Part shown: piece after piece, positions 1-64,000 of the stretch | How the letters are laid out: the number at the start of each line of letters is the position of its first letter | Numbering within the stretch: the first letter of the stretch is position 1 | Origin: Halobacterium sp. CBA1132 | GTDB taxonomy: Archaea; Halobacteriota; Halobacteria; Halobacteriales; Halobacteriaceae | Assembly: GCF_001485535.1 (NCBI RefSeq) | Contig: NZ_BCMZ01000001.1 | Coordinates: 2,418,001-2,482,000, forward strand | Length of the DNA: 64,000 bases | Reading direction: 5' to 3' | Translations under genes and position numbers: made by a program | The notes under the pieces: model-generated | The model's input: only the letters and a program-made list of their open reading frames with translations | Told to the model about the DNA's origin: nothing | Database searches by the model: none

Positions 1-139
1 GGAGCCGCGCGAGTTGGTCCGGGGAGAGCTCGGAGAACCCCACGATTTCGACGTCGCCGTGGCGCTCGGCGAAGTGCGCACACCACGTGCAGAACCCGCA
101 GTCGTCGTCGAAGACGAGCCGCGGCGGATGCTCGGTCAT
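1..139 (-). CDS. DCC/DUF393-type thiol-disulfide oxidoreductase-like protein (partial, 3' end outside window)
   Basis: The minus strand reads from an ATG at 139 off the left edge, giving 46 residues. They begin MTEHPPRLVFDDDCGFCTWC, with the DxxCGFCxxC signature close to the N-terminus that marks the DCC (DUF393) family. The two cysteines form a thioredoxin-like redox pair in that family; the physiological partner is generally unknown. The C-terminal part lies outside the window, so full length and integrity cannot be judged. The family call rests on the motif alone. Confidence 0.75.
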   Translation of the reverse strand, partial: MTEHPPRLVFDDDCGFCTWCAHFAERHGDVEIVGFSELSPDQLARL

Positions 140-182
140 ACGCGTGACTACGGCCCGGGGAACAAGAAAGCCGTCGGCCGCG

Positions 183-1095
<913 letters not shown>

Positions 1096-1136
1096 AAGGG
1101 AGGGCGTTAGTCGCCGAGCGAGACCGTACGGGGTCG

Positions 1137-1298
1137 CTACGACCGTTCGATTTCGAGCTGCTCTCGGAGCTGCTGGAGGGCGTCGCTGTCGGAGAGCTCG
1201 TCGAGCCGCTTCTGGAAGTGCTCCTCGCAGACGCCGACCTTCAGGCCGCCCTTCTCGACGGTGAGGTCCGCGTCCCGGTCGCAGTAGTGACACTGCAT
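1137..1298 (-). CDS. Small CxxC zinc-binding protein (DUF6757-like)
   Basis: A 53-residue protein begins MQCHYCDRDADLTV and has Cys3 and Cys6, a further CEEH at 24-27, and a charged helical tail rich in Leu, Glu and Gln. The Cys2-Cys-His arrangement suggests one structural zinc. It resembles a short haloarchaeal family I associate with DUF6757; that name is from memory and is less certain than the coding call. Haloarchaeal microproteins of this kind are often regulatory, but nothing here shows a target. Confidence 0.7.
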   Translation of the reverse strand: MQCHYCDRDADLTVEKGGLKVGVCEEHFQKRLDELSDSDALQQLREQLEIERS

Positions 1299-1352
1299 AC
1301 GCCTCGCTTGGGCCCACAGCTACCTGAACCTCACGGCATCGGCACAGTTCCG

Positions 1353-2153
1353 TCAGAGTCGCGCGCGCAGCGGCTCGTAGGCGGCCTCGTCGAGGCCGGC
1401 TCTGCCGAGTTCGCGGCCGTGGGCGTCGGTGCCGCCCGCGGGGAGGAGGTCGTAGTCGTCGATTGCGGCTTCGACGAGCGCGCGGCCGTCGTCGTCGGGC
1501 GCCTCGCCGACGGGGCGGTCGTAGGGGTAGTGGAGTTCGACGGCGTCGAGGGCGTCGCAGCGCGCGAGCGCGGCCTCGGGGTCGGGGTACCGGAGCGGGT
1601 GCGCGAGGCCGACGACGCCGCAGGCTCCCGAGAGGAGTTCGACGCCCGTCTCGAAGTCGGGGACGTCGCGGGCGACGAAACAGGGGCCGTCGTTGCCGAT
1701 GAGGTCCGCGAAGACGTCGTCGGGCTGGTCGTAGTCGGTGTCGGGGTGGGCGACGACGCTGCGGGCGATGTGCGGGCGGCCCAGTCCCTCGCGGGGTTCG
1801 ACATCGAGGGAGACGCCGAGTTCGGCTTCGACGGCGTCGATAATGGCGCGGCCGCGGGCGACCCGGTCGCGCTGGATGCGCTCGGTCTCGGCGACGAGCG
1901 CGTCCGTGGGCGTGACGCCGTAGCCGAGGAGGTCGAGGCGCTGGTCGCCGGCTTCGACGCGGAGTTCGATGCCGGCGACGACTTCGACGCCGCCGCGCTC
2001 CTCGACGGGCGCGCGGAAGCCGGGGTGGACGCGGTCGTGGTCCGTGACGGCGACGGCGCTGACGCCGGCTTCGTTGGCGGCCGCGGGCACCTCGTCGAGC
2101 GTGAGGGTGCCGTCGGAGTGCTGCGTGTGGACGTGGAGGTCCGCGTAGACCAT
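1353..2153 (-). CDS. PHP-domain metal-dependent phosphoesterase
   Basis: The product has 266 residues and belongs to the PHP (polymerase and histidinol phosphatase) superfamily, YciV/RNase AM-like branch. Metal-ligand motifs run in order: HVHTQHSDG near the N-terminus, TDHD, GIELRV, AHPLRY, and GTDAHG near the C-terminus. Relatives cleave phosphoesters, including 3',5'-nucleoside bisphosphates or short RNA ends. The ATG at 2153 gives MVYADLHVHT, the usual family start; an ATG 8 codons earlier is less likely. Cytoplasmic; substrate not determinable here. Confidence 0.85.
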   Translation of the reverse strand: MVYADLHVHTQHSDGTLTLDEVPAAANEAGVSAVAVTDHDRVHPGFRAPVEERGGVEVVAGIELRVEAGDQRLDLLGYGVTPTDALVAETERIQRDRVARGRAIIDAVEAELGVSLDVEPREGLGRPHIARSVVAHPDTDYDQPDDVFADLIGNDGPCFVARDVPDFETGVELLSGACGVVGLAHPLRYPDPEAALARCDALDAVELHYPYDRPVGEAPDDDGRALVEAAIDDYDLLPAGGTDAHGRELGRAGLDEAAYEPLRARL

Positions 2154-2283
2154 ACTAGGGGGCGTCGGCGGCGCCACCTAAACGACCCGGTGTGTTGCGG
2201 TTCGTCATACGGTCGTCCTTAAACAAATTAAATTCTTCATTATCGTTCATGCGCAACGTACTTGTGTATCGTGAAAGTTCGTG

Positions 2284-2574
2284 ATGTTGATGACACTCCG
2301 AGAGACCGCCGACGTCCTCGCGTCGCAGAGCTACCCACTGACCGCCGACGAGCTGGCCGACGCCATCGGAGACCACGAGCTCTCCCACCCCGACGGCAGC
2401 GAGACGCTCGAATCGGTCATCGAGCGCACCGGCGAGGCGCGCTTCGAGGACGCTCAAGCCGCGACGTTCGCGGTGTACAGCGCCCTCGACGCCAGCGCGG
2501 TCGGTCGCGTCGGGTACAGCGACCGCGACCCGACGCCGATGGGCGCCGACGGTCCCGAGCAGGTCTCGTTCTGA
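2284..2574 (+). CDS. Haloarchaeal DUF5789-like protein
   Basis: The product has 96 residues and is highly acidic. Its C-terminus, SALDASAVGRVGYSDRDP, is a pattern I associate with DUF5789, a haloarchaeal-only family of unknown function. Three in-frame start codons lie close together (GTG 2281, ATG 2284, ATG 2290); the choice of 2284 is tentative. An AT-rich stretch at 2219-2248 supplies promoter-like sequence between this gene and the PHP gene. No catalytic motif is visible. Confidence 0.7.
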   Translation: MLMTLRETADVLASQSYPLTADELADAIGDHELSHPDGSETLESVIERTGEARFEDAQAATFAVYSALDASAVGRVGYSDRDPTPMGADGPEQVSF

Positions 2575-2639
2575 CTATCTCGGGGGCGAACCAGCGATAC
2601 ATTCTTACTAACGAACTTCCAAGGGTGAGTGTAGTTACC

Positions 2640-2813
2640 ATGTCAATGGGTGCCTATGACGAAGCCGAACACGAGCGCCGCGAAGCGAAGACCAACAACG
2701 TCAAAGTCGCCGACGACGACACGCGCACGAGCTACGAGGGGTCAGTGGAGTTCGAGGACGGTGACTCCGCGGAGGACCTCATCGACCAGTTCCAGCAGCT
2801 GCAGTCGAACTAA
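2640..2813 (+). CDS. DUF5786-like haloarchaeal microprotein
   Basis: A 57-residue acidic protein starts MSMGAYDEAEHERRE and ends in EDLIDQFQQLQSN. This matches the short DUF5786 family that is widespread in haloarchaea and has no known function. The ATG at 2640 is chosen because the family opens with MSMGAYDE; the frame is open upstream but encodes nothing family-like. A TATA-like patch (ATACATTCTTACTAAC) lies about 30-40 bases upstream. Its stop overlaps the end of the convergent membrane gene by 4 bases. Confidence 0.8.
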   Translation: MSMGAYDEAEHERREAKTNNVKVADDDTRTSYEGSVEFEDGDSAEDLIDQFQQLQSN

Positions 2814-3529
2814 CCGTCCTGTTTTATCGCGAGCAGCGACCCGGTAGTGACGAGTACGACCGCCGCGACGTGCCCAGCGACGGCGACCAGCAGCGGCGGG
2901 TGCGTCCACACGAACGGAAGCAAGACAGTCTGGAGCGCGCCGAACGCCAGCGTCCGCCGGTCGACCGAGCGCACGACGGCGGCGGTATCGACGTCGAACT
3001 CGTAGACCAGCGACCGCCACAGCGCGACGACCGCCGCCCACCAGCCCGTGCCGATCCGGTAGCAGACGTCCCAGAGCACGAGCAGCGCGAACGCCGCCGG
3101 AATTACGGGCGGTTGCTGGCCGAGCAGCGCTCCGAACAGCGTCGCGCCGTCCCGTGGGTCGTAGACGAACAAGTAGGTGAGGAGGGCGACGTACGCGACG
3201 ACGCCGAGTACCACCTCGATGCTGGACGCGAACAGCAGCCGCCGGTAGCGGACCGGCACTCCGGTTTTTCGGGCTTGGCGACCGATGGAGAGCATGAACG
3301 CGCTCCCGGCGGCGGCGACGGCGACGGCGGCGGTGCCGGGCACAATTGTCCCGGGGAGGTCGTAGACGAACGCGAGCGCGAGCAACACCGCCTCGAAGCC
3401 CGCGAACTGGACGAGGACGGCAGTCCGGTCCGAGACCGAGATACCGGGAATCGCGCCGACGATGCTCTCGTACACCCACGCCTCGCCGTAGACCGCCTGC
3501 TCGCGCTCGCTGTCGGCGCCGTCACCCAT
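2810..3529 (-). CDS. Polytopic membrane protein of unknown function
   Basis: The product has 239 residues. At least five hydrophobic segments are visible (about 40-57, 62-80, 104-124, 142-160 and 205-235). There are no recognisable transporter or enzyme motifs. The cytoplasmic-looking N-terminus is acidic. Its start lies inside the end of the upstream epimerase gene (8-base overlap), so the two are probably cotranscribed and translationally coupled. The same protein type is known to me only as an uncharacterised haloarchaeal family; function unknown. Confidence 0.75.
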   Translation of the reverse strand: MGDGADSEREQAVYGEAWVYESIVGAIPGISVSDRTAVLVQFAGFEAVLLALAFVYDLPGTIVPGTAAVAVAAAGSAFMLSIGRQARKTGVPVRYRRLLFASSIEVVLGVVAYVALLTYLFVYDPRDGATLFGALLGQQPPVIPAAFALLVLWDVCYRIGTGWWAAVVALWRSLVYEFDVDTAAVVRSVDRRTLAFGALQTVLLPFVWTHPPLLVAVAGHVAAVVLVTTGSLLAIKQDG

Positions 3530-4424
3530 CGACGGCCTCTCCGTACTCGCGGAGCGCGCGCCGCGCGGCGTCCGCGAACGGCGTCAACTCGATTGGGAGC
3601 ACGTCCCTGATGGACGGGTCGGTGACAACGACGGGATTCTTCAGGCCGTGAATCAGGGGGTGGGCGACCGACCGCGGCACGTCGGTCACGAGGTCCACCC
3701 AGTACGTCGAGAGCCGCGGCGAGAGGACGGGCACTGGCAGGACGACGAGGCGCTTGCCCGCGAGTTCGGCGGTGCGTTCGAGCATCGTCTCGTAGGACAG
3801 CACCTGCGGGCCGCCGACTTCGTACGTCTCGCCCGCCGTCTCGGGGTGGTCGAGGACGCCCACGAGGTAGGCGACGACGTCGCGGACGGCGATGGGCTGG
3901 CAGGGCGTGCGCACCCACTTCGGCGTCACCATCACGGGGAGCGCGTCGATGAGTTGGTAGACGACGTCGAAGCCCGCGCTGCCGGCGCCGACGATGACGG
4001 CCGCGCGCAGCGTCGTGAGGTCGAACGCGGCGTCCGCGAGCACAGCCTCGACTTCGCGCCGGGACGCGAGGTGCGGGGAGAGGTCGTCGCCCGTCTCCCC
4101 GAGGCCGCCGAGGTAGACGACGCGACTGACGCCGGCGGCGTCGGCGGCCGCGGAGAACTGTTGGGCTGCGCGGCGGTCGCGCTCGGCGAAGTCGCCGCTG
4201 GCGCCCATCGAGTGGACGAGGTAGTAGGCGGCATCGACGCCGTCGAAGACGCCCGACAGCGACTCGGCGTCCAGCAGGTCGCCCGTGACGACGTCGACGC
4301 CTTCGGGGGCGTCGTAGCGGTCGGGGTCGCGGACGAGCGCGCGGACGTCGTGGCCCGCGTCGACGAGTTCGGGGACGAGGTGCCCGCCGACGAAGCCGGT
4401 GGCACCCGTAACGAGAACGCGCAT
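3522..4424 (-). CDS. NAD(P)-dependent epimerase/dehydratase-like SDR (NmrA/NDUFA9-like)
   Basis: The product has 300 residues. The Rossmann nucleotide-binding motif GATGFVGGHL is at residues 7-16 and is followed by ALVRDPDR, typical of atypical or extended short-chain dehydrogenases that prefer NADP. The middle YYLVHSMGASGDF, YLGGLG and GGPQVLSYETM stretches match haloarchaeal NmrA-like or complex-I-NDUFA9-like members. These often lack the classical YxxxK catalytic pair and may act as assembly factors or redox sensors. It forms an operon with the membrane protein downstream. Substrate unknown. Confidence 0.85.
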   Translation of the reverse strand: MRVLVTGATGFVGGHLVPELVDAGHDVRALVRDPDRYDAPEGVDVVTGDLLDAESLSGVFDGVDAAYYLVHSMGASGDFAERDRRAAQQFSAAADAAGVSRVVYLGGLGETGDDLSPHLASRREVEAVLADAAFDLTTLRAAVIVGAGSAGFDVVYQLIDALPVMVTPKWVRTPCQPIAVRDVVAYLVGVLDHPETAGETYEVGGPQVLSYETMLERTAELAGKRLVVLPVPVLSPRLSTYWVDLVTDVPRSVAHPLIHGLKNPVVVTDPSIRDVLPIELTPFADAARRALREYGEAVDG

Positions 4425-4521
4425 ACCGGACTGTGGGGCCGCGGCCGCTTAACTTTCGAGGGCGACACTGGCACGCGCCCGGGAGGCGAAAGCGTTTGCC
4501 CGCCGACCCCCAAGCGGGGGT

Positions 4522-4719
4522 ATGAGCGAGCGCTGCGAGGGCTGCGGGGACAGCGTCCGGGTGGCGGGCGGCATCGGCGACATCTGGACGATGGACCCGA
4601 CGGGCACCGGCGGGATGACCCTCGAATTCGCGGACAACTCGGAGTTCTTCCTCTGTTTCGACTGCATCGACGCGCTCCCGGACGAGCCGAGCGCGGACGA
4701 CGTGGCGGCGCTGGATTAG
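4522..4719 (+). CDS. Small CxxC/CxxC zinc-binding haloarchaeal protein
   Basis: A 65-residue acidic protein with CEGC at residues 5-8 and CFDC at 45-48, a spacing suited to one structural zinc. Between them is a Gly-rich loop (TMDPTGTGGMTLEF). It is convergent with the XRE regulator, and the two stop codons overlap at 4716-4719. No function is assigned; it looks like one of the many haloarchaeal zinc microproteins. Confidence 0.75.
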   Translation: MSERCEGCGDSVRVAGGIGDIWTMDPTGTGGMTLEFADNSEFFLCFDCIDALPDEPSADDVAALD

Positions 4720-4949
4720 TCGAGGTCCGAGACGGTCGCGTCGAGGGCGACGTCGGGGCTGAACAGCGTCTCGACGGGGACCTCGAAGAACGCCGCGAGT
4801 TTGAACACGAGTTCGACGGAGGGGTCGTAGCGGTCGCCCTCGACGGCGTTGATGGTCTGGCGGGTGACGCCGACGCGCTCGGCGAGTTCGCGCTGGCTGA
4901 TGTCGGAGCGGTCGCGGTGGTCGCGCAGCGAGTTCTCCACCGCGGTCAC
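4716..4949 (-). CDS. XRE/Cro-type helix-turn-helix transcriptional regulator
   Basis: The product has 77 residues. The HTH spans about residues 16-40 (ISQRELAERVGVTRQTINAVE), the classic HTH_3/YozG-like fold, followed by the dimerisation-type helix FKLAAFFEVPVETLF. The GTG start at 4949 overlaps the TGA of the upstream membrane gene (GTGA), so the pair is translationally coupled. An alternative GTG at 4940 would give MENSLRD. Partners of this kind usually autoregulate; the TTTTAC/GTAAA half-site array upstream of the operon (5431-5482) is the obvious candidate operator. Confidence 0.9.
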   Translation of the reverse strand: MTAVENSLRDHRDRSDISQRELAERVGVTRQTINAVEGDRYDPSVELVFKLAAFFEVPVETLFSPDVALDATVSDLD

Positions 4950-5338
4950 CTCCGCCGTTGGAGCGCGAACAGGAGGCCGGCGTACGTGAGGTAGAGCACG
5001 GCGACCGAGAGCGCGACGGCGCTGGTGGCCGGCCCCCAGTCGAAGGAGCCGAGTCCCCACGCGACGGTGAGCGCGGGAAACACGACGGCGGACGCCCACC
5101 CGAAGACCGTCAGCGTGAGCTGGGCGGCTTCCTGTGCGATGGCTTCGTCGCGCTCGTCGAAGATGGTCGCGTCCGCGCGCCACTGGACGGCGACGACGGC
5201 GACCATGGCGGCAGCGTAGACGCCGACGCCGACGAGCGGTCGGTTCAGGACGGTGAACGCGGCGAGCGCGAGGCCGGCGACGGCCGCCAGTCCGCCGACG
5301 GTCTTGCGGACGCGCGGCGGGTCGGCGAGGGCGTTCAC
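4946..5338 (-). CDS. DUF2178-family integral membrane protein
   Basis: The product is about 130 residues with four hydrophobic segments and the signature DERDEAIAQEAAQLTL in the loop after the second helix. This is typical of DUF2178 membrane proteins that pair with small XRE regulators in archaea. Two GTG starts are possible: 5347, only 1 base after a GGAGG, and 5338, about 10 bases after it. The second gives better ribosome-site spacing. The gene leads a two-gene operon with the regulator. Function unknown; DUF2178 proteins may sense membrane state. Confidence 0.75.
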   Translation of the reverse strand: MNALADPPRVRKTVGGLAAVAGLALAAFTVLNRPLVGVGVYAAAMVAVVAVQWRADATIFDERDEAIAQEAAQLTLTVFGWASAVVFPALTVAWGLGSFDWGPATSAVALSVAVLYLTYAGLLFALQRRR

Positions 5339-5430
5339 GAGCGACACACCTCCGGGCCGGCGGCGGTTCGAGTGCGTGCTTGCGTGGAGCGGGTTTCGGG
5401 CATCGGAATCACCTGTCGAACGCTCTCGGC

Positions 5431-5482
5431 GTAAAGAGCGTTTTACAGACAAACGTCTTTTACACAGTAAAATAAGTTTTAC
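5431..5482. promoter_or_regulatory. Operator-like array of TTTTAC/GTAAA half-sites
   Basis: Five copies of a 5-6 base half-site lie within 52 bases: GTAAA 5431-5435, TTTTAC 5441-5446, TTTTAC 5458-5463, GTAAAA 5467-5472 and TTTTAC 5477-5482. The pair 5458-5472 is a perfect inverted repeat with a 3-base spacer, and 5431-5446 is another. The array lies in the divergent promoter region between the DUF2178/XRE operon (start 5338) and the helicase (start 5556). It is inferred to bind the XRE regulator; the AT-rich repeats would also cover any TATA element. Confidence 0.6.
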
Positions 5483-5555
5483 GTCCGTGCTCGTGGGGCG
5501 GCCCAACCGACCGCGAGCGGTGGCGTTAACCCGACGGCGCGCCTGCCATCGAGCA

Positions 5556-7367
5556 GTGAATCCCGAGCGCATCGTCGGGGAGTTCCCCGCCCCCGAGTTC
5601 CGCGGCGCCCAACAGCAGGCGCTGCGGGACGTCCGCGACGCGTTCGACGCGGGCAACGACGTGGTGCTCGTGCGCGCGCCCACCGGCAGCGGGAAGAGCC
5701 TCATCGCGCGCGCCATCATGGGCTGCGCGCGCCGCGTCGAGGACGCCGACCCCGTGGACCCCACGGGCGCCTACTACACGACGCCGCAGGTCTCCCAACT
5801 CGACGACGTCGCCGAGGACGACCTGCTCGACGACCTGAAGCTCATCCGCGGGAAGTCCAACTACACCTGTATTCTGCCGGGCGAGGAGAACACGCCCGTC
5901 GACCGCGCGCCCTGCGCCCGCGAGCGCGGCTACGACTGCGCCGTGAAACACCGCTGCCCGTACTTCTCGGACCGCGCCATCGCCTCCAGCCGGGAGTTCG
6001 CGGCGATGACGCTGGCGTACTTCATGCGCACCGCCGGGTCGGAGGTGTTCCGCAAGCGCGACGTCTGCGTCGTCGACGAGGCCCACGGGCTCGCGGAGTG
6101 GGCGGAGATGTACGCGACGATAGACCTGAACGACCGCACGGTCCCCGTCTGGGAGGACGTCCGGGTGCCCGACGTGGACGGCGACCCGGACGGCGCGGTG
6201 AACTTCGCCGAACACCTCGTGCGGACCTGCGAGGGCGCGAAAGACGAACTGCTCGGGCAGGACGAACTCACGCCCGACGAGGCCGGGCGGCGCGATAGGC
6301 TGCAAGAACTCATCTCGGAACTGAACTGGTTCGTCGAGGACTACAAGGACCCAGAATCGGCGACCACGTGGGTCGTAGATGCGGACGAGCAGTCGGTGAC
6401 GGTGAAGCCGATGGACCCCGAGCGCTACCTCAAGCACACGGTCTGGGACCGCGCGAACAAGCACGCGCTGCTGTCGGCGACGATTCTGAACAAGGAGGCG
6501 TTCTGCCGGAGCGTCGGCCTCGACCCCGCGAACGTCGCGCTCGTCGACGTCGAACACACGTTCCCGCTCGAAAACCGCCCGCTGTACGACGTGACGCAGG
6601 GGAAGATGACCTACGAGGACCGCGAGCAGACGCTCCCGAAGATGGCCGAAACTATCGTGCGCGTGATGGCCCACCACTCCGACGAGAAGGGCATCGTCCA
6701 CGCCCACAGCTACGACATCGCGGAGAAACTGGCGGGCCACCTCGAGGAGTTCGGCGTCGGTGACCGCGTACGCACCCACGACTCGGACACGCGGGACGCC
6801 GAACTGGAGCGCTGGAAGGCGAGCGACGACCCCGAGGTGTTCGTCGCGGTGAAGATGGAGGAGGCCCTCGACCTGAAGTACGACCTCGGGCGCTGGCAGG
6901 TGCTGTGCAAGGCCCCGTTCCTGAACACGAACGACTCGCGGGTCGCCGCGCGGCTCGCGGACGGCCAGTGGGCGTGGTACTACCGGACGGCGCTCCGCAC
7001 CGTAATTCAGGGCTGCGGGCGCGTGGTTCGCGCGCCCGACGACCACGGCGCCACCTACATCGCGGATTCGAGTATCCTCGACCTGTTCGACCGCGCGCGC
7101 ACCGACATGCCGCCGTGGTTCCGCGACCAGGTGGACGCGATGACGACACCCGACCTCCCCGAACCCGACGCGGCCGCCGCGCTCGCCGAGAGCGCGGGCG
7201 ATATCGACCAAGTGGAAGCAACGTACGCCAGCGGCGGGTCCGACAGCACGTCGACTTCGAACACGAGCGCCAGCGAGCAGAGCACCGCGAGCGACGACCG
7301 AGACGGCGACAGCGGCCGCAGTTCCCGCTCCGGGAGCCCGGTCGCGGACGTCTGGGACGCCGAGTAG
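5556..7367 (+). CDS. XPD/Rad3-like superfamily 2 DNA helicase with Fe-S cluster
   Basis: The product has 603 residues. Walker A APTGSGKS is at 41-48 and DEAH at 174-177. Four cysteines at 105, 120, 128 and 134 lie between the nucleotide motifs, as in the 4Fe-4S domain of XPD/FancJ/DinG. Motif VI appears as IQGCGRVVRAPDDHG near residue 490. The last 50 residues are a low-complexity Ser/Thr/Asp tail. The GTG at 5556 is the first plausible start; the frame is open upstream but the sequence there overlaps the promoter region. Expected role: 5'-3' unwinding in repair or transcription. A second XPD-type helicase is encoded at 33899-36106. Confidence 0.88.
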   Translation: MNPERIVGEFPAPEFRGAQQQALRDVRDAFDAGNDVVLVRAPTGSGKSLIARAIMGCARRVEDADPVDPTGAYYTTPQVSQLDDVAEDDLLDDLKLIRGKSNYTCILPGEENTPVDRAPCARERGYDCAVKHRCPYFSDRAIASSREFAAMTLAYFMRTAGSEVFRKRDVCVVDEAHGLAEWAEMYATIDLNDRTVPVWEDVRVPDVDGDPDGAVNFAEHLVRTCEGAKDELLGQDELTPDEAGRRDRLQELISELNWFVEDYKDPESATTWVVDADEQSVTVKPMDPERYLKHTVWDRANKHALLSATILNKEAFCRSVGLDPANVALVDVEHTFPLENRPLYDVTQGKMTYEDREQTLPKMAETIVRVMAHHSDEKGIVHAHSYDIAEKLAGHLEEFGVGDRVRTHDSDTRDAELERWKASDDPEVFVAVKMEEALDLKYDLGRWQVLCKAPFLNTNDSRVAARLADGQWAWYYRTALRTVIQGCGRVVRAPDDHGATYIADSSILDLFDRARTDMPPWFRDQVDAMTTPDLPEPDAAAALAESAGDIDQVEATYASGGSDSTSTSNTSASEQSTASDDRDGDSGRSSRSGSPVADVWDAE

Positions 7368-7368
7368 C

Positions 7369-7449
7369 TTAGTACACTAACCCGTACGCGACGACGGACC
7401 CGACCACCAACACTGCGAGGAACACGGCGAGCAACTGTTCTCGCGTCAT
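7369..7449 (-). CDS. Single-helix membrane microprotein (26 residues)
   Basis: The minus-strand ATG at 7449 opens a 26-codon frame encoding MTREQLLAVFLAVLVVGSVV and ending AYGLVY, with a stop at 7369-7371. It is one transmembrane helix preceded by a short charged N-terminus. It is convergent with the helicase gene, with 1 base between stops. I believe very short proteins of this layout (Thr/Arg/Gln start, one helix, SxVAYG end) recur in haloarchaea; this is recollection, not a search result. It may be a membrane regulator or an assembly peptide. Confidence 0.6.
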   Translation of the reverse strand: MTREQLLAVFLAVLVVGSVVAYGLVY

Positions 7450-7487
7450 ACTGCCGAGAAGAGGGCGGGCGGTCAAAGCCGTACTGG

Positions 7488-8528
7488 TTACGCGACGCGC
7501 GCGTCCAACACGACGTGCTCGACGCCCGCGCTGTGGGACTTCACGACGCGTCGGTCCGCCACGTCGACCGCTCTCCCGGCGCGCTCGCAGCCAGCGCGGA
7601 GTCGCGACTCGGGACGCTCCCAGAGTTCCGCCTCCGGGACGGCGCTGTGGACGTGCAGGACACCCCCCGAAACGAGGTTGTCGAGCGCGGCGTCCAGATA
7701 GCCCGGGCCACCCTCACGCGTCTCCACGTCGTCGACGGGGCCGCCGCCGAGCGCGTCGTAGTAGCCCATGACGACGCGGTCGGCCTCGGTGTCGACGTCG
7801 CGGCAGTCCCCGAGTACGCAGTCCAGATTTCGGCTGACGCCGTTGAGTTGAGCGTTCTCGGCGAGGTAGCGGAACGACTCGGGGTTCTTCTCGACGGCGG
7901 TGACGCGGGCGCCGGCGCGCGCCATCGGGAGCGCGAAGTAGCCGATGCCCGCGAACATGTCGAGGACGCGCTCGTCCTCACTGACGACCTCGCCCATGCG
8001 GGCGCGCTCGGCCTTGTTCCCGGGCGCGAACATCACTCGCGAGAGGTCTATGGCGTACTTCGTGCCGTGCTCGGTGTGGACGGTCTCGGTGTCGCCTTCG
8101 CCCGCGATGACGGAGACGTCGGGTTCGCGGTGTTCGCCGTCGATGCCGCCGCGCGCGAGCACGGTGTCGGCCTCCCCGTGGAGTTCTAAGAACGCCTCGC
8201 CAACCTCGACGGGGCGCGGGCAGTCAGTGAAGTCCGCGAGAATCACGGTGCCGACGACCGCCCACGACGAGGGCGCGCGGTCGCGCTCAGCCTCGCTCCA
8301 GCCGCGCTCCGCGAGCAGGTCGTCGAGTCCGGGCGCGCGCACCTCCGGGTCGTCCTGTTCGACGACGCGCTCGAAGGTCGTCTCGCCGGGGCGCTCGGTG
8401 ACCGGCAGTTCGACGTGCTCGGCGTCGTGTTCGGCGACCTTGCGGGAGTCGTCGTAGACGCTCTCGGCTTCCAAGTCGGCGATACGGGCCTCGGTGTCGG
8501 CTTTCGGCACGACGACGGCGAGCGCCAT
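7488..8528 (-). CDS. Trm5/Tyw2-family SAM-dependent tRNA-G37 modification enzyme
   Basis: The product has 346 residues. The C-terminal class I methyltransferase fold shows motif I LDMFAGIGYFALPMA, the following acidic AVEKNP (motif II) and DCVLGDCRDV. Where Trm5 enzymes carry NxP (NLPKS), this protein has VMGYYDALGG. That resembles the MGY of Tyw2/Taw2, the aminocarboxypropyl transferase of wyosine synthesis, so the reaction is uncertain. The N-terminal half is the usual Trm5-like RNA-binding extension. The ATG overlaps the stop of the nmd3-like gene by one base (TGATG), so the two are coupled. Confidence 0.82.
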   Translation of the reverse strand: MALAVVVPKADTEARIADLEAESVYDDSRKVAEHDAEHVELPVTERPGETTFERVVEQDDPEVRAPGLDDLLAERGWSEAERDRAPSSWAVVGTVILADFTDCPRPVEVGEAFLELHGEADTVLARGGIDGEHREPDVSVIAGEGDTETVHTEHGTKYAIDLSRVMFAPGNKAERARMGEVVSEDERVLDMFAGIGYFALPMARAGARVTAVEKNPESFRYLAENAQLNGVSRNLDCVLGDCRDVDTEADRVVMGYYDALGGGPVDDVETREGGPGYLDAALDNLVSGGVLHVHSAVPEAELWERPESRLRAGCERAGRAVDVADRRVVKSHSAGVEHVVLDARVA

Positions 8529-9679
8529 CACGCCTCGGGGAGGACGTGGAGGCCGGCGCGGGACTTGAGCGCGGGGACGGTGGCGGCGTCGTCGTCGAGG
8601 TAGTCCGGCCGCGGGACCGTCTTGGACTCGTAGGTCTCGGGGTCCAGAATCTGGACGGCGTTGTCGTCCTCGACGGTGACGACGGTGGCGTCCGTGGCGT
8701 CGTCGCGCTCGCCGAGTTTGCGGGCGTCGGGCGAGTCGCCGTCCTCGTAGCTGGCCTCGTAGGACTCGCCCGTCGTGACGCGGACGCCCTTGAGGTTGCC
8801 GTGGACCGACCGCACGAGCACGGGACCGCCGTCGTCGTCCGCGAGGTCGATGACGTCGCCGGGCTTGAACTCGGGGAGGCGGACGGCGTACGTCACGCGG
8901 TACACCTCGTTGCCGTCCTCGTCCTCGGTGACGAGCTTCTCGTGGTCCTCGAAGCCGCCGCCGAACTCCTCGATGAGTTTGTTCGCGAGTTTCAGACCGA
9001 TCTTGTTCGTCGAGAGCTTCAGGTCGATGCCGGACTCGGCGTCGGAGACGTCCGTGACGAAGGCGTTCCGGTCGCCCGTCTCCTCCATCTCCGCGACGAT
9101 GCGGTGGGCGAGTTCGGTGGCGCGCTCGGTCTCGTCGCTGGTCGGGTCGCGGCCGTCCGCCCGCACCTGTACGATGGAGGCGAACGAGTCGCCCGCGATG
9201 CGGCCGCAGCGCTTGCACGTCTGCCGGCTGATTTTCACCGGGACGGTGACCTCCTCGGTCTGGACCTCGCCGCGGACGACGCCCGTGAACAGGCAGTGCA
9301 TCCGAATCGTGTTCTGGTCGACCTGCTCGGGACGGACCTCCCAGTCGACGTCCTCGGCCTCGACGTGGACCGCCAGCGCCTCGCTGACCTCCTCGATGGC
9401 GACGTCGGTGTAGTCGTCGGCGTCGACGTCCACCCAGCGGTTCCCGCGGTGGACCGCGCCGCAGCGCGCACACACCATCACTTCGATGCGCTCGGGCGCG
9501 TCCACGAACTCGAAGTCCTCGAAGTAGCAGGCGTCACACAGCGAGCGCTCGCGGCGGGTGACGCCAGCAGACGACTCCGACGCCTGCTGTGCGCCACGAG
9601 CGTCGTCGCGCTCGGCGGCAGCGTCGCCAGCGTCGATGGCGTCGCCGCAGCGGGGGCAGAACGTGCCTGCGTCAGTCAT
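8528..9679 (-). CDS. nmd3: NMD3-like ribosomal export/assembly protein homologue
   Basis: The product has 383 residues. CxxC zinc pairs (CPRCG, CDACY, CARCG, and CKRCG in the middle) precede a eukaryotic-NMD3-like domain. There is an inserted Ala/Gln/Ser-rich loop between the first and second pairs. Archaeal NMD3 is thought to bind the large ribosomal subunit in late assembly; there is no nucleus, so an export role does not apply. It overlaps the downstream tRNA-modification gene by one base, tying it to translation. The ATG at 9679 is the only good start. Confidence 0.85.
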   Translation of the reverse strand: MTDAGTFCPRCGDAIDAGDAAAERDDARGAQQASESSAGVTRRERSLCDACYFEDFEFVDAPERIEVMVCARCGAVHRGNRWVDVDADDYTDVAIEEVSEALAVHVEAEDVDWEVRPEQVDQNTIRMHCLFTGVVRGEVQTEEVTVPVKISRQTCKRCGRIAGDSFASIVQVRADGRDPTSDETERATELAHRIVAEMEETGDRNAFVTDVSDAESGIDLKLSTNKIGLKLANKLIEEFGGGFEDHEKLVTEDEDGNEVYRVTYAVRLPEFKPGDVIDLADDDGGPVLVRSVHGNLKGVRVTTGESYEASYEDGDSPDARKLGERDDATDATVVTVEDDNAVQILDPETYESKTVPRPDYLDDDAATVPALKSRAGLHVLPEA

Positions 9680-9777
9680 ACACCGCGGTAGGCCGCGCTG
9701 CCTGTTAAGTTGCCCGTCGCAGGCTCGTCGGACAGCGAGCGGACGATTCCGCCCGCCAGTTTCACTTTCAGTTCGGT

Positions 9778-9820
9778 GTATACGAGGCTTTATGATGCGG
9801 TAGGGACAACCTCTGTATAC
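9778..9820 (+). promoter_or_regulatory. radA promoter region with two GTATAC sites
   Basis: The element CTTTATG (9788-9794) lies about 26-30 bases before the radA ATG at 9821, the position expected for a haloarchaeal TATA box of a leaderless transcript. It is flanked by two copies of the palindrome GTATAC, at 9778-9783 and at 9815-9820, the latter touching the start codon. The duplicated palindrome could be a regulator site; this is inference from position only. Confidence 0.5.
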
Positions 9821-10852
9821 ATGCCCGAAGCAGACCTCGAGGAACTCCCCGGCGTCGGCCCCGCGACCGCGGAGAAACTCCGAGAGAACGGATTCGAGTC
9901 GTTCCAGAGCATCGCCGTCGCGTCCGCCGGCGAACTCTCCAACACCGCAGACATCGGCGACAGCACCGCCGCAGACGTCATCCAGGGCGCCCGCGAAGCC
10001 GCCGACGTCGGCGGCTTCGAGACCGGCGCGACCGTCCTCGAACGCCGCGAACAGATCGGCAAACTCACGTGGAACGTCCCCGAGATCGACGAGATGCTCG
10101 GCGGCGGCATCGAGACCCAGTCCATCTCGGAAGTGTACGGCGAGTTCGGCGCCGGCAAATCCCAGGTCACCCACCAGCTCTCGGTGAACGTCCAACTCCC
10201 CCAAGAACAGGGCGGCCTGCACGGACGCGCCATCTTCATCGACTCCGAGGACACGTTCCGCCCCGAACGCATCGACGACATGGTGCGCGGGCTCAGCGAC
10301 GAGAAGATTCAGGCCGCGATGGACGACCGCGACATCGACGGCAGTCCCGACGACGAGGAAGCGATGGAGGCGCTCGTCGAGGAGTTCCTCGACAAGATTC
10401 ACGTCGCGAAGGGGTTCAACTCCAACCACCAGATGCTCCTCGCGGAGAAAGCCCAGGACATCGCCTCCGAGTACGAGGACGACGACTATCCCGTCCGACT
10501 GCTCTGCGTCGACTCCCTGACTGCGCACTTCCGCGCGGAGTACGTCGGCCGCGGCGAACTCGCCGACCGCCAGCAGAAACTCAACAAACACCTCCACGAC
10601 CTCGACAAGGTCGGCAACCTCTACAACGCCGCCGTCGTCGTCACCAACCAAGTGCAGTCCAACCCGGACTCCTTCTTCGGTGACCCCACGAAGCCCATCG
10701 GTGGCAACATCCTCGGCCACAAGTCCACGTTCCGGATGTACCTCCGCAAGTCCAAGAACGACAAGCGCATCGTCAAACTCGTCGACGCGCCCAACCTCGC
10801 CGACGGCGAAGCCGTCATGCGCGTCCAAGACGGCGGGATTAAGCCCGAATAG
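9821..10852 (+). CDS. radA: DNA repair and recombination protein RadA (archaeal RecA/Rad51)
   Basis: The product has 343 residues. The N-terminal helix-hairpin-helix (residues 7-60, [17 protein letters not shown]) is followed by the ATPase core with Walker A GEFGAGKS at 107-114, Walker B LLCVDSL, and the L2-region sequence [20 protein letters not shown]. It forms filaments on single-stranded DNA and carries out strand exchange. There is no intein, unlike some archaeal RadA genes. The acidic insertion [16 protein letters not shown] is typical of haloarchaeal members. The start is supported by a leaderless promoter layout. Confidence 0.98.
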
Positions 10853-11172
10853 CAGTACCTTTTGCTGCGGTCGCGCGCCTACGGCGCGCTCCCTGGCAAA
10901 AGCTACGCTAAAAGCACTCCTCCTTCCCACCGGCAGAGTGGAGCTCTACCGAGGTCACGTTCGCTTCACTCACGTGACCGCCGCTCGCTACGCTCGCTTT
11001 GGTCAGTCGTCGGCCTGCGCTCCCTCGCTACGCTCGTTCGCGCAGTGAATCGCGGTGCTCGGGCTTTTCAAGCCGCTCGCACCGCGAATGCTTGCAGCGC
11101 TGGTTGGATGACAGAACGAGAGCAGTCGCTGCTTTTTCGTGGAAAGACGAGAAGTGAGAGTATCGGCGAGCG
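10853..11172. repeat. Intergenic region with 3'-end repeat element (family A, copy 1) and hairpins
   Basis: This 320-base gap between convergent radA and sufU contains no gene. It begins with family-A sequence: a T run and TTTTGCTGCG right after the radA stop, a perfect hairpin at 10873-10889 (7-bp stem, loop TAC), then GGCAAAAGC and AAAAGCACTCCTCCTTC ending at 10927. The same chain follows sufS (11741-11820) and the gene ending at 63261, both in the opposite orientation. The rest holds repeated CTCGCTACGCTCG blocks. The initial T run after the stop may serve as an archaeal terminator. Confidence 0.7.
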
Positions 11173-11598
11173 TTAGTCGTCGTCTTCGGTGGTCGTCTCG
11201 TTGACGTCGGCTTCGCCCTCGTAGATTTTCGCGCCGTCCTGGACGACCTTCTCGGAGAGCACCGCGCACTTCACGCGCATCGGCGTCACTTCGACGCCGA
11301 GCATGTCGAGGACGTCGTCGGTGTCGAGCTCTTTCACTTCCTCGAGGGTCATCCCCGGGAGCTTCTGCGTGAGCATGCTCGCGGAGGCCTGGCTGATGGC
11401 GCAGCCGTCGCCGCGGAACGCCACGCGCTCGATGGTCTCCCCGTCGTCTTCGAGCTTCACGTCGAACTCCAGTTCGTCGCCACACGAGGGGTTGTAGCCG
11501 TCGCGGGAGAACGTCGCGTCGCCGAGCTCGCCGTGGTTCCGGGGGTTGCGGTAGTGGTCGAGAATCTGCTGCCGGTACATGTCCGAGCCCATACTCAT
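11173..11598 (-). CDS. sufU: SufU/IscU-type iron-sulfur cluster scaffold protein
   Basis: The product has 141 residues. The three cluster/zinc-binding cysteines lie at 39 (PSCGDE, with Asp41), 66 (GDGCAIS) and 111 (RVKCAV), and an insertion between the second and third gives the SufU spacing. It accepts sulfur from the SufS desulfurase encoded just upstream on the same strand; in SufU systems the protein acts as a zinc-dependent sulfurtransferase or scaffold. The ATG at 11598 (MSMGSDMYRQQ) is chosen over 11592. A TATA-like TTTTTACGG lies about 26-32 bases upstream. Confidence 0.92.
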   Translation of the reverse strand: MSMGSDMYRQQILDHYRNPRNHGELGDATFSRDGYNPSCGDELEFDVKLEDDGETIERVAFRGDGCAISQASASMLTQKLPGMTLEEVKELDTDDVLDMLGVEVTPMRVKCAVLSEKVVQDGAKIYEGEADVNETTTEDDD

Positions 11599-11631
11599 AT
11601 TGAGCGTTCGTAGGGCAGAACGCCGTAAAAA

Positions 11632-11645
11632 CGTTCCGCGGAACG
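11632..11645. promoter_or_regulatory. 14-bp perfect palindrome upstream of sufU TATA
   Basis: CGTTCCGCGGAACG is a perfect 14-base palindrome located 34-47 bases before the sufU start, just upstream of the AT-rich TATA candidate (11624-11630). Its placement at the BRE/TATA edge suits an operator or activator site, for example for an iron or redox regulator. No binding protein can be named from the sequence. Confidence 0.45.
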
Positions 11646-11671
11646 ACACGCTAACTACCGGGAGTCGCATT

Positions 11672-11820
11672 CGCGCGGCTTCGCCGCGCGATTCACCGAG
11701 CGCGAACGCAGTGAGCGCTCGGGCGCGAGGACGACCGTAGGGAGGACGAAGCGCTTTTTCCGCAAGTTTTTGCAAGTCGAGCGGCGCGAAGCGCCGCGAG
11801 CGCAGCAAAAAGTGCGTGCG
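11672..11820. repeat. Hairpin cluster and family-A 3'-end repeat (copy 2) downstream of sufS
   Basis: Between sufS and sufU lie a perfect hairpin at 11672-11690 (8-bp stem, loop TTC), a second at 11696-11722 (8-bp stem CCGAGCGC, 11-base loop GAACGCAGTGA), and family-A sequence at 11741-11820 running up to the sufS stop, with a 7-bp hairpin at 11781-11797. The long-loop hairpin recurs almost identically at 63011-63037, again next to a family-A copy. The arrangement marks a composite dispersed repeat rather than unique regulatory DNA. Confidence 0.75.
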
Positions 11821-13065
11821 CTAGTTGAAAATCTCGCGCGCGGCGTCCAGCGAGTCGACGAGCGCGTCGACCTCTTCTTTGGTGTTGTAGAGGTAGAACG
11901 AGGCACGCACGGACGCAGCGATGTCGAGCTTCTGGTGGAGGGGCTGGGTGCAGTGGTCGCCGGCGCGGATGGCGACGCCGTGGTCGTTCAGAATCGACGC
12001 GAGGTCGTGGGCGTGGATGCCGTCGACGTTGAACGCGACGACGGCGCCGCGGTCGTCCGCGGGCGGACCGTAGATTTCCACGTCGTCGAATTCGTCGAGG
12101 CGCTCGTAGGCGTACTCCGTGATGCGCTCCTCGTGGGCCTGAATCGCCTCCATGCCGACGTCGTCGAGGTAGTCGGCGGCTTCCGCGAGCGCGATGCCCT
12201 GCGCGATGAGCGGCGTGCCGGCCTCGAACTTCCACGGGAGGTCGTTCCACGTGGTGTCCTCGAAGGAGACGCGCCGAATCATGTCGCCGCCGTAGAGGAA
12301 CGGCTCCATGTCTTCGAGAATCTCCTGTTTGCCGTAGAGACCGCCGATGCCGGTCGGGCCGGCCATCTTGTGCCCGGAGAAGACGTAGAAGTCGACGTCC
12401 AGTTCCTTCACGTCGACGGGGCGGTTCGGGACGGATTGGGCGCCGTCACCGAGGATGAGCGCGTCCTGCTCGTGGGCGAGGTCCGCGAGTTCGCGCATCG
12501 GGTTGACGGTGCCGAGGACGTTCGAGGCGTGGACCACCGAAACCATCTCGACGTCGTCGTCGATGAGTTCGGCGGCGTGGTCCATGTCGAGGTAGCCGTC
12601 GTCGTCCACGCGGATGTAGCGGACTTCCGCGCCGACCTTCTTCGCGATCTCGCGCCACGTCACGAACGACGAGTGGTGCTCCATCTCCGAGAGTACGACC
12701 GCGTCGCCCTCCGAGAGCTCGTTGAGTCCCCACGCGTACGCCACGAGGTTGATGGACTCGGTGGTGTTCTTCGTGAAAATCATCTCCTCGCGGCCGTCCG
12801 CGCCGACGAACTCCGCGAGGCGGTCGTGGGCCTCCTCGTAGGCGATGGAGGCTTCCTGACTGAGCTGGTGGATGCCGCGGTGGACGTTCGCGTTGTACCC
12901 GCGGTAGTAGTCGGAGAAGACGTCGACGACCTGCTCGGGCGTCTGCGTCGTCGCCGCGTTGTCGAGGTAGACGAGCGGCTGACCGTCGCTGACCTCCCGG
13001 TCGAGGATGGGGAAGTCGGCCCGGATGGCGTCGACGTCGAGGGGGTCCTGCTCGGTGGCTTCCAT
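11821..13065 (-). CDS. sufS: Cysteine desulfurase SufS
   Basis: The product has 414 residues and is a class V aminotransferase fold, group II desulfurase. The PLP-binding lysine is Lys233 in SGHKMAGPTGIG and the active-site cysteine is Cys372 in RAGDHCTQPLH. YLDNAATTQTP at the N-terminus is typical. It removes sulfur from cysteine and passes the persulfide to SufU for Fe-S assembly. The two genes run in the same direction, separated by 222 bases containing repeats and a separate promoter, so they may be regulated separately. Confidence 0.96.
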   Translation of the reverse strand: MEATEQDPLDVDAIRADFPILDREVSDGQPLVYLDNAATTQTPEQVVDVFSDYYRGYNANVHRGIHQLSQEASIAYEEAHDRLAEFVGADGREEMIFTKNTTESINLVAYAWGLNELSEGDAVVLSEMEHHSSFVTWREIAKKVGAEVRYIRVDDDGYLDMDHAAELIDDDVEMVSVVHASNVLGTVNPMRELADLAHEQDALILGDGAQSVPNRPVDVKELDVDFYVFSGHKMAGPTGIGGLYGKQEILEDMEPFLYGGDMIRRVSFEDTTWNDLPWKFEAGTPLIAQGIALAEAADYLDDVGMEAIQAHEERITEYAYERLDEFDDVEIYGPPADDRGAVVAFNVDGIHAHDLASILNDHGVAIRAGDHCTQPLHQKLDIAASVRASFYLYNTKEEVDALVDSLDAAREIFN

Positions 13066-13143
13066 TACGCGCAGGTAGGGGGCGGGGACACTACTGTTCT
13101 TCGGTGCTGTAAAAGTATAATGTTCAGAAATATGGAACCAGAA

Positions 13144-14391
13144 TTACTTTTTCTGATTGATGTCCAGATCCTCCTCCATTTCACGGACCTTTTCTACAGC
13201 AGCTAAGTAGCGCTCATCCTCTTCTAATTCCTCCACATCACCGTGGGTACGAAGTGTAGTTGTCAACGATTGGAGCCGGAAATATTCTCGAAATTCATTG
13301 GAGAAATCCCGTATCTCAAGTAGCCGATCAGCTTCCTCAATGAGGACATCTCGTGCCATCGGCTTTAGAAGGTAATCATCAAACGGGACATCCAATATTT
13401 CAGGCGACGGATCAACAGCGCTTAGAGCGACAATTGGGATATCATATCCTCGCTCTCTTGCAACTTCGGCAATTCTATCACCGGACATTTCCGGCAATCG
13501 ACGGTCAACGAAAACCAAGTCCGCGTCCTCCAGATGCTCAATGGCTTCCTGCCCCGAATAGACAGGAATTGTTTCATACTCATCACTCAACCAAGTAGCA
13601 AAAAGATCCGCAAGGGGCTTCTCATCATCCACAAAGAGAATAGTTGGCTGCGAATCTCCTTTGGTGTGTGCGGTACTCTCGACAGTTGTGAATCCCTCCT
13701 CAATCGCGTCATGGATATTAGTAACTTCTGTGCCAGAGGGAGTGTCAACCGTGAAAACTAATTTCTCATGTTGATTATCGATAAGATCCTCAAATTCTAA
13801 TTTAACGTTGTATTTTATAGATTCACTATCATACTGAGCTATTTCGCTTGTAGCGTCCGAATCAAATGAGAGAGAATCTTCCGACCGGAACTCGACATCA
13901 GATTCGCTTGGTTGGATCGCGTCCTTTTCACGCTTGCTAACCCGGTGCATGCCAACATTCAGTAGATCAGGAACGATTGAGATGAGCTCATCAGATTTGT
14001 ATACTTCAGCAGCCACCGTTAACTGGAAGGATTTAGCAGCCCCAAATCCATGATTCGATAGCGTGACCGATGCGAAGTCGGAGCCGATACTCCACGACTG
14101 AACTACCACATCAGGATGGTATTGTTCCTCTATTTTGGAGAGTGTTTCAATTGCCTGAATTTTCTCTTTTCTCTCTTGGGAGAGAAGGCGGTGTTGGTAT
14201 ACCAATAGGACGGCAAAAAGGGCTAAAACTGTGGATATAGACGCCAGAACGATAGACAAGATAGTTGATGAGCTATCCAGATTAGAAGACAGAAATGCGA
14301 TTAGGAGGACGCCGACCATAGTTACAACTAACAGTCCAAGAAGAGCCGTCACCAAATTGCTCGGCTTAATTTTACTCTTGAACATTTTCAC
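13144..14391 (-). CDS. Membrane-tethered response regulator: 2 TM + extra domain + receiver + HalX
   Basis: The product has 415 residues. Two transmembrane helices (about 13-34 and 43-65) are followed by a basic coiled segment and a beta-rich domain of no known family (about 90-240). A receiver domain (about 249-358) follows, with the acidic pocket D255/D256/E257, phospho-acceptor Asp296 (FVDRRLP), Ser324 and Lys343 (LLKPM), all in place. A C-terminal helical region (about 358-410) resembles the HalX domain that follows receivers in haloarchaea. No DNA-binding or kinase domain is visible. The codon use and AT-rich bases differ sharply from the neighbours, suggesting recent acquisition. It follows the three-helix protein gene by 4 bases and probably shares its transcript. 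Partner kinase unknown. Confidence 0.85.
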   Translation of the reverse strand: MKMFKSKIKPSNLVTALLGLLVVTMVGVLLIAFLSSNLDSSSTILSIVLASISTVLALFAVLLVYQHRLLSQERKEKIQAIETLSKIEEQYHPDVVVQSWSIGSDFASVTLSNHGFGAAKSFQLTVAAEVYKSDELISIVPDLLNVGMHRVSKREKDAIQPSESDVEFRSEDSLSFDSDATSEIAQYDSESIKYNVKLEFEDLIDNQHEKLVFTVDTPSGTEVTNIHDAIEEGFTTVESTAHTKGDSQPTILFVDDEKPLADLFATWLSDEYETIPVYSGQEAIEHLEDADLVFVDRRLPEMSGDRIAEVARERGYDIPIVALSAVDPSPEILDVPFDDYLLKPMARDVLIEEADRLLEIRDFSNEFREYFRLQSLTTTLRTHGDVEELEEDERYLAAVEKVREMEEDLDINQKK

Positions 14392-14395
14392 AATT

Positions 14396-14734
14396 TTATT
14401 GTTCTAATTCAGTGAGGACATCTCTCACAAGTAGACCAACAGCCAATCCGAATATCACTAACCCACCTAAAGAGAGACCTGCACCCCACTTCAAGAGTGG
14501 GTCAAGTTGACTCCCAATAATGACGACAACGAACAATAGACCGGCGAGAGCTAATACAATAAATCCAATAAGAGCAACAATAAGAGATGTTGTTTTCCTC
14601 ACAACAGAGAGATCGCTGCTGTGACGCGCGTAGAAACTCACCATAGTTTGAAGAAGTATCGCGAGCAGCGGAAGTAAAAGATAGATTCCAGATATCAGAC
14701 GTAGTGCTACGTCTGTTGATTGAGAAAGGGGCAT
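14396..14734 (-). CDS. Three-helix membrane protein, partner of the membrane response regulator
   Basis: The product has 112 residues with three strongly hydrophobic segments (about 10-33, 49-74, 82-104) and short charged loops. No family is recognised. It is AT-rich like the next gene and lies 4 bases before it on the same strand, so the two form one transferred cassette. It could serve as a membrane anchor or signal-input subunit for the response regulator; this is inferred from proximity only. Confidence 0.65.
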   Translation of the reverse strand: MPLSQSTDVALRLISGIYLLLPLLAILLQTMVSFYARHSSDLSVVRKTTSLIVALIGFIVLALAGLLFVVVIIGSQLDPLLKWGAGLSLGGLVIFGLAVGLLVRDVLTELEQ

Positions 14735-14794
14735 CTGCCTGTTACTTCATGAGTTAGATAAAACAGACGCATAAAAACTTGTGTTTGGGAGTTA

Positions 14795-15085
14795 CTACAG
14801 CCGCATGAACTGCGCGTGCACGGTGCCGTCGAGGTCGAGCACGTTCGCTTCCTCGACGTGGCCCTCCTCGATGGCGAGGTCGACGACGTCGACGCCGACG
14901 AGGTTCGCGACGTTCGCACGGGCCAGCGACTCGCGGACGGCGTCCGGGTCGACGCGCTCGCCGCCGTAGAACTCCTCGTTCACGGTGAACTCCGTGTCGC
15001 CGTTGGCGAACGTCTCCCCGAGGACGTCGGGGTCGCAGGCGGTGACGAGGAGGCCGCGGTCGGTCTGTCGCTCGCTGAGTATCAT
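14795..15085 (-). CDS. DUF424 family protein
   Basis: The product has 96 residues. It follows the archaeal DUF424 pattern: GLLVTACDPDVLGETF, then FYGGERVDPDAV, then ANLVGVDVVDLAIEEG and a C-terminal GTVHAQF. The ATG overlaps the stop of the TPR gene by one base (TGATG), so translation is coupled. DUF424 is near-universal in Euryarchaeota and often lies beside translation genes; its biochemical role is unknown. Confidence 0.88.
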   Translation of the reverse strand: MILSERQTDRGLLVTACDPDVLGETFANGDTEFTVNEEFYGGERVDPDAVRESLARANVANLVGVDVVDLAIEEGHVEEANVLDLDGTVHAQFMRL

Positions 15086-15849
15086 CACTCGCGCTCGACG
15101 AGGTCCCGCTCCTGGGCCTCCCGGATGTCTTCGGCCTGCTGGGCGACCTTCTGGGCTTCCTCGTCGCGGCCGAGCGCTTCGAGGGCGCGCTGCTTCTCCT
15201 CGTAGACATCGGCCTGCTGGAAGCCCAGCCGGACGGCGTTGTTCAGCGCGTCGAGGGCCTGCTCGTGGCGGTCGCGCTCGTTCTCGATGTAGCCGAGGTT
15301 GTACCACGCCTGTGGCAGCCGGTCGTTCTCCCGGACGGCCTTCTCCGCGTGGTAGTAGGCCTCCTCGTCCTCGTCGAACTCCCAGAGGGCGTACGCGAGG
15401 TTCGTGTGCGCTTCCGCCTCGAAGTCGCCGTCCTCGGCGACGAAGAGGGCTTCCCGGTGGGAGCCGACGGCCTCGTCCCACTCCTCCATCTGGCCGTGCG
15501 CGATGCCCTTGTTCACCCACGCCTCCTGTTCGAGGTTCTCGTCGTCGGTGAAGCGGGCGGCGCGCTCGAAGGCGTCCGCGGCCTGCTCGTTGCGGTTGAT
15601 GCCGAGGTAGCTGAGGCCGACGTCGACGAGTTCGTCGGCGTCGACGTCGTCGTTCTGGACGACGCGCTCGTCCAGCGAGTCGCTGACGACGCGGCTGTCG
15701 ACGGGGTCGACGCTCGACGGGTCGTCGACGGAGAGCTCCGGCGGGTCGAGGTCGAACCCCTCGTAGGGGTCGTCGAAGCCCTCCCCCTCGGAGAAGTCGT
15801 GGTCCGCGACCGGGTCCTCGGGCGGCTCGGGCTCCTCTCGGTCAGTCAT
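15085..15849 (-). CDS. Tetratricopeptide-repeat protein
   Basis: The product has 254 residues. A very acidic, probably disordered N-terminus (1-70) is followed by at least four TPR-like helical pairs (about 75-245), for example LVDVGLSYLGINRNEQAADA, AHTNLAYALWEFDEDEEA and AWYNLGYIENERDRHEQAL. TPRs mediate protein-protein contacts; the partner is unknown. It is coupled to the DUF424 gene. Its own ATG at 15849 is preceded by a 54-base gap to the divergent thpR gene. Confidence 0.87.
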   Translation of the reverse strand: MTDREEPEPPEDPVADHDFSEGEGFDDPYEGFDLDPPELSVDDPSSVDPVDSRVVSDSLDERVVQNDDVDADELVDVGLSYLGINRNEQAADAFERAARFTDDENLEQEAWVNKGIAHGQMEEWDEAVGSHREALFVAEDGDFEAEAHTNLAYALWEFDEDEEAYYHAEKAVRENDRLPQAWYNLGYIENERDRHEQALDALNNAVRLGFQQADVYEEKQRALEALGRDEEAQKVAQQAEDIREAQERDLVERE

Positions 15850-15903
15850 ACGCCCGACTAGCGCGGCCGGGAGGTTAAGGGCAACGCACCGAGAACGGCC
15901 GGT

Positions 15904-16461
15904 ATGCGGCTGTTCGTCAGTGTCGACCTCCCGGAGCGACTCGCCGATTCCGTCGCCGACCTACAGGGAGCACTTGCCGAGGCGTCGGGGTTGGACTTCG
16001 TGGACCCCGAGCAGGCCCACGTCACGCTGAAGTTCCTCGGTGAGGTCGACGAGGGCCGCGAGCGCGAACTCGCGGGTGCGCTGGAGCGAGCGGTTGACGA
16101 GAGCGGCGTCGAAGCGTTCGACGCGGAACTGGCCGGACTGGGCGTGTTCCCGAGTCTGGACTACATCTCTGTCGTGTGGCTCGGCGTCGACGCCGGCAGC
16201 GCCGAGCTCGCCCGGCTCCACGAGGGCATCGAGACCGAGTTCGTCGACGAGCACGGCTTCGAGGCCGAGGACCACGAGTTTACGCCCCACGTCACGCTCG
16301 CCCGCATGAACCACGCTGGCGGCAAGGAACTCGTCCAGCGTCTCGTCGAGGAGCGCCACCCCGAGGTCGGAACGGTGCGCGTCGACGAGGTCCGACTCAC
16401 TGAGAGCACGCTCACGCCGGCCGGGCCCGAGTACGAGACTGTCCACGCCGTCGACCTCTAG
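15904..16461 (+). CDS. thpR: RNA 2',3'-cyclic phosphodiesterase (LigT/ThpR)
   Basis: The product has 185 residues and is a two-histidine (2H) phosphoesterase with HVTLKF (about residues 39-44) and HVTLAR (about 129-134), the two HxTL motifs that form the active site. It hydrolyses 2',3'-cyclic phosphates at RNA ends to 2'-phosphates and was first described as a 2'-5' RNA ligase. It leads a block of translation genes. A second, more divergent 2H protein is encoded at 36478-37005. Confidence 0.92.
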
Positions 16462-16523
16462 ACGGCCTGAGGCGGCTTCAGAAGAACAACGTTTTAACGA
16501 CGGCGGTGGTAGCGACGACCACT

Positions 16524-16676
16524 ATGGGCAAGAAATCGAAGGCGCAGAAGAAGCGACTGGCGAAACTCGAACGCCAGAACAGCCGCGTGCCCGCGTGGGT
16601 CATGATGAAGACGAACCGGGACGTCCAGCGCAACCCGAAGCGCCGCAACTGGCGGCGTAACAACACCGACGAATAA
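16524..16676 (+). CDS. rpl39e: Large-subunit ribosomal protein L39e
   Basis: The product has 50 residues, basic, with the L39e sequence [15 protein letters not shown] at the start and [17 protein letters not shown] near the end. It lines the peptide exit tunnel. Its stop TAA overlaps the rpl31e ATG by one base (TAATG), so the two are coupled. A purine-rich track precedes the ATG. Confidence 0.96.
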
Positions 16677-16954
16677 TGTCCGCCAGCGACTTCGAGGAGC
16701 GCATCGTCACCGTCCCGCTGCGCGACGTGACGAAGGTGCCCCAACACGAGCAGGCCGGACAGGCGATGACCATCATCCGCGAACACCTCGCGAAGCACTT
16801 CGCCGTCGAGGAGGACGAGGTCCGTCTGGACCCCTCCATCAACGAGGCCATCTGGTCGGAAGGCCAGAAGAACCCGCCGCGGAAGGTCCGCGTGCACGCC
16901 GCGCGCTTCGTCGAGGACGGCGAGACCGTCGTCGAAGCCGAATACGAAGAGTAA
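16676..16954 (+). CDS. rpl31e: Large-subunit ribosomal protein L31e
   Basis: The product has 92 residues with the L31e features [18 protein letters not shown] and a central [12 protein letters not shown] helix. It sits near the tunnel exit together with L39e. It is second in the rpl39e-rpl31e-eif6 operon, starting inside the stop codon of rpl39e and ending 4 bases before eif6. Confidence 0.96.
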
Positions 16955-16958
16955 GAAC

Positions 16959-17624
16959 TTGTTACGCGCTGCCTTCCTCGGGTCCCCGTACGTCGGCGTC
17001 TTCGCCCGCGCGACCAACGACTGCGTCGTCGTCAGACCGGACATCTCCGAGGAGCTGACCGACGAACTCGCCGACGAACTCGGCGTCCCCGCCGTCCCGA
17101 CGAACGTCGGCGGCTCGTCGACGGTCGGCTCGCTAGTCGCGGGCAACGCCAACGGCCTACTGGCGAGCAGCCGCATCCGGCAGCGCGAACGCGACCGCAT
17201 CGAGGACGCCGCCGACGTCACCGTCGGCGAACTCCCCGGACGCGTGAACGCCGCCGGCAACGTCGTCGTCGCGAACGACCACGGCGCGTACGTCCACTCG
17301 GAGCTCTCCCGGGAGGCCGTCGGCGCCGTCGAAGACGCCCTCGACGTGCCCGTGACCCGCGGCCGCCTCGCGGGCGTGAACACCGTCGGCACTGCTGCCG
17401 TCGCGACGAACGACGGCGTGCTCTGCCACCCGAAGTCCACGGACGAGGAGCTCGACGCGATCGAGGACGCCCTCGGCGTCCCCGCGGACATCGGGACCGT
17501 GAATTACGGCGCGCCGCTGGTCGGCTCCGGTCTCGTCGCCAACGACGACGGCTACGTCGTCGGCGAGGACACCACCGGCCCGGAACTCGGGCGCATCGAC
17601 GACGCGCTCGGCTTCATCGACTGA
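16959..17624 (+). CDS. eif6: Translation initiation factor aIF6
   Basis: The product has 221 residues, the usual length for aIF6, with its five-fold pseudo-repeat (for example [15 protein letters not shown] and [13 protein letters not shown]). It binds the 50S subunit and blocks subunit joining. The start is a TTG at 16959, chosen because it gives [18 protein letters not shown], the family N-terminus, directly after the rpl31e stop. No ATG or GTG fits. In many haloarchaea an L18a/LX gene follows; none is found between here and pfdA. Confidence 0.95.
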
Positions 17625-17759
17625 CGCCGCTGTCACCCTCGTTTTCGCCGCGCCACCACTTCCGGCAGGAGCGCTGTCGCCCGCGAGCGCGGGCGTCTCG
17701 GCGCGCCATCGAGTTCCCGAGTAGGAAGATACTTCCCGCTCGCTCTCCGAATTTTGGGT

Positions 17760-18218
17760 ATGAGTCTTGGAGGCGGCGGCGGTCAACAGCAGCTTCAGCA
17801 GCTTTCACAGGAAATTCAGGCCCTCGAAGAGGAGAAAGAGGAACTCGAGGAGGAAGTCGAGGAACTCGAAGCCGAGAAGGTCGAGGTCGACGAGGCGCAG
17901 GAAGCCCTCGAAGTCCTCGAGACCGGCTCGACCGTGCAGGTCCCGCTCGGCGGCGACGCGTACGTCCGCGCCGAAGTGCAGGACATGGACGAGGTCGTCG
18001 TCAGCCTCGGCGGCGGCTACGCGGCCGAGCAGGACGCCGACGACGCGGCCGACGTGCTCGACGAGAAGCGCGACACGCTCGACGAGCGCATCGAGGAGGT
18101 CCGCTCCGAGATCGCCGAGGTCGAGGAGGAGCAGTCCGCGCTCGAACAGCAGGCCCAGCAGGCCCAACAACAGATGATGCAACAGCAGATGCAGGGCCAG
18201 CAGCAGGGCGGCGAATAA
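17760..18218 (+). CDS. pfdA: Prefoldin subunit alpha
   Basis: The product has 152 residues. Two long coiled-coil helices (about 10-60 and 95-150) flank the hairpin core region with PLGGDAYVRAEVQDMDEVVV. The tail is Gln/Met-rich. It assembles with prefoldin beta into a hexameric chaperone that delivers nascent chains to the thermosome. The ATG at 17760 is preferred over an in-frame TTG at 17754. It ends 4 bases before ftsY, so the two are probably cotranscribed. Confidence 0.93.
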   Translation: MSLGGGGGQQQLQQLSQEIQALEEEKEELEEEVEELEAEKVEVDEAQEALEVLETGSTVQVPLGGDAYVRAEVQDMDEVVVSLGGGYAAEQDADDAADVLDEKRDTLDERIEEVRSEIAEVEEEQSALEQQAQQAQQQMMQQQMQGQQQGGE

Positions 18219-18222
18219 GGGC

Positions 18223-19317
18223 ATGTTCGACGGGCTGAAGGACAAACTTTCGAACTTCCGCGAGGACGCCGAGGAGGTCGCGGAGGAGAACGCCGAAGAA
18301 CTCGACAGCGACGAGGCTGCCGAAGCCGAGCCCGAGGCTGACGCCGCGGCGGCCGAATCCGAGGCCACCGAGACGGACGAGACCGAGGCCGAAGCCGTCG
18401 AGGAGGAGTCTACGGAGGACACGAGTTCCAGCGGCGGCTTCGTGAGCAAGGCGTCGTCGCTGGCTCGGGGTCGCGTCGTCATCGACGAGGAGGACCTCGA
18501 CGGCCCGCTGCGCGAACTCGAACTCGCGTTGCTGGAGAGCGACGTGGAGATGAGCGTCGCCGAGGAGATTCTCGACCAGATTCGGTCGGACCTCGTCGGC
18601 GAGGAGAAGAAGTTCACGCAGTCGACGGGCGCGCTCGTCGAGGACGCGCTCCGCGACGCGCTGCTGTCGGTCATCGACGTCAACGGCTTCGACTTCGAGG
18701 ACGCCATCGACAAGGCCGAGAAGCCGGTGACGGTCGTGTTCACGGGCGTCAACGGCGTCGGGAAGACGACGACCATCGCGAAACTCGCGAAGCGACTCGA
18801 GAATCAGGGGTACTCGGTCGTGCTGGCGAACGGCGACACGTACCGCGCCGGCGCGAACGAGCAACTCCAGGAGCACGCCGACAACCTCGGCGTGAAACTC
18901 ATCAGCCACGAGCAGGGCGGCGACCCGACTGCGGTCGTGTACGACGCCGTGGAGTACGCCGAAGCCAACGACATCGATGTCGTGCTCGGCGACACTGCCG
19001 GTCGACTGCACACGTCCAGTGACCTGATGACGCAACTGGAGAAGCTCGACCGCGTTGTCGACCCCGACTACACGGTGTTCGTCGACGAAGCGGTCGCCGG
19101 ACAGGACGCGGTCAACCGCGCCCGCGAGTTCGACGACGCCGCGAGCATCGACGGCACGATTCTGACGATGGCCGACGCGGACAGTCAGGGCGGCGCCGCC
19201 ATCTCGGTGTCGCACGTCACGGGGAAGCCGATTCTGTTCCTCGGCACCGGGCAGGGGTACGACGACCTCCAGAAGTTCGACCCGGAGGCGCTCGTCGACG
19301 ACCTGCTCGAAGACTGA
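18223..19317 (+). CDS. ftsY: Signal recognition particle receptor FtsY
   Basis: The product has 364 residues: a very acidic N-terminal A-like region (1-70), an N domain (about 80-160), and a G domain with G1 GVNGVGKTT (175-183) and G3 DTAGR (257-261). The G4 motif, expected as TKxD, reads TMAD at residues 315-318 (codon ATG at 19168-19170), so the lysine that packs against guanine is absent. The downstream SQGGAA and GTGQGYDDL closing motifs are normal. It docks SRP-bound ribosomes at the membrane. It follows pfdA closely. Confidence 0.95.
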   Translation: MFDGLKDKLSNFREDAEEVAEENAEELDSDEAAEAEPEADAAAAESEATETDETEAEAVEEESTEDTSSSGGFVSKASSLARGRVVIDEEDLDGPLRELELALLESDVEMSVAEEILDQIRSDLVGEEKKFTQSTGALVEDALRDALLSVIDVNGFDFEDAIDKAEKPVTVVFTGVNGVGKTTTIAKLAKRLENQGYSVVLANGDTYRAGANEQLQEHADNLGVKLISHEQGGDPTAVVYDAVEYAEANDIDVVLGDTAGRLHTSSDLMTQLEKLDRVVDPDYTVFVDEAVAGQDAVNRAREFDDAASIDGTILTMADADSQGGAAISVSHVTGKPILFLGTGQGYDDLQKFDPEALVDDLLED

Positions 19318-19362
19318 TTCCCGATTTCTGCGTTCTCCCGCGCCGCCCAGCCGCGGCGCTCC

Positions 19363-19794
19363 TCAGAGCGGCGTCTCGGGGTCGGGCGTCTCCGCGGCCA
19401 CGAGCACCAAGTCCAGGCGCTTGTCGTCGCGGTCGTACGCCCGGACATCGTCGGCGTCCCACGGCGGAACCGCCACCAGCACGGTCGCGTGCAGGTCGTC
19501 CGTGACCGAGACCGTCGGGTCGCCGTCCGGGTGGGAGACGAACCGACCAGCCGTCTGCCCGGTGGGCGCCGCGAGGTCCATCCCGAAGACGCCGGTGAGC
19601 GACGACCCGGCGTCCGGGAAGTAGAAATCCGAGAGCACGGGCGTCCCCGCGTCCAGCCCCGTCAGGGGGCCGTCGGTCGGCTGTAGGTCGCCCGCGGGGG
19701 TCGCGGCGAGCCGAACCGAGATGCCGTCCGGGTCGGCGTCGGCCGCGAGTTCACAGAGCACGGAGACGAGCGCTCTCGTAGCGTACGTAGGCAC
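19363..19794 (-). CDS. Uncharacterised haloarchaeal protein
   Basis: About 143 residues from a GTG at 19794; the frame remains open to 20019, so the start is uncertain. It has no recognised motif. Features are an acidic composition, the phrase TGLDAGTPVLSDFYFPDAG in the middle and a beta-rich C-terminus (HATVLVAVPPWDADDVRAYD). No transmembrane helix is seen. It is convergent with ftsY. Confidence 0.55.
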   Translation of the reverse strand: MPTYATRALVSVLCELAADADPDGISVRLAATPAGDLQPTDGPLTGLDAGTPVLSDFYFPDAGSSLTGVFGMDLAAPTGQTAGRFVSHPDGDPTVSVTDDLHATVLVAVPPWDADDVRAYDRDDKRLDLVLVAAETPDPETPL

Positions 19795-19879
19795 GAACAG
19801 GCGTACGGCATCGGTGCGGTTGAACGTACCGACTGTGGGGGCGGCACCTAGACCGCTACCTCGTCGGCGAGTGAACTCG

Positions 19880-20185
19880 TCAGGGCTTGAGAGCTGCTCT
19901 CCGGTGGTAAACGTAGCCGGCGACGAGCACGGCCCCGAGGAGTGGAAGTCCCTGCCCCACGACGAAAGCCGAATGGGCCGCACCGACGACCCACGCGGCG
20001 ACGAGGACTGCCGCACCACGTCTGGTTTGTCGCCACAGACCGTACGAACCGGCCACGTAGAGGACGCCGACGGGGAGATACGTCAGTGACCGCGGAACTG
20101 ACAGAACGAGGCTCGCGAGCCCGAGTAGTCCAGTCCAGACCGCGATAATCTCGAAGCCTAGCGGTCGCTCACTGAGGAGGCCCAT
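19880..20185 (-). CDS. Small polytopic membrane protein
   Basis: The product has 101 residues with four hydrophobic segments (about 10-30, 35-50, 55-75, 78-95) and a basic C-terminus, YHRRAALKP. No family is recognised. An ATG start at 20185 is clear. Downstream on the same strand is the uncharacterised gene at 19363-19794. Confidence 0.65.
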   Translation of the reverse strand: MGLLSERPLGFEIIAVWTGLLGLASLVLSVPRSLTYLPVGVLYVAGSYGLWRQTRRGAAVLVAAWVVGAAHSAFVVGQGLPLLGAVLVAGYVYHRRAALKP

Positions 20186-20484
20186 ACAGAGTCGTCACAA
20201 CGGTTCGACAAAAACACACCGAGAGTTCGAACGCAGTGTGGTCTCCCTGCGGTCGACCACGCGGCTCGCGCATCGCTTCGCTCCGCGCTCGCTGTGACGT
20301 GGCGCGCCGGGACGCTGCTCGCGGTTCGCTATCGCTCACCGCTCGCTGTGACGTGGCTCGCTTCGCTCGCCACGCTACTCACGGCTCCCGTTGGTCACCG
20401 CTCGTATTTCCGTGGTCTCCCTGCGGTCGACCGCGCTACGCAGAAAAAGGCTCTTACGGGCCGGACGCCTACTGACTGGTAACA
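20186..20484. repeat. Intergenic region with direct repeats (family B, copy 1)
   Basis: This 299-base gap upstream of srp54 holds no gene. GTGGTCTCCCTGCGGTCGAC occurs twice (from about 20239 and from about 20412) and CTCGCTGTGACGTGGC twice (from about 20288 and 20342). The stretch 20372-20430 is family B: CTCACGGCTCCC, then a TGGTCACCGCTCG block and TTTCCGTGGT. Relatives occur at about 27516-27570 and, inverted, at about 30120-30170. The last bases before the srp54 ATG presumably contain its promoter. Confidence 0.65.
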
Positions 20485-21873
20485 ATGGTACTCGACGACC
20501 TCGGGAGTTCCCTGCGGGGGACACTCGACAAGCTCCGTGGGAAGTCCCGCATCTCCGAGGAGGACGTCGACGAGATCGTCAAGGAGATTCAGCGGTCGCT
20601 GCTCCAAGCCGACGTCGACGTGAGCCTCGTGATGGAGCTATCGGACTCCATCGAAGAACGCGCGCTCGAAGAGGAGCCGCCGGGCGGCACGTCCGCCCGC
20701 GACCACGTGCTCCGCATCGTCTACGAGGAACTCGTCGACCTCGTCGGCGACTCCACCGAGATTCCCCTCGAAAACCAGACTATCCTGCTGGCGGGTCTGC
20801 AGGGGTCGGGGAAGACGACCACCGCGGCGAAGATGGCGTGGTGGTTCTCGAAGAAGGGACTGCGCCCCGCAGTCATCCAGACGGACACGTTCCGCCCGGG
20901 CGCCTACGACCAAGCCGACCAGATGACCGACCGCGCGGAGGTCGCGTTCTACGGCGACCCGGACGAGGACGACCCCGTGAAGATCGCTCGGGACGGCCTC
21001 GAAGCCACCGAGGACGCGGACGTCCACATCGTGGACACGGCGGGCCGCCACGCGCTCGAAGACGACCTCATCAGCGAAATCGAGGAAATCGAGCGCGCGG
21101 TCGACCCCGACCGCAATCTGCTCGTGCTCGACGCCGCAATCGGGCAGGGCGCGAAAGACCAGGCCCGCGAGTTCGACGAGGCAATCGGCATCGACGGCGT
21201 CGCCATCACGAAACTCGACGGGACGGCGAAAGGTGGCGGTGCGCTGACCGCGGTCGACGAGACGGGGTCGACCATCGCGTTCCTCGGGACCGGGGAGACG
21301 GTCCAAGACATCGAGCGCTTCGAGCCGGACTCCTTTATCTCGCGGCTGCTCGGGATGGGCGACCTCAAACAGCTCACCGAGCGCGTCGAGCGCGCGATGG
21401 AGGAGACGGGGCTCGAAGAGGACGACGACTGGGACCCCGAGGACCTGATGAAGGGAGAGTTCACGCTGAAGGACATGCGCAAGCAGATGGAGGCCATGGA
21501 CAACATGGGCCCCCTCGACCAAGTGATGGACATGATTCCGGGGATGGGCGGCGGAATGATGGACCAGCTCCCGGACGACGCCATGGACGTCACCCAGGAG
21601 CGCATGCGGAACTTCGAGGTCATCATGGACTCGATGACCGAGGAGGAACTGGAGAACCCGCGCTCGGTCGGCGCTTCGCAGGTCCGCCGCATCGCGAAGG
21701 GCTCCGGGCAGAGCGAGGACACCATCCGGGAACTGCTCGACCAGCACAAGATGATGTCCCAGACGATGAAGCAGTTCCAGGGGATGGGCGACGGCGACAT
21801 GCAGCGGATGATGAAACAGATGCAGCAGGGCGGCGGTGGCGGCGGTGGCGGCGGGTTCGGCGGCATGTTCTAA
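20485..21873 (+). CDS. srp54: Signal recognition particle 54 kDa protein (SRP54/Ffh)
   Basis: The product has 462 residues: an N domain (1-90), a G domain with G1 [10 protein letters not shown] (104-113), DTAGRH and intact G4 [10 protein letters not shown], then a methionine-rich M domain (about 300-450) that binds 7S RNA and signal sequences. The tail is Gly-rich and ends GGFGGMF. It recognises signal peptides on ribosomes and hands them to FtsY. The 7S RNA gene is not seen in this window. Confidence 0.97.
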
Positions 21874-21921
21874 CCGGGCCGACCAGTACTGTTTTGCCGT
21901 CGGGCGCGTACGTCGGGGTGG

Positions 21922-22833
21922 ATGAGTGCACGAGAGTCGACCACACGGGAGGCGCGCGTCCGGCGAGTGACGCGCGTGCCGGTCGACGACGTGCCCGACG
22001 CGTACCCCTTCGACGTGGACGCCAGCCACGCGCTCGAACTCGTGGTCGAACGCGAGTCCGAGGACGGCGAGCGCGGGAGCGTTCGCGTCTTCGAGGCGTG
22101 GCCCAGCGGCGGCCACGCGAGCAGTCGGCTGGCGCGCGTGCTGGACGCGGTCGGCGAGCCGGCCGGCAATCCGGGCGCGCTCGACGGGGAACGCGTCGTC
22201 CTCGAATCCAAGGACGGCGCGTACCGCGTCGACGTGGCGGGAACGCAGGCGCTCCGCGAGCGGACGGTTCCCGCGAGCGAGAACACGCACTCGCTGTCGG
22301 AGGTCGCAATCGTCGCCGGCGCGGTCGCTGGCTTGCTCGGCTTCTTCCTCGCGTGGACGGCGTACCAGTTCGCGGCGACGCCGCTGTTCGCGGCCGCGGT
22401 CGTCGTGCTCGCGTCTTCGCTGGGCTACGATGCGTGGCAGACGGTGGACACGATGTGGTCCCCGCGTCCGCTCCCGTGGGCGGCGGGCGGCGCAATCCCC
22501 GTCCTGAACGTCGGCGTCGCGGCGGCGTACCTCGCGCGGAAGGCGGCGGTCGTCGACACGCCCGAACAGGCCGCGAGCGTCTGGCAAGACGTCCTCGCAG
22601 GAACCATCGTCGCGTTCGCGGTGGGGCTGGCGCTGTCGGCGTTCGACCTCACGTTCCCCCTCGGTGCGACGGTGTTCGCACACTCGTGGGCGCTCGCCCC
22701 GGTCGCAGTCTTCCTCGACGGGCGGTCGGGACGCCACGAGAACCCACCCAAACGCGCGCCGTGGCTCGCCGGCGCAGTCGTGTTCGGCGGCGCGGGCGCG
22801 CTCGTCTACCTCCTGCGGACGGACGGCGTGTAG
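21922..22833 (+). CDS. Haloarchaeal polytopic membrane protein
   Basis: The product has 303 residues. A soluble N-terminal domain (1-115, acidic, beta-rich) is followed by about six hydrophobic segments from residue 125 to the C-terminus, with long loops carrying PRPLPWAAGGAIPVLNVG and DGRSGRHENPPKRAPW. No known family. It lies 48 bases after srp54 in the same orientation. Function unknown. Confidence 0.7.
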   Translation: MSARESTTREARVRRVTRVPVDDVPDAYPFDVDASHALELVVERESEDGERGSVRVFEAWPSGGHASSRLARVLDAVGEPAGNPGALDGERVVLESKDGAYRVDVAGTQALRERTVPASENTHSLSEVAIVAGAVAGLLGFFLAWTAYQFAATPLFAAAVVVLASSLGYDAWQTVDTMWSPRPLPWAAGGAIPVLNVGVAAAYLARKAAVVDTPEQAASVWQDVLAGTIVAFAVGLALSAFDLTFPLGATVFAHSWALAPVAVFLDGRSGRHENPPKRAPWLAGAVVFGGAGALVYLLRTDGV

Positions 22834-23412
22834 CTACAGCAACTCCAGAATCAGTTCGCGGTCCCGGAAGTCGTCGGGCAGCGACGCCGCGTCGAACCAG
22901 CGGACGTCCTCGATTTCGGGTTCGCCCGACGAGACGCGGACGAGCGGCGCGGCGCGACTGCCGCCGACGCGACGCCCCGTGAACACGACCAGTGGGACGT
23001 GGACGCGTTCGGGGCCGCCGTAGTCGATAGCGAAGTCGCGGGCGTACAGCACGCCCGTCACCTCGGCCTCGATGTTGGTCTCCTCGCGGGTCTCGCGGAC
23101 CGCCGTCTCCGCGAGCGACTCGCCGGGGTCCTGCGCGCCGCCCGGGTTCGTCCAGCCCTCCCGGTAGCCCTGCTGGACGCCGAGCACGCGCCCATCCTCG
23201 ACGACCACGAGGCCGCCGACACCCGGCAGCCGGTCGAGTTGCTCGTCGACGGACTCGGGGAACGGGTCGTCGGTCGCGTGCGGCGGCGGGTCGACCGGCT
23301 GCGGATCGAACACGCGCGCGTCGCCGTCGGCGTGCTCGGTGACCGCCTGCTCGCGGAGGCGGCGGGCGCGTTCGCGGAGCCGCGCGGCGACGGTCTCGGG
23401 GGCCTCGCTCAC
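22834..23412 (-). CDS. NUDIX hydrolase
   Basis: The product has 192 residues. The Nudix box is complete at about 92-114: G-x5-E-x7-RE-x2-EE (GGAQDPGES, then AVRETREETN). This motif binds Mg2+ and hydrolyses nucleoside diphosphates linked to another moiety. The N-terminal 60 residues form a helical extension (RLRERARRLREQAV) common in haloarchaeal members. The GTG at 23412 is preferred; the frame is open a further 29 codons into the neighbouring promoter. Substrate unknown. Confidence 0.85.
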   Translation of the reverse strand: MSEAPETVAARLRERARRLREQAVTEHADGDARVFDPQPVDPPPHATDDPFPESVDEQLDRLPGVGGLVVVEDGRVLGVQQGYREGWTNPGGAQDPGESLAETAVRETREETNIEAEVTGVLYARDFAIDYGGPERVHVPLVVFTGRRVGGSRAAPLVRVSSGEPEIEDVRWFDAASLPDDFRDRELILELL

Positions 23413-23491
23413 GAGTGGGGGTTCGCACGCGTACCGCAAAAAGCCACGCCCGCCGGCGGGTTTTTTCCGCGGTGGGCGCGTTCCCCCGGCC

Positions 23492-24070
23492 ATGACCATT
23501 CGCGCGGTCGCCGAGGACGCCTACCGCGAGGCGCTTGGCATCCTCGTGCTGTCCGCCGTCGCGAGCGTCTTCTCCGGGGTCGTACTCGGCGGGATGGAGC
23601 GCGAACTCACCGTCGTCCCCGGCCTCCTCACTATCGTCCCCGCGCTGCTGGCGACCCGCGGGAGCGTCTACGGGTCGCTGGGCGCGCGCCTCGCGACCGG
23701 CCTCCACCAGGGACTGGTCGAACCCGAACTGGGCGTGCCCGACCGGCGTGTGCGCTCGGCGGTCGCCGCGGCGATGCTGAACGGCGTCGTCATCTCCGCC
23801 GTCGCCGCGACCGTCGGGTACGGCATCCGCCACGCGCTCGACCTCGCGGTCGCGCCGCTCCCCGCGCTCGTCGTCGTTGCGCTCGTCGCGGGCGTGCTCT
23901 CCGGGCTCGGCCTCACGCTCGTCGTCATCCTCACGGTGTTCGTGGGGTTCCGGCGCGGCCTCAACCCGGACGCGCTCGCCGGCCCCGTCGTCACTACCAC
24001 GGGAGACGTCATCGGTATCGCGACGATGCTCGCCGGCGCGCGCCTCGCCATCGCCGCCGGGGTGGTGTGA
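23492..24070 (+). CDS. MgtE-like (SLC41-type) divalent cation transporter domain protein, subunit 1
   Basis: The product has 192 residues. It is an MgtE C-terminal-domain-like membrane protein: about five helices with the hallmarks LTIVPALLATRGSVYGSLGARLATGLHQG and VVTTTGDVIGI (the magnesium-pore region). It lacks the cytoplasmic N and CBS domains of full MgtE. The next gene encodes a second half of the same type, starting right after this stop, so the two probably form a heterodimer or heterotetramer for Mg2+ or a related ion. Confidence 0.82.
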   Translation: MTIRAVAEDAYREALGILVLSAVASVFSGVVLGGMERELTVVPGLLTIVPALLATRGSVYGSLGARLATGLHQGLVEPELGVPDRRVRSAVAAAMLNGVVISAVAATVGYGIRHALDLAVAPLPALVVVALVAGVLSGLGLTLVVILTVFVGFRRGLNPDALAGPVVTTTGDVIGIATMLAGARLAIAAGVV

Positions 24071-24628
24071 GTGCCCGAGGAGTGGAGCGTCAGCGGTATC
24101 GTCGCGGCGACGTTCCCGCTGCTGGTCGCGCTCACCGTCGTCGAACTCTGGGGCGGCCTCGTGTTGGACGCCAGCCGCGACGTCCTCACGAAGTACCCCT
24201 CACTGCTGACGCTCGTCCCCGGCATCATCGCGGTCGCCGGCAACCTCGGGAGCGTGCTCGCCAGCCGGCTGTCGACGGCGTTCCACCTCGGCACGCTGGC
24301 GTTCGACCCGACCGACGACGCGCTCGCGGGGAACGCCGCCGCGACGTTCGCGCTCGCCGCCACGCTGTTCCCAGCGGTCGGCGCGGGCGCGTGGCTCGCC
24401 CGGTACGCGCTCGGTGACGCCGCGCTCGGCCTCGGCACCGTCGTCTTCATCGCGGCGGCCTCGGGCCTGCTGTTGGCGGTCGTCGCCGTCGCCATCGCGA
24501 CCACTGCGACCTACGCCGCCTTCGAACTCCAACTGGACCCGGACGACGTGGTCATCCCCGTCGTGACGACGACCTGCGACGTGCTCGGTGTCGTCGTCTT
24601 CCTGCTGGTCGTGGGTGCGGTCGTGTAG
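24071..24628 (+). CDS. MgtE-like (SLC41-type) divalent cation transporter domain protein, subunit 2
   Basis: The product has 185 residues. It is paralogous to the preceding gene, with LLTLVPGIIAVAGNLGSVLASRLSTAFHLG and VVTTTCDVLGV in the same places. The GTG start abuts the TGA of subunit 1 with no gap, so translation is coupled. Membrane-integral throughout, with no CBS domain. The ion is inferred from the family. Confidence 0.82.
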   Translation: MPEEWSVSGIVAATFPLLVALTVVELWGGLVLDASRDVLTKYPSLLTLVPGIIAVAGNLGSVLASRLSTAFHLGTLAFDPTDDALAGNAAATFALAATLFPAVGAGAWLARYALGDAALGLGTVVFIAAASGLLLAVVAVAIATTATYAAFELQLDPDDVVIPVVTTTCDVLGVVVFLLVVGAVV

Positions 24629-24656
24629 CCGCGACCGACACCGGTAATTCCCCGGC

Positions 24657-25625
24657 GTGCGAACAGCCGGTGTGCAACTCGCGGCGCTCCTCGCGGACGT
24701 CCTCCCTCGGGTCGCGGCCGTCGCCGTCGCCATCGCCGTCGGCCTCACACTCGCGAACCTCGCCGTCGCGTTCGGCGCGGTGGAGTACGTCGCGCGGTTC
24801 GCGAAGCCGCTGACCGGCCCCGCCAACCTCCCTGACGAGGTGGGGACAGCGATTCTGGCGACCACCGCGTCCCCCACTGCGGGCTACGGGATGCTCAAGG
24901 AGTACCGGGACGCCGGCGTGCTCGACGACCGCGCGACCCTGATTGCGGTGACCATCAACACGTTCTTCGGGTTCGTCCAGCACATCTTCACGTTCTACGC
25001 ACCGGTGCTGATTCCGATTCTCGGGCTGGAAGTCGGCTTGATGTACGTCGGTGCGCGCGCCGGCGTCAGCCTCGCCATCACGCTCGCCGGTGTGCTGGCG
25101 GGAGCGCTGCTCCTCACGGAGCGCAACGTCGCGCCCGCCACCGACGCTGACGTCGACCTCCCCGGCGACGACGAGGAGACGCGCGGCGAGGCCGTCCGCG
25201 GCGCGCTCTCGAAGACCAAGGACAAACTCGTCCGCATCGTGCCGCGCCTCGCAGTCGTCTACACCGCCGTCGTCTACCTCACGACCGCCTACGACGTGAC
25301 GGAGTACACGGCCGCCGCCGCGCCGCTGACCGATTTGGTTGGGCTGCCATCGGCGAGCGTGCCCGCCATCGCGACGTTCGCCGTCGACACCACGACCGGC
25401 GCCATCTTCATCGCGCCCCAAGTCCCCGGGACGTTCACCGCCCGCGAAGCCGTCGCGACGATGCTCGTCGGCGGCATCGTCTCGTTCGCGGTGTCGACGT
25501 TCAAGCGCTCGATTCCGTTCCAGTACGGCATCTGGGGGGCGCGCTTCGGGTCGAAAGTCATCGCCGTCAACGTCGCCGCAAAAGTCGTCTTCATCGCGGT
25601 CGCAATCGCCGTCCTGCTGGCGTGA
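24657..25625 (+). CDS. Nucleoside-recognition (GATE) domain membrane protein
   Basis: The product has 322 residues with about eight hydrophobic segments. The N-terminal GATE-type region carries TTASPTAGYGMLKEYRDAG, and the C-terminal half carries FAVDTTTGAIFIAPQV. The family includes spore maturation and nucleoside-transporter gate proteins; transported substrate unknown. It begins with GTG at 24657, 28 bases after the MgtE-like pair, and may be in the same operon. Its stop directly abuts the convergent UPF0201 gene. Confidence 0.78.
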   Translation: MRTAGVQLAALLADVLPRVAAVAVAIAVGLTLANLAVAFGAVEYVARFAKPLTGPANLPDEVGTAILATTASPTAGYGMLKEYRDAGVLDDRATLIAVTINTFFGFVQHIFTFYAPVLIPILGLEVGLMYVGARAGVSLAITLAGVLAGALLLTERNVAPATDADVDLPGDDEETRGEAVRGALSKTKDKLVRIVPRLAVVYTAVVYLTTAYDVTEYTAAAAPLTDLVGLPSASVPAIATFAVDTTTGAIFIAPQVPGTFTAREAVATMLVGGIVSFAVSTFKRSIPFQYGIWGARFGSKVIAVNVAAKVVFIAVAIAVLLA

Positions 25626-26057
25626 CTACTCGTCGGCCTCGACCGGCTCGCCGTCCTCCGTCCGCGGCGCGAAGTACGAGACGAACGACTCCACGTCCGG
25701 CTCGTTCACCGTGACCTCGACGTGGAGGTCGCCGAGTTCGTCCGCGCTCCCCACGGAGAAGTTCACCTTCCCGACGTACGCCGCCTGCTTCTTCAAGTCG
25801 AAACTGAAGCCGCTGTCCGTCTGATTTCGCAGGAACTCCTTCCGAGCGGTGTCGAGGATGCGCTGCTCGAACAACTGCTCGCGGAACTGCTCGACGTCGT
25901 GGCACTCCGCGGTAACTCTATCTCCGTGCGTTTCGACGTCTGCAGTCGGGAACAGCCCGGTAATCGTCTCGGCGACGCGGTCCGTGACCTCCGTCGGCTC
26001 GACGGGCGCGGACAGTTCCACGTCCACGCTGTAGAGGACGCCCTGGTCGTCGCTCAC
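25626..26057 (-). CDS. UPF0201 (DUF54) family protein
   Basis: The product has 143 residues. The family signature appears as FREQLFEQRILDTARKEFLRNQ and LKKQAAYVGKVNF. UPF0201 proteins are archaeal, have an RNA-binding-like fold and no established function. The GTG start overlaps the TGA of the kinase-like gene by 4 bases (GTGA), a conserved type of pairing. Confidence 0.85.
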   Translation of the reverse strand: MSDDQGVLYSVDVELSAPVEPTEVTDRVAETITGLFPTADVETHGDRVTAECHDVEQFREQLFEQRILDTARKEFLRNQTDSGFSFDLKKQAAYVGKVNFSVGSADELGDLHVEVTVNEPDVESFVSYFAPRTEDGEPVEADE

Positions 26058-26629
26058 GACTCCTCCACCCCTGCTTCCGGCGGGTCGTCGACCTCCTCTG
26101 TGAGGAGTTCGGTGACGCGCTCGTGGAACTCCTCGAGGCTCCCCGTGTTCTCCATGCGAACGTCGGCGGCTTCGATGGCTTCGTCCATCCCGAACCCGCG
26201 CTCGCGCTCCTCGCGGTCCGCGAGCGACTCGCCCTCGACGTCCCCGGGGCGGCCGCGGCCCTCGATGCGCTCGCGGCGCAAGTCGTAGGGCGCGTACACC
26301 TCGACGAGCGTGAACGCGCCGTCGAACGCCTCGCGGAACTGCTCGACCTCTACGCCCGACCGGATGCCGTCGACCAGTACCACGTCGCTGTCTTCGAGGT
26401 GCTCGCGAATGATGGGCAGCGAGCGCTCCGCGATAGCGCCCGGGCCGTTCTCCTCGCGGAGTTGCTGTGCGATGCGGCCGTGGTGCTCGGCCGGGTCGAG
26501 GCCACGGTCCCGGCACTCCTGCCGGATGACGTCGCCCATGATGACGACGGGCACACCGAGCTCCTCGGCGACGGCGGCAGCCTCGCTCTTGCCGCTGCCC
26601 GGCATCCCCACGGTACCGATAACTCTCAT
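26054..26629 (-). CDS. UPF0200 family P-loop kinase-like protein
   Basis: The product has 191 residues. P-loop GMPGSGKS is at 8-15, followed by a dephospho-CoA-kinase/adenylate-kinase-like core with MGDVIRQECRDRG, VLVDGIRSGVEVEQFR and the lid segment REERERGFGMDEAI. UPF0200 is an archaeal family related to CoaE; its phosphate acceptor is unconfirmed. The gene is coupled to UPF0201 downstream and divergent from the tRNA-Arg gene. Confidence 0.87.
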   Translation of the reverse strand: MRVIGTVGMPGSGKSEAAAVAEELGVPVVIMGDVIRQECRDRGLDPAEHHGRIAQQLREENGPGAIAERSLPIIREHLEDSDVVLVDGIRSGVEVEQFREAFDGAFTLVEVYAPYDLRRERIEGRGRPGDVEGESLADREERERGFGMDEAIEAADVRMENTGSLEEFHERVTELLTEEVDDPPEAGVEES

Positions 26630-26744
26630 TACACCGACGTAGCAGCCGACCGTACCTGTGTGCTTCGACTCCTCGGCGCCAACCCGTCGGTTTTTAATCG
26701 ATGACGCGGTACGCACAGGTATCGGACGCCAGCGGGCGAGCCGT

Positions 26745-26819
26745 GGACACATGGCCAAACTCGGATAAGGCATCCGCCTTCTAAGCGGAGGATTCTGGGT
26801 TCGAATCCCAGTGTGTCCG
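26745..26819 (+). tRNA. tRNA-Arg (anticodon TCT)
   Basis: A complete cloverleaf can be drawn: acceptor GGACACA (26745-26751) pairs with TGTGTCC (26812-26818); the D arm has GCC/GGC; the anticodon arm is TCCGC-CTTCTAA-GCGGA with TCT at its centre; the T arm is CTGGG-TTCGAAT-CCCAG. The discriminator base is G. There is no intron and no encoded CCA. It reads AGA/AGG codons, which are rare in this GC-rich genome. No integrase or partial tRNA copy was seen next to it. Confidence 0.96.
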
Positions 26820-27074
26820 TTGGACGCGAAGACGCTCCGGTTGGCGCCGCCGGCGAACAACCAATCGGTAGGCATCGACATGGCCGCCGACTACACGCTT
26901 GACACGCAGTTGAACGCAATCCGACTTCGAGAGGGTGTGTAGGCGACGAAACCGAGAGTGCTCTGACCCGGTAGCGTTTGCGAGATGGACGAACAGGCTC
27001 CACGGTCTGTTCGTGCGACTAGCGAGCGCTAGAATCGTGGTCGTGCCCGGGGCGTCGCGTCGAACTGCCGAGGG

Positions 27075-27224
27075 TCACATCATCTGGGCGACTTCCTCGA
27101 AGTCCGCGCGGCAGAACGGGCAGCGGTAGCTCGTCTCGAATCCCGTGGTCTGGGCGACTGTTCGCGTTTCGAGTTCGTGCATCGCGATGTCGCGACCACA
27201 GTCGGGGCAGTCGAGCTTTGGCAC
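27075..27224 (-). CDS. Zinc-ribbon microprotein (49 residues)
   Basis: From a GTG at 27224 the frame encodes 49 residues starting VPKLDCPDCGRDIAMHEL, with a second pair in YRCPFCRADFEEVAQMM. CPDC and CPFC are 26 residues apart, forming a rubredoxin-like or ribbon zinc knuckle. It looks like the C2-C2 microproteins common in haloarchaea, some of which regulate stress or biofilm genes. A T-rich run (TTAAAACGATGG) starts about 27 bases upstream of the start. Function unknown. Confidence 0.7.
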   Translation of the reverse strand: MPKLDCPDCGRDIAMHELETRTVAQTTGFETSYRCPFCRADFEEVAQMM

Positions 27225-27693
27225 GTGACACGCTTACACACGCCACTGACTTAAAACGATGGTTGGCAAGTGATAACACACCTGCGCCGGAGAGGCGCGC
27301 TTCGCGCCCAGAAGGCACGTTCCGGTCGGAGCGCGACAACAGAGCGGTTTCAAACCTTTTGTGGCGTAGATTTCCCGTCGCTGGCGGCGTTCACGTCGAA
27401 AATTCGCGGGGAAAGCGACCACGAACGCGGGTTGTTCGCTACCGGGCACGCGCTCGGCGCGGCTCACGCCGTTCGCTGTTCGTCAGTCCCGTGGCTCTCA
27501 TTCGTACGCTTCGCTCGTTTGCTCACGGCTCCCAAAAGTCGCCGCTCGCCATTTCCGCGGTTCTCGGTCGCTGCGCTCCCTCCGAGCCGCGCCCCCTCCG
27601 AGCCACGCTACGACAGGCTCGCGGTTCGTCCCTCCCCGCTCGCAGTTCCCGAGAGTCTCAGTCGCTCGCTGCGCTCGCCCCTTCCGACTCTCG
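27225..27693. repeat. Intergenic region with hairpin and family-B repeat (copy 2)
   Basis: This 469-base gap between the zinc-ribbon gene and the aminopeptidase has no convincing gene. It contains a perfect hairpin at 27294-27308 (6-bp stem, loop CTT) and family-B sequence at about 27516-27570: GCTCACGGCTCCC, GTCGCCGCTCGCC and TTTCCGCGGTTCTC. It also holds multiple CTCGCTNCGCTCG blocks up to the aminopeptidase stop. Short open frames here are composed of these repeats and are not counted as genes. Confidence 0.6.
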
Positions 27694-28803
27694 CTACGCT
27701 TCGAACCCGTCCTCGAATTTGAAGGTGCCGTTGCGCTGGACGACTTCCCCGTCGACCTCGATGTAGGAATCCTCGCTCATGTCCACGATCATGTCAACGT
27801 GTTTGGCGGAGTCGTTCTGCTCGACGCCCTCGCCGACCGTCGCGGGGTACGCGCGACCCAGCGCCATGTGGACGGTGTCGCCCATCTTCTCGTCGAACAG
27901 CATGTTGTAGGTGAACCGGTCGATGTCGCGGTTCATCCCGATGCCGAGTTCGCCGAGGCGGCGCGCGCCGTCGTCGGTTTCGAGGATGCCTTCGAGGACG
28001 TCCTCGTTCTGGTCCGCAGAGAAGTCCACGACTTCGCCGTCCTCGAATTTGAGCCACGCGCCCTGAATCTCGCGGGCCTGATGGTAGACCGGCTTGTCGA
28101 ACGTGACCTCGCCCTCCACGCTGTCGGGGACGGGCGCGGTGAACACCTCGCCCGCGGGGAGGTTGTTCGTCCCGCAGTCGTTGAGCGTCACCATGTCCTT
28201 CACGCTCATCGTGACGTCGGTGGTGTCCCCGGAGACGATGCGGACTTCCTCGGCGGGGTCGAGAATCTCGACCATCTGCTCCTGGTGGGCCTCGACCTCG
28301 TCCCAGTCCTTGAGCATCGCGTCGTAGACGAAGTCCTCGTAGGCCTCCGTGGACATCTCCGCGAGCTGGGCGTCCGCGGACGCGGGGTAGTGCGTGAGAC
28401 ACCACTTCGTGTCGAGGCGCGCGTTCAGCACGTCGCGGTAGGCGGCGGCGAACGCGGAGCCGACCTCCGTGCTGACGTCGCTCTGCTCGCTGACGTTCTC
28501 GTGGGGACGGCCGACGACGGCGGCGTCGGCGTGCTCGAACAGCTGGAGGAGGTGTTCGGGCTCGGTGAGGTCGTCGGGGTCGACTTCGCGGAGGTACGCG
28601 CGGGCGGCGCGGTCCGTGCCGATGCCGCGGTCGCCGCGCGCGAGCATCACGGGGTTGGCGCCGACCTTCCCGATTTCCTCGTAGAGGGCGACGGCGAGGT
28701 CTTCGGCGACCGGCGGCAGGCTCACCACGACGTTCTCGTCGGGCTGGAGGTCGATGGCGCGGTCGACGATGATTTCGGCGTGCCGGTGGATGCGGTCGTC
28801 CAT
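27694..28803 (-). CDS. Aminopeptidase, M29 family
   Basis: The product has 369 residues and is of M29 (thermophilic aminopeptidase T) type: N-terminal RAIDLQPDENVVVSLPP, the central VTMSVKDM and NLPAGEVFTAPVPDSVEGEV (metal ligand Glu region), and C-terminal TYNMLFDEKMGDTVHMALGRAYP. These enzymes use two metal ions and remove N-terminal residues from peptides in the cytoplasm. The ATG at 28803 gives MDDRIHRHAEIIVDRA; a longer open frame overlaps the divergent promoter. Confidence 0.9.
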   Translation of the reverse strand: MDDRIHRHAEIIVDRAIDLQPDENVVVSLPPVAEDLAVALYEEIGKVGANPVMLARGDRGIGTDRAARAYLREVDPDDLTEPEHLLQLFEHADAAVVGRPHENVSEQSDVSTEVGSAFAAAYRDVLNARLDTKWCLTHYPASADAQLAEMSTEAYEDFVYDAMLKDWDEVEAHQEQMVEILDPAEEVRIVSGDTTDVTMSVKDMVTLNDCGTNNLPAGEVFTAPVPDSVEGEVTFDKPVYHQAREIQGAWLKFEDGEVVDFSADQNEDVLEGILETDDGARRLGELGIGMNRDIDRFTYNMLFDEKMGDTVHMALGRAYPATVGEGVEQNDSAKHVDMIVDMSEDSYIEVDGEVVQRNGTFKFEDGFEA

Positions 28804-28897
28804 ACCGCACGTTTCGCGCGAACGACGAAAAGGACTTTTCGAATCGAAGTGCCTCCGTGACGCCTCACTTTTGGCGCTGCGGCGCGGACGAGCGCAC

Positions 28898-29910
<1,013 letters not shown>

Positions 29911-29914
<4 letters not shown>

Positions 29915-30045
29915 TCGCCGTCCTTCCCGCTCTGGAACCCCTCCTTGAAGCCGGCGAGCGTGCGTCGGAGGAACAGGAACACGAAGAACACGAACAACAG
30001 GAAGGCGGCGGCGAGGACGTAGAACGCGGGGCCGAGTTCCACCAT
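29911..30045 (-). CDS. Single-helix membrane microprotein (44 residues)
   Basis: The minus-strand ATG at 30045 opens 44 codons: MVELGPAFYVLAAAFLLFVF, then a continuing Phe/Leu-rich helix, then the basic tail RRTLAGFKEGFQSGKDGD. One transmembrane helix with a cytoplasmic basic end is clear. It overlaps the end of the threonine aldolase gene by 4 bases. No named family; the hydrophobic and charge pattern supports coding. Confidence 0.65.
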
Positions 30046-30119
30046 ACCACGGGGTTCGACCCGCGGGCATTAGTCGTTTCCCCCGCGAGCGTGGTTCGGA
30101 GCGAGTGAGCGAAGCGAAC

Positions 30120-30170
30120 GAGCGAGAACCACGTTGATGCGAACGGCGACCACCGGGAGCCGTGAGCGGA
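30120..30170 (-). repeat. Family-B intergenic repeat (copy 3, inverted)
   Basis: Reverse complement of the family-B sequence: reading the minus strand gives GCTCACGGCTCCC, GGTGGTCGCCGTTCG and ACGTGGTTCTCGCTCG. The order and spacing match the copies at 20372-20430 and about 27516-27570. It lies upstream of the HTH gene at 30252. Borders are approximate because the flanks are also repetitive. Confidence 0.55.
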
Positions 30171-30251
30171 GCGAACGACTGAGGCCCACGGACCCGGCGA
30201 ACAGCGGTTGTGTCAGGAAAAGCTCAATACGGTCGGACGCGAAGCGCGGGT

Positions 30252-30881
30252 ATGTCCGGTCTGTTACCCTCTCGCTCGGAGGTCGACGACGCCGAGGGGG
30301 AGCCCCGCGTGGTCGGCGTCGACTCCGAGGACGCCGACCGCCTCCTGTCCGCGCTCGCCTCGGGGACCGCGCGGGACCTGTACGGCGCGCTCCACGACAC
30401 GCCGGCGACCCCGTCGGAACTCGCCGAGGAGTGCGAGACGTCCCTCCAGAACGCCCAGTACCACCTCGATAATCTGGAGGACGCGGACCTCGTCGAGGAG
30501 TGCGACACGCGCTACTCGGCGAAGGGCCGCGAGATGAGCGTCTACGCGCCCGCCGACGCCCCCGTGGTGTTGTTCGCGGGCGACGAGGAGGAGAGCAAGT
30601 CCGTGCGCTCGGCGCTCACGAACCTGCTGGGCGTCGTCGGCGTGTTGGGTGTTGTGAGCCTGCTCGTCCAGCAGTTCGTCGGCACCGGCCTGCAGGCGCC
30701 GGGCACGGCCGGCGAGAGTAGCGTCGAGACGACCAGCGAGTTCTCGGCGCTCGTCGCAGACGGCGGCGAGCCAGCCAACGCGGCCGCCGACGCCGCCGCG
30801 TCGCTGCCAGCCGGCGCAGCGTTCTTCCTCGGTGGCGTCCTCGCGCTCGCGCTCGTCGGCGCCGCGTGGTACGCTCGATAA
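30252..30881 (+). CDS. Membrane-anchored winged-HTH (ArsR-like) regulator
   Basis: The product has 209 residues. The wHTH region (about 28-95) has ARDLYGALHDTPATPSELAE, ETSLQNAQYHLDNLEDADLVEE and the wing RYSAKGREMSVY, as in ArsR-type archaeal regulators. Two transmembrane segments follow (about 117-140 and 185-207), separated by a Ser/Ala-rich outer loop, so a cytoplasmic DNA-binding domain is held at the membrane. It probably responds to an envelope signal. The ATG at 30252 is preferred over one 14 codons upstream. Confidence 0.82.
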   Translation: MSGLLPSRSEVDDAEGEPRVVGVDSEDADRLLSALASGTARDLYGALHDTPATPSELAEECETSLQNAQYHLDNLEDADLVEECDTRYSAKGREMSVYAPADAPVVLFAGDEEESKSVRSALTNLLGVVGVLGVVSLLVQQFVGTGLQAPGTAGESSVETTSEFSALVADGGEPANAAADAAASLPAGAAFFLGGVLALALVGAAWYAR

Positions 30882-30978
30882 CCGGACGGTAAAGTCGTGT
30901 TTTGAGTCTACGTCGGCTATTTGATACCTGCGGGTGTACGACGTGGTACAGGCTCCCCCCGGCCTGTCCCCGTTGACG

Positions 30979-31491
30979 CTACCGGCCCTCCACCCGGAAC
31001 TCCCGGAGGACGCTCCCGCTGCGGTCCCGAATCTCGCCGCGAACGCCCCCTCCCTCGTGGTGTAATTCGGCGTGCGCCGTCGCGTTGCCGCGCGGGTCGG
31101 CGTGACTTCCGGGATTCAACAACACCACGTCTTCTGTCTCTGTCACCGCCGGTCGATGCGTGTGTCCCGAGACCACGAGGTCGGCGCCGCGCTCGCGACC
31201 GAACAACGCGAGCCCAGTGGCGCCGCCGTGCTGGCGGTGCGTGACCGCGATGCGGAGGGCGTTCGCGTCCAGTGTCCGCGACTCCGGGAGGCGGTCGCGG
31301 ACCGCTGGCTCGTCGGCGTTGCCGTGGACGGCCAACAACTGGTCGCCGGCGTCGTAGAACGCGTCGAGGGCGGTCTCGGTGGTGAAGTCGCCGGCGTGGA
31401 CGACCCGGTCGGCCTCCCGGACCGCCGCCAGCGCGCGGCCCTGCAACTCGTGCCCGTCCGTGCTGTGGGTGTCGGACAGAACGGCTATCAC
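30979..31491 (-). CDS. YfcE/MJ0936-type metallophosphoesterase
   Basis: The product has 170 residues. Calcineurin-like motifs run in order: DTHST (about 7-11), GDF, HGNADE, THRQHGG and SGHTHRP, giving a dinuclear metal site. The family includes phosphodiesterases active on cyclic or bis-pNPP substrates; the natural target is unknown. It begins with GTG (MIAVLSDTHS) at 31491. Confidence 0.9.
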   Translation of the reverse strand: MIAVLSDTHSTDGHELQGRALAAVREADRVVHAGDFTTETALDAFYDAGDQLLAVHGNADEPAVRDRLPESRTLDANALRIAVTHRQHGGATGLALFGRERGADLVVSGHTHRPAVTETEDVVLLNPGSHADPRGNATAHAELHHEGGGVRGEIRDRSGSVLREFRVEGR

Positions 31492-31528
31492 GAGCGGACG
31501 TAGCGGCCGCGTGGCCGTGACTGTTGGG

Positions 31529-31915
31529 TTACGAGAGCGCGCCCGCAGCGACGTACAGCGCGAGCGCACTCGCGGTCGCTGCGGCGAGCGCCGCCACCGA
31601 GAGGACGATGGCGCGCTTGCGGTCGGCGCGCTGGCCGGCCTCGGGTGCCGGTCGCTGGCTGTCGCCGGAGCCGCTGACGTCGTAGACGCCCGCCATCGCG
31701 AACCCGACACAGAACTTCGCCCGCGCCTGAACGACGCCGAGGAAGCCGACGAACAGCGGCGCGACGGCGGCCAGCAGCCACGCGGGGTCGGCGTGGAGCG
31801 TCGCGACGGCGACAACGAGCAGCGCGGCGGCCCCGAACCCGGCGACGCCGGAGAGATAGCGTTTGCGTCGCTCGGCGTGACCGATGTTGCACGCGCCCGG
31901 CTGATACTCTGTCAC
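31529..31915 (-). CDS. Haloarchaeal membrane protein with CNIG motif
   Basis: The product has 128 residues. TEYQPGACNIGHAERRKRY at the N-terminus is a Cys-Asn-Ile-Gly motif seen in archaeal membrane proteins of unknown function. Four hydrophobic segments follow (about 22-40, 45-65, 70-85, 105-125). The GTG at 31915 directly follows a GGAGG box. It is divergent from the CDF exporter at 31973 and may share a promoter region with it. Confidence 0.75.
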   Translation of the reverse strand: MTEYQPGACNIGHAERRKRYLSGVAGFGAAALLVVAVATLHADPAWLLAAVAPLFVGFLGVVQARAKFCVGFAMAGVYDVSGSGDSQRPAPEAGQRADRKRAIVLSVAALAAATASALALYVAAGALS

Positions 31916-31972
31916 ACCTCCGCGTTGGGGCTGGGCCAATACCTATGTGTCGGCGGGCTGAATCACGACGAA

Positions 31973-32920
31973 ATGGCCGGAAGCAAGTCGGTCGTTCTCG
32001 CTGCACTGTTTGCGAACGGCGCGATTGCGGTGTTGAAGTTCCTCGCGTTCCTCGTGACCGGGAGCCCGGCGATGCTCTCGGAGGTGTACCACTCCGTCTC
32101 CGACACCGGCAACCAGGTGTTCCTGCTCATCGGCCTGCGGTACGGCGAGCGCGAACGCACGCGCTCGCACCCCTTCGGCTACGGGAAGGCGCAGTTCTTC
32201 TACTCGTTTCTCGTCAGCGTGATGTTGTTCGGTATCGCGGGCTGGGAGTCCGCGAGCCACGGCTACGAGGCGCTGACCGGCCACGGGCGCGTGCTCGGCC
32301 GGCAGGCGAAACTGCTGGGCTACGAGTTCCCGGGCGTGTGGGCGAGTTACACGGTGTTGCTCGGCGCGATGGTGTTCGAGTCGTACGCGTTCGTGAAGGC
32401 CTACCGGGAGATGCAACGCCAGATCGAGCGCCACGGCTGGAGCGGGTTCAGGGAGGCGTTCCGCCGCACCAGCGACACGACGACGCTGACCGCGCTCACG
32501 GAGGACACGGTGGCGCTGCTTGGTCTGGGAATCGCGCTAGTGGGCGTGTTCCTCACCGAGCAGACCGGCAACCACGTCTACGACGCGGCGGCGGCGCTGC
32601 TCATCGGGCTGCTGTTGATGGGGTTCGCGGCGGCGCTGGCGTGGGAGAACAAGCGCCTGCTGCTCGGTGAGAGCCTCCCGGCGGCCGACGAGAACGACCT
32701 GCGGCGCATCGTCGAGGAGCGCCCCGAGGTCGACTCCATCGTTGGCTTCCGGACGGTGTACTTCGGCCCGAACGAGGTTCTCGTGACGGCGGACGTGGCG
32801 TTCGACCCCGCACTGGACACCGAGGGGATGGACGACGTGATTACGAGCCTCGAAGACGCGCTCCGGGAGGCGAACCCGGCGGTGTCGAAGGTGTACGTCG
32901 AGCCCGAGGCTGAGAGATAG
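31973..32920 (+). CDS. Cation diffusion facilitator (CDF) family metal exporter
   Basis: The product has 315 residues. The CDF metal site appears in TM2 as EVYHSVSDTGNQ and in TM5 as EDTVALLG, and the amphipathic loop HPFGYGKAQFFYSF is typical. The C-terminal cytoplasmic ferredoxin-like domain (about 230-312) is present. It exports Zn2+, Mn2+ or Fe2+ in exchange for protons. The ATG at 31973 is preceded by AT-containing sequence shared with the divergent CNIG gene. Confidence 0.92.
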   Translation: MAGSKSVVLAALFANGAIAVLKFLAFLVTGSPAMLSEVYHSVSDTGNQVFLLIGLRYGERERTRSHPFGYGKAQFFYSFLVSVMLFGIAGWESASHGYEALTGHGRVLGRQAKLLGYEFPGVWASYTVLLGAMVFESYAFVKAYREMQRQIERHGWSGFREAFRRTSDTTTLTALTEDTVALLGLGIALVGVFLTEQTGNHVYDAAAALLIGLLLMGFAAALAWENKRLLLGESLPAADENDLRRIVEERPEVDSIVGFRTVYFGPNEVLVTADVAFDPALDTEGMDDVITSLEDALREANPAVSKVYVEPEAER

Positions 32921-32953
32921 TCGCACGGGTTTCGGGAACTCTGTTTTCGCGTC

Positions 32954-33016
32954 TACAAAATATATTTCTCCAGTTGGTAAACCTTTAAGTGAGATGCGGA
33001 CGAACGTCGGAGTGTA
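32954..33016 (+). promoter_or_regulatory. dps promoter region
   Basis: The TATA candidate CTTTAAGT (32983-32990) lies about 30 bases before the dps ATG, fitting a near-leaderless start. Upstream, the AT-rich stretch ACAAAATATATTTC (32956-32969) stands out from the GC-rich surroundings and could bind an iron-dependent repressor of the DtxR/SirR type. That assignment is inference. Confidence 0.5.
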
Positions 33017-33556
33017 ATGAGCACCCAGAAGCACGTGCTGAAGCACGCCGGCGACGTCGAAGGCTCCGAAGGCCTCCGCATCGACGAGGAGAAGGCCGAA
33101 CAGGTAATCGACGCGCTCAACACGGACCTCGCGGCGACGTACGTCCTCTACCACCAGATTCGGAAACACCACTGGAACGTCGAGGGCGCGGAGTTCCGCG
33201 ACCTCCACCTGTTCCTCGGCGACGCCGCCGAGAACGCCGAGGCGTTCGCCGACGAACTCGCAGAGCGCGCGCAGGCACTGGGCGGCGTCCCGCACGCCAG
33301 CATGTCCACGCTCGAAGACGCCTCCCCGGTCGAACCCGAGGACGAGGACGTCTACGACATCCGGACGTCACTGGAGAACGACCTCGAGATGTACGGCGAC
33401 ATCATCGAGACGCTGCGTGAGCACGTCGACCTCGCGCAGAACCTCGGCGACCACGCGACCGCCGAAATCCTCCGCGAGAACCTCGTGCAGGTCGAGGAGG
33501 ACGCCCACCACATCGAGCACTACCTCGAAGACGACACGCTGGTCGCCCGAGAGTAG
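33017..33556 (+). CDS. dps: Dps-type ferritin-like DNA-protecting protein
   Basis: The product has 179 residues, a four-helix Dps subunit with the intersubunit ferroxidase ligands in YHQIRKHHWNVEG and FRDLHLFLGDAAENAEAFADELAERA. Dodecameric Dps oxidises Fe2+ with peroxide and stores it as mineral, limiting Fenton damage; the Halobacterium homologue DpsA is a well-studied iron store. The length and halophilic acidity match that protein. Confidence 0.93.
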   Translation: MSTQKHVLKHAGDVEGSEGLRIDEEKAEQVIDALNTDLAATYVLYHQIRKHHWNVEGAEFRDLHLFLGDAAENAEAFADELAERAQALGGVPHASMSTLEDASPVEPEDEDVYDIRTSLENDLEMYGDIIETLREHVDLAQNLGDHATAEILRENLVQVEEDAHHIEHYLEDDTLVARE

Positions 33557-33599
33557 ACAGAACCAGTTTTTCTTTCGACGCCGCGACGAACAGCAGCGA

Positions 33600-33752
33600 C
33601 TATCGTTCGATGTCGACGGTGCGGTCCGTGGAGATCCAGCCGTCGGGGTTGTCCGACTCCGTGAATACGGTCTTGTCCGGCGATGACTGGAACGCCGCCA
33701 CACCCTCGCCGGCGGCCGGCGCGTCGTCCTCGCGGTCCTGCGTGGCTGCCAT
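33600..33752 (-). CDS. Small acidic haloarchaeal protein (50 residues)
   Basis: The minus-strand ATG at 33752 opens 50 codons: MAATQDREDDAPAAGEGVAA, then FQSSPDKTVFTESDNPDGWISTD ends near TVDIER. The NPxGWI element resembles short haloarchaeal proteins of the DUF7331 type. No metal site or helix is evident. A TATA-like patch (CGTATATTCG on the minus strand) lies about 25 bases upstream. Confidence 0.6.
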   Translation of the reverse strand: MAATQDREDDAPAAGEGVAAFQSSPDKTVFTESDNPDGWISTDRTVDIER

Positions 33753-33898
33753 TACTACCCCGTACGGACCCACCCACGAATATACGTTTTGGTGTGCCTA
33801 AACCTCTCGGGGCGGGCCGCTACGCTGCCGCTCCCCCCGCGACTACTTCCGCTGGGAGCCGGACGTTTATACGCCGTCGCGCCGAATCAGCCCCCAAC

Positions 33899-36106
33899 GT
33901 GGCCGCGAGCAACTCCCCCGACTACATGGAGTTCTTCCCGAAGCCGTCGCCGTACGACAACCAGCGGGAGGCGATGGACGGCATCCGCGACGCCCTCGAC
34001 AGCGGCCGTGACGTGCTGTTCGAGGGAGCCTGCGGCACCGGGAAGACGCTCGCCGCGCTCGCCCCGGCGCTCGCGCACGCCCGCGAGACGAACAAGACGG
34101 TCGTCATCACGACGAACGTCCACCAGCAGATGCGCCAGTTCGTCCGCGAAGCCCGCGAGATTCACGACGCCGCGCCGCTGCGCGCGGTCGTCTTCAAGGG
34201 GAAGGGGTCGATGTGTCACATCGACGTCGACTACGAGGAGTGCCAAGTCCTCCGGGACAACACCCACGAACTCGTGGACGCCGAACGCGACAAACGGCAG
34301 CTAGAGGAGCGCCAGCAGGCCCTACTGGAGGAGAGCCAGGACGGCGACACCGAGGCCGCCGAAGCCCGCGAAGCGGTGCTGGACGAACTCGAATCAGTGG
34401 AGGACGACCTCGACGACCTCCGCGAGGGCAACGTCTGCGAGCGCTACTACGACAACCTCGTCGGCGACAACGACGAGTTCTACGAGTGGCTCTACGACGG
34501 CGTCCGCACCCCGGAGGACATCTACGACTACGCCGACGAACGGGGGCTCTGCGGGTACGAACTCCTCAAAGACGGCATCGAGGGCGTGGACCTCGCGGTC
34601 TGTAACTACCACCACCTGCTCGACCCGGGGATTCGCGCGCAGTTCTTCCGCTGGCTGGGCCGCGACCCCGAGGACGTGGTGGTGGTGTTCGACGAGGCAC
34701 ACAACGTCGAGGACGCCGCCCGGGACCACGCCACCGAGACGCTCACCGAGAACACCCTCGACAGCGCGCTCTCCGAGTTGGAGGAGGTCGAGGAGAGCCG
34801 TGCGGAGGGCGCCGAGCGCGTGGTGTCGGCGTTCCGGGACGCGCTCGTGGAGACCTACGAGGGCGCGTTCGGGCCGGGCGGCGACCGGGCGCTCGCGCGC
34901 TCGGAGGTCGACGGGAACTGGACGGACGTCCCGGTCGCCAACGAGGACAAGCGCGACGACCTCACGCTGGCGTTCCTCCAGCAGTACACCGGCCCCGGCA
35001 TCCGGGAGGACGTCGACGACGCGCTCGCGCTCGGCGAGTACCTCGACGAGGAGTACGACGAAGCCTACCGGAACGGCGAGACGACGACGCGCCGGGAGTG
35101 TTTCGTGCTGGAGGCCGCGGAGTTCGTGGAGTCCTACGTCGAGGACAGCGGCGAACTCGGGCAGTACCCGACCGCCGCGGTGCGCCGCGACGAAGGAACG
35201 AACGACGTCTACGGCCGCGCGGAACTGTACACGTGCATCCCGCGGGACGTGACGACGGACCTCTTCGACGCCGTCCACGCGAGCGTTCTGATGAGCGCGA
35301 CCCTTCGCCCGTTCGACGTCACCGCCGACGTGCTCGGCTTGGAGGACCCGGAGACGATGGCGTTCGGCCTCCAGTTCCCCGAAGAACGCCGCCGCACGTT
35401 CGCGGTGGACACGAAGCCGCTGTTCTCCTCGAACCGGGACGACCCCGACACCCAGCGGGAGGTCGCGGGCGCGCTCCGGGACGCCGTGAAATTCACGCCC
35501 GGGAACTGCCTGTTCTTCTTCCCGAGCTACAGCGAAGCCGAACGCTACCACGACCTGCTGGCGGACGTGGAGGCTGCGCGCTACCTCGATCAACCCGGCA
35601 CCAGCGCCGAAGAGCTCCGGCAGACGTTCACGGACGACCGCAACGGCGCCCTGTTCACGTCGCTGTGGGGGACGCTCGCGGAGGGCGTGAGCTTCGACGG
35701 CGACGACGCGCGAACGGTAGCGGTCGTCGGCGTCCCCTACCCGCACCTCGACGCGCGCGCCGAAGCCGTCCAAGACGCCTACGGGCGCGTGTTCGGCGAC
35801 CGCGACGACCGCCGCAACGAGGACGCCGGCTGGCGCTACGCCGTCGAGATTCCCACCGTCCGCAAGACCCGGCAGGCGATGGGCCGCGTGATTCGCTCCC
35901 CGGACGACTTCGGCGTGCGCATGCTCGTCGACCGCCGCTACACCAAAGAGAGCCGCACGTCCATGCGAAAGTACAGCGTCAACCCGACGTTCCCCGCCGA
36001 AGAGCGCCGCGAACTCCTCGACATCGACCCCGAGAAACTCCGCGTGTCGATGCTGAACTTCTACACGGACCTCGACGCCTACGACGGGCAGCCCCCGAGT
36101 CCGTAG
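33899..36106 (+). CDS. rad3: XPD/Rad3-type ATP-dependent DNA helicase
   Basis: The product has 735 residues. Walker A GACGTGKT is at 43-50, Fe-S cysteines at 106, 115, 180 and 218, DEAH at 265-268, and motif VI TRQAMGRVIRSPDDFG near residue 665. The long insert between the second and third cysteine includes a coiled arch segment. The GTG at 33899 (VAASNSPDYMEFFP) sits about 28 bases after a TTTATA box, matching a leaderless start; an ATG at 33926 is the alternative. Role: 5'-3' helicase in nucleotide excision repair or related processes. Confidence 0.92.
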   Translation: MAASNSPDYMEFFPKPSPYDNQREAMDGIRDALDSGRDVLFEGACGTGKTLAALAPALAHARETNKTVVITTNVHQQMRQFVREAREIHDAAPLRAVVFKGKGSMCHIDVDYEECQVLRDNTHELVDAERDKRQLEERQQALLEESQDGDTEAAEAREAVLDELESVEDDLDDLREGNVCERYYDNLVGDNDEFYEWLYDGVRTPEDIYDYADERGLCGYELLKDGIEGVDLAVCNYHHLLDPGIRAQFFRWLGRDPEDVVVVFDEAHNVEDAARDHATETLTENTLDSALSELEEVEESRAEGAERVVSAFRDALVETYEGAFGPGGDRALARSEVDGNWTDVPVANEDKRDDLTLAFLQQYTGPGIREDVDDALALGEYLDEEYDEAYRNGETTTRRECFVLEAAEFVESYVEDSGELGQYPTAAVRRDEGTNDVYGRAELYTCIPRDVTTDLFDAVHASVLMSATLRPFDVTADVLGLEDPETMAFGLQFPEERRRTFAVDTKPLFSSNRDDPDTQREVAGALRDAVKFTPGNCLFFFPSYSEAERYHDLLADVEAARYLDQPGTSAEELRQTFTDDRNGALFTSLWGTLAEGVSFDGDDARTVAVVGVPYPHLDARAEAVQDAYGRVFGDRDDRRNEDAGWRYAVEIPTVRKTRQAMGRVIRSPDDFGVRMLVDRRYTKESRTSMRKYSVNPTFPAEERRELLDIDPEKLRVSMLNFYTDLDAYDGQPPSP

Positions 36107-36477
36107 GTCTCGTATCAGCGGCTGGCGTCTCCAGCTCCTTCGACGGCACCTCGAAATTCCCGGCGTACTCCTTCGAAGTGACCGCTGACACCTCGAAAGC
36201 CCCGGCGGGCTACGGTCGCGCGGCTCGCTGTGCGCGCTCGCGGTGCTCGCGTGCTTGCTTCGCCGTGCTTCCCGTAGCCCGCCGCCCCTTTCAGTCCGCC
36301 CAATTACCGGCTAACCAACCGTTTACGGGTGGGTTGAAAGGGGCGGGCCGGTCGGCTGCTCCCGGACGAAGTAAGCACCGCAGGCCAGAGGCCGAGGAGC
36401 ACAACGAGTCCCGGAGCACCGAGCGGCCCGGGGCTTTCGAGGTGTTACCGTCGAGATGACGACGAGCAACTGAGAAT
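36107..36477. repeat. Intergenic region bounded by an 18-base inverted repeat
   Basis: This 371-base gap has no supported gene. A perfect 18-base inverted repeat (left 36188-36205, ACACCTCGAAAGCCCCGG; right 36428-36445) brackets 222 bases. Inside is a 13-base inverted repeat (CGGCGGGCTACGG at 36203-36215 against 36272-36284) and CCCCTTTCA facing TGAAAGGGG around 36286-36347. A direct, imperfect copy of the left arm (CACCTCGAAATTCCCGG) starts at about 36147. This could be a nonautonomous repeat element or a structured RNA. Confidence 0.55.
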
Positions 36478-37005
36478 CTACGCGGGCAAGGAGAGCGTGT
36501 CGACGCGTTCGCCGCGTTCGGCGTCGTAGAGGTAGAGTTCGTCGATGGTCCACGTGACGGGGCCGACGCGGCGGCCGTCGACGTTCTCGACGGCGCGGCG
36601 GCCGCGGAAGCCGTCGGCGTCGCGGGCGAGCGTGACGTGGGGGTCGTAGTCGTCACCGCCCTCCATGATTGGGACGGGGTCGAACACCTCGCAGAGGCGC
36701 TGGTGGAGGCCGTGGAGGCCGGGGCTCTCGACGGCGAGGTAGACGACGGGACTGGAGCCGTTCGGAGGATTCTCGAAGGTGTCGACTTCGGCGACGCGGG
36801 CTTCGACGGCTGGCGCGCCGTCGAGGGCGTCCTGGGCGGTCTGCCACGCGGTGCGGAGTTGTTTGCGGTCGTCGGCGGGGACGCGCTTGACGAGAAGCGT
36901 CTGCTCGCGTCGTTCGCGGACGCGAGCGAATTCCGACAGCGCCGGGCGGAGGTCCGCTGCGACCTCCTTGACCGCGTCCGGCACCGGAGCGTTCACGCTG
37001 TACAC
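36478..37005 (-). CDS. 2H phosphoesterase (2'-5' RNA ligase family) protein
   Basis: The product has 175 residues. The second catalytic motif HVTLAR is present at about residue 130; at the first site the sequence reads QTLLVKR instead of HxTL, so the enzyme may have one histidine missing. YSVNAPVPDAVKEVA opens the protein and TWTIDELYLYDA precedes the C-terminus, as in a haloarchaeal subfamily. The GTG at 37005 is chosen over an ATG at 37032 because it begins the conserved N-terminus. Activity is uncertain given the first motif. Confidence 0.78.
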   Translation of the reverse strand: MYSVNAPVPDAVKEVAADLRPALSEFARVRERREQTLLVKRVPADDRKQLRTAWQTAQDALDGAPAVEARVAEVDTFENPPNGSSPVVYLAVESPGLHGLHQRLCEVFDPVPIMEGGDDYDPHVTLARDADGFRGRRAVENVDGRRVGPVTWTIDELYLYDAERGERVDTLSLPA

Positions 37006-37042
37006 ACGCTCTCGTGGGGGCCGGAGCGGCAAAGCGCTGGCG

Positions 37043-37237
37043 TTAGATGACGTCGAGCAGCCACAGCACGATGAGCACGACCACGATAGTACCGAGCAGC
37101 GGCGGCGCGAGCCCGAGGAGGCCGCCGAGGACGCCGATGATGCCCTCCAGGATTTCGAGGGCGATCCAGACGACGACGAGCAGGAGCACGATTTTCAGGA
37201 GGTCTTCGACCTCGAGTTTGCCGCGGGCTGTTGGCAT
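37043..37237 (-). CDS. DUF7554-like small membrane protein
   Basis: The product has 64 residues. RGKLEVEDLLKIVLLLVVVW and a second hydrophobic stretch, LLGTIVVVLIVLWLLDVI, form two helices joined by a Gly-rich turn. The sequence matches a widespread haloarchaeal membrane microprotein family that I associate with DUF7554 (from memory). Function unknown. Confidence 0.75.
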   Translation of the reverse strand: MPTARGKLEVEDLLKIVLLLVVVWIALEILEGIIGVLGGLLGLAPPLLGTIVVVLIVLWLLDVI

Positions 37238-37326
37238 ACGGACGCGTTCGGAGACGACGCGGATAAGGGTTCAGGCAGTCGTGGGTCGTGTTACCATCAA
37301 TGGCAAGACAACGGGACGGGAGCAAC

Positions 37327-37334
37327 GCTTAAGC
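37327..37334 (+). promoter_or_regulatory. TATA element for the argG leader transcript
   Basis: GCTTAAGC at 37327-37334 lies about 27 bases before the ATG at 37359, the spacing of a haloarchaeal leaderless promoter. Nearly the same box (GCTTAAGT) lies about 30 bases before lysW. The 310-base gap 37238-37547 otherwise contains the small reading frame described separately, a T-containing run near 37486-37496 and an AC-rich leader before argG. Confidence 0.55.
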
Positions 37335-37358
37335 CGTCGGGACCGTTCGAAACTGGTA

Positions 37359-37466
37359 ATGACGCAGTCGTCGGCTCCCGCCCGCCGCTCGCCCGCTGTG
37401 AGCCGCGGGACCGTCGGCTGTTCGGTCTCCTCCCGCCGCGTGCCGCGACGACCGGGGTCCTTCTGA
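37359..37466 (+). CDS. Putative arginine-rich upstream reading frame before argG
   Basis: A 35-residue frame begins at the exact position where the TATA box at 37327-37334 would place the transcript start. It reads MTQSSAPARRSPAVSRGTVG and continues with RR pairs at VSSRRVPRRPGSF; 7 of 35 residues are arginine, in three RR pairs. It ends 81 bases before the argG ATG. It may be a leader peptide that senses charged tRNA-Arg, or it may be chance coding in GC-rich DNA. No family is known. Confidence 0.4.
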   Translation: MTQSSAPARRSPAVSRGTVGCSVSSRRVPRRPGSF

Positions 37467-37547
37467 CCCCACTATAGCTACACTCCTCGTTTTCGGTCTC
37501 GCATCACTTCCCGACTACTGCGGCACACAACACACACGGAACACACA

Positions 37548-38783
37548 ATGACAGGAGGAACGGTCGCGCTCGCCTTCTCCGGCGGGCTCGACACGACGGT
37601 CTGCGTACCGCTGCTGAAAGAAGAGTACGGCTACGACGACGTCATCGGCGTGACGGTCGACGTCGGCCAGCCCGAATCGGAGTTCGCGGAAGCCCACGAG
37701 ACGGCCGACGCGCTCGGCGTCGACCACTACGTGGTGGACGCGAAAGCGGAGTTCGCCGACCTCTGCTTCGAGGCGGTGCAGGCGAACGCGAGCTACCAGG
37801 GCTACCCGCTCGGCACCGCACTCGCGCGCCCGGTCATCGCGGAAGCGATTCTGGGCGTCGCTGAAGAACAGGGCTGCACGGCGCTCGCGCACGGCTGCAC
37901 CGGGAAGGGCAACGACCAGCTGCGCTTCGAAGCCGTCTGGCGCGCCAGCGACCTCGACGTCATCGCGCCCGTTCGCGAACTCGGTCTCACGCGCGAGTGG
38001 GAGATCGACTACGCGGACGAGAAGGGCCTGCCAGTAGAGGCGGGCAACGAGGGCGAGTGGAGCATCGACACGAACCTCTGGAGCCGTAGCGTCGAGGGCG
38101 GCGACCTCGAAGACCCCGGCTACGAGCCGCCGGAGGACATCTACGACTGGACGGACGCCCCGAGCGACGAGACCGAGACCATCGACGTCGAGTTCGAGCA
38201 GGGCGTCCCGGTCGCCGTCGACGGCGACGAGATGGAACCGGTGCCGCTCATCGAGTACCTCAACGACCTCGCCGGGAGCTACGGCGTCGGCCGCACGGAC
38301 ATGATGGAGGACCGCATGCTCGGCCTGAAGGTCCGCGAGAACTACGAACACCCGGCGGCGACGACGCTGCTCACGGCCCACGAGGCGCTCGAACAGCTCG
38401 TCCTGACGAAAGACGAGCGCGACTTCAGCAAGCAGGTCAGCCAGCAGTGGTCCCAGAAGGCCTACGAGGGCCTCGTCGACCACCCGCTGATGGACGCCCT
38501 GAACGGGTTCTTCGAGGGCACCCAGCAGAAGGTCACGGGCACGGTCACCATCAAATTCGAGGGCGGGCAGGCCCGTCCGGTCGCCCGCGAGAGCGAGTAC
38601 GCGGTGTACTCCGCGGACGCCGCGAGCTTCGACACGGAGACCGTCAACGGCATCGAGCAGGGCGACGCGACCGGCGTCGCGAAGTACCACGGCTTCCAGT
38701 CCCGCCTCGCGAACGCGAGCAAGCCGGAACTCGCGCCGGATGGCGGCAGCGAGGCGCAGAGCGACGAGGCGTCCGACGAATGA
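37548..38783 (+). CDS. argG: Argininosuccinate synthase
   Basis: The product has 411 residues. The N-type ATP pyrophosphatase motif LAFSGGLDTTV is at about 7-17, and GHGCTGKGND-type sequence (AHGCTGKGNDQLRF) is present for citrulline/ATP binding. It condenses citrulline with aspartate using ATP. The C-terminal tail is acidic. It leads the arginine cluster; its last four bases overlap argH (ATGA). Confidence 0.96.
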   Translation: MTGGTVALAFSGGLDTTVCVPLLKEEYGYDDVIGVTVDVGQPESEFAEAHETADALGVDHYVVDAKAEFADLCFEAVQANASYQGYPLGTALARPVIAEAILGVAEEQGCTALAHGCTGKGNDQLRFEAVWRASDLDVIAPVRELGLTREWEIDYADEKGLPVEAGNEGEWSIDTNLWSRSVEGGDLEDPGYEPPEDIYDWTDAPSDETETIDVEFEQGVPVAVDGDEMEPVPLIEYLNDLAGSYGVGRTDMMEDRMLGLKVRENYEHPAATTLLTAHEALEQLVLTKDERDFSKQVSQQWSQKAYEGLVDHPLMDALNGFFEGTQQKVTGTVTIKFEGGQARPVARESEYAVYSADAASFDTETVNGIEQGDATGVAKYHGFQSRLANASKPELAPDGGSEAQSDEASDE

Positions 38784-40309
38784 GCGGGGAGAGCGACGGC
38801 ACGGTGGTGCGCCGCGACCGCTTCAGCGGCGGCCCCGCGCGGTCGTTCCTCTCCTCGATGAGCGCCGACGACCGCATCTTCGCGGCCGACCTCGCCGTCG
38901 ACCGCGCGCACGTCGTGATGCTGGCCGAACGGGGCATCGTCGACGACGGCGAGGCCGCGACGATTCTCTCGGCGCTCGACAGCGTCGAGGACGCGGGCTT
39001 CGACGCGCTGCCGGACGGCGAAGACGTTCACGAAGCCATCGAGACGGCGGTCGTCGAGCGCGTCGGGCGCGTCGGCGGGAAGATGCACACGGCGCGCTCG
39101 CGCAACGACGAGGTGGCGACGTGCATCCGGTGTCGCCTCCGCGAGGACTTGCTGGCCGCGCTGGACGGCGTGCTGGCGCTCCGCACGGCGCTGGCGGAGG
39201 TCGCCGAGGCCGAAGCGGAGACGGTGATGCCGGGGTACACGCACCTCCAGCCCGCGCAGCCGACGACGGTCGCGCACTGGGCGCTCTCCTACGAGGGGGC
39301 GCTCGCGCGCGACACCGGCCGGCTGCTGGACGCGTTCGGCCGCGCGAACGAGTCGCCGCTCGGCGCGGCGGCGTTCGCGGGCACGACGTTCGATGTGGAC
39401 CGCGAGCGCACCGCTGACTTGCTCGGGTTCGACGGCGTCGTGGCGAACTCGATGGACGCGTCCGCGAGCCGCGACTTCCTCTTGGAGGCGGTGGCGGCGC
39501 TGTCCTCGGTCGCGGTGACGTGCTCGGGGCTCGCGGAGGACGTCGTGCTGTTCGCGAACCGCGGGTTCGTGGAGCTGAGCGACGACTACTCCTCGACGTC
39601 TTCGATCATGCCCCAGAAGAAGAACCCGGACACGCTGGAGTTGGTGCGCGCGACCGCGGGCGACGCGGTGGGCGCGTACACGAGCCTCGCGACGACGCTG
39701 AAGGGGCTGCCGCGGGCGTACAACCGCGACCTCCAGCGTGCGACGCCGCACGCGTGGCAGGCCGTCGACGACGTGACCGACGCCGTCGAGGTGGCCGCGG
39801 GCGCGGTCGCGACGGCGGAGTGGCCCGCCGAGGAGCTGGAAGCGGCGGCGGGCGAGGGGTTCTCGACGGCGACGGGCGTGGCGGACGCGCTCGCGGCGGC
39901 GGGGATGCCGTTCCGCACGGCGCACGAAATCGTCGCGCTGGCGGCCGAACACACCGAAGACGCCGACGCGGCGAACTCGGTCCCGGAGAGTCACACGGGC
40001 GACGGCGTCAGCGCCGTCGCCGGCGAGCACAGCGCGGACCTCGTCGCGGTGGACGCGGCGGCCCGCGAGGTGACCGGAGAGCCGTTGTCGGAACTGGCGG
40101 ACCCGGAGGTCGTGGCGGCGGCGCTGGACCCCGTGACGAACGTCGCGCAGCGCGACTCGACTGGCGGCCCGGCGCCCGAAGCTCTGCGGGACGCCCTCGA
40201 CGACGTGCAGGAGGGGATAGCGGCGGACGAAGCCGCGGTCACGGACCGCGAGGCGGCGCTGGTCGCGGCGGCCGACGACCTCGCTACGGAGGTGGCGGCG
40301 TATGAGTGA
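38780..40309 (+). CDS. argH: Argininosuccinate lyase
   Basis: The product has 509 residues of the fumarase/aspartase superfamily, with the signature SSIMPQKKNPD at about 273-283 and TARSRNDEVAT near the N-terminus. It cleaves argininosuccinate to arginine and fumarate. It overlaps argG by 4 bases. The C-terminal helices are Ala/Asp/Glu-rich. A separate promoter region follows before lysW. Confidence 0.95.
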   Translation: MSGESDGTVVRRDRFSGGPARSFLSSMSADDRIFAADLAVDRAHVVMLAERGIVDDGEAATILSALDSVEDAGFDALPDGEDVHEAIETAVVERVGRVGGKMHTARSRNDEVATCIRCRLREDLLAALDGVLALRTALAEVAEAEAETVMPGYTHLQPAQPTTVAHWALSYEGALARDTGRLLDAFGRANESPLGAAAFAGTTFDVDRERTADLLGFDGVVANSMDASASRDFLLEAVAALSSVAVTCSGLAEDVVLFANRGFVELSDDYSSTSSIMPQKKNPDTLELVRATAGDAVGAYTSLATTLKGLPRAYNRDLQRATPHAWQAVDDVTDAVEVAAGAVATAEWPAEELEAAAGEGFSTATGVADALAAAGMPFRTAHEIVALAAEHTEDADAANSVPESHTGDGVSAVAGEHSADLVAVDAAAREVTGEPLSELADPEVVAAALDPVTNVAQRDSTGGPAPEALRDALDDVQEGIAADEAAVTDREAALVAAADDLATEVAAYE

Positions 40310-40503
40310 GGCGGCGGTCGGCGCGGGTCGCGGACAGCCGACGGCCGCGTCGGCGGCAGTGCGACGAGAGCGACCGCCCCTTCGTGGGCAAATAGACAAC
40401 ATACTTACTACGTATTTGGTTTCGACTGGTCGCTCGATTCCGGCGCCTTCGCGCCGTTAGCTACTTCTCCCGTTCGTAAAAGAAGTTTGACAAGTCCGAT
40501 TAG

Positions 40504-40510
40504 CTTAAGT
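40504..40510 (+). promoter_or_regulatory. TATA element upstream of lysW
   Basis: CTTAAGT at 40504-40510 lies about 29 bases before the lysW ATG at 40537, consistent with a leaderless start. The 227-base gap after argH (40310-40536) also contains an AT-rich block (AATAGACAACATACTTACTA) and a GGCGC/GCGCC hairpin near 40441-40454, but no gene. Confidence 0.55.
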
Positions 40511-40536
40511 GCTATCAGTGAGAACGTGGGAGTGCT

Positions 40537-40701
40537 ATGAGCACATGTCCCGAATGCGGGTCCGACGTGGCCCTGCACGACGACCTCGAAGTCGGCGAAA
40601 TCGTCGACTGCGACACCTGTGGCACCGAACTGGAAGTCGTCGACACCGCCCCGCCGGTCCTCGATCGAGCGCCCGAGCTCTCCGAGGACTGGGGGGAGTA
40701 A
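40537..40701 (+). CDS. lysW: Amino-group carrier protein LysW/ArgW
   Basis: The product has 54 residues. Zinc-ribbon cysteines are at 4, 7, 25 and 28, followed by an acidic tail ending EDWGE, the conserved LysW C-terminus whose terminal Glu carries the substrate. Intermediates from glutamate to ornithine are attached to this protein by ArgX. It ends 1 base before argX, indicating coupled translation. Confidence 0.95.
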   Translation: MSTCPECGSDVALHDDLEVGEIVDCDTCGTELEVVDTAPPVLDRAPELSEDWGE

Positions 40702-40702
40702 G

Positions 40703-41617
40703 TTGCGCGTCGGCATCCTGTACTCCCGGATTCGCAAAGACGAGAAGCTCCTCCTCGGGGAGCTTCGCGAGCGCGGCCACGACGTCGAGAAGATCGACGT
40801 CCGCAAGCACGGGTTCGGCCTCGACGGCACGGACGCCGCCATCGCGGACTGCGACGTCGTGGTGGACCGCTGTCTGGCGACCAGCCGCAGCAAGTACGCC
40901 ACGGAGTTCTGCCGGCACTACGACGTCCCCGTCGTGAACAGCCCCGAAACCGCGGCCGTCTGCGCGGACAAAGTGCGGACGAGCCTCGCGCTGGACGACG
41001 CGGGACTCCCCACGCCCGACACCACGGTCGCGTTCACCACGGACAGCGCCCTCGAAGCCATCGAGGCGTACGGCTACCCGTGCGTCCTCAAGCCCGTCGT
41101 GGGCTCCTGGGGGCGCCTGATGGCAAAAATCGACTCGCGGAACGCCGCGGAGGCGGTCCTCGAACACAAGGCGACGCTCGGCCACTACGAGCACAAGGTG
41201 TTCTACATCCAGGACTTCGTCGAGAAGCCGGGCCGCGACATCCGCGTGCTCGCGACCGACGGCGAGCCCGTCGCCGCGATGACGCGCTCGGGCGACCACT
41301 GGCTGACGAACGCCGCGAAGGGCGCGCAGACAGACTCCTTCGAGGTCGACGAGGAGGTCGCCGAACTCGTCGAAGCCGCCAGCGACGCGGTCGGCGGCGG
41401 CCTGCTGGGCGTGGACCTGATGGAGCGCGGGGCGCGCAGCGCCCCGGAAGGAGCGACCGGCGACGACGAGGAGCCGGGAGCAGGCTACACCGTCCACGAG
41501 GTCAACCACACCGTCGAGTTCAAGGCGCTGAACGAGGCCAGCGACGTCGACGTGCCCGCGACAGTCGTCGACTGGCTGGAGGACCGCGCCGCGGCGGAAG
41601 TGGAGGTGACGCCTTGA
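40703..41617 (+). CDS. argX: LysW-glutamate ligase ArgX (ATP-grasp)
   Basis: The product has 304 residues, an ATP-grasp ligase (RimK/LysX type) with PCVLKPVVGSWGRLMAKIDS, VFYIQDFVEKPGRDIR and VHEVNHTVEFKA. It joins glutamate to the C-terminus of LysW. It starts with TTG at 40703, directly after the lysW stop. At about residues 242-260 there is an extra segment (RGARSAPEGATGDDEEPGA) absent from the usual METGxxYTVHEVNH stretch. At DNA level it holds a perfect hairpin (41428-41446), so it looks like an in-frame insertion of a repeat. Confidence 0.93.
   Translation: MRVGILYSRIRKDEKLLLGELRERGHDVEKIDVRKHGFGLDGTDAAIADCDVVVDRCLATSRSKYATEFCRHYDVPVVNSPETAAVCADKVRTSLALDDAGLPTPDTTVAFTTDSALEAIEAYGYPCVLKPVVGSWGRLMAKIDSRNAAEAVLEHKATLGHYEHKVFYIQDFVEKPGRDIRVLATDGEPVAAMTRSGDHWLTNAAKGAQTDSFEVDEEVAELVEAASDAVGGGLLGVDLMERGARSAPEGATGDDEEPGAGYTVHEVNHTVEFKALNEASDVDVPATVVDWLEDRAAAEVEVTP
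41428..41477. repeat. Hairpin element inserted in frame in argX
   Basis: CGGGGCGC (41428-41435), loop GCA, GCGCCCCG (41439-41446) is a perfect 8-bp hairpin. It is followed by CCGGC (41457-41461), an 11-base loop and GCCGG (41473-41477). Together they coincide with the extra residues in ArgX. The 3-base-loop and 11-base-loop geometry is the same as in the intergenic repeats of this window. Confidence 0.65.
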
Positions 41618-42690
41618 TGGCCGAGGGCACGACCGCCACCGTCGTCGGCGGGAGCGGGTTCGCGGGCGGCGAACTCCTGCGGTTGCTCGCCGGCCACCCC
41701 GAGTTCGAGGTGGCGCAGGCGACCAGCCGCGAGTACGCGAACAAGACCGTCGGGAGCGTCCACCCGAACCTCCGCGACCTCGACCTGCGGTTCACGCCGC
41801 CGACGGACCTCGACTCCGTCGACGTGCTGTTCGCGGCGGCGCCCCACGGCGTCGCGATGGACCACCTCGACGAGTGGCAGGCCGCCGCGGACACCGTCGT
41901 CGACCTGAGCGCGGACTTCCGCTTGGAGAGCGAAGCGCAGTACGAGGAGTGGTACGACGGCCACAGCGCGCCCGAACACCTCGACGACGCTGTGTACGCG
42001 CTCCCGGAACTCAGCCGGGGCGACCTGCCGGGCGCGGACCTGATTGCGGGCGGCGGCTGCAACGCCACCGCGACGATTCTCGGCCTCCGCCCGCTACAGG
42101 AGGCCGGCCTCCTCGACGGCGCGCACGTCGTCGTGGACGTGAAAGTCGGGTCCTCGGAGGGCGGCGCGGGCGGCGGTCCCGCCTCCTCGCATCCCGAGCG
42201 CTCGGGCGTCGTGCGCCCGTACGCGCCGACGGGGCACCGCCACGAGGCCGAAATCGAGCAGGAGCTCGGACTCTCCGTCTCCTTCACCGCGCACGCCGTG
42301 GACATGGTCCGCGGCGCGAGCGCGACCTGCCACGTGTTCCCCGCGAACGGAGTGAGCGGGGGCTCGGAAGACTCGTCTTCCGGTGTCTCCACGGGCGACC
42401 TCTGGAGCGCGTACCGCGGGACGTACGAGAACGAGCCGTTTGTCGACATCGTCGCGGGCGGCAGCGGCGTCTACCGCTACCCCGAGCCGAAGGCCGTCGC
42501 CGGCACGAACGGCGCGGAAGTCGGCTTCGAGTTGGACGCGGACAACGGCCGCATCGTGGCGTTCTCGGCCATCGACAACATGATGAAAGGCTCCGCGGGG
42601 CAGGCCGTCCACGCGGCGAACGTCGCGCTCGGCTTCGAGGAGTCTGCGGGCCTCGACCAACTCGGGTTGCACCCGGTGGGGAGTCCATGA
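41617..42690 (+). CDS. argC: LysW-glutamyl-phosphate reductase (ArgC/LysY)
   Basis: The product has 357 residues: an NADP-binding GGSGFAGGELLRLL at the N-terminus, and catalytic cysteine in GGGCNATATILG near residue 148. It reduces the acyl phosphate to the aldehyde. It overlaps argX by one base (TGATG). Around residues 240-258 an acidic/Ser-rich insertion (NGVSGGSEDSSSGVST) replaces the short loop of relatives; the DNA there contains two hairpins (42339-42382). Confidence 0.94.
   Translation: MAEGTTATVVGGSGFAGGELLRLLAGHPEFEVAQATSREYANKTVGSVHPNLRDLDLRFTPPTDLDSVDVLFAAAPHGVAMDHLDEWQAAADTVVDLSADFRLESEAQYEEWYDGHSAPEHLDDAVYALPELSRGDLPGADLIAGGGCNATATILGLRPLQEAGLLDGAHVVVDVKVGSSEGGAGGGPASSHPERSGVVRPYAPTGHRHEAEIEQELGLSVSFTAHAVDMVRGASATCHVFPANGVSGGSEDSSSGVSTGDLWSAYRGTYENEPFVDIVAGGSGVYRYPEPKAVAGTNGAEVGFELDADNGRIVAFSAIDNMMKGSAGQAVHAANVALGFEESAGLDQLGLHPVGSP
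42339..42382. repeat. Double-hairpin element inserted in frame in argC
   Basis: CCCCGC (42339-42344), 11-base loop GAACGGAGTGA, GCGGGG (42356-42361), followed by CGGAAGA (42365-42371), loop CTCG, TCTTCCG (42376-42382). The 11-base loop matches that of the intergenic hairpins at 11696-11722 and 63011-63037 (GAACGCAGTGA, GAACAGCGTGA). It encodes the extra residues seen in ArgC. Confidence 0.68.
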
Positions 42691-42722
42691 GTCACGCTCA
42701 CCACCAGGGGTGGTTCGCGTGA
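42687..42722 (+). CDS. 11-codon reading frame linking argC and argB
   Basis: An ATG overlaps the argC stop (ATGA at 42687-42690) and opens MSHAHHQGWFA, whose TGA overlaps the argB GTG (GTGA at 42719-42722). The exact head and tail overlaps mirror the coupling used throughout the operon, suggesting a translated relay peptide rather than accident. It contains three His in 11 residues. It is too short for homology; coding is inferred only from the overlaps. Confidence 0.4.
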   Translation: MSHAHHQGWFA

Positions 42723-43555
42723 CTGTAGTAGTCAAAATCGGCGGCGCCCGCGCCGTCGACCCGGCGGGCGCGGTGACCGACGTCGCGCACCTCTCGGTGA
42801 ACGACGAGGACGTCGTGGTCGTCCACGGCGGGTCGACGGCGGTCGACGACGCACTGGAGATGGTCGGGAAGGAGCCCGACTACGTCGAGTCGCCGTCGGG
42901 CGTCACCGGCCGGTTCACGGACCGCGAGACGATGGACGTCTTCGAGATGGCGATGGGGAAGGTCAACACCGACCTCGTCGCGGCGTTCGAGAACGCTGGC
43001 GTGCCCGCTGTCGGCCTGAACGGCGTCGACGGGAAGCTCCTGTCGGGGCCGCGGAAGTCCGCGGTGCGCGTCGTCGAGGACGGCAAGAAGAAGATTCGTC
43101 GCGGCGAGCACTCCGGCACCATCGAAGCAGTCAACACCGACCTGCTGGAGACGCAGCTAGACGCGGGCTACGTGCCCGTGGTGTCGGTGCCGATGTTCGC
43201 GGCGGAGAGCGACGACGAGGAGGAGTGGACGGCCGTGAACGCGGACGCGGACCGCGCGGCCGCCGCGGTCGCCGGCGCGCTCGACGCGACGCTGGTCGTG
43301 TTGACCGACGTGGAGGGCGTCTACGCGGACCCCGACGACCCCGAGTCGCTCATCGAGGACGTGCTGACGCCCGAGGACCTCGACGGCGTGAAAGAGGCCG
43401 CGGAGGGGTTCATGACGAAGAAGGTGCTGGCGGCGACCGAAGCACTCGAAGGCGGCGCGGAGTCGGTCGTGGTGTCGGACGCGAACCGCCGCGACCCCAT
43501 CGTCGCCGCGCTCGAAGGCGCTGGCACGCGCTTCAGCCCGGAGGCCCTCTCATGA
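42719..43555 (+). CDS. argB: LysW-glutamate kinase (ArgB/LysZ)
   Basis: The product has 278 residues of the amino acid kinase family: VKIGGA near the N-terminus for ATP, VVVHGGSTAVDDALEMVGKE, and SGVTGRFTDRETMDVFEMAMGKVNTDLV. It phosphorylates the side-chain carboxylate of LysW-bound glutamate. The GTG at 42719 (MTVVVKIGG) fits the family N-terminus better than one at 42710. It overlaps argD by 4 bases. Confidence 0.94.
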   Translation: MTVVVKIGGARAVDPAGAVTDVAHLSVNDEDVVVVHGGSTAVDDALEMVGKEPDYVESPSGVTGRFTDRETMDVFEMAMGKVNTDLVAAFENAGVPAVGLNGVDGKLLSGPRKSAVRVVEDGKKKIRRGEHSGTIEAVNTDLLETQLDAGYVPVVSVPMFAAESDDEEEWTAVNADADRAAAAVAGALDATLVVLTDVEGVYADPDDPESLIEDVLTPEDLDGVKEAAEGFMTKKVLAATEALEGGAESVVVSDANRRDPIVAALEGAGTRFSPEALS

Positions 43556-44664
43556 GCGGCTTCGTCTTCGGGGAGAAACCCATCCAAATCGAGTCCGGCG
43601 AGGGGCCGTACGTCTACGACGACGGCGGCACGGAGTACCTCGACATGGGCGCGTCGTACGCGTGCGCGCCGGTCGGCCACTGCCACCCCGACGTAGTGGA
43701 GGCCGTCGAGTCACAGGCCAGCGACTTGCTGTTCGTACAGGGCTCGTATCCCACGGAGACGCGGACCGCGCTGTACGACCGCCTCGGCGACCTCGCGCCC
43801 GGCAGCCTCTCGAACGTCTGGCTGTGTAACTCCGGGACGGAGGCCAACGAGGCGGCGCTGAAGTTCGCGCGCCACGCGACCGGCCGCGAGAAGGTCGTCG
43901 CCGCGAAGCGCGCGTTCCACGGCCGCACGCTCGGCGCGCTGGCGGCGACGTGGAAGCAGAAGTACCGCGAGGGGTTCGCAGTCCCCGAGAACGTGGAGTT
44001 CGTCGACTACGGGGACAGCGACGCGCTCGCCGAGGCCGTCGACGACGAGACGGCAGCCGTCATCCTCGAACCGATTCAGGGCGAGGGAGGCGTCCACCCC
44101 GCGCCCGAGGGCTACCTGCAGGCCGCCCGTGACGCCTGCGACGAGACGGGCGCGGCGCTGGTCTTCGACGAGATTCAGACCGGGCTCGGCCGCACGGGCA
44201 CGCTGTGGGCGTGCGAGCAGGCCGGCGTCGCGCCGGACGCGCTCACCGTCGCGAAGGGGCTTGGCAGCGGCCTCCCCATCGGCGCGACCCTCGTGGCAGA
44301 CTGGCTCGCGGAGGACAGCGGCGACCACGGGTCGACGTTCTCGGGCGGCCCGGTGCCGTGTGCGGCCGCGCTCGCGACCCTCGACGTGCTGGAGGACGAC
44401 GACCTCGCGGCGAACGCGGCGAGCGTCGGCGACTACCTCCAGGAACAGCTCGCGGAACTGCCGGTGCGTGACGTTCGCGGCGACGGGCTGATGGTCGGCG
44501 TCGAGGTGAAACGGGGGGCGAACCGGGCGCTGCGCGCGCTCGCGATGAACCACGGCATCCTCGCGCTCCCCGCGGGCCGCACGGTAGTCCGGCTCTTACC
44601 GCCGCTAACTGTCACCGAGCCCCACGCAGACCGCGTGGTCGACGCGCTCGCCGAGGAGCTATGA
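43552..44664 (+). CDS. argD: LysW-glutamate-semialdehyde aminotransferase (ArgD/LysJ)
   Basis: The product has 370 residues, a class III PLP aminotransferase. EPIQGEGGVHPAPEGYL, VFDEIQTGLGRTG and the PLP lysine in TVAKGLGSGLPIGA are all present. It converts the LysW-bound semialdehyde to the ornithine adduct using glutamate. ATGA overlaps bind it to argB and argE on either side. Confidence 0.95.
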   Translation: MSGFVFGEKPIQIESGEGPYVYDDGGTEYLDMGASYACAPVGHCHPDVVEAVESQASDLLFVQGSYPTETRTALYDRLGDLAPGSLSNVWLCNSGTEANEAALKFARHATGREKVVAAKRAFHGRTLGALAATWKQKYREGFAVPENVEFVDYGDSDALAEAVDDETAAVILEPIQGEGGVHPAPEGYLQAARDACDETGAALVFDEIQTGLGRTGTLWACEQAGVAPDALTVAKGLGSGLPIGATLVADWLAEDSGDHGSTFSGGPVPCAAALATLDVLEDDDLAANAASVGDYLQEQLAELPVRDVRGDGLMVGVEVKRGANRALRALAMNHGILALPAGRTVVRLLPPLTVTEPHADRVVDALAEEL

Positions 44665-45671
44665 CCCCACGCGACCTCCTCCGCGACCTCGTCTCGACCC
44701 CCTCCGTTTCGGGTGCGGAATCCGAGGCTGCCGGTGTGCTCGTGGACTACTTCGAGAGCCACGGCCGCGAGGCGTGGACCGACGACGCCGGCAACGTCCG
44801 CGCGCCCGGCGACGACAGCGTGCTCCTCACGAGCCACGTCGACACCGTCCCCGGTTACATCGACGTCCGTGTCGAGGATGGGGAACTCTGGGGCCGGGGC
44901 AGCGTCGACGCGACCGGGCCGCTGGCCGCGATGGCCGCGGCGAGCGTCGAGACCGGCGCGTCGTTCGCGGGCGTCGTCGAGGAGGAGACCACGTCAGCGG
45001 GCGCGCGCCACCTCGTCGAGGACCGCGCGGAGCCCGACGCCGTCGTGAACGGCGAGCCGTCGGGCTGGGACGCGCTGACGCTGGGCTACCGCGGGCTCGT
45101 CGCGGGCACCTACGAGGTCGCCACCGAGAGCGGCCACTCCTCGCGGCCCGAGCCCAACGCGGTCCAGATTGCGACCGCGTGGACCGAGCGCGTGCGCGCG
45201 GCGTTCCCCGACGACGACACCGTCTTCGAGTCGGTGACCGTCAAGCCCGTCTCCTTCGACGGCGGGCTCGCCGAGGACGGCACTGCCGTCGAGGCGACCG
45301 TGGAGATGCAGTTCCGCCTGCCGCCCGGAACCACCGCCGACGACGTCCACGAGACGGTCGCGGACTGCACGGAGGCCGGCTCGGTGACGTGGACGGAGTC
45401 GATTCCGCCCGTCATGGCGAGCCCGCGGACGCCCGTCGCGGGCGCGCTCCGCGCCGGCATCCGGGACGCGGGCGGCGACCCCACGCACCTCCGGAAGACC
45501 GGCACGAGCGACGCGAACATCTACGCCGGCGCGTGGGACTGCCCGGTGGCCACGTACGGCCCCGGGGACTCCGACTTGGACCACGCGCCCGACGAACGCA
45601 TCGACCTCGCCGCCTTCGACCGCGGCGTCGACGTACTCACCACCGCAGCAGACCGCCTATGCACTTCCTGA
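44661..45671 (+). CDS. argE: LysW-ornithine hydrolase (ArgE/LysK, M20 peptidase)
   Basis: The product has 336 residues, an M20 zinc peptidase with SHVDTVPG, GRGSVDATGPLAAM and EEETTS as metal and catalytic sites. It releases ornithine from LysW. It overlaps argD by 4 bases and argF by 13 bases. Confidence 0.93.
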   Translation: MTPRDLLRDLVSTPSVSGAESEAAGVLVDYFESHGREAWTDDAGNVRAPGDDSVLLTSHVDTVPGYIDVRVEDGELWGRGSVDATGPLAAMAAASVETGASFAGVVEEETTSAGARHLVEDRAEPDAVVNGEPSGWDALTLGYRGLVAGTYEVATESGHSSRPEPNAVQIATAWTERVRAAFPDDDTVFESVTVKPVSFDGGLAEDGTAVEATVEMQFRLPPGTTADDVHETVADCTEAGSVTWTESIPPVMASPRTPVAGALRAGIRDAGGDPTHLRKTGTSDANIYAGAWDCPVATYGPGDSDLDHAPDERIDLAAFDRGVDVLTTAADRLCTS

Positions 45672-46540
45672 CAATCGACGACCTCACGACCGACGAACTG
45701 GCCGGCGTCGTAGACGACGCGGCCGCGTTGAAGCGCGCGCAAGCCGACGGCATGCCACACGAGGCCCTCCCCGGGCGCTCGCTGGCGATGCTGTTCGAGA
45801 AGCCGTCGACGCGAACCCGCGTGAGCTTCGAAGTCGGGATGACCCAACTCGGCGGCCACGGCGTCTTCCTCGGCGACGACGACATCCAACTCGGGCGCGG
45901 CGAACCCGTCGCGGACACCGCCCGCGCGCTCGGCCGGTACGTCGACGCCGTGATGGCGCGCGTGTTCGACCACGACGACCTCGAGGAGATTGCCGCGCAC
46001 GCCGACGCGCCGGTCGTGAACGGTCTCACCGACGACGCCCACCCGTGTCAGGCGCTCGCGGACCTCCTGACGCTCCGGGAGGTCGTCGGCGACTCCGGGA
46101 CCGTGGCGTGGGTCGGCGACGGTAACAACGTCGCGGCGTCGTTCACCGTCGGCGCGGCGATGATGGGCTACGACGTGCAGGTGGCGACGCCCGAGGAGTA
46201 CGCGCTGGACGACTCCGTCGTCGCGCGCGCCGAGGAACACGGGGACGTGACCGTGACCACGGACCCCGAGGCCGCCACCGAGGACGCCGAAGTCGTCTAC
46301 ACGGACGTCTGGGTGAGCATGGGCCAGGAGAGCGAGCGCGAGCAGCGCCTCGACGCCTTCGAGGGGTTCCAGGTCGACGACGACCTGCTCGGCGACGCCG
46401 CGTTCATGCACTGCCTGCCCGCGAACCGCGGCGAGGAAGTGACCGCCGACGTCATCGACGGCGAGCAGTCCGTCGTCTGGCAGCAGGCCGAGAACCGCCT
46501 GCACGCCCAGAAGGCGCTGCTCGTCGAACTCGTCGACTGA
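45659..46540 (+). CDS. argF: Ornithine carbamoyltransferase
   Basis: The product has 293 residues. Carbamoyl-phosphate motif EKPSTRTRVSFE, HPCQALADLL, and the ornithine-binding MHCLPANRGEEV are present. It makes citrulline from ornithine, completing the path to ArgG. It starts inside argE and is the last gene of the cluster. Confidence 0.96.
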   Translation: MHFLTIDDLTTDELAGVVDDAAALKRAQADGMPHEALPGRSLAMLFEKPSTRTRVSFEVGMTQLGGHGVFLGDDDIQLGRGEPVADTARALGRYVDAVMARVFDHDDLEEIAAHADAPVVNGLTDDAHPCQALADLLTLREVVGDSGTVAWVGDGNNVAASFTVGAAMMGYDVQVATPEEYALDDSVVARAEEHGDVTVTTDPEAATEDAEVVYTDVWVSMGQESEREQRLDAFEGFQVDDDLLGDAAFMHCLPANRGEEVTADVIDGEQSVVWQQAENRLHAQKALLVELVD

Positions 46541-46585
46541 GCCCCGCCGCCAGTTTTTCCCTCGTCGCCCGCGAGCGCGAGAGTG

Positions 46586-46747
46586 ATGACAGACGATGCC
46601 CTCCGCAAGCGCCTCGACGCCGCGCTCGTCCTGCTCGTCGCGAACTTCCTGTTGTTGTTCGGTCTCGCCCTCGAGTTCGTCGAGTGGACCGCACTGAGCG
46701 TCCTCGTCTTCTTCTCGCTGGTCGGGTACGCGATGCTCCACTCCTGA
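46586..46747 (+). CDS. Two-helix membrane microprotein (53 residues)
   Basis: The ATG at 46586 gives 53 residues: MTDDALRKRLDAALVLLVAN, then LLLFGLALEFVEW and a second helix ending VGYAMLHS. Two short transmembrane helices with a charged N-terminus. It lies 45 bases after argF in the same direction. No family recognised. Confidence 0.65.
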   Translation: MTDDALRKRLDAALVLLVANFLLLFGLALEFVEWTALSVLVFFSLVGYAMLHS

Positions 46748-46810
46748 CCGGCGCTGGCAAAAGCCGCAACACCCGCCCCGTATTTGTGTCTCCGTCACCG
46801 AGACGTAGCC

Positions 46811-48058
46811 ATGACTGACCTCTCGCTGGACGGCCCGACGCCGGACGCCGCCGACGACGGCGTCTGGCTGGCGTGCGTCGAGTGCGGCGCGGCCATCGCG
46901 CCGTTCGACGACGTGGTGTACGAGTGCCCGGACTGCGGCGGCCTGCTGGAAGCCCGCTACGACGAGTACCCAACCTTCGACGACTTCTCCGGGGAGGGCG
47001 TCTGGCGGTTTTCGGCGGCGCTGCCCTTCGAGGAGGGCGTCTCGATTCGGGAGGGGAACACGCCGCTGTACGATGTCCCCGAAATCGAAGCCGAGGCGGG
47101 CGTGGCGGACCTCCGCGTGAAACACGAGGGCGCCAACCCCACGGGGAGTTTCAAGGACCGCGGGATGACCGTCGGCGTGAAGGTCGCGGACCGACTCGGC
47201 GTCGACCGACTCGCGTGCGCCTCCACCGGGAACACGTCGGCGGCGCTGGCGGCGTACGGCGCTCGCGCGAACACGCCCGTCCTCGTCCTGCTGCCCGCGG
47301 GGAAGGTCGCCGCGGGGAAGGTCGCGCAGGCGGCGCTGCACGGCGCGCGCATCTGCGAGGTGGACGGGAACTTCGACGACTGCCTCGACGTCGTCGCGGA
47401 ACTCGCGGACCGCGGGGAGGCGTACCTCCTGAACAGCCTCAATCCGTTCCGCCTGGAGGGGCAGAAGACCATCGGCCTCGAAATTCTGGAGCAGTCCCGT
47501 GATGCGCACGGCCACCTCCCGGACCGCATCGTGCTCCCGGTCGGGAACGCGGGCAACACCGCCGCGCTCTACAAGTGCTTCCGGGAACTCGTCGCGGCGG
47601 GCGAACTCGACGAGTCCGAGATGCCGAAGCTCACGGGCGTGCAGGCGGAGGGCGCGGCGCCGATGGTCGAGGCCGTCGAGAAGGGGCGCGACTACGTGGA
47701 GCGCTGGGACGACGTGGAGACGCGCGCGACCGCCATCCGCATCGGCAACCCGGTGAACGCGCCGAAGGCGCTGCCCGGCATCTACGATACGAACGGGACG
47801 GCGGTCGCCGTCTCCGACGAGAAGATCACGGAGGCGCAGCGGATGCTCGCGGAGGACGGCGTGGGCGTCGAACCGGCGTCGGCGGCGAGCGTCGCCGGCC
47901 TCCTGAAACTCCGCGAGGAAGACAGAATCGACGCCGACGAGCGCGTCGTCTGCCTGACCACCGGCCACCTCCTCAAGGACCCCGAGGCGGCCGCCGCGGC
48001 GGGCGGCGACACGACGCCCGTCCCCGCGGACGCGGACGGCGTGCTCGACGCTCTCTAG
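46811..48058 (+). CDS. thrC: Threonine synthase
   Basis: The product has 415 residues. An N-terminal zinc ribbon (Cys22, 25, 39, 42) is followed by a fold-type II PLP enzyme with Lys115 in PTGSFKDRGM and GNAGNTAALY for phosphate binding. It converts O-phosphohomoserine to threonine. The ATG at 46811 starts MTDLSLDGP. Confidence 0.93.
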   Translation: MTDLSLDGPTPDAADDGVWLACVECGAAIAPFDDVVYECPDCGGLLEARYDEYPTFDDFSGEGVWRFSAALPFEEGVSIREGNTPLYDVPEIEAEAGVADLRVKHEGANPTGSFKDRGMTVGVKVADRLGVDRLACASTGNTSAALAAYGARANTPVLVLLPAGKVAAGKVAQAALHGARICEVDGNFDDCLDVVAELADRGEAYLLNSLNPFRLEGQKTIGLEILEQSRDAHGHLPDRIVLPVGNAGNTAALYKCFRELVAAGELDESEMPKLTGVQAEGAAPMVEAVEKGRDYVERWDDVETRATAIRIGNPVNAPKALPGIYDTNGTAVAVSDEKITEAQRMLAEDGVGVEPASAASVAGLLKLREEDRIDADERVVCLTTGHLLKDPEAAAAAGGDTTPVPADADGVLDAL

Positions 48059-48342
48059 GTGACGCAGGCGACGATGCCGGCAGCCGCGAGCAGTGCGGCC
48101 ACGAGGCCGTAGAACGCCAGGTCGTAGTTCGCGAGCGTCGCGAACGCGAAGCCGGCCTGCGCGTCGCTGATGCCGAGATCGCTGCTGATGGCCGGCAGCA
48201 TCGGCGAGAGCACGAGCCGCCCACACTGAATGGCGAGCCAACCGGCTGACACCGCGACCAACAGCCGTCCAGCGTACCCGCGCACAAGCCATTCCCCGCG
48301 GCCGTCGTCAACCGGTCCCTCCGAAGCCGTCGCTGCTGTCAC
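48055..48342 (-). pseudogene. MFS transporter remnant with internal deletion
   Basis: The open frame encodes 95 residues. The first 60 read as an MFS N-terminus (GYAGRLLVAVSAGWLAIQCG, then the periplasmic-loop SPMLPAISSDLGIS and start of TM2). The rest, YDLAFYGLVAALLAAAGIVA, looks like a last helix. About ten helices are missing between, so the gene has probably suffered a large in-frame deletion and cannot transport. It overlaps the end of thrC by 4 bases. Confidence 0.6.
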
Positions 48343-48405
48343 TGTCTCACCGGGGTCGTTCGGGCATTTGAGGCCGTGGGAATCGGCACGGCGGCGCGGC
48401 CGCTC

Positions 48406-49872
48406 TCAGCAGAACGTGAAGAAGAGCCAGGCGGGGACGTGGACGATCTCACCGGTTTCTACGGACTCCTGTCTTAGCTCCCCGGCTCTGTTCACGACGA
48501 TGCCGAACTTTGCGGGCGTCGAATCGAGCACGGCTCGCAGCCCGCGGAGGTCCTTCCCGACCGGATCCCCGTTCTTCACCTCGACGGGGAGACAGTACGA
48601 CGGCGTCGAGAGGACGAAATCAACCTCCCCTGGGTCGTCCCAGTACGACACCTCCGCCGTCTGGTAGTCGGAAAGGTGGAACTGGAGGCGCTTGCAGAGA
48701 TCGAAGCACGCCGTCTCCAGAATCCCCCCCATCGCGTCGGGGTTGTCGAGCGTCGATTCGACGAGATTCGAGTTCAAGGTGTTGAGAAGCCCGGTATCGG
48801 GAATGTAGATTTTCTTCTGCCCGCCACCTCCGTACGCCGACGAAGAGTACCGTGACACGCGGCCGATGAGGAAGAACTCCTCTAGGTAGTCGAGGTAGTT
48901 CTCCACGGTCTCTCGGCCGACCGACAACGACTCCTGGAGACTCTGCACGCTGAACTTCTGCCCGGAAGAGTACGCCACGAGGTTCAGCAGTTCGAGCGCC
49001 ACCTCCGGTTTGCGAACGTCGAACACCGATGGAAGGTCGCCGCGGACCGTATTTCGGAGATTCGTGTCCAGAGCTGCGAACGCGTCGACGTACTCTTCGT
49101 CCAGGACATCCGGATAGCCGCCCTTCAGCAGGTAGTCGTTGCTCAGCGAACGGAGCTGTGGCTCCGTCTCACCGAACCGGCCGTAAAACCCCGCTAGCTG
49201 GTTCGTGAACGCATCTGGGTCTCCTTCTCCCAGAGACTCCTTCAGAGCATCCCGGATTCTGTGCGCGTCGTCCGCGACTTCCACCTGGCTGAGGACGTCG
49301 TGATATCGCGCGTACTCCGCGAACTTCATCGGCATCAGGAGGTACTCGTCGAGCCGTCCGACGAGAGACTCGCTTGCGTCCCGGCGGATGAGCGTGCTGA
49401 TTGAGCCTGTCACGACGAATTTCAGGTTCTCAAACGTGTCTGTGTAGTACTTCACTGTCTCCGCCCAGTTCGGGATTTTCTGTATCTCGTCAACGAAGAC
49501 GTAGACGCGACCAGATGCGTCTCGGATCGACTTCCCGAGAATGTTCGCCTCGTAGGCCTCGATTGAATCCTCGATCAATCCGTCCACTTCGGGGAGTAGC
49601 TGAGTGTTTTCCGCGTTCACGTAGAGGACGTGCTCGGGCTCGGTCAGGGGGCGTTGCAAGAGGGAGTCGATGAGTTGGCCGACCAGCGTCGTCTTCCCGA
49701 CCTGTCGGGGACCACGAATCGTCAGCACTGGCCGTTCGTCGTGAATCCGACCTCTCAGGTGGTGGAAGTCCAGTCGGTGGTGATCAGCTTTCAGGAGGGA
49801 GTTTGGGACCTCGTTGCCATCCCACCACGTATTCATCCGCGAGAGGGTTCGGAGGACATCGGCCTCGTTCAT
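48406..49872 (-). CDS. AAA ATPase of the DUF4143 family
   Basis: The product has 488 residues. P-loop RGPRQVGKTTLVGQL is near residue 55, Walker B YVFVDEIQKI near 128, VVTGSIS follows, and a C-terminal DUF4143 region carries the nuclease-like GEVDFVLSTPSYCLPVEVKNGD. Such ATPases are sporadically distributed and often lie near mobile or defence genes; function unproven. The ATG at 49872 is about 25 bases after an AAATTTTTGAAC box on the minus strand. The codon use is less GC-rich than the neighbours, suggesting transfer. Confidence 0.85.
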   Translation of the reverse strand: MNEADVLRTLSRMNTWWDGNEVPNSLLKADHHRLDFHHLRGRIHDERPVLTIRGPRQVGKTTLVGQLIDSLLQRPLTEPEHVLYVNAENTQLLPEVDGLIEDSIEAYEANILGKSIRDASGRVYVFVDEIQKIPNWAETVKYYTDTFENLKFVVTGSISTLIRRDASESLVGRLDEYLLMPMKFAEYARYHDVLSQVEVADDAHRIRDALKESLGEGDPDAFTNQLAGFYGRFGETEPQLRSLSNDYLLKGGYPDVLDEEYVDAFAALDTNLRNTVRGDLPSVFDVRKPEVALELLNLVAYSSGQKFSVQSLQESLSVGRETVENYLDYLEEFFLIGRVSRYSSSAYGGGGQKKIYIPDTGLLNTLNSNLVESTLDNPDAMGGILETACFDLCKRLQFHLSDYQTAEVSYWDDPGEVDFVLSTPSYCLPVEVKNGDPVGKDLRGLRAVLDSTPAKFGIVVNRAGELRQESVETGEIVHVPAWLFFTFC

Positions 49873-50011
49873 GCCGGCAGTAAATTCCGCTAGTTCAAAA
49901 ATTTGGGGTTGCAGTCGCAATTTTACTCCGGAAATGCGGGAGTGCAGTCGGTATTTCTATCCCGAATATTTTGACCGCGCTCTGAACTGGGATAGGATAC
50001 CGGTCAGTTCG

Positions 50012-50513
50012 TCAGTGGTCCGACTCACTCGCGAGCGCCTCCTGTTCGAGTCGGCGGTCGCGGTCGGTCTCCACGTCCAGCGACGGCACCGTCGTCGGTT
50101 TCATCTCCTCGCCGACGGCGACGAACACGAAGTGCGAACTCGTCGTCTGTTCGGTCTCCCCAGTTCTTGGGTCCTCGCGGAACGCCCGCAGTCGCACGCG
50201 AATGCTGCTCGTCCCGGCGTCGTAGGCGTACGACTCGATGGCGCAGATGTCGCCCTGCGGGATGGGGCGCTCGAAGTCGAGGCCGTTGATGCGCGCGGTG
50301 ACGCACGTCGAGCCGGCGAGGCGCATCGCGGACATCGCGCCCACCTCGTCCATCCACTTCACGACGTTCCCGTCCTCAGAACGCTGTGCGTTCTGACGGG
50401 CTGCGAAAATCGCTCCGCGATTTTCGAACGCCGTGCGCGGACGCGTAGTTGTTCGTGTCGTCGGGCTGGACGCGAACGCGATTCTCGATGTACGTCTCCG
50501 AAACTGTCGGCAC
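50012..50513 (-). pseudogene. Acyl-CoA thioesterase (hotdog fold), disrupted by a 58-base hairpin insertion
   Basis: From GTG 50513 the frame reads PTVSETYIENRVRVQPDDTN and NYASAHG, then shifts. Downstream the other frame resumes as GNVVKWMDEVGAMSAMRLAG, TCVTARINGLDFERP and SYAYDAGTSSIRVRLRAFRE. Intact relatives read HGGNVxKWMDEVGAM without a gap. The 58 extra bases (50372-50429) are two perfect hairpins; 58 is not a multiple of 3, so the frame is broken. It lies 32 bases downstream of serA on the same strand. A translated C-terminal fragment from 50362 is possible but would lack the N-terminal strand. Confidence 0.85.
50372..50429. repeat. 58-base double-hairpin insertion element
   Basis: The segment splits a conserved HGG-GNV sequence. 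It contains TCAGAACGC (50376-50384), loop TGT, GCGTTCTGA (50388-50396) and CGAAAATCGC (50404-50413), loop TCC, GCGATTTTCG (50417-50426), perfect 9- and 10-bp stems. The same architecture (two adjacent hairpins with 3-base loops) occurs at 63071-63122. Exact borders may vary by a base or two. Confidence 0.8.
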
Positions 50514-50545
50514 GAACGGACGGGCGGGCCGACGGGAGAAAAGGG

Positions 50546-52129
50546 TTACTCGCCGTTCAGCTCGATGTTGTGGACGTCGATGATGCGGTCGTCCGCCAGC
50601 AGGTCGTCGAGAGCGCTCTCGGGCACCGTGGAGTCGAGGTTGTAGACGGTGAGCGCCTCGCCGCCGATGGTCTCGCGGGCGTTGAACATCCCCGCAATGT
50701 TGACGTCGGCGTCGCCGAGCACGGTGCCGATGAAGCCGATGACGCCGGGCTCGTCCTCGTTGCGCGCGGCGAGCATGTGGCCGTGCGGGACGGCGTCGAC
50801 GCGGTAGCCGTCGATTCGCACGAGGCGGGGGTCGTCGCCAGCGAACAGCGTGCCGGAGACGGTGAGTTCCTGCTCGCTGTTCCCGACCGTGACCGAGACG
50901 AGACTCTGGAAGTCCGCGCTCTGCCGGGACTTGGACTCCGTGACGTCGATGCCGCGCTCCTCGGCGACCCGGGGGGCGTTGACCGCGTTGACCTGCCACT
51001 CCAGCGGGTCGAAGACGCCCTTCTGGGCGCTCGCCGTGACCAATTCGAGGTCCTCCTCGGCGATGTCGCCCTCGTAGCTGACTTCGACGCGCTCGATGCG
51101 GCCGTCGAACAGCTGGGCGGCGACCTTCCCCGCGGTCTCGGCGAGGCCGATGTACGGCTCGATGCGGCCGAACGAGCTCTCGTCGACGCTCGGCGCGTTC
51201 AGCGCGTTCAGCACGGGTTCGTCGTTCAGCGCGGCGACGACCTGGTCGGCGGTGGAGGTGGCGACGTGCTCTTGGGCGGCCTGCGTGGACGCGCCGAGGT
51301 GCGGCGTCACGACGATGTCCTCGACGTCCAGCAGCCGCGAGTCGTCGGGCAGCGGTTCGTCGGCGAACACGTCGAGTGCGGCGCCCGCGAGCACGCCGTC
51401 CTCGACGGCGTCCGCGAGCGCGTCCTCGTCGACGACGCCGCCGCGCGCGACGTTGACGACGTAGCCGTCTTCGAGCTGCGCGAACTCGTCCTCGCCGAGC
51501 AGCCCCTCCGTCTCGTCGGTGAGCGGGACGTGGACGGTGACGAAGTCCGCGCGGGCGATGCACTCGTCGAACTCCACGAGGTCGGCGCCGAGCTGTTCGG
51601 CGCGGTCCTCGCCGATGTAGGGGTCGTAGGCGACGAGGTCCATGCCGAGGCCGCCGAGGCGCTTGGCGACCTCCTGGCCGACGCGGCCGAGGCCGACGAC
51701 GCCGAGGGTCTTCCCGTTGAGTTCCGTGCCGAGGAACTCGCCTTTCGCCCACTCGCCGTCCTTGAGTCGGCCGTGGGCCTGCGGGATGGAGCGCGCGGCG
51801 GCGAACGCCATCGCGACGCTGTGTTCGGCGGCGGCGCGGACGTTCCCTTCGGGCGCGTTTGCGACGATGACGCCGTGCTCGGTGGCGGCGTCGATGTCGA
51901 TGTTGTCCACGCCGATGCCGGCTCGGCCGACGATGACGAGGTCGGGCGCGGCGTCGAACACTTCCTCGGTGACTTCGGTGCCGGAGCGGACGATGAGGCC
52001 GTTGGCGTCGCTGACGGCGTCGAGGAGCGCGTCGCCCTCCACGTCGTAGGCGGTTTCGACGTCGTGGCCCGCCTCGCGGAGTCGGTCGAGGCCGGCGTCC
52101 GCGATGGGGTCCGTGACGAGTACCTTCAT
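50546..52129 (-). CDS. serA: D-3-phosphoglycerate dehydrogenase
   Basis: The product has 527 residues: a D-isomer 2-hydroxyacid dehydrogenase core with NAD motif GLGRVG (146-151), NVARGGVVDEDAL and the His/Asp region TPHLGAST. An intervening (ASB-like) domain and a C-terminal ACT domain (about 455-527, EPGVIGFIGTVLGDADVNIA) follow and would bind serine for feedback. It is the first enzyme of serine synthesis. The HAD phosphatase gene at 53192 may supply SerB. Confidence 0.95.
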   Translation of the reverse strand: MKVLVTDPIADAGLDRLREAGHDVETAYDVEGDALLDAVSDANGLIVRSGTEVTEEVFDAAPDLVIVGRAGIGVDNIDIDAATEHGVIVANAPEGNVRAAAEHSVAMAFAAARSIPQAHGRLKDGEWAKGEFLGTELNGKTLGVVGLGRVGQEVAKRLGGLGMDLVAYDPYIGEDRAEQLGADLVEFDECIARADFVTVHVPLTDETEGLLGEDEFAQLEDGYVVNVARGGVVDEDALADAVEDGVLAGAALDVFADEPLPDDSRLLDVEDIVVTPHLGASTQAAQEHVATSTADQVVAALNDEPVLNALNAPSVDESSFGRIEPYIGLAETAGKVAAQLFDGRIERVEVSYEGDIAEEDLELVTASAQKGVFDPLEWQVNAVNAPRVAEERGIDVTESKSRQSADFQSLVSVTVGNSEQELTVSGTLFAGDDPRLVRIDGYRVDAVPHGHMLAARNEDEPGVIGFIGTVLGDADVNIAGMFNARETIGGEALTVYNLDSTVPESALDDLLADDRIIDVHNIELNGE

Positions 52130-52348
52130 GCGAAGTCGGTCGGTTCACTCGCTGATAAGCGTTTCCGCACGCACACGAATTGTCGGTGGTTCACGAACGA
52201 CCAGAATACGCAAGTACGTGTAATATACCGCCGCGGAAAGTGGACGTTTGCCCACGCGCGCGCCCGAATCCGGCGGGGCTTGCCGGACTCGGGGGAATCG
52301 GTGGCCGGCCCCGGAGGCTATACGGCGAGCGCACGACGGCAGACACGC

Positions 52349-53140
52349 ATGACAGCGTCACGACCGGCGAACCAGTTGCGCGAGCGCGTCCGGGACGGCG
52401 GCGTCGCCGTCGGCGTGCTCGATTCGACGTACAGCCCGACGCTCGTGGAGTTCTACGGCGAGCTCGGCGTGGACTTCGTGTGGCTGGACTTCGAGCACGG
52501 CGGCCCCGACCCGTGGGACGGCCCCAGCGTCGAGAACCTCCTGCGGGCGGCCGAACGCACGGGTGTCGAACTGCTCGTGCGGCTGCCCGACACGGAGCCG
52601 ACGCTCGTGCGGAAGGCCCTCGACCTCGGTGTTCGGAACGTCTTCCTGCCGCGCGTCGAGACCGCCTCGGAAGTCGAGGCCGCCGTGAAGTCCGCGCGCT
52701 TCGAGTACGACGGCGACCCCGGGAACCGGGGGCTCGGGTCGCCGCGGGCACGTCGCTGGGGGCTCGGCGAGGACTACGTCGCCCACGAGGACCGCGAGAC
52801 GATGGTCGGCACCACCATCGAGACCCGGGAAGCCGTCGAGAACATCGACGAGATCCTGTCCGTTCCCGAACTCGGCTTCGTCTTCCTCGGGCCGCTGGAC
52901 CTCTCGGTGGCGTACGGCCACCCCGGGGAAGTCGACCACCCGGACGTGCAGGAGGCCGTCGAGGCGGTCCGCGCGGCGGCCGTCGACGCCGGCGTCCCGG
53001 TCGGCGGGCTCGCGTTCGGGATAGACGACGCCGCGGCGAAAGCCGAGAACGGCTACCAGATGCTGAACCTCGGGAGCACCACGGGCGCTCTGAAGGAGGT
53101 CGTCTCGGGCTGGCTCGACGAGTTCGGTACTCGCGAGTAA
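52349..53140 (+). CDS. HpcH/HpaI-family aldolase
   Basis: The product has 263 residues, a class II pyruvate-dependent aldolase (beta/alpha barrel) with VDFVWLDFEHGG, LVRLPDTEPTLVRKALDLG, VFLPRVE and FLGPLDLSVAYGHPG. Members cleave 2-keto-3-deoxy acids to pyruvate and an aldehyde; the substrate is not evident. The ATG at 52349 is preceded by about 200 bases of non-coding sequence upstream of divergent serA. Confidence 0.88.
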   Translation: MTASRPANQLRERVRDGGVAVGVLDSTYSPTLVEFYGELGVDFVWLDFEHGGPDPWDGPSVENLLRAAERTGVELLVRLPDTEPTLVRKALDLGVRNVFLPRVETASEVEAAVKSARFEYDGDPGNRGLGSPRARRWGLGEDYVAHEDRETMVGTTIETREAVENIDEILSVPELGFVFLGPLDLSVAYGHPGEVDHPDVQEAVEAVRAAAVDAGVPVGGLAFGIDDAAAKAENGYQMLNLGSTTGALKEVVSGWLDEFGTRE

Positions 53141-53191
53141 CGTCTGCCCGAGGAGCGACGCTTTTCCCTGCCCGTCGCCTAGGCCGCGCCA

Positions 53192-53827
53192 ATGACGCTC
53201 GTCGCGTTCGACTTCGACGGCACGCTCGCGGACTCGGAGATGATGGACCGACTCGCCGCCCGCCACGGCGTCGGCGACGAAGTGTCGGACATCACCGAGC
53301 GCGCGATGCGCGGGGAACTCTCGTACGCCGAGAGCCTCCGCGAGCGCGCCAGCCTCGTCGCCGGCCTCTCTGCCGACGACGCGGCCGACGTGTACAGCGA
53401 CGTCCGCCTGCGGGACGGCGCGGGCGAACTGCTCGGCGAACTCTCCGAGAGCGGCGTCCGCGTCGTCGTCCTCACTGGCGGGTTCGGTCGCGGCGTGGAA
53501 GCCGCCCTCGACGCCGCAGGCGTGACCGTCGACCGCGTGGTCGCCAACAGCCTGCCGGAGGCCGACGGCGAACTCACGGGCGACGTGGAGGGGCCGCTCA
53601 TCGAGGGAACGAAAGACGACGCGCTCGTCGACGTCTGCGAGGAGTTCGGCGTCGACGTCGCGGACTCGGTGGCGGTCGGGGACGGCGCCAACGACGCGCC
53701 GATGCTCGACGGGGCCGGCTTCGGCGTCGGCTTCCAGCCCAAGCCCGGCGTCGACGAGCACTGCGACACCGTGGTCGCGTCGATGGCCGAGCTAGGGACG
53801 CTGCTGCGCGAGCGCGACGTCTTCTGA
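53192..53827 (+). CDS. serB: HAD-family phosphatase, probable phosphoserine phosphatase
   Basis: The product has 211 residues. HAD motif I DFDGTLAD has nucleophile Asp7 and acid Asp9; motif II is VVVLTGGFG; motif III/IV GDGANDAPML. The cap between I and II has the helical form of SerB. The nearby serA supports a serine-synthesis role, but other small phosphatases share this fold. Confidence 0.85.
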   Translation: MTLVAFDFDGTLADSEMMDRLAARHGVGDEVSDITERAMRGELSYAESLRERASLVAGLSADDAADVYSDVRLRDGAGELLGELSESGVRVVVLTGGFGRGVEAALDAAGVTVDRVVANSLPEADGELTGDVEGPLIEGTKDDALVDVCEEFGVDVADSVAVGDGANDAPMLDGAGFGVGFQPKPGVDEHCDTVVASMAELGTLLRERDVF

Positions 53828-54067
53828 AGCGCGCGTACTGAAGGATGGGACTGCCCGCGCCGGCCGCGGGCGTGGTTCCGTTCGTAGAGCGTGTGACGAG
53901 AAACCCGCGACGGGTGGAGTCGCGGGGATTCCCGAGTCGGGCGGCCAGGGCACACTGAGCGGTACCGACCCGGGCGGGTTCGGCTAGACCCCGTTCACCC
54001 TTGCTTAATTGGTCGTTAACGTCGCTTTCTTCACGTGATTGGGCGGTCGCCGGCAACCGAAAGTTGA

Positions 54068-54625
54068 TTGGTGGAAGTGACGAACGTGGCGGTAGTGGCG
54101 GACGATTCAGACGGTACGCTTCCCGAGGCGGACATCCACGACGTGCTCCGGAACGAGCGGCGCCGAATGGTCATCGAGTTGCTCGGCGACGCCGGCGAGC
54201 CGGTGACCGTGCGCGAACTCTCGGAGGCGATCGCCGCCCGGGAGACCGGCGAGGACCCGCCGCCCCGCGACGTCCGGCAGAGCGTCTACATCTCCCTCCA
54301 GCAGACCCACGTGCCGAAGCTCGCGAAGCTCGGCATCGCCTCCTACGACGAACAGACGAAGGAACTCCGGCCCGCCGAGAACGCGCCCACTGTCGGCGTC
54401 TACATGGAGGTCGTCCCGAAGTACGGCCTCTCGTACGCCGAGTACTACGCCGCGCTGGGCGTGCTCGGCGCGCTCCTCGTCGTCGCGGCGGAGGTCGGCG
54501 TCCCCGTCGTAAGCGAGGTGGGCGCGAGCGCGTACGCACTCGGTGTCTTCACGCTACTCGTGGCGTCGGCGGTGTATCAGGCGTACAGCCAGCGGAGCAC
54601 GCTCGTCCACCGGCTCCGAGACTGA
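54068..54625 (+). CDS. Membrane-anchored HTH (DUF7344-like) regulator
   Basis: Up to 185 residues. The N-terminal HTH, PEADIHDVLRNERRRMVIEL through VYISLQQTHVPKLAKLGIAS, matches the DUF7344 winged-helix domain frequent in haloarchaea. Two helices at the C-terminus (about 128-145 and 152-170) anchor it in the membrane. The start is uncertain among TTG 54068, GTG 54071 and GTG 54077. The preceding 240 bases hold no gene, only a TTGCTTAATTGG promoter-like stretch near 54000. Confidence 0.78.
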   Translation: MVEVTNVAVVADDSDGTLPEADIHDVLRNERRRMVIELLGDAGEPVTVRELSEAIAARETGEDPPPRDVRQSVYISLQQTHVPKLAKLGIASYDEQTKELRPAENAPTVGVYMEVVPKYGLSYAEYYAALGVLGALLVVAAEVGVPVVSEVGASAYALGVFTLLVASAVYQAYSQRSTLVHRLRD

Positions 54626-55921
54626 CTACCGGGAGGCTTCCTCGATGGCGGCTTCGAGGTCCGCGACCACGTCCGCGGGGTCCTCGATACCGACGCTCAG
54701 GCGCACGAGGTCGTCGCGGACGCCCGCAGCGTCCTTCTCCTCGTCAGTGAGCTGCTGGTGGGTGGTGCTGGCGGGGTGGATGATGAGCGTCTTCGCGTCC
54801 CCGACGTTCGCCAGCAGGCTCGCGAGGTCGGTGTTCTCGGTGGTCTCCTTGGCGGCCTCGTAGCCGGCTTCGAGGCCGAACGTAATCATCCCGCCGTACC
54901 CGCCGTCCAGATATTCGCTTGCCTCCTCGTGGGTCGGGTGGTCCTCCAGCCCCGGGTACGTGACCCACGCGACGTCCTCGTGGTCGACGAGGTACTCGGC
55001 GACCTTCTGGGCGTTCTCGCAGTGCTTCTCCATGCGCAGCGGCAGCGATTCGAGTTTTTCGAGGGTCTGCCACGCGTCGAACGGCGACTGCTGGTTCCCG
55101 AGGTCGCGCAGACCGCGCGCGATTGCGGTGTACGTGAACGCCGCGTCCCCGAACGCGTCCGCGAAGTTCACGCCGTGGTAGGCGGGGTTGTCTTTGGCAA
55201 CCTCGGGGTACTTGTCGGCGTACTCCTCCCACGGGAACTCCCCACCGTCGACGAGCGCGCCACCGACGGTGGTGCCGGCGCCGTGAATCCACTTCGTGGT
55301 GGAGTGCCAGACGACGTCCGCGCCGTGCTCAAGGGGGTTGCAGAGGTACGGCGTCGCGAACGTGTTGTCCACGATGAGGGGAACGCCCGCCTCGTCCGTA
55401 ATCTCGCCGAGGCGCTCGAAGTCCGGCGTCGTCAGGCTCGGGTTGCCGATGGTCTCGACGAGCACGTACGCGGTGTCCTCGTCGATGGCCTCCTCGTAGG
55501 CGTCGTAGTCGAGGGCGTCGACGAACTCCGTCTCGATGCCGCGGCGCTCGACGCTGTGCGTGAGGTACGTGTACGTCCCGCCGTAGAGGTCGCTGGACGC
55601 GACGATGTTGTCGCCGGCGCTCGCGAGCACGAACGTCGCGAGGTCCAGGCTCGCCATCCCCGAGGACGTCGCGACGGCGCCGACGCCGCCTTCGAGTGCC
55701 GCGAGGCGCTCCTGGAGCGTCTCCACGGTCGGGTTCATCAGCCGCGAATAGATGTATCCCGGCTTCTCCAGGGCGAACTGTGCGGCCGCGTCGTCGCTGT
55801 CCTCGAAGACGTACGACGTCGTCTGGTAGATCGGCGGCGCGCGCGACCCGGTCGCCGGGTCGACTTCCTGGCCCGCGTGGACGCTGTTCGTGTCGAACTC
55901 GTAGTCGTCTCCGTCTCCCAT
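54626..55921 (-). CDS. metY: O-acetylhomoserine aminocarboxypropyltransferase (MetY), paralogue 1
   Basis: The product has 431 residues, a Cys/Met-metabolism PLP enzyme with Lys210 in HSTTKWIHGAGTTVGG and YSRLMNPTVETLQERLAALEGG. It makes homocysteine (or cysteine from O-acetylserine) with sulfide. It is monocistronic and convergent with the HTH gene. A second MetY (57850-59133) shares the same layout. Confidence 0.92.
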   Translation of the reverse strand: MGDGDDYEFDTNSVHAGQEVDPATGSRAPPIYQTTSYVFEDSDDAAAQFALEKPGYIYSRLMNPTVETLQERLAALEGGVGAVATSSGMASLDLATFVLASAGDNIVASSDLYGGTYTYLTHSVERRGIETEFVDALDYDAYEEAIDEDTAYVLVETIGNPSLTTPDFERLGEITDEAGVPLIVDNTFATPYLCNPLEHGADVVWHSTTKWIHGAGTTVGGALVDGGEFPWEEYADKYPEVAKDNPAYHGVNFADAFGDAAFTYTAIARGLRDLGNQQSPFDAWQTLEKLESLPLRMEKHCENAQKVAEYLVDHEDVAWVTYPGLEDHPTHEEASEYLDGGYGGMITFGLEAGYEAAKETTENTDLASLLANVGDAKTLIIHPASTTHQQLTDEEKDAAGVRDDLVRLSVGIEDPADVVADLEAAIEEASR

Positions 55922-56021
55922 GCCCCCTACTGCGTGCCCCGGGGTCGTTAAGCCGGGGGGTCGCCCGCAGTTCCTGCCGGCTACGGTGACGCCGAGAAAG
56001 CAGCGAAACAGACGCGCTGGA

Positions 56022-56426
56022 CTAGCTACAATCGCCGGAAGCGAGGTTCGTCACGTCGAGGTGTGACTGGAGGACGGTCGTCTCGAAGTCGCCGTCGGCG
56101 ACAACGAGTTCGTCGCCGGTAGATTTAGCGGTGGCCGCGATGAGCAAGTCGCGGGCGGCCATCCGCTGGCCGTCGTCGAGAAGCGCGTCCTGCAGCGCGG
56201 CTGCCTCGATAGCGACGTCCTCGGTGAGGTCGATGGCGTGGACGCCGTCGAAGTCCCGGCGCGCAGCACGAACGTCCGTCGATCCGCTGCCGAGTTTCCC
56301 GTTCAGCACCTCGAACACGCACAGCGACGACGTGAGGTACGGTTCAGGCTGGCGCTGGACGTATTCGACGGTCGCGTCGACGCCAGCGAGCATGTCGATG
56401 ATGACCGACGAGTCGAGGAACGTCAT
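56022..56426 (-). CDS. vapC: VapC-type PIN-domain ribonuclease toxin
   Basis: The product has 134 residues. PIN acidic residues are Asp5 (LDSSVIIDML), Glu39 (FEVLNGK), Asp93 (ARDLLIAATA) and Asp111 (VVADGDFE), a complete Mg2+ site. It cleaves RNA, often tRNA or rRNA. The ATG overlaps the antitoxin stop by 4 bases (ATGA). Confidence 0.9.
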   Translation of the reverse strand: MTFLDSSVIIDMLAGVDATVEYVQRQPEPYLTSSLCVFEVLNGKLGSGSTDVRAARRDFDGVHAIDLTEDVAIEAAALQDALLDDGQRMAARDLLIAATAKSTGDELVVADGDFETTVLQSHLDVTNLASGDCS

Positions 56427-56620
56427 CGCTGGAAGCTCTCGCGGGACGCGCGAACGGCCTCGCGAGCGCGGTCGGCTTCCGCCTCGGACCACGCGCCGAC
56501 GTCAATCGGGTCTTCCTCGTCGGCGAGCCGACTGAGGAAGTCGTCCCATGTCTCGTCGTCGCGCTTGAGCCGCGAGAGCTTCGACTTCGTCTCGTCGCTG
56601 ACGCGGATGCTCGTGCTCAT
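56423..56620 (-). CDS. vapB: VapB-type antitoxin
   Basis: The product has 65 residues. The N-terminal MSTSIRVSDETKSKLSRLKR is a ribbon-helix-helix/DUF7557-like DNA-binding start, and the C-terminal acidic tail would wrap VapC. It is the first gene of the vapBC operon. Its start lies 2 bases from a perfect inverted repeat (56622-56640), the expected autorepressor site. Confidence 0.87.
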   Translation of the reverse strand: MSTSIRVSDETKSKLSRLKRDDETWDDFLSRLADEEDPIDVGAWSEAEADRAREAVRASRESFQR

Positions 56621-56621
56621 G

Positions 56622-56640
56622 TGTATACGTGTCGTATACA
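56622..56640. promoter_or_regulatory. vapBC operator (perfect 7-bp inverted repeat)
   Basis: TGTATAC (56622-56628), spacer GTGTC, GTATACA (56634-56640). It lies 2-20 bases upstream of the vapB ATG and overlaps the zone where a TATA box would sit, so binding by VapB or VapBC would block transcription. Identification is by symmetry and position. Confidence 0.75.
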
Positions 56641-56668
56641 GAGACGTAGTCGTTTCGGCGGAAGGGCG

Positions 56669-57850
56669 CTACCCCGAGAAGAGGCTGTTGTGGACGGGGG
56701 CGTACAGCGTCCGCCGGTCGTCGTCGTGGTCGACGGTGTCCGTGACGGCGCGGCCGGCGACGCCGTTCGCGAGGAAGTCACGGACCGGGGGGCCGACGGA
56801 CTCGGGTTCGACGAGGAACGCGTCGTGGCCGTGGTCGGACTCGACGACGTGGTGCGAGACCGGGACCTCCTGCTCGCGGAACGCCTCCGCGACGCCCTCG
56901 CTCTGGTCGACGGTGAAGTGCCAGTCGCCCGTGAACGACACCAGCAGGGCTTCCCCGGCGAACGCGCCGAGTGCGCTGGCGTCCGAATCGTAGCCCTCCG
57001 CGAGGTCGTAGTCGTCCATCGCGCGCGTCAGGTAGAGGTAGCTGTTCGCGTCGAAGCGGTCGGTGAACTTCTCGGCCTGGTAGTCGAGGTACGACTCGAC
57101 GTCCCGGTACGGGAAGAACGCGCCCGCGTCGTCCACGGGGAACGCGTCGCTGCCGGCCTCGCGGCCCGCGGTGCGGCGGCCGAACTTCCGCTCCATGGAG
57201 TCCTTCGAGAGGTACATCAGGTGGCCGAGTTGGCGGGCGAGCGCGAGCCCCTGCTCGGGGAACTCGCCATCGTAGTAGTCGCCGCCGTTCCAATTCGCGT
57301 CGCCGCGGATGGCGCGGCGGGCGACCGCGTTCAGCCCGAGACACTGCGCGTCGAGGCGGGGGGCGGCGGCGATGGCGGCGACGCGGCGGGCGTCGTCGGG
57401 GAAGCGCCGCGCCCAGTCGAGGGCGTTCATGCCGCCGACGCTGCCACCGAGGACCGCGTGCAGGCGGCCGACGCCGAGGTCGTCGAGCAGGCGGCGCTGG
57501 CTGCGCGTCCAGTCGCCGACCGTGACCGGCGGGAAGTCCGTACCCCACGGTTCGCCGTCCGGCCCCTCGCTGGCGGGGCCGTCCGTGCCGTAGCACGACC
57601 CGGGGACGTTCGCGCAGACGACGTAGTACTCGTTCGTGTCGATGGCCTTCCCGGGGCCGACGACGTCGTGCCACCAGCCGCGGCCCTGGCCGTCGCCGCG
57701 GCCGCGGACGTGCTGGCTGCCGGTGAGCGCGTGACAGACCAGCACCGCGTTGTCACCCGTGAACTCGCCGTACGTCTCGTAGGCGACGGTGAAGTCCTCG
57801 ATTGTCTGCCCGCTCTCGAACTCGAACTCGTCGAACGTCGTCTCGGGCAT
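56669..57850 (-). CDS. metX: Homoserine O-acetyltransferase
   Basis: The product has 393 residues, an alpha/beta hydrolase. The nucleophile is Ser137 in [12 protein letters not shown]; the catalytic His is in [10 protein letters not shown] near the C-terminus; the preceding Asp is in the FTGDWHF region. [12 protein letters not shown] is the family start. It makes O-acetylhomoserine for MetY. It is coupled to the upstream metY paralogue by a one-base overlap. Confidence 0.94.
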
Positions 57851-59133
57851 CAGTGGGCCTCCCCGAGCGCTCGGTCGAAGTCCGCGAGCACGTCCGCGGT
57901 GTCCTCGATGCCGACGGAGACGCGAATCATGTCCGGGCTGACGCCCGCCGCGCGCTGCTCGTCCTCGGAGAGCTGTGCGTGCGTGGTGCTGGCGGGGTGG
58001 ATGACGAGCGTCTTGGCGTCCCCGACGTTCGCCGCGAACGACGCCAACTCGACGCCCTCGCAGACGGCTTTCGCGGCGTCGAAGCCGCCCTCGGGGCCGA
58101 ACGTGAGCATCCCGCCGTATCCCTGGTCCAGATACTCGCTGGCTTCGTCGTGCGTGGGGTGGTCCGCTACTCCGGGGTAGGAGACCCACGCCACGTCCTC
58201 GTGGGCCGCGAGGAAGTCCGCGAGCGCGGCGGCGTTCTCGCAGTGGCGGTCCATGCGGAGCGGCAGGGTCTCGACGCCCTGCATCGTCTGCCACGCGTCG
58301 AAGGGCGTCTGGCCGGTGCCGGTGGCGCGGACGGCGCGCTGGCGGACGGCCGCGGCGAGCGCGCGGTCGCCGAAGCGTTCGGTGAAGTCGAAGCCGTAGG
58401 CGGGGTTCTCGCCCGAGAGTTCGGGGAAGTCGGCGTCCGCGTGGTCCCACGGGAACGTCCCGCCGTCCACGACGACACCCCCCAGCGTCGTGCCGGCACC
58501 GTGGAGCCACTTGGTCGTGGACTCCCAGACGATGTCGGCGCCGTGCTCGATTGGACGGCAGAGGTGCGGGGTGGCGAACGTGTTGTCCACGACGAGGGGA
58601 ACGGCGTGGTCGTGGGCGACGTCCGCGATGGCCTCGAAGTCGGGCGTGACGAGCGACGGGTTCGCGATGGTCTCGACGTGGACGAACGCGGTGTCCTCGT
58701 CGATGGCGTCCTCGACGGCTGCGGGGTCGAGGGCGTCGACGGTCCGGGTGTCGACGCCGCGCTTGCCGGCGATGTGCGAGAAGTAGGTGCCGGTGCCGCC
58801 GTACATGTCCTCGCTGGCGACGATGTTCCGGCCGGCTTCGGCGAGCACGGTGGTGATGCCGTCGATGGCGCCCATGCCGGCGTTCGTGGCGACGGCGTCG
58901 ACGCCACCTTCGAGGCTGGCGAGGCGGTCCTCCAGCGTGGAGACGGTGGGATTGGAGATGCGCGAGTAGACGTCGGCCTCCGACTCCAAGGCGTACCTGT
59001 CGGCGGCGTCGTCGGCGTCGGGGAAGACGTACGACGTCGTCTGGTAGATTGGCGGGGCGCGCGCCCCTGTCTCGTCGGGGTCCTGTCCCGCGTGGACGCT
59101 GCGGGTGTGGCGCCCGCCGCTCGCGTCAGTCAT
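57850..59133 (-). CDS. metY: O-acetylhomoserine aminocarboxypropyltransferase (MetY), paralogue 2
   Basis: The product has 427 residues. The PLP lysine is Lys208 ([16 protein letters not shown]). It is roughly similar to paralogue 1 along its length (same VFPDADDAA and [22 protein letters not shown] frames) but clearly diverged. As the first gene of the metY-metX operon it is the better candidate for methionine synthesis; paralogue 1 may prefer O-acetylserine. Confidence 0.92.
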
Positions 59134-59263
59134 GTATCGAAGTAATATAGCCCGAGAAGAATATGCATGGTAGTTACGGCAACGCTTGCCCGCTCCAGCG
59201 AATCGGCCCCGGCCGCGTAGCGGAATCCGGCGCGTTCTTGACGGTACGGGCGAAACGACGCGT

Positions 59264-60415
59264 ATGGTTCGACGCGAACGCGCGGCGCTGGCGGGGGTCG
59301 TGTTCGCGGTGCTGTTCGCGCAAGTCCTCCTCTACCCGGGCGCCGCCGACCTCGTCGCCGCGTTCGGCGCCGACGACCCCGACACCGGGAGCCGCTGGTT
59401 CCTCGCCGCGGAGTTCGCCGCATTCGTCGCGTTCGCGGGCGTCTGGGGCGTCGCCAGCGACCGCGCCGGCCGCCGCGTCCCGTTCATCGCCGCGGGCGCG
59501 CTCGGCGGCAGCCTCGGGTACGCCGCGCTCGCCACCCTCCACGTCGACTTCGGAACGGTACTCGTGCTCCGCGCGGCCCAAGGCGCAGCCACCATCGGCG
59601 CGTTCTCGCTGTCGATGACGATGCTGATGGACCTCTCCGACGACCACGGCAAGGACATGGGCGCCGCCGGCATCGCCATCGGCTCGGGAACCGCGCTCGG
59701 CGCGCCCGTCGGCGGCCGTCTCACCGAGCTCGACCCGAAACTGCCGCTGGTCGTCGGCTGCGTCGCGCTCGCCGTCGCTGGCGTCGCCGCGCTCCGCGTC
59801 CCCGACCGCGCCCCCAGCGGACACGGCGACTCCCTACGCTCGGGCCTACAGGTACTCCGCGACCGCCCGACGCTGAGCGTCCCGTTCGCGTTCGGGTTCA
59901 TCGACCGCTTCACCGCGGGCTTCTTCGCGCTCGTCGGCTCGCTGTACTTCCGACAGGTGTTCGGCCTCGACGCCGGCGCGGTCGGCCTCACGCTCGCACT
60001 GTTCTTCGCGCCGTTCGCCCTCCTCCAGTACCCCTTCGGCCGGCTCTCCGACCGCGTCGGCCGCACCGTCCCCATCGCCGTCGGCTCCGCGACCTACGGC
60101 CTCGTCGTCGTCGCAATCGGGCTCGCACCCCACGTGCGTCTCGCGCAGGGCGGCATGGTGCTGGTCGGCGTGCTCGGCGCGCTCATGTCCCCCGCGACGA
60201 TGGCGCTGGTCACCGACATCGCGGGCGACGACGAGCGCGGCGTCAGCATGGGCGGATTCAACGTCGCCGGCTCGCTGGGCTTCCTCACCGGTATCGTCGG
60301 CGGCGGCTGGGTCGCCGAGCAGTACGACTTCACCACCGCGTTCGCGCTCGCGGGCGGCGCCGAACTCCTGCTCGCGGCGCTCGCGCTGCCCGCGCTACTG
60401 CGACTGGACGCGTAG
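59264..60415 (+). CDS. Major facilitator superfamily transporter
   Basis: The product has 383 residues with about 12 hydrophobic segments. The MFS loop 2-3 motif appears as GVASDRAGRRVPF and is repeated in the second half as GRLSDRVGRTVPI. This is a multidrug/sugar-efflux-like (DHA1) architecture; substrate unknown. The ATG at 59264 is chosen; upstream frame is open but lacks signal. Confidence 0.85.
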   Translation: MVRRERAALAGVVFAVLFAQVLLYPGAADLVAAFGADDPDTGSRWFLAAEFAAFVAFAGVWGVASDRAGRRVPFIAAGALGGSLGYAALATLHVDFGTVLVLRAAQGAATIGAFSLSMTMLMDLSDDHGKDMGAAGIAIGSGTALGAPVGGRLTELDPKLPLVVGCVALAVAGVAALRVPDRAPSGHGDSLRSGLQVLRDRPTLSVPFAFGFIDRFTAGFFALVGSLYFRQVFGLDAGAVGLTLALFFAPFALLQYPFGRLSDRVGRTVPIAVGSATYGLVVVAIGLAPHVRLAQGGMVLVGVLGALMSPATMALVTDIAGDDERGVSMGGFNVAGSLGFLTGIVGGGWVAEQYDFTTAFALAGGAELLLAALALPALLRLDA

Positions 60416-62590
<2,175 letters not shown>

Positions 62591-62659
62591 GTCGCTCCCG
62601 TGCGCGTCGCTGTGCGGCGTGGAAAGCGGAGAATCCGCAGTTAGTTCTGAATTCGGGAG

Positions 62660-62854
62660 TTACGCGCGGATGACGTTCTTCGCGCGGGGGCCCTTGGGGG
62701 CCTGCTCGATGTCGAACTCGATCTCGGTGCCCTCGGTGAGGTCCTCGCCGCCCACATCTTCCATGTGGAAGAACACGTCGTCGTCCTCGTCGTCAGTCGT
62801 GATGAAACCGTAGCCGCCAGTCTGGTTGAAGAAGTCAACCTTGCCTTCTGCCAT
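62660..62854 (-). CDS. cspA: Cold-shock domain protein
   Basis: The product has 64 residues. RNP1 GGYGFITTD and RNP2 DVFFHMED are intact. It binds single-stranded RNA/DNA as a chaperone. The ATG at 62854 gives MAEGKVDFFNQ; a TATA-like GGTTATAC (62880-62887) lies about 26-33 bases upstream, suggesting a leaderless message. Confidence 0.93.
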   Translation of the reverse strand: MAEGKVDFFNQTGGYGFITTDDEDDDVFFHMEDVGGEDLTEGTEIEFDIEQAPKGPRAKNVIRA

Positions 62855-62887
62855 TACGTACAGATAGAGGCCCCATTCACGTATAAC

Positions 62888-63260
62888 CATTCCGAGAGGA
62901 AGGGTAGCACGGGGGTCGGCCGGACGAACGTCCAAAATCGACCACGGAGAGTGGCGGTGACACGCATCCGCGAGCCTCGCGGCTCGACAGATCCCGAGGC
63001 GAGCGGTTCACCGAGCGCGAACAGCGTGAGCGCTCGGGCCGACGACTGAGTGGAGTGAAACGAAGTCGTTCGAAAGAGCGCGTCGCGCTCTTTCGTGATG
63101 ACGAGAGAGCTTCGCTCTCTCGAACCACGAAGGAGGAGTGCTTTTAGTGCAGGTTTTGCCGAGTTGAGCGGGACCGAAGGTCCCGCTAACCATGTGAACG
63201 GGCGCAAAGCGCCCGTGAGCAGAGGCCGCCGCAGGCGGCCCGCAGCGCAAAACGTGCGTT
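62888..63260. repeat. Intergenic repeat cluster with nine hairpins and family-A element (copy 3)
   Basis: No gene is seen between cspA and the gene ending at 63261. Perfect hairpins lie at 62971-62986, 63011-63037 (11-base loop), 63071-63095 (11-bp stem, loop GTC), 63102-63122 (loop TTC), 63167-63187 (loop GAA), 63198-63216 (loop AAA) and 63224-63240 (loop GCA). Family-A sequence spans 63132-63258, ending in GCGCAAAACGTGCG at the stop. Most hairpins have 3-base loops. The same sequence blocks recur at 10858-10927 and 11741-11820. Confidence 0.75.
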
Positions 63261-64000
63261 CTAGACGCCGAGCAGGTCGAACTCGTAGCCGTTGTCGTGC
63301 TCGTCGGCGTGCTCGTAGGCGACGTGGGCGGCGGCGACGTCCTGAATCGCGAGGCCCGTCGAGTCGAAGACGGTGACGCCGTCCTCGGGCGTGCGGCCGT
63401 CCTTGAGGCCGGTGACGAGTTCGCCGACTTGGCCGTAGATGTCGTCGTCGCCGAGCACGCCCGCGTTGTAGGGGACGTTGATTTCCCCGGAGTGGGTGGT
63501 CTGGGCGTGGTCGTCGATGACGAGCTTGCTGTCGAGGAGGAGGTCGTCGGCGAGTTCGTGTTTGCCTTCGGCGTCGGCGCCCATCGCGTTGATGTGCGTG
63601 TGGTCGGCGACGTCCTCGCGGGAGACGATGGGGTCCTCGACGGGGGTGACCGTCGAGAGCACGTCGCAGTGGCCGGCGTCGCTAATCGACCCCTCGCGGA
63701 CGTCGAAGCTGTCCTCGAAGTGCTCGACGAACGCGCGCACGGCGTCCTCGTTGACATCGCTGACGACGACCTCCTCGATGTCACGGACCGTCGAGATGGC
63801 CTCCAACTGAGTGTACGACTGGACGCCCGCGCCGACGACGCCGAAACTGGAGGCGTCCTCGACGGCGAGGTAGTCCGTGGCGACGGCGGCGGCGGCGCCC
63901 GTGCGCTGCATCGTGAGCTCCGTGCCGTCCATGATGGCAAGCGGGTACGCGTTCTCGGGGTCGGAGTAGACCATCGTCCCCATCACCGTCGGGAGGTCGT
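63261..64000 (-). CDS. Ornithine cyclodeaminase/mu-crystallin family protein (partial, 5' end outside window)
   Basis: The visible 246 residues are the C-terminal three quarters of an OCD/AlaDH family enzyme. Marks are the NAD motif VVGAGVQSYTQLEAI, RTGAAAAVATDYLAVEDA, HINAMGADAEGKHELADDLL (active-site Asp) and FDSTGLAIQDVAAA. The family includes ornithine cyclodeaminase, alanine dehydrogenase and ketimine reductases; the haloarchaeal group is often annotated alanine dehydrogenase. The start is beyond the right edge. Confidence 0.88.
   Translation of the reverse strand, partial: DLPTVMGTMVYSDPENAYPLAIMDGTELTMQRTGAAAAVATDYLAVEDASSFGVVGAGVQSYTQLEAISTVRDIEEVVVSDVNEDAVRAFVEHFEDSFDVREGSISDAGHCDVLSTVTPVEDPIVSREDVADHTHINAMGADAEGKHELADDLLLDSKLVIDDHAQTTHSGEINVPYNAGVLGDDDIYGQVGELVTGLKDGRTPEDGVTVFDSTGLAIQDVAAAHVAYEHADEHDNGYEFDLLGV

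Follow-up and report, generated by a model that had tools for sequence, protein, structure and literature searches.

The output domain HalX is common in haloarchaea: a 2018 census of archaeal two-component systems lists it in more than 550 proteins and gives its layouts as HalX, REC-HalX and HxlR-REC-HalX (PMC5847659). The same census describes membrane-anchored archaeal response regulators, the MetOD3-REC-MetOD2 proteins of Methanoregula, with four members (PMC5847659). Among Bacteria, the Caulobacter LytTR proteins with TM regions and the hybrid transmembrane transcription regulators (TTRs) of Bacteroides carry receiver and output on one membrane-bound chain; a 2023 survey reported hybrid TTRs as bacterial and, among archaeal transmembrane transcription regulators, none that carries a receiver domain (PMC10269533). 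Our literature searches for a membrane-anchored or transmembrane HalX regulator added nothing to these two papers.

Here we describe a locus of Halobacterium sp. CBA1132, lying in a 64-kb stretch of DNA that is referred to below as the window. The explanation that we favor, and consider probable, is an acquired two-gene cassette encoding a small three-helix membrane protein and a chimeric REC-HalX regulator, the latter fused to a complete mobile haloarchaeal membrane module. The features of the locus are as follows.

13108..14794, no strand assigned: acquired AT-rich cassette of 1687 bp, delimited by comparison with 12 sister genomes and by GC
13144..14385, minus strand: fusion gene in its 413-aa form, with two predicted TM helices, helical linker, beta-rich domain, receiver and HalX-like end
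13657..14385, minus strand: N-terminal module (residues 1-243), a full copy of the 2TM / LSNxGxGxA family
13333..13641, minus strand: receiver domain (residues 251-353 of the 415-aa form), PF00072, E=8.7e-13, with D294 of the 413-aa form as phosphoacceptor
13162..13311, minus strand: divergent HalX-like C-terminal domain (residues 361-410 of the 415-aa form), PF08663
14396..14734, minus strand: gene for the 112-aa protein, predicted to have three membrane helices; its haloarchaeal family is ~105 aa long
14757..14763, minus strand: candidate TATA box TTTTATC, with the ATG of the three-helix gene ~26 bases downstream

Set against the described systems, the C-terminal 170 residues of the fusion protein resemble REC-HalX regulators (PF00072 + PF08663), with a best identity of 46%, whereas the 243-residue membrane module before REC and the divergent HalX set it apart, and its layout matches none of the published HalX architectures (PMC5847659). 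With MetOD3-REC-MetOD2 it shares, by prediction, a membrane-anchored N-terminal domain (~180 aa in MetOD3), REC and a small helical output; however, the lineage and the output domain are different, MetOD3 is likened to the module by layout and not by sequence, and Pfam reported no MetOD2 match in the fusion protein. Since these proteins are known, the fusion belongs to a known, rare kind, the membrane-anchored archaeal response regulator, and the premise of an earlier note on this DNA, that response regulators are normally soluble, must make room for exceptions in the literature, one of which is archaeal and similarly laid out. The bacterial transmembrane response regulators likewise have receiver and output on one membrane-bound chain, but many hybrid TTRs have kinase domains and recognized DNA-binding domains, unlike the fusion (PMC10269533). 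As for the haloarchaeal 2TM / LSNxGxGxA family, residues 1-243 constitute a full-length member, and all other members examined are without REC. What is new in the fusion protein is its N-terminal module and, for HalX, the layout.

The acquired cassette

The cassette has a GC content of 44.0% (0.440), against 0.687 +/- 0.026 for segments of equal length in the rest of the 64 kb, the lowest of which has 0.593; this places it at -9.4 s.d. within the stretch. GC3 is 0.35-0.44 in the cassette genes (0.35 in the small gene and 0.44 in each half of the fusion gene) versus 0.93-0.95 in two measured neighboring genes. The AT-rich character claimed in the earlier note is thus upheld by both the GC and the codon check, with values far under those of the neighbors.

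In 12 further genomes of the genus, the sequences flanking the cassette lie together, and the ends of the two alignments are 28-365 bp apart. In the closest sisters, which have ~95% identity on either flank and a spacer of ~40 bp, the alignment ends after 13107 and restarts at about the stop codon of the DUF424 gene (14795-14797), so that ~1687 bp replace the ~40-bp spacer. Because the cassette is absent from the 12 sister genomes, it was acquired, and the empty site together with the foreign base composition supports horizontal transfer, as the earlier note had supposed. On the other side of the cassette from the DUF424 gene lies a gene which, from its sequence, we take to be a sufS-like cysteine desulfurase; the CACTACTGTTCTTCGGTG motif upstream of sufS, conserved among the sisters, is undisturbed by the cassette. 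No integrase gene was seen in the cassette and no target-site duplication is evident, a scan of the cassette ends having returned no repeat.

The two cassette genes look like one operon here. They lie on the same strand, with the three-helix gene found at 14396-14734 (minus strand), 4 bp from the GTG start of the fusion gene as had been noticed earlier and 10 bp from the ATG at 14385, and the upstream TATA is promoter-like, its ~26-base spacing being usual for leaderless haloarchaeal transcripts.

The fusion protein

The long ORF, 13144-14391 on the minus strand, encodes 415 aa from a GTG start at 14391 and 413 aa from an ATG start at 14385, and we prefer the latter. Kyte-Doolittle hydropathy peaks occur at 6-24 and 42-60, and positive residues precede helix 1 and follow helix 2; by the positive-inside rule, this suggests an N-in/C-in hairpin and a cytoplasmic position for both the beta domain and REC-HalX. 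Two structure models were poor (mean pLDDT 51.8 and 50.4), so the helical hairpin alone is moderately supported. The N-terminal module can be aligned along its whole length with stand-alone relatives, and REC starts within a few residues of its end. Pfam and hydropathy recover the two N-terminal membrane helices, the receiver and the HalX-like end that had been read from the DNA, and at the level of sequence the description as a membrane response regulator is borne out.

The receiver scores 48.9 bits against PF00072 (cut-off 30.2). Its acidic pair, phosphoacceptor, Ser and Lys are complete as D253, D254, D294, S322 and K341 in 413-aa numbering; these equal the D255, D256, D296, S324 and K343 of the earlier note (minus 2), all of which are present. 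The HalX match (PF08663), at 23.0 bits in hmmscan versus a cut-off of 23.2 and 25.8 bits in the whole-genome search, spans model positions 3-52 of 68, leaving the last 16 unmatched. Six other host genes score 54-83 bits in the latter search, which marks this copy as divergent; the HalX-like C-terminus reported before is therefore probably present, though divergent and short.

Over residues 239-411 the protein can be aligned with ordinary REC-HalX regulators from the whole of Halobacteria, the alignments reaching residue 408-411, and the best match is a stand-alone regulator of ~195-200 aa. In a quick tree the receiver sits on a long branch of 1.06 substitutions per site. In six other REC-HalX genes of the host genome GC3 is 0.85-0.95, against 0.44 in the fusion gene, so that the receiver half is no recent loan from the host. 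Among the matches listed, no second protein matching both halves was found in 391 haloarchaeal, 146 other-family and 26 own-family genomes, in large searches that scored the best few candidates per genome and of which one ran without a positive control. Other REC-HalX matches in long frames were considered as membrane fusions and rejected: of those read, some are proteins of ~570-590 aa with an N-terminal REC followed by further regions, and the others are ordinary regulators with over-long open frames. As to a kinase, HATPase_c has no match in the window; the nearest is ~150 kb off, and the 27 matches across the 3.0-Mb genome include possible phosphodonors for the regulator.

The two membrane families

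A single-sequence search with residues 1-243 in 391 haloarchaeal genomes returned weak matches in 16 others, down to E=1.2e-8, of which at least one (in genome G200) is an unrelated membrane protein. A profile of 16 sequences then gave matches in 108 of the 391 genomes at E<=0.001, the weakest being short matches that may be due to chance. The module of the fusion protein, itself one of the 16 profile sequences, matches profile positions 1-255 of 264 (E=6.9e-58). In family members, N-terminal membrane helices and a helical linker precede a beta-rich domain that bears an LSNxGxGxA motif, kept in the fusion protein as LSNHGFGAA; Y63, N111, G113 and G115 do not vary among the 16 aligned sequences. 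The beta-rich domain, formerly called unassigned, thus belongs to a recognizable haloarchaeal family, although it remains true that none of the libraries searched models it. Neither Pfam, NCBIfam, PHROG nor PADLOC has a model that describes the family, no PADLOC model matches it above chance, and no relevant solved structure was found. Profile scans of the beta domain gave weak and inconsistent matches (CARDB once, at E=0.076). IMG/VR, queried with the module and two subgroup alignments, yielded no relative, nor did plasmid and phage records for the module.

The possibility that the fusion protein is a start-site or fusion error is ruled out because most stand-alone relatives bear N-terminal helices too. 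Hydropathy peaks number two in nine of the 15 stand-alone relatives, three in one, one in three and none in two, and the last two, while without a peak at the threshold used, still keep a hydrophobic N-terminal stretch. An AT-rich composition is common in the family: the member gene is AT-rich in 14 of 16 neighborhoods (GC3 0.34-0.54; 0.73 and 0.78 in the other two), so normal composition, which the earlier note named as a refutation if seen in close relatives, is the exception. Members mostly stand alone as AT-rich genes, in regions of a mobile or defence-like character, some of them, in a raw listing of neighbors, near a type I restriction subunit, XhoI, Eco57I-like enzymes, a PLD-helicase or an integrase. 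No receiver was found in long-frame members in the regions read, and no other case of a receiver joined to this family was found in the genomes searched.

The host has a second, stand-alone copy of the family (region L161, 4792-5664, minus strand; 290 aa, GC 0.45), which sits in an apparent integrated element with an adjoining small gene of the MRIRTDGDYA type and an ATPase gene nearby; small genes of a similar kind are found close to family members in regions L029 and L043. Three further stand-alone members are flanked by genes for proteins of 130-140 aa (L031, 7612-8001; L032, 7775-8176; L034, 6223-6618 and 7559-7975). These proteins are of one kind, starting with LEELVVDRKRVNKRRVAEAL or similar, and are possibly the true partner of that subgroup. 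Among the motif-scan matches listed, none of which is haloarchaeal, one bacterial protein fits the family convincingly: a 227-aa relative from a Prevotellaceae MAG (L201, 2889-3572, minus strand; E=1.8e-7), which suggests that the family extends into Bacteria; its gene is flanked by an EcoRI-like methylase gene and a DUF262-like gene, both named by eye.

The 112-aa protein has Kyte-Doolittle peaks at 9-27, 55-73 and 81-99 and matches the profile of its own family, in which it is included, over its full length (E=3.2e-37); independent relatives from single-sequence searches reach E=3.0e-5. The family occurs in 53 of 391 haloarchaeal genomes at E<=0.001, and its members commonly adjoin a gene that by eye is beta-propeller-like or oxidase-like. 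In genome G061, a 279-aa membrane protein has the three-helix domain at its N-terminus (L107, 964-1803, minus strand), and its gene lies in an AT-rich stretch with GC 0.51.

A conserved pair is ruled out by relatives of either gene that lack the other. No three-helix relative occurs in any of 27 regions surrounding matches to the profile of the N-terminal family, and at none of 29 other three-helix loci is there a member of that family or a REC-HalX gene within ~1.5 kb on each side. The signalling pair proposed in the earlier note therefore fails as a conserved unit, both families keeping other neighbors elsewhere, and the operon is a new combination.

Interpretation and further features of the window

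Fusion of two AT-rich mobile genes, ahead of or in the course of acquisition, may have brought no selected joint function, leaving REC-HalX tethered by chance and acting, if at all, as an ordinary regulator. The fusion is found in one genome only among those searched and neither half has a fused relative, so that it could be a recent, unselected accident; the divergent HalX and the long receiver branch point the same way. Nevertheless, both halves are complete, the 413-codon frame is open, the catalytic residues of the receiver are all intact and the N-terminal core motif is kept, and we regard a merely neutral chimera as possible but rather improbable. Defence, or service to a mobile element, could be the task of the protein if its N-terminal module does the work and REC-HalX ties that action to a host kinase. 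Some stand-alone relatives do lie near restriction-modification or helicase genes, as the Prevotellaceae relative lies beside its methylase and DUF262-like genes, but the PADLOC result and the position of the window copy, between housekeeping genes and not defence genes, make such a task very improbable indeed.

The output is a further point of divergence. HalX has a predicted helical structure in which a helix-turn-helix might form (PMC5847659), and receiver domains are known in bacterial transmembrane regulators (PMC10269533); were HalX to bind DNA, the protein would be a membrane-tethered transcription regulator and an archaeal hybrid transmembrane regulator. However, DNA binding by HalX is undocumented (PMC5847659), and the 2023 survey has no archaeal counterpart with a receiver, in a search that would have missed HalX if the domain is off its list of DNA-binding domains (PMC10269533). 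We therefore think this role unlikely. Signalling without DNA binding, as put forward in the earlier note, likewise finds no support in either direction.

Under the reading that we prefer, an acquired cassette with a chimeric regulator, the hairpin would serve as the membrane anchor, leaving the beta domain and REC-HalX on the cytoplasmic side. D294 would be phosphorylated by a histidine kinase encoded elsewhere, altering receiver dimerization or contacts, and HalX would relay the signal to a partner close to the membrane, be it protein or DNA. The beta domain, possibly together with the three-helix protein, may provide a second local input or fix the location. A membrane-bound REC-HalX protein of this kind might merge a membrane-proximal cue, received through the mobile module, with phosphorylation by a host kinase, and it might be the first haloarchaeal response regulator acting from the membrane; we offer this as a tentative and somewhat doubtful proposal.

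If true, such a protein would provide a handle on the roles of the module and of HalX, and a HalX regulator at the membrane raises the question of whether HalX can act away from the chromosome. The fusion ties a widely scattered, undescribed membrane family to a receiver, and since receiver biochemistry is well understood, the function of the linked family becomes easier to test. Should the fusion be a mere accident, what lasts is that two small membrane families have been delimited.

Elsewhere in the window, a second lower-GC stretch (0.575 over 49001-50000) contains a gene for a 504-aa AAA_14 / DUF4143 ATPase (48406-49920, minus strand), and a PIN-domain protein (56022-56492, minus strand; PF01850, E=1.5e-9) is possibly a VapC-like toxin.
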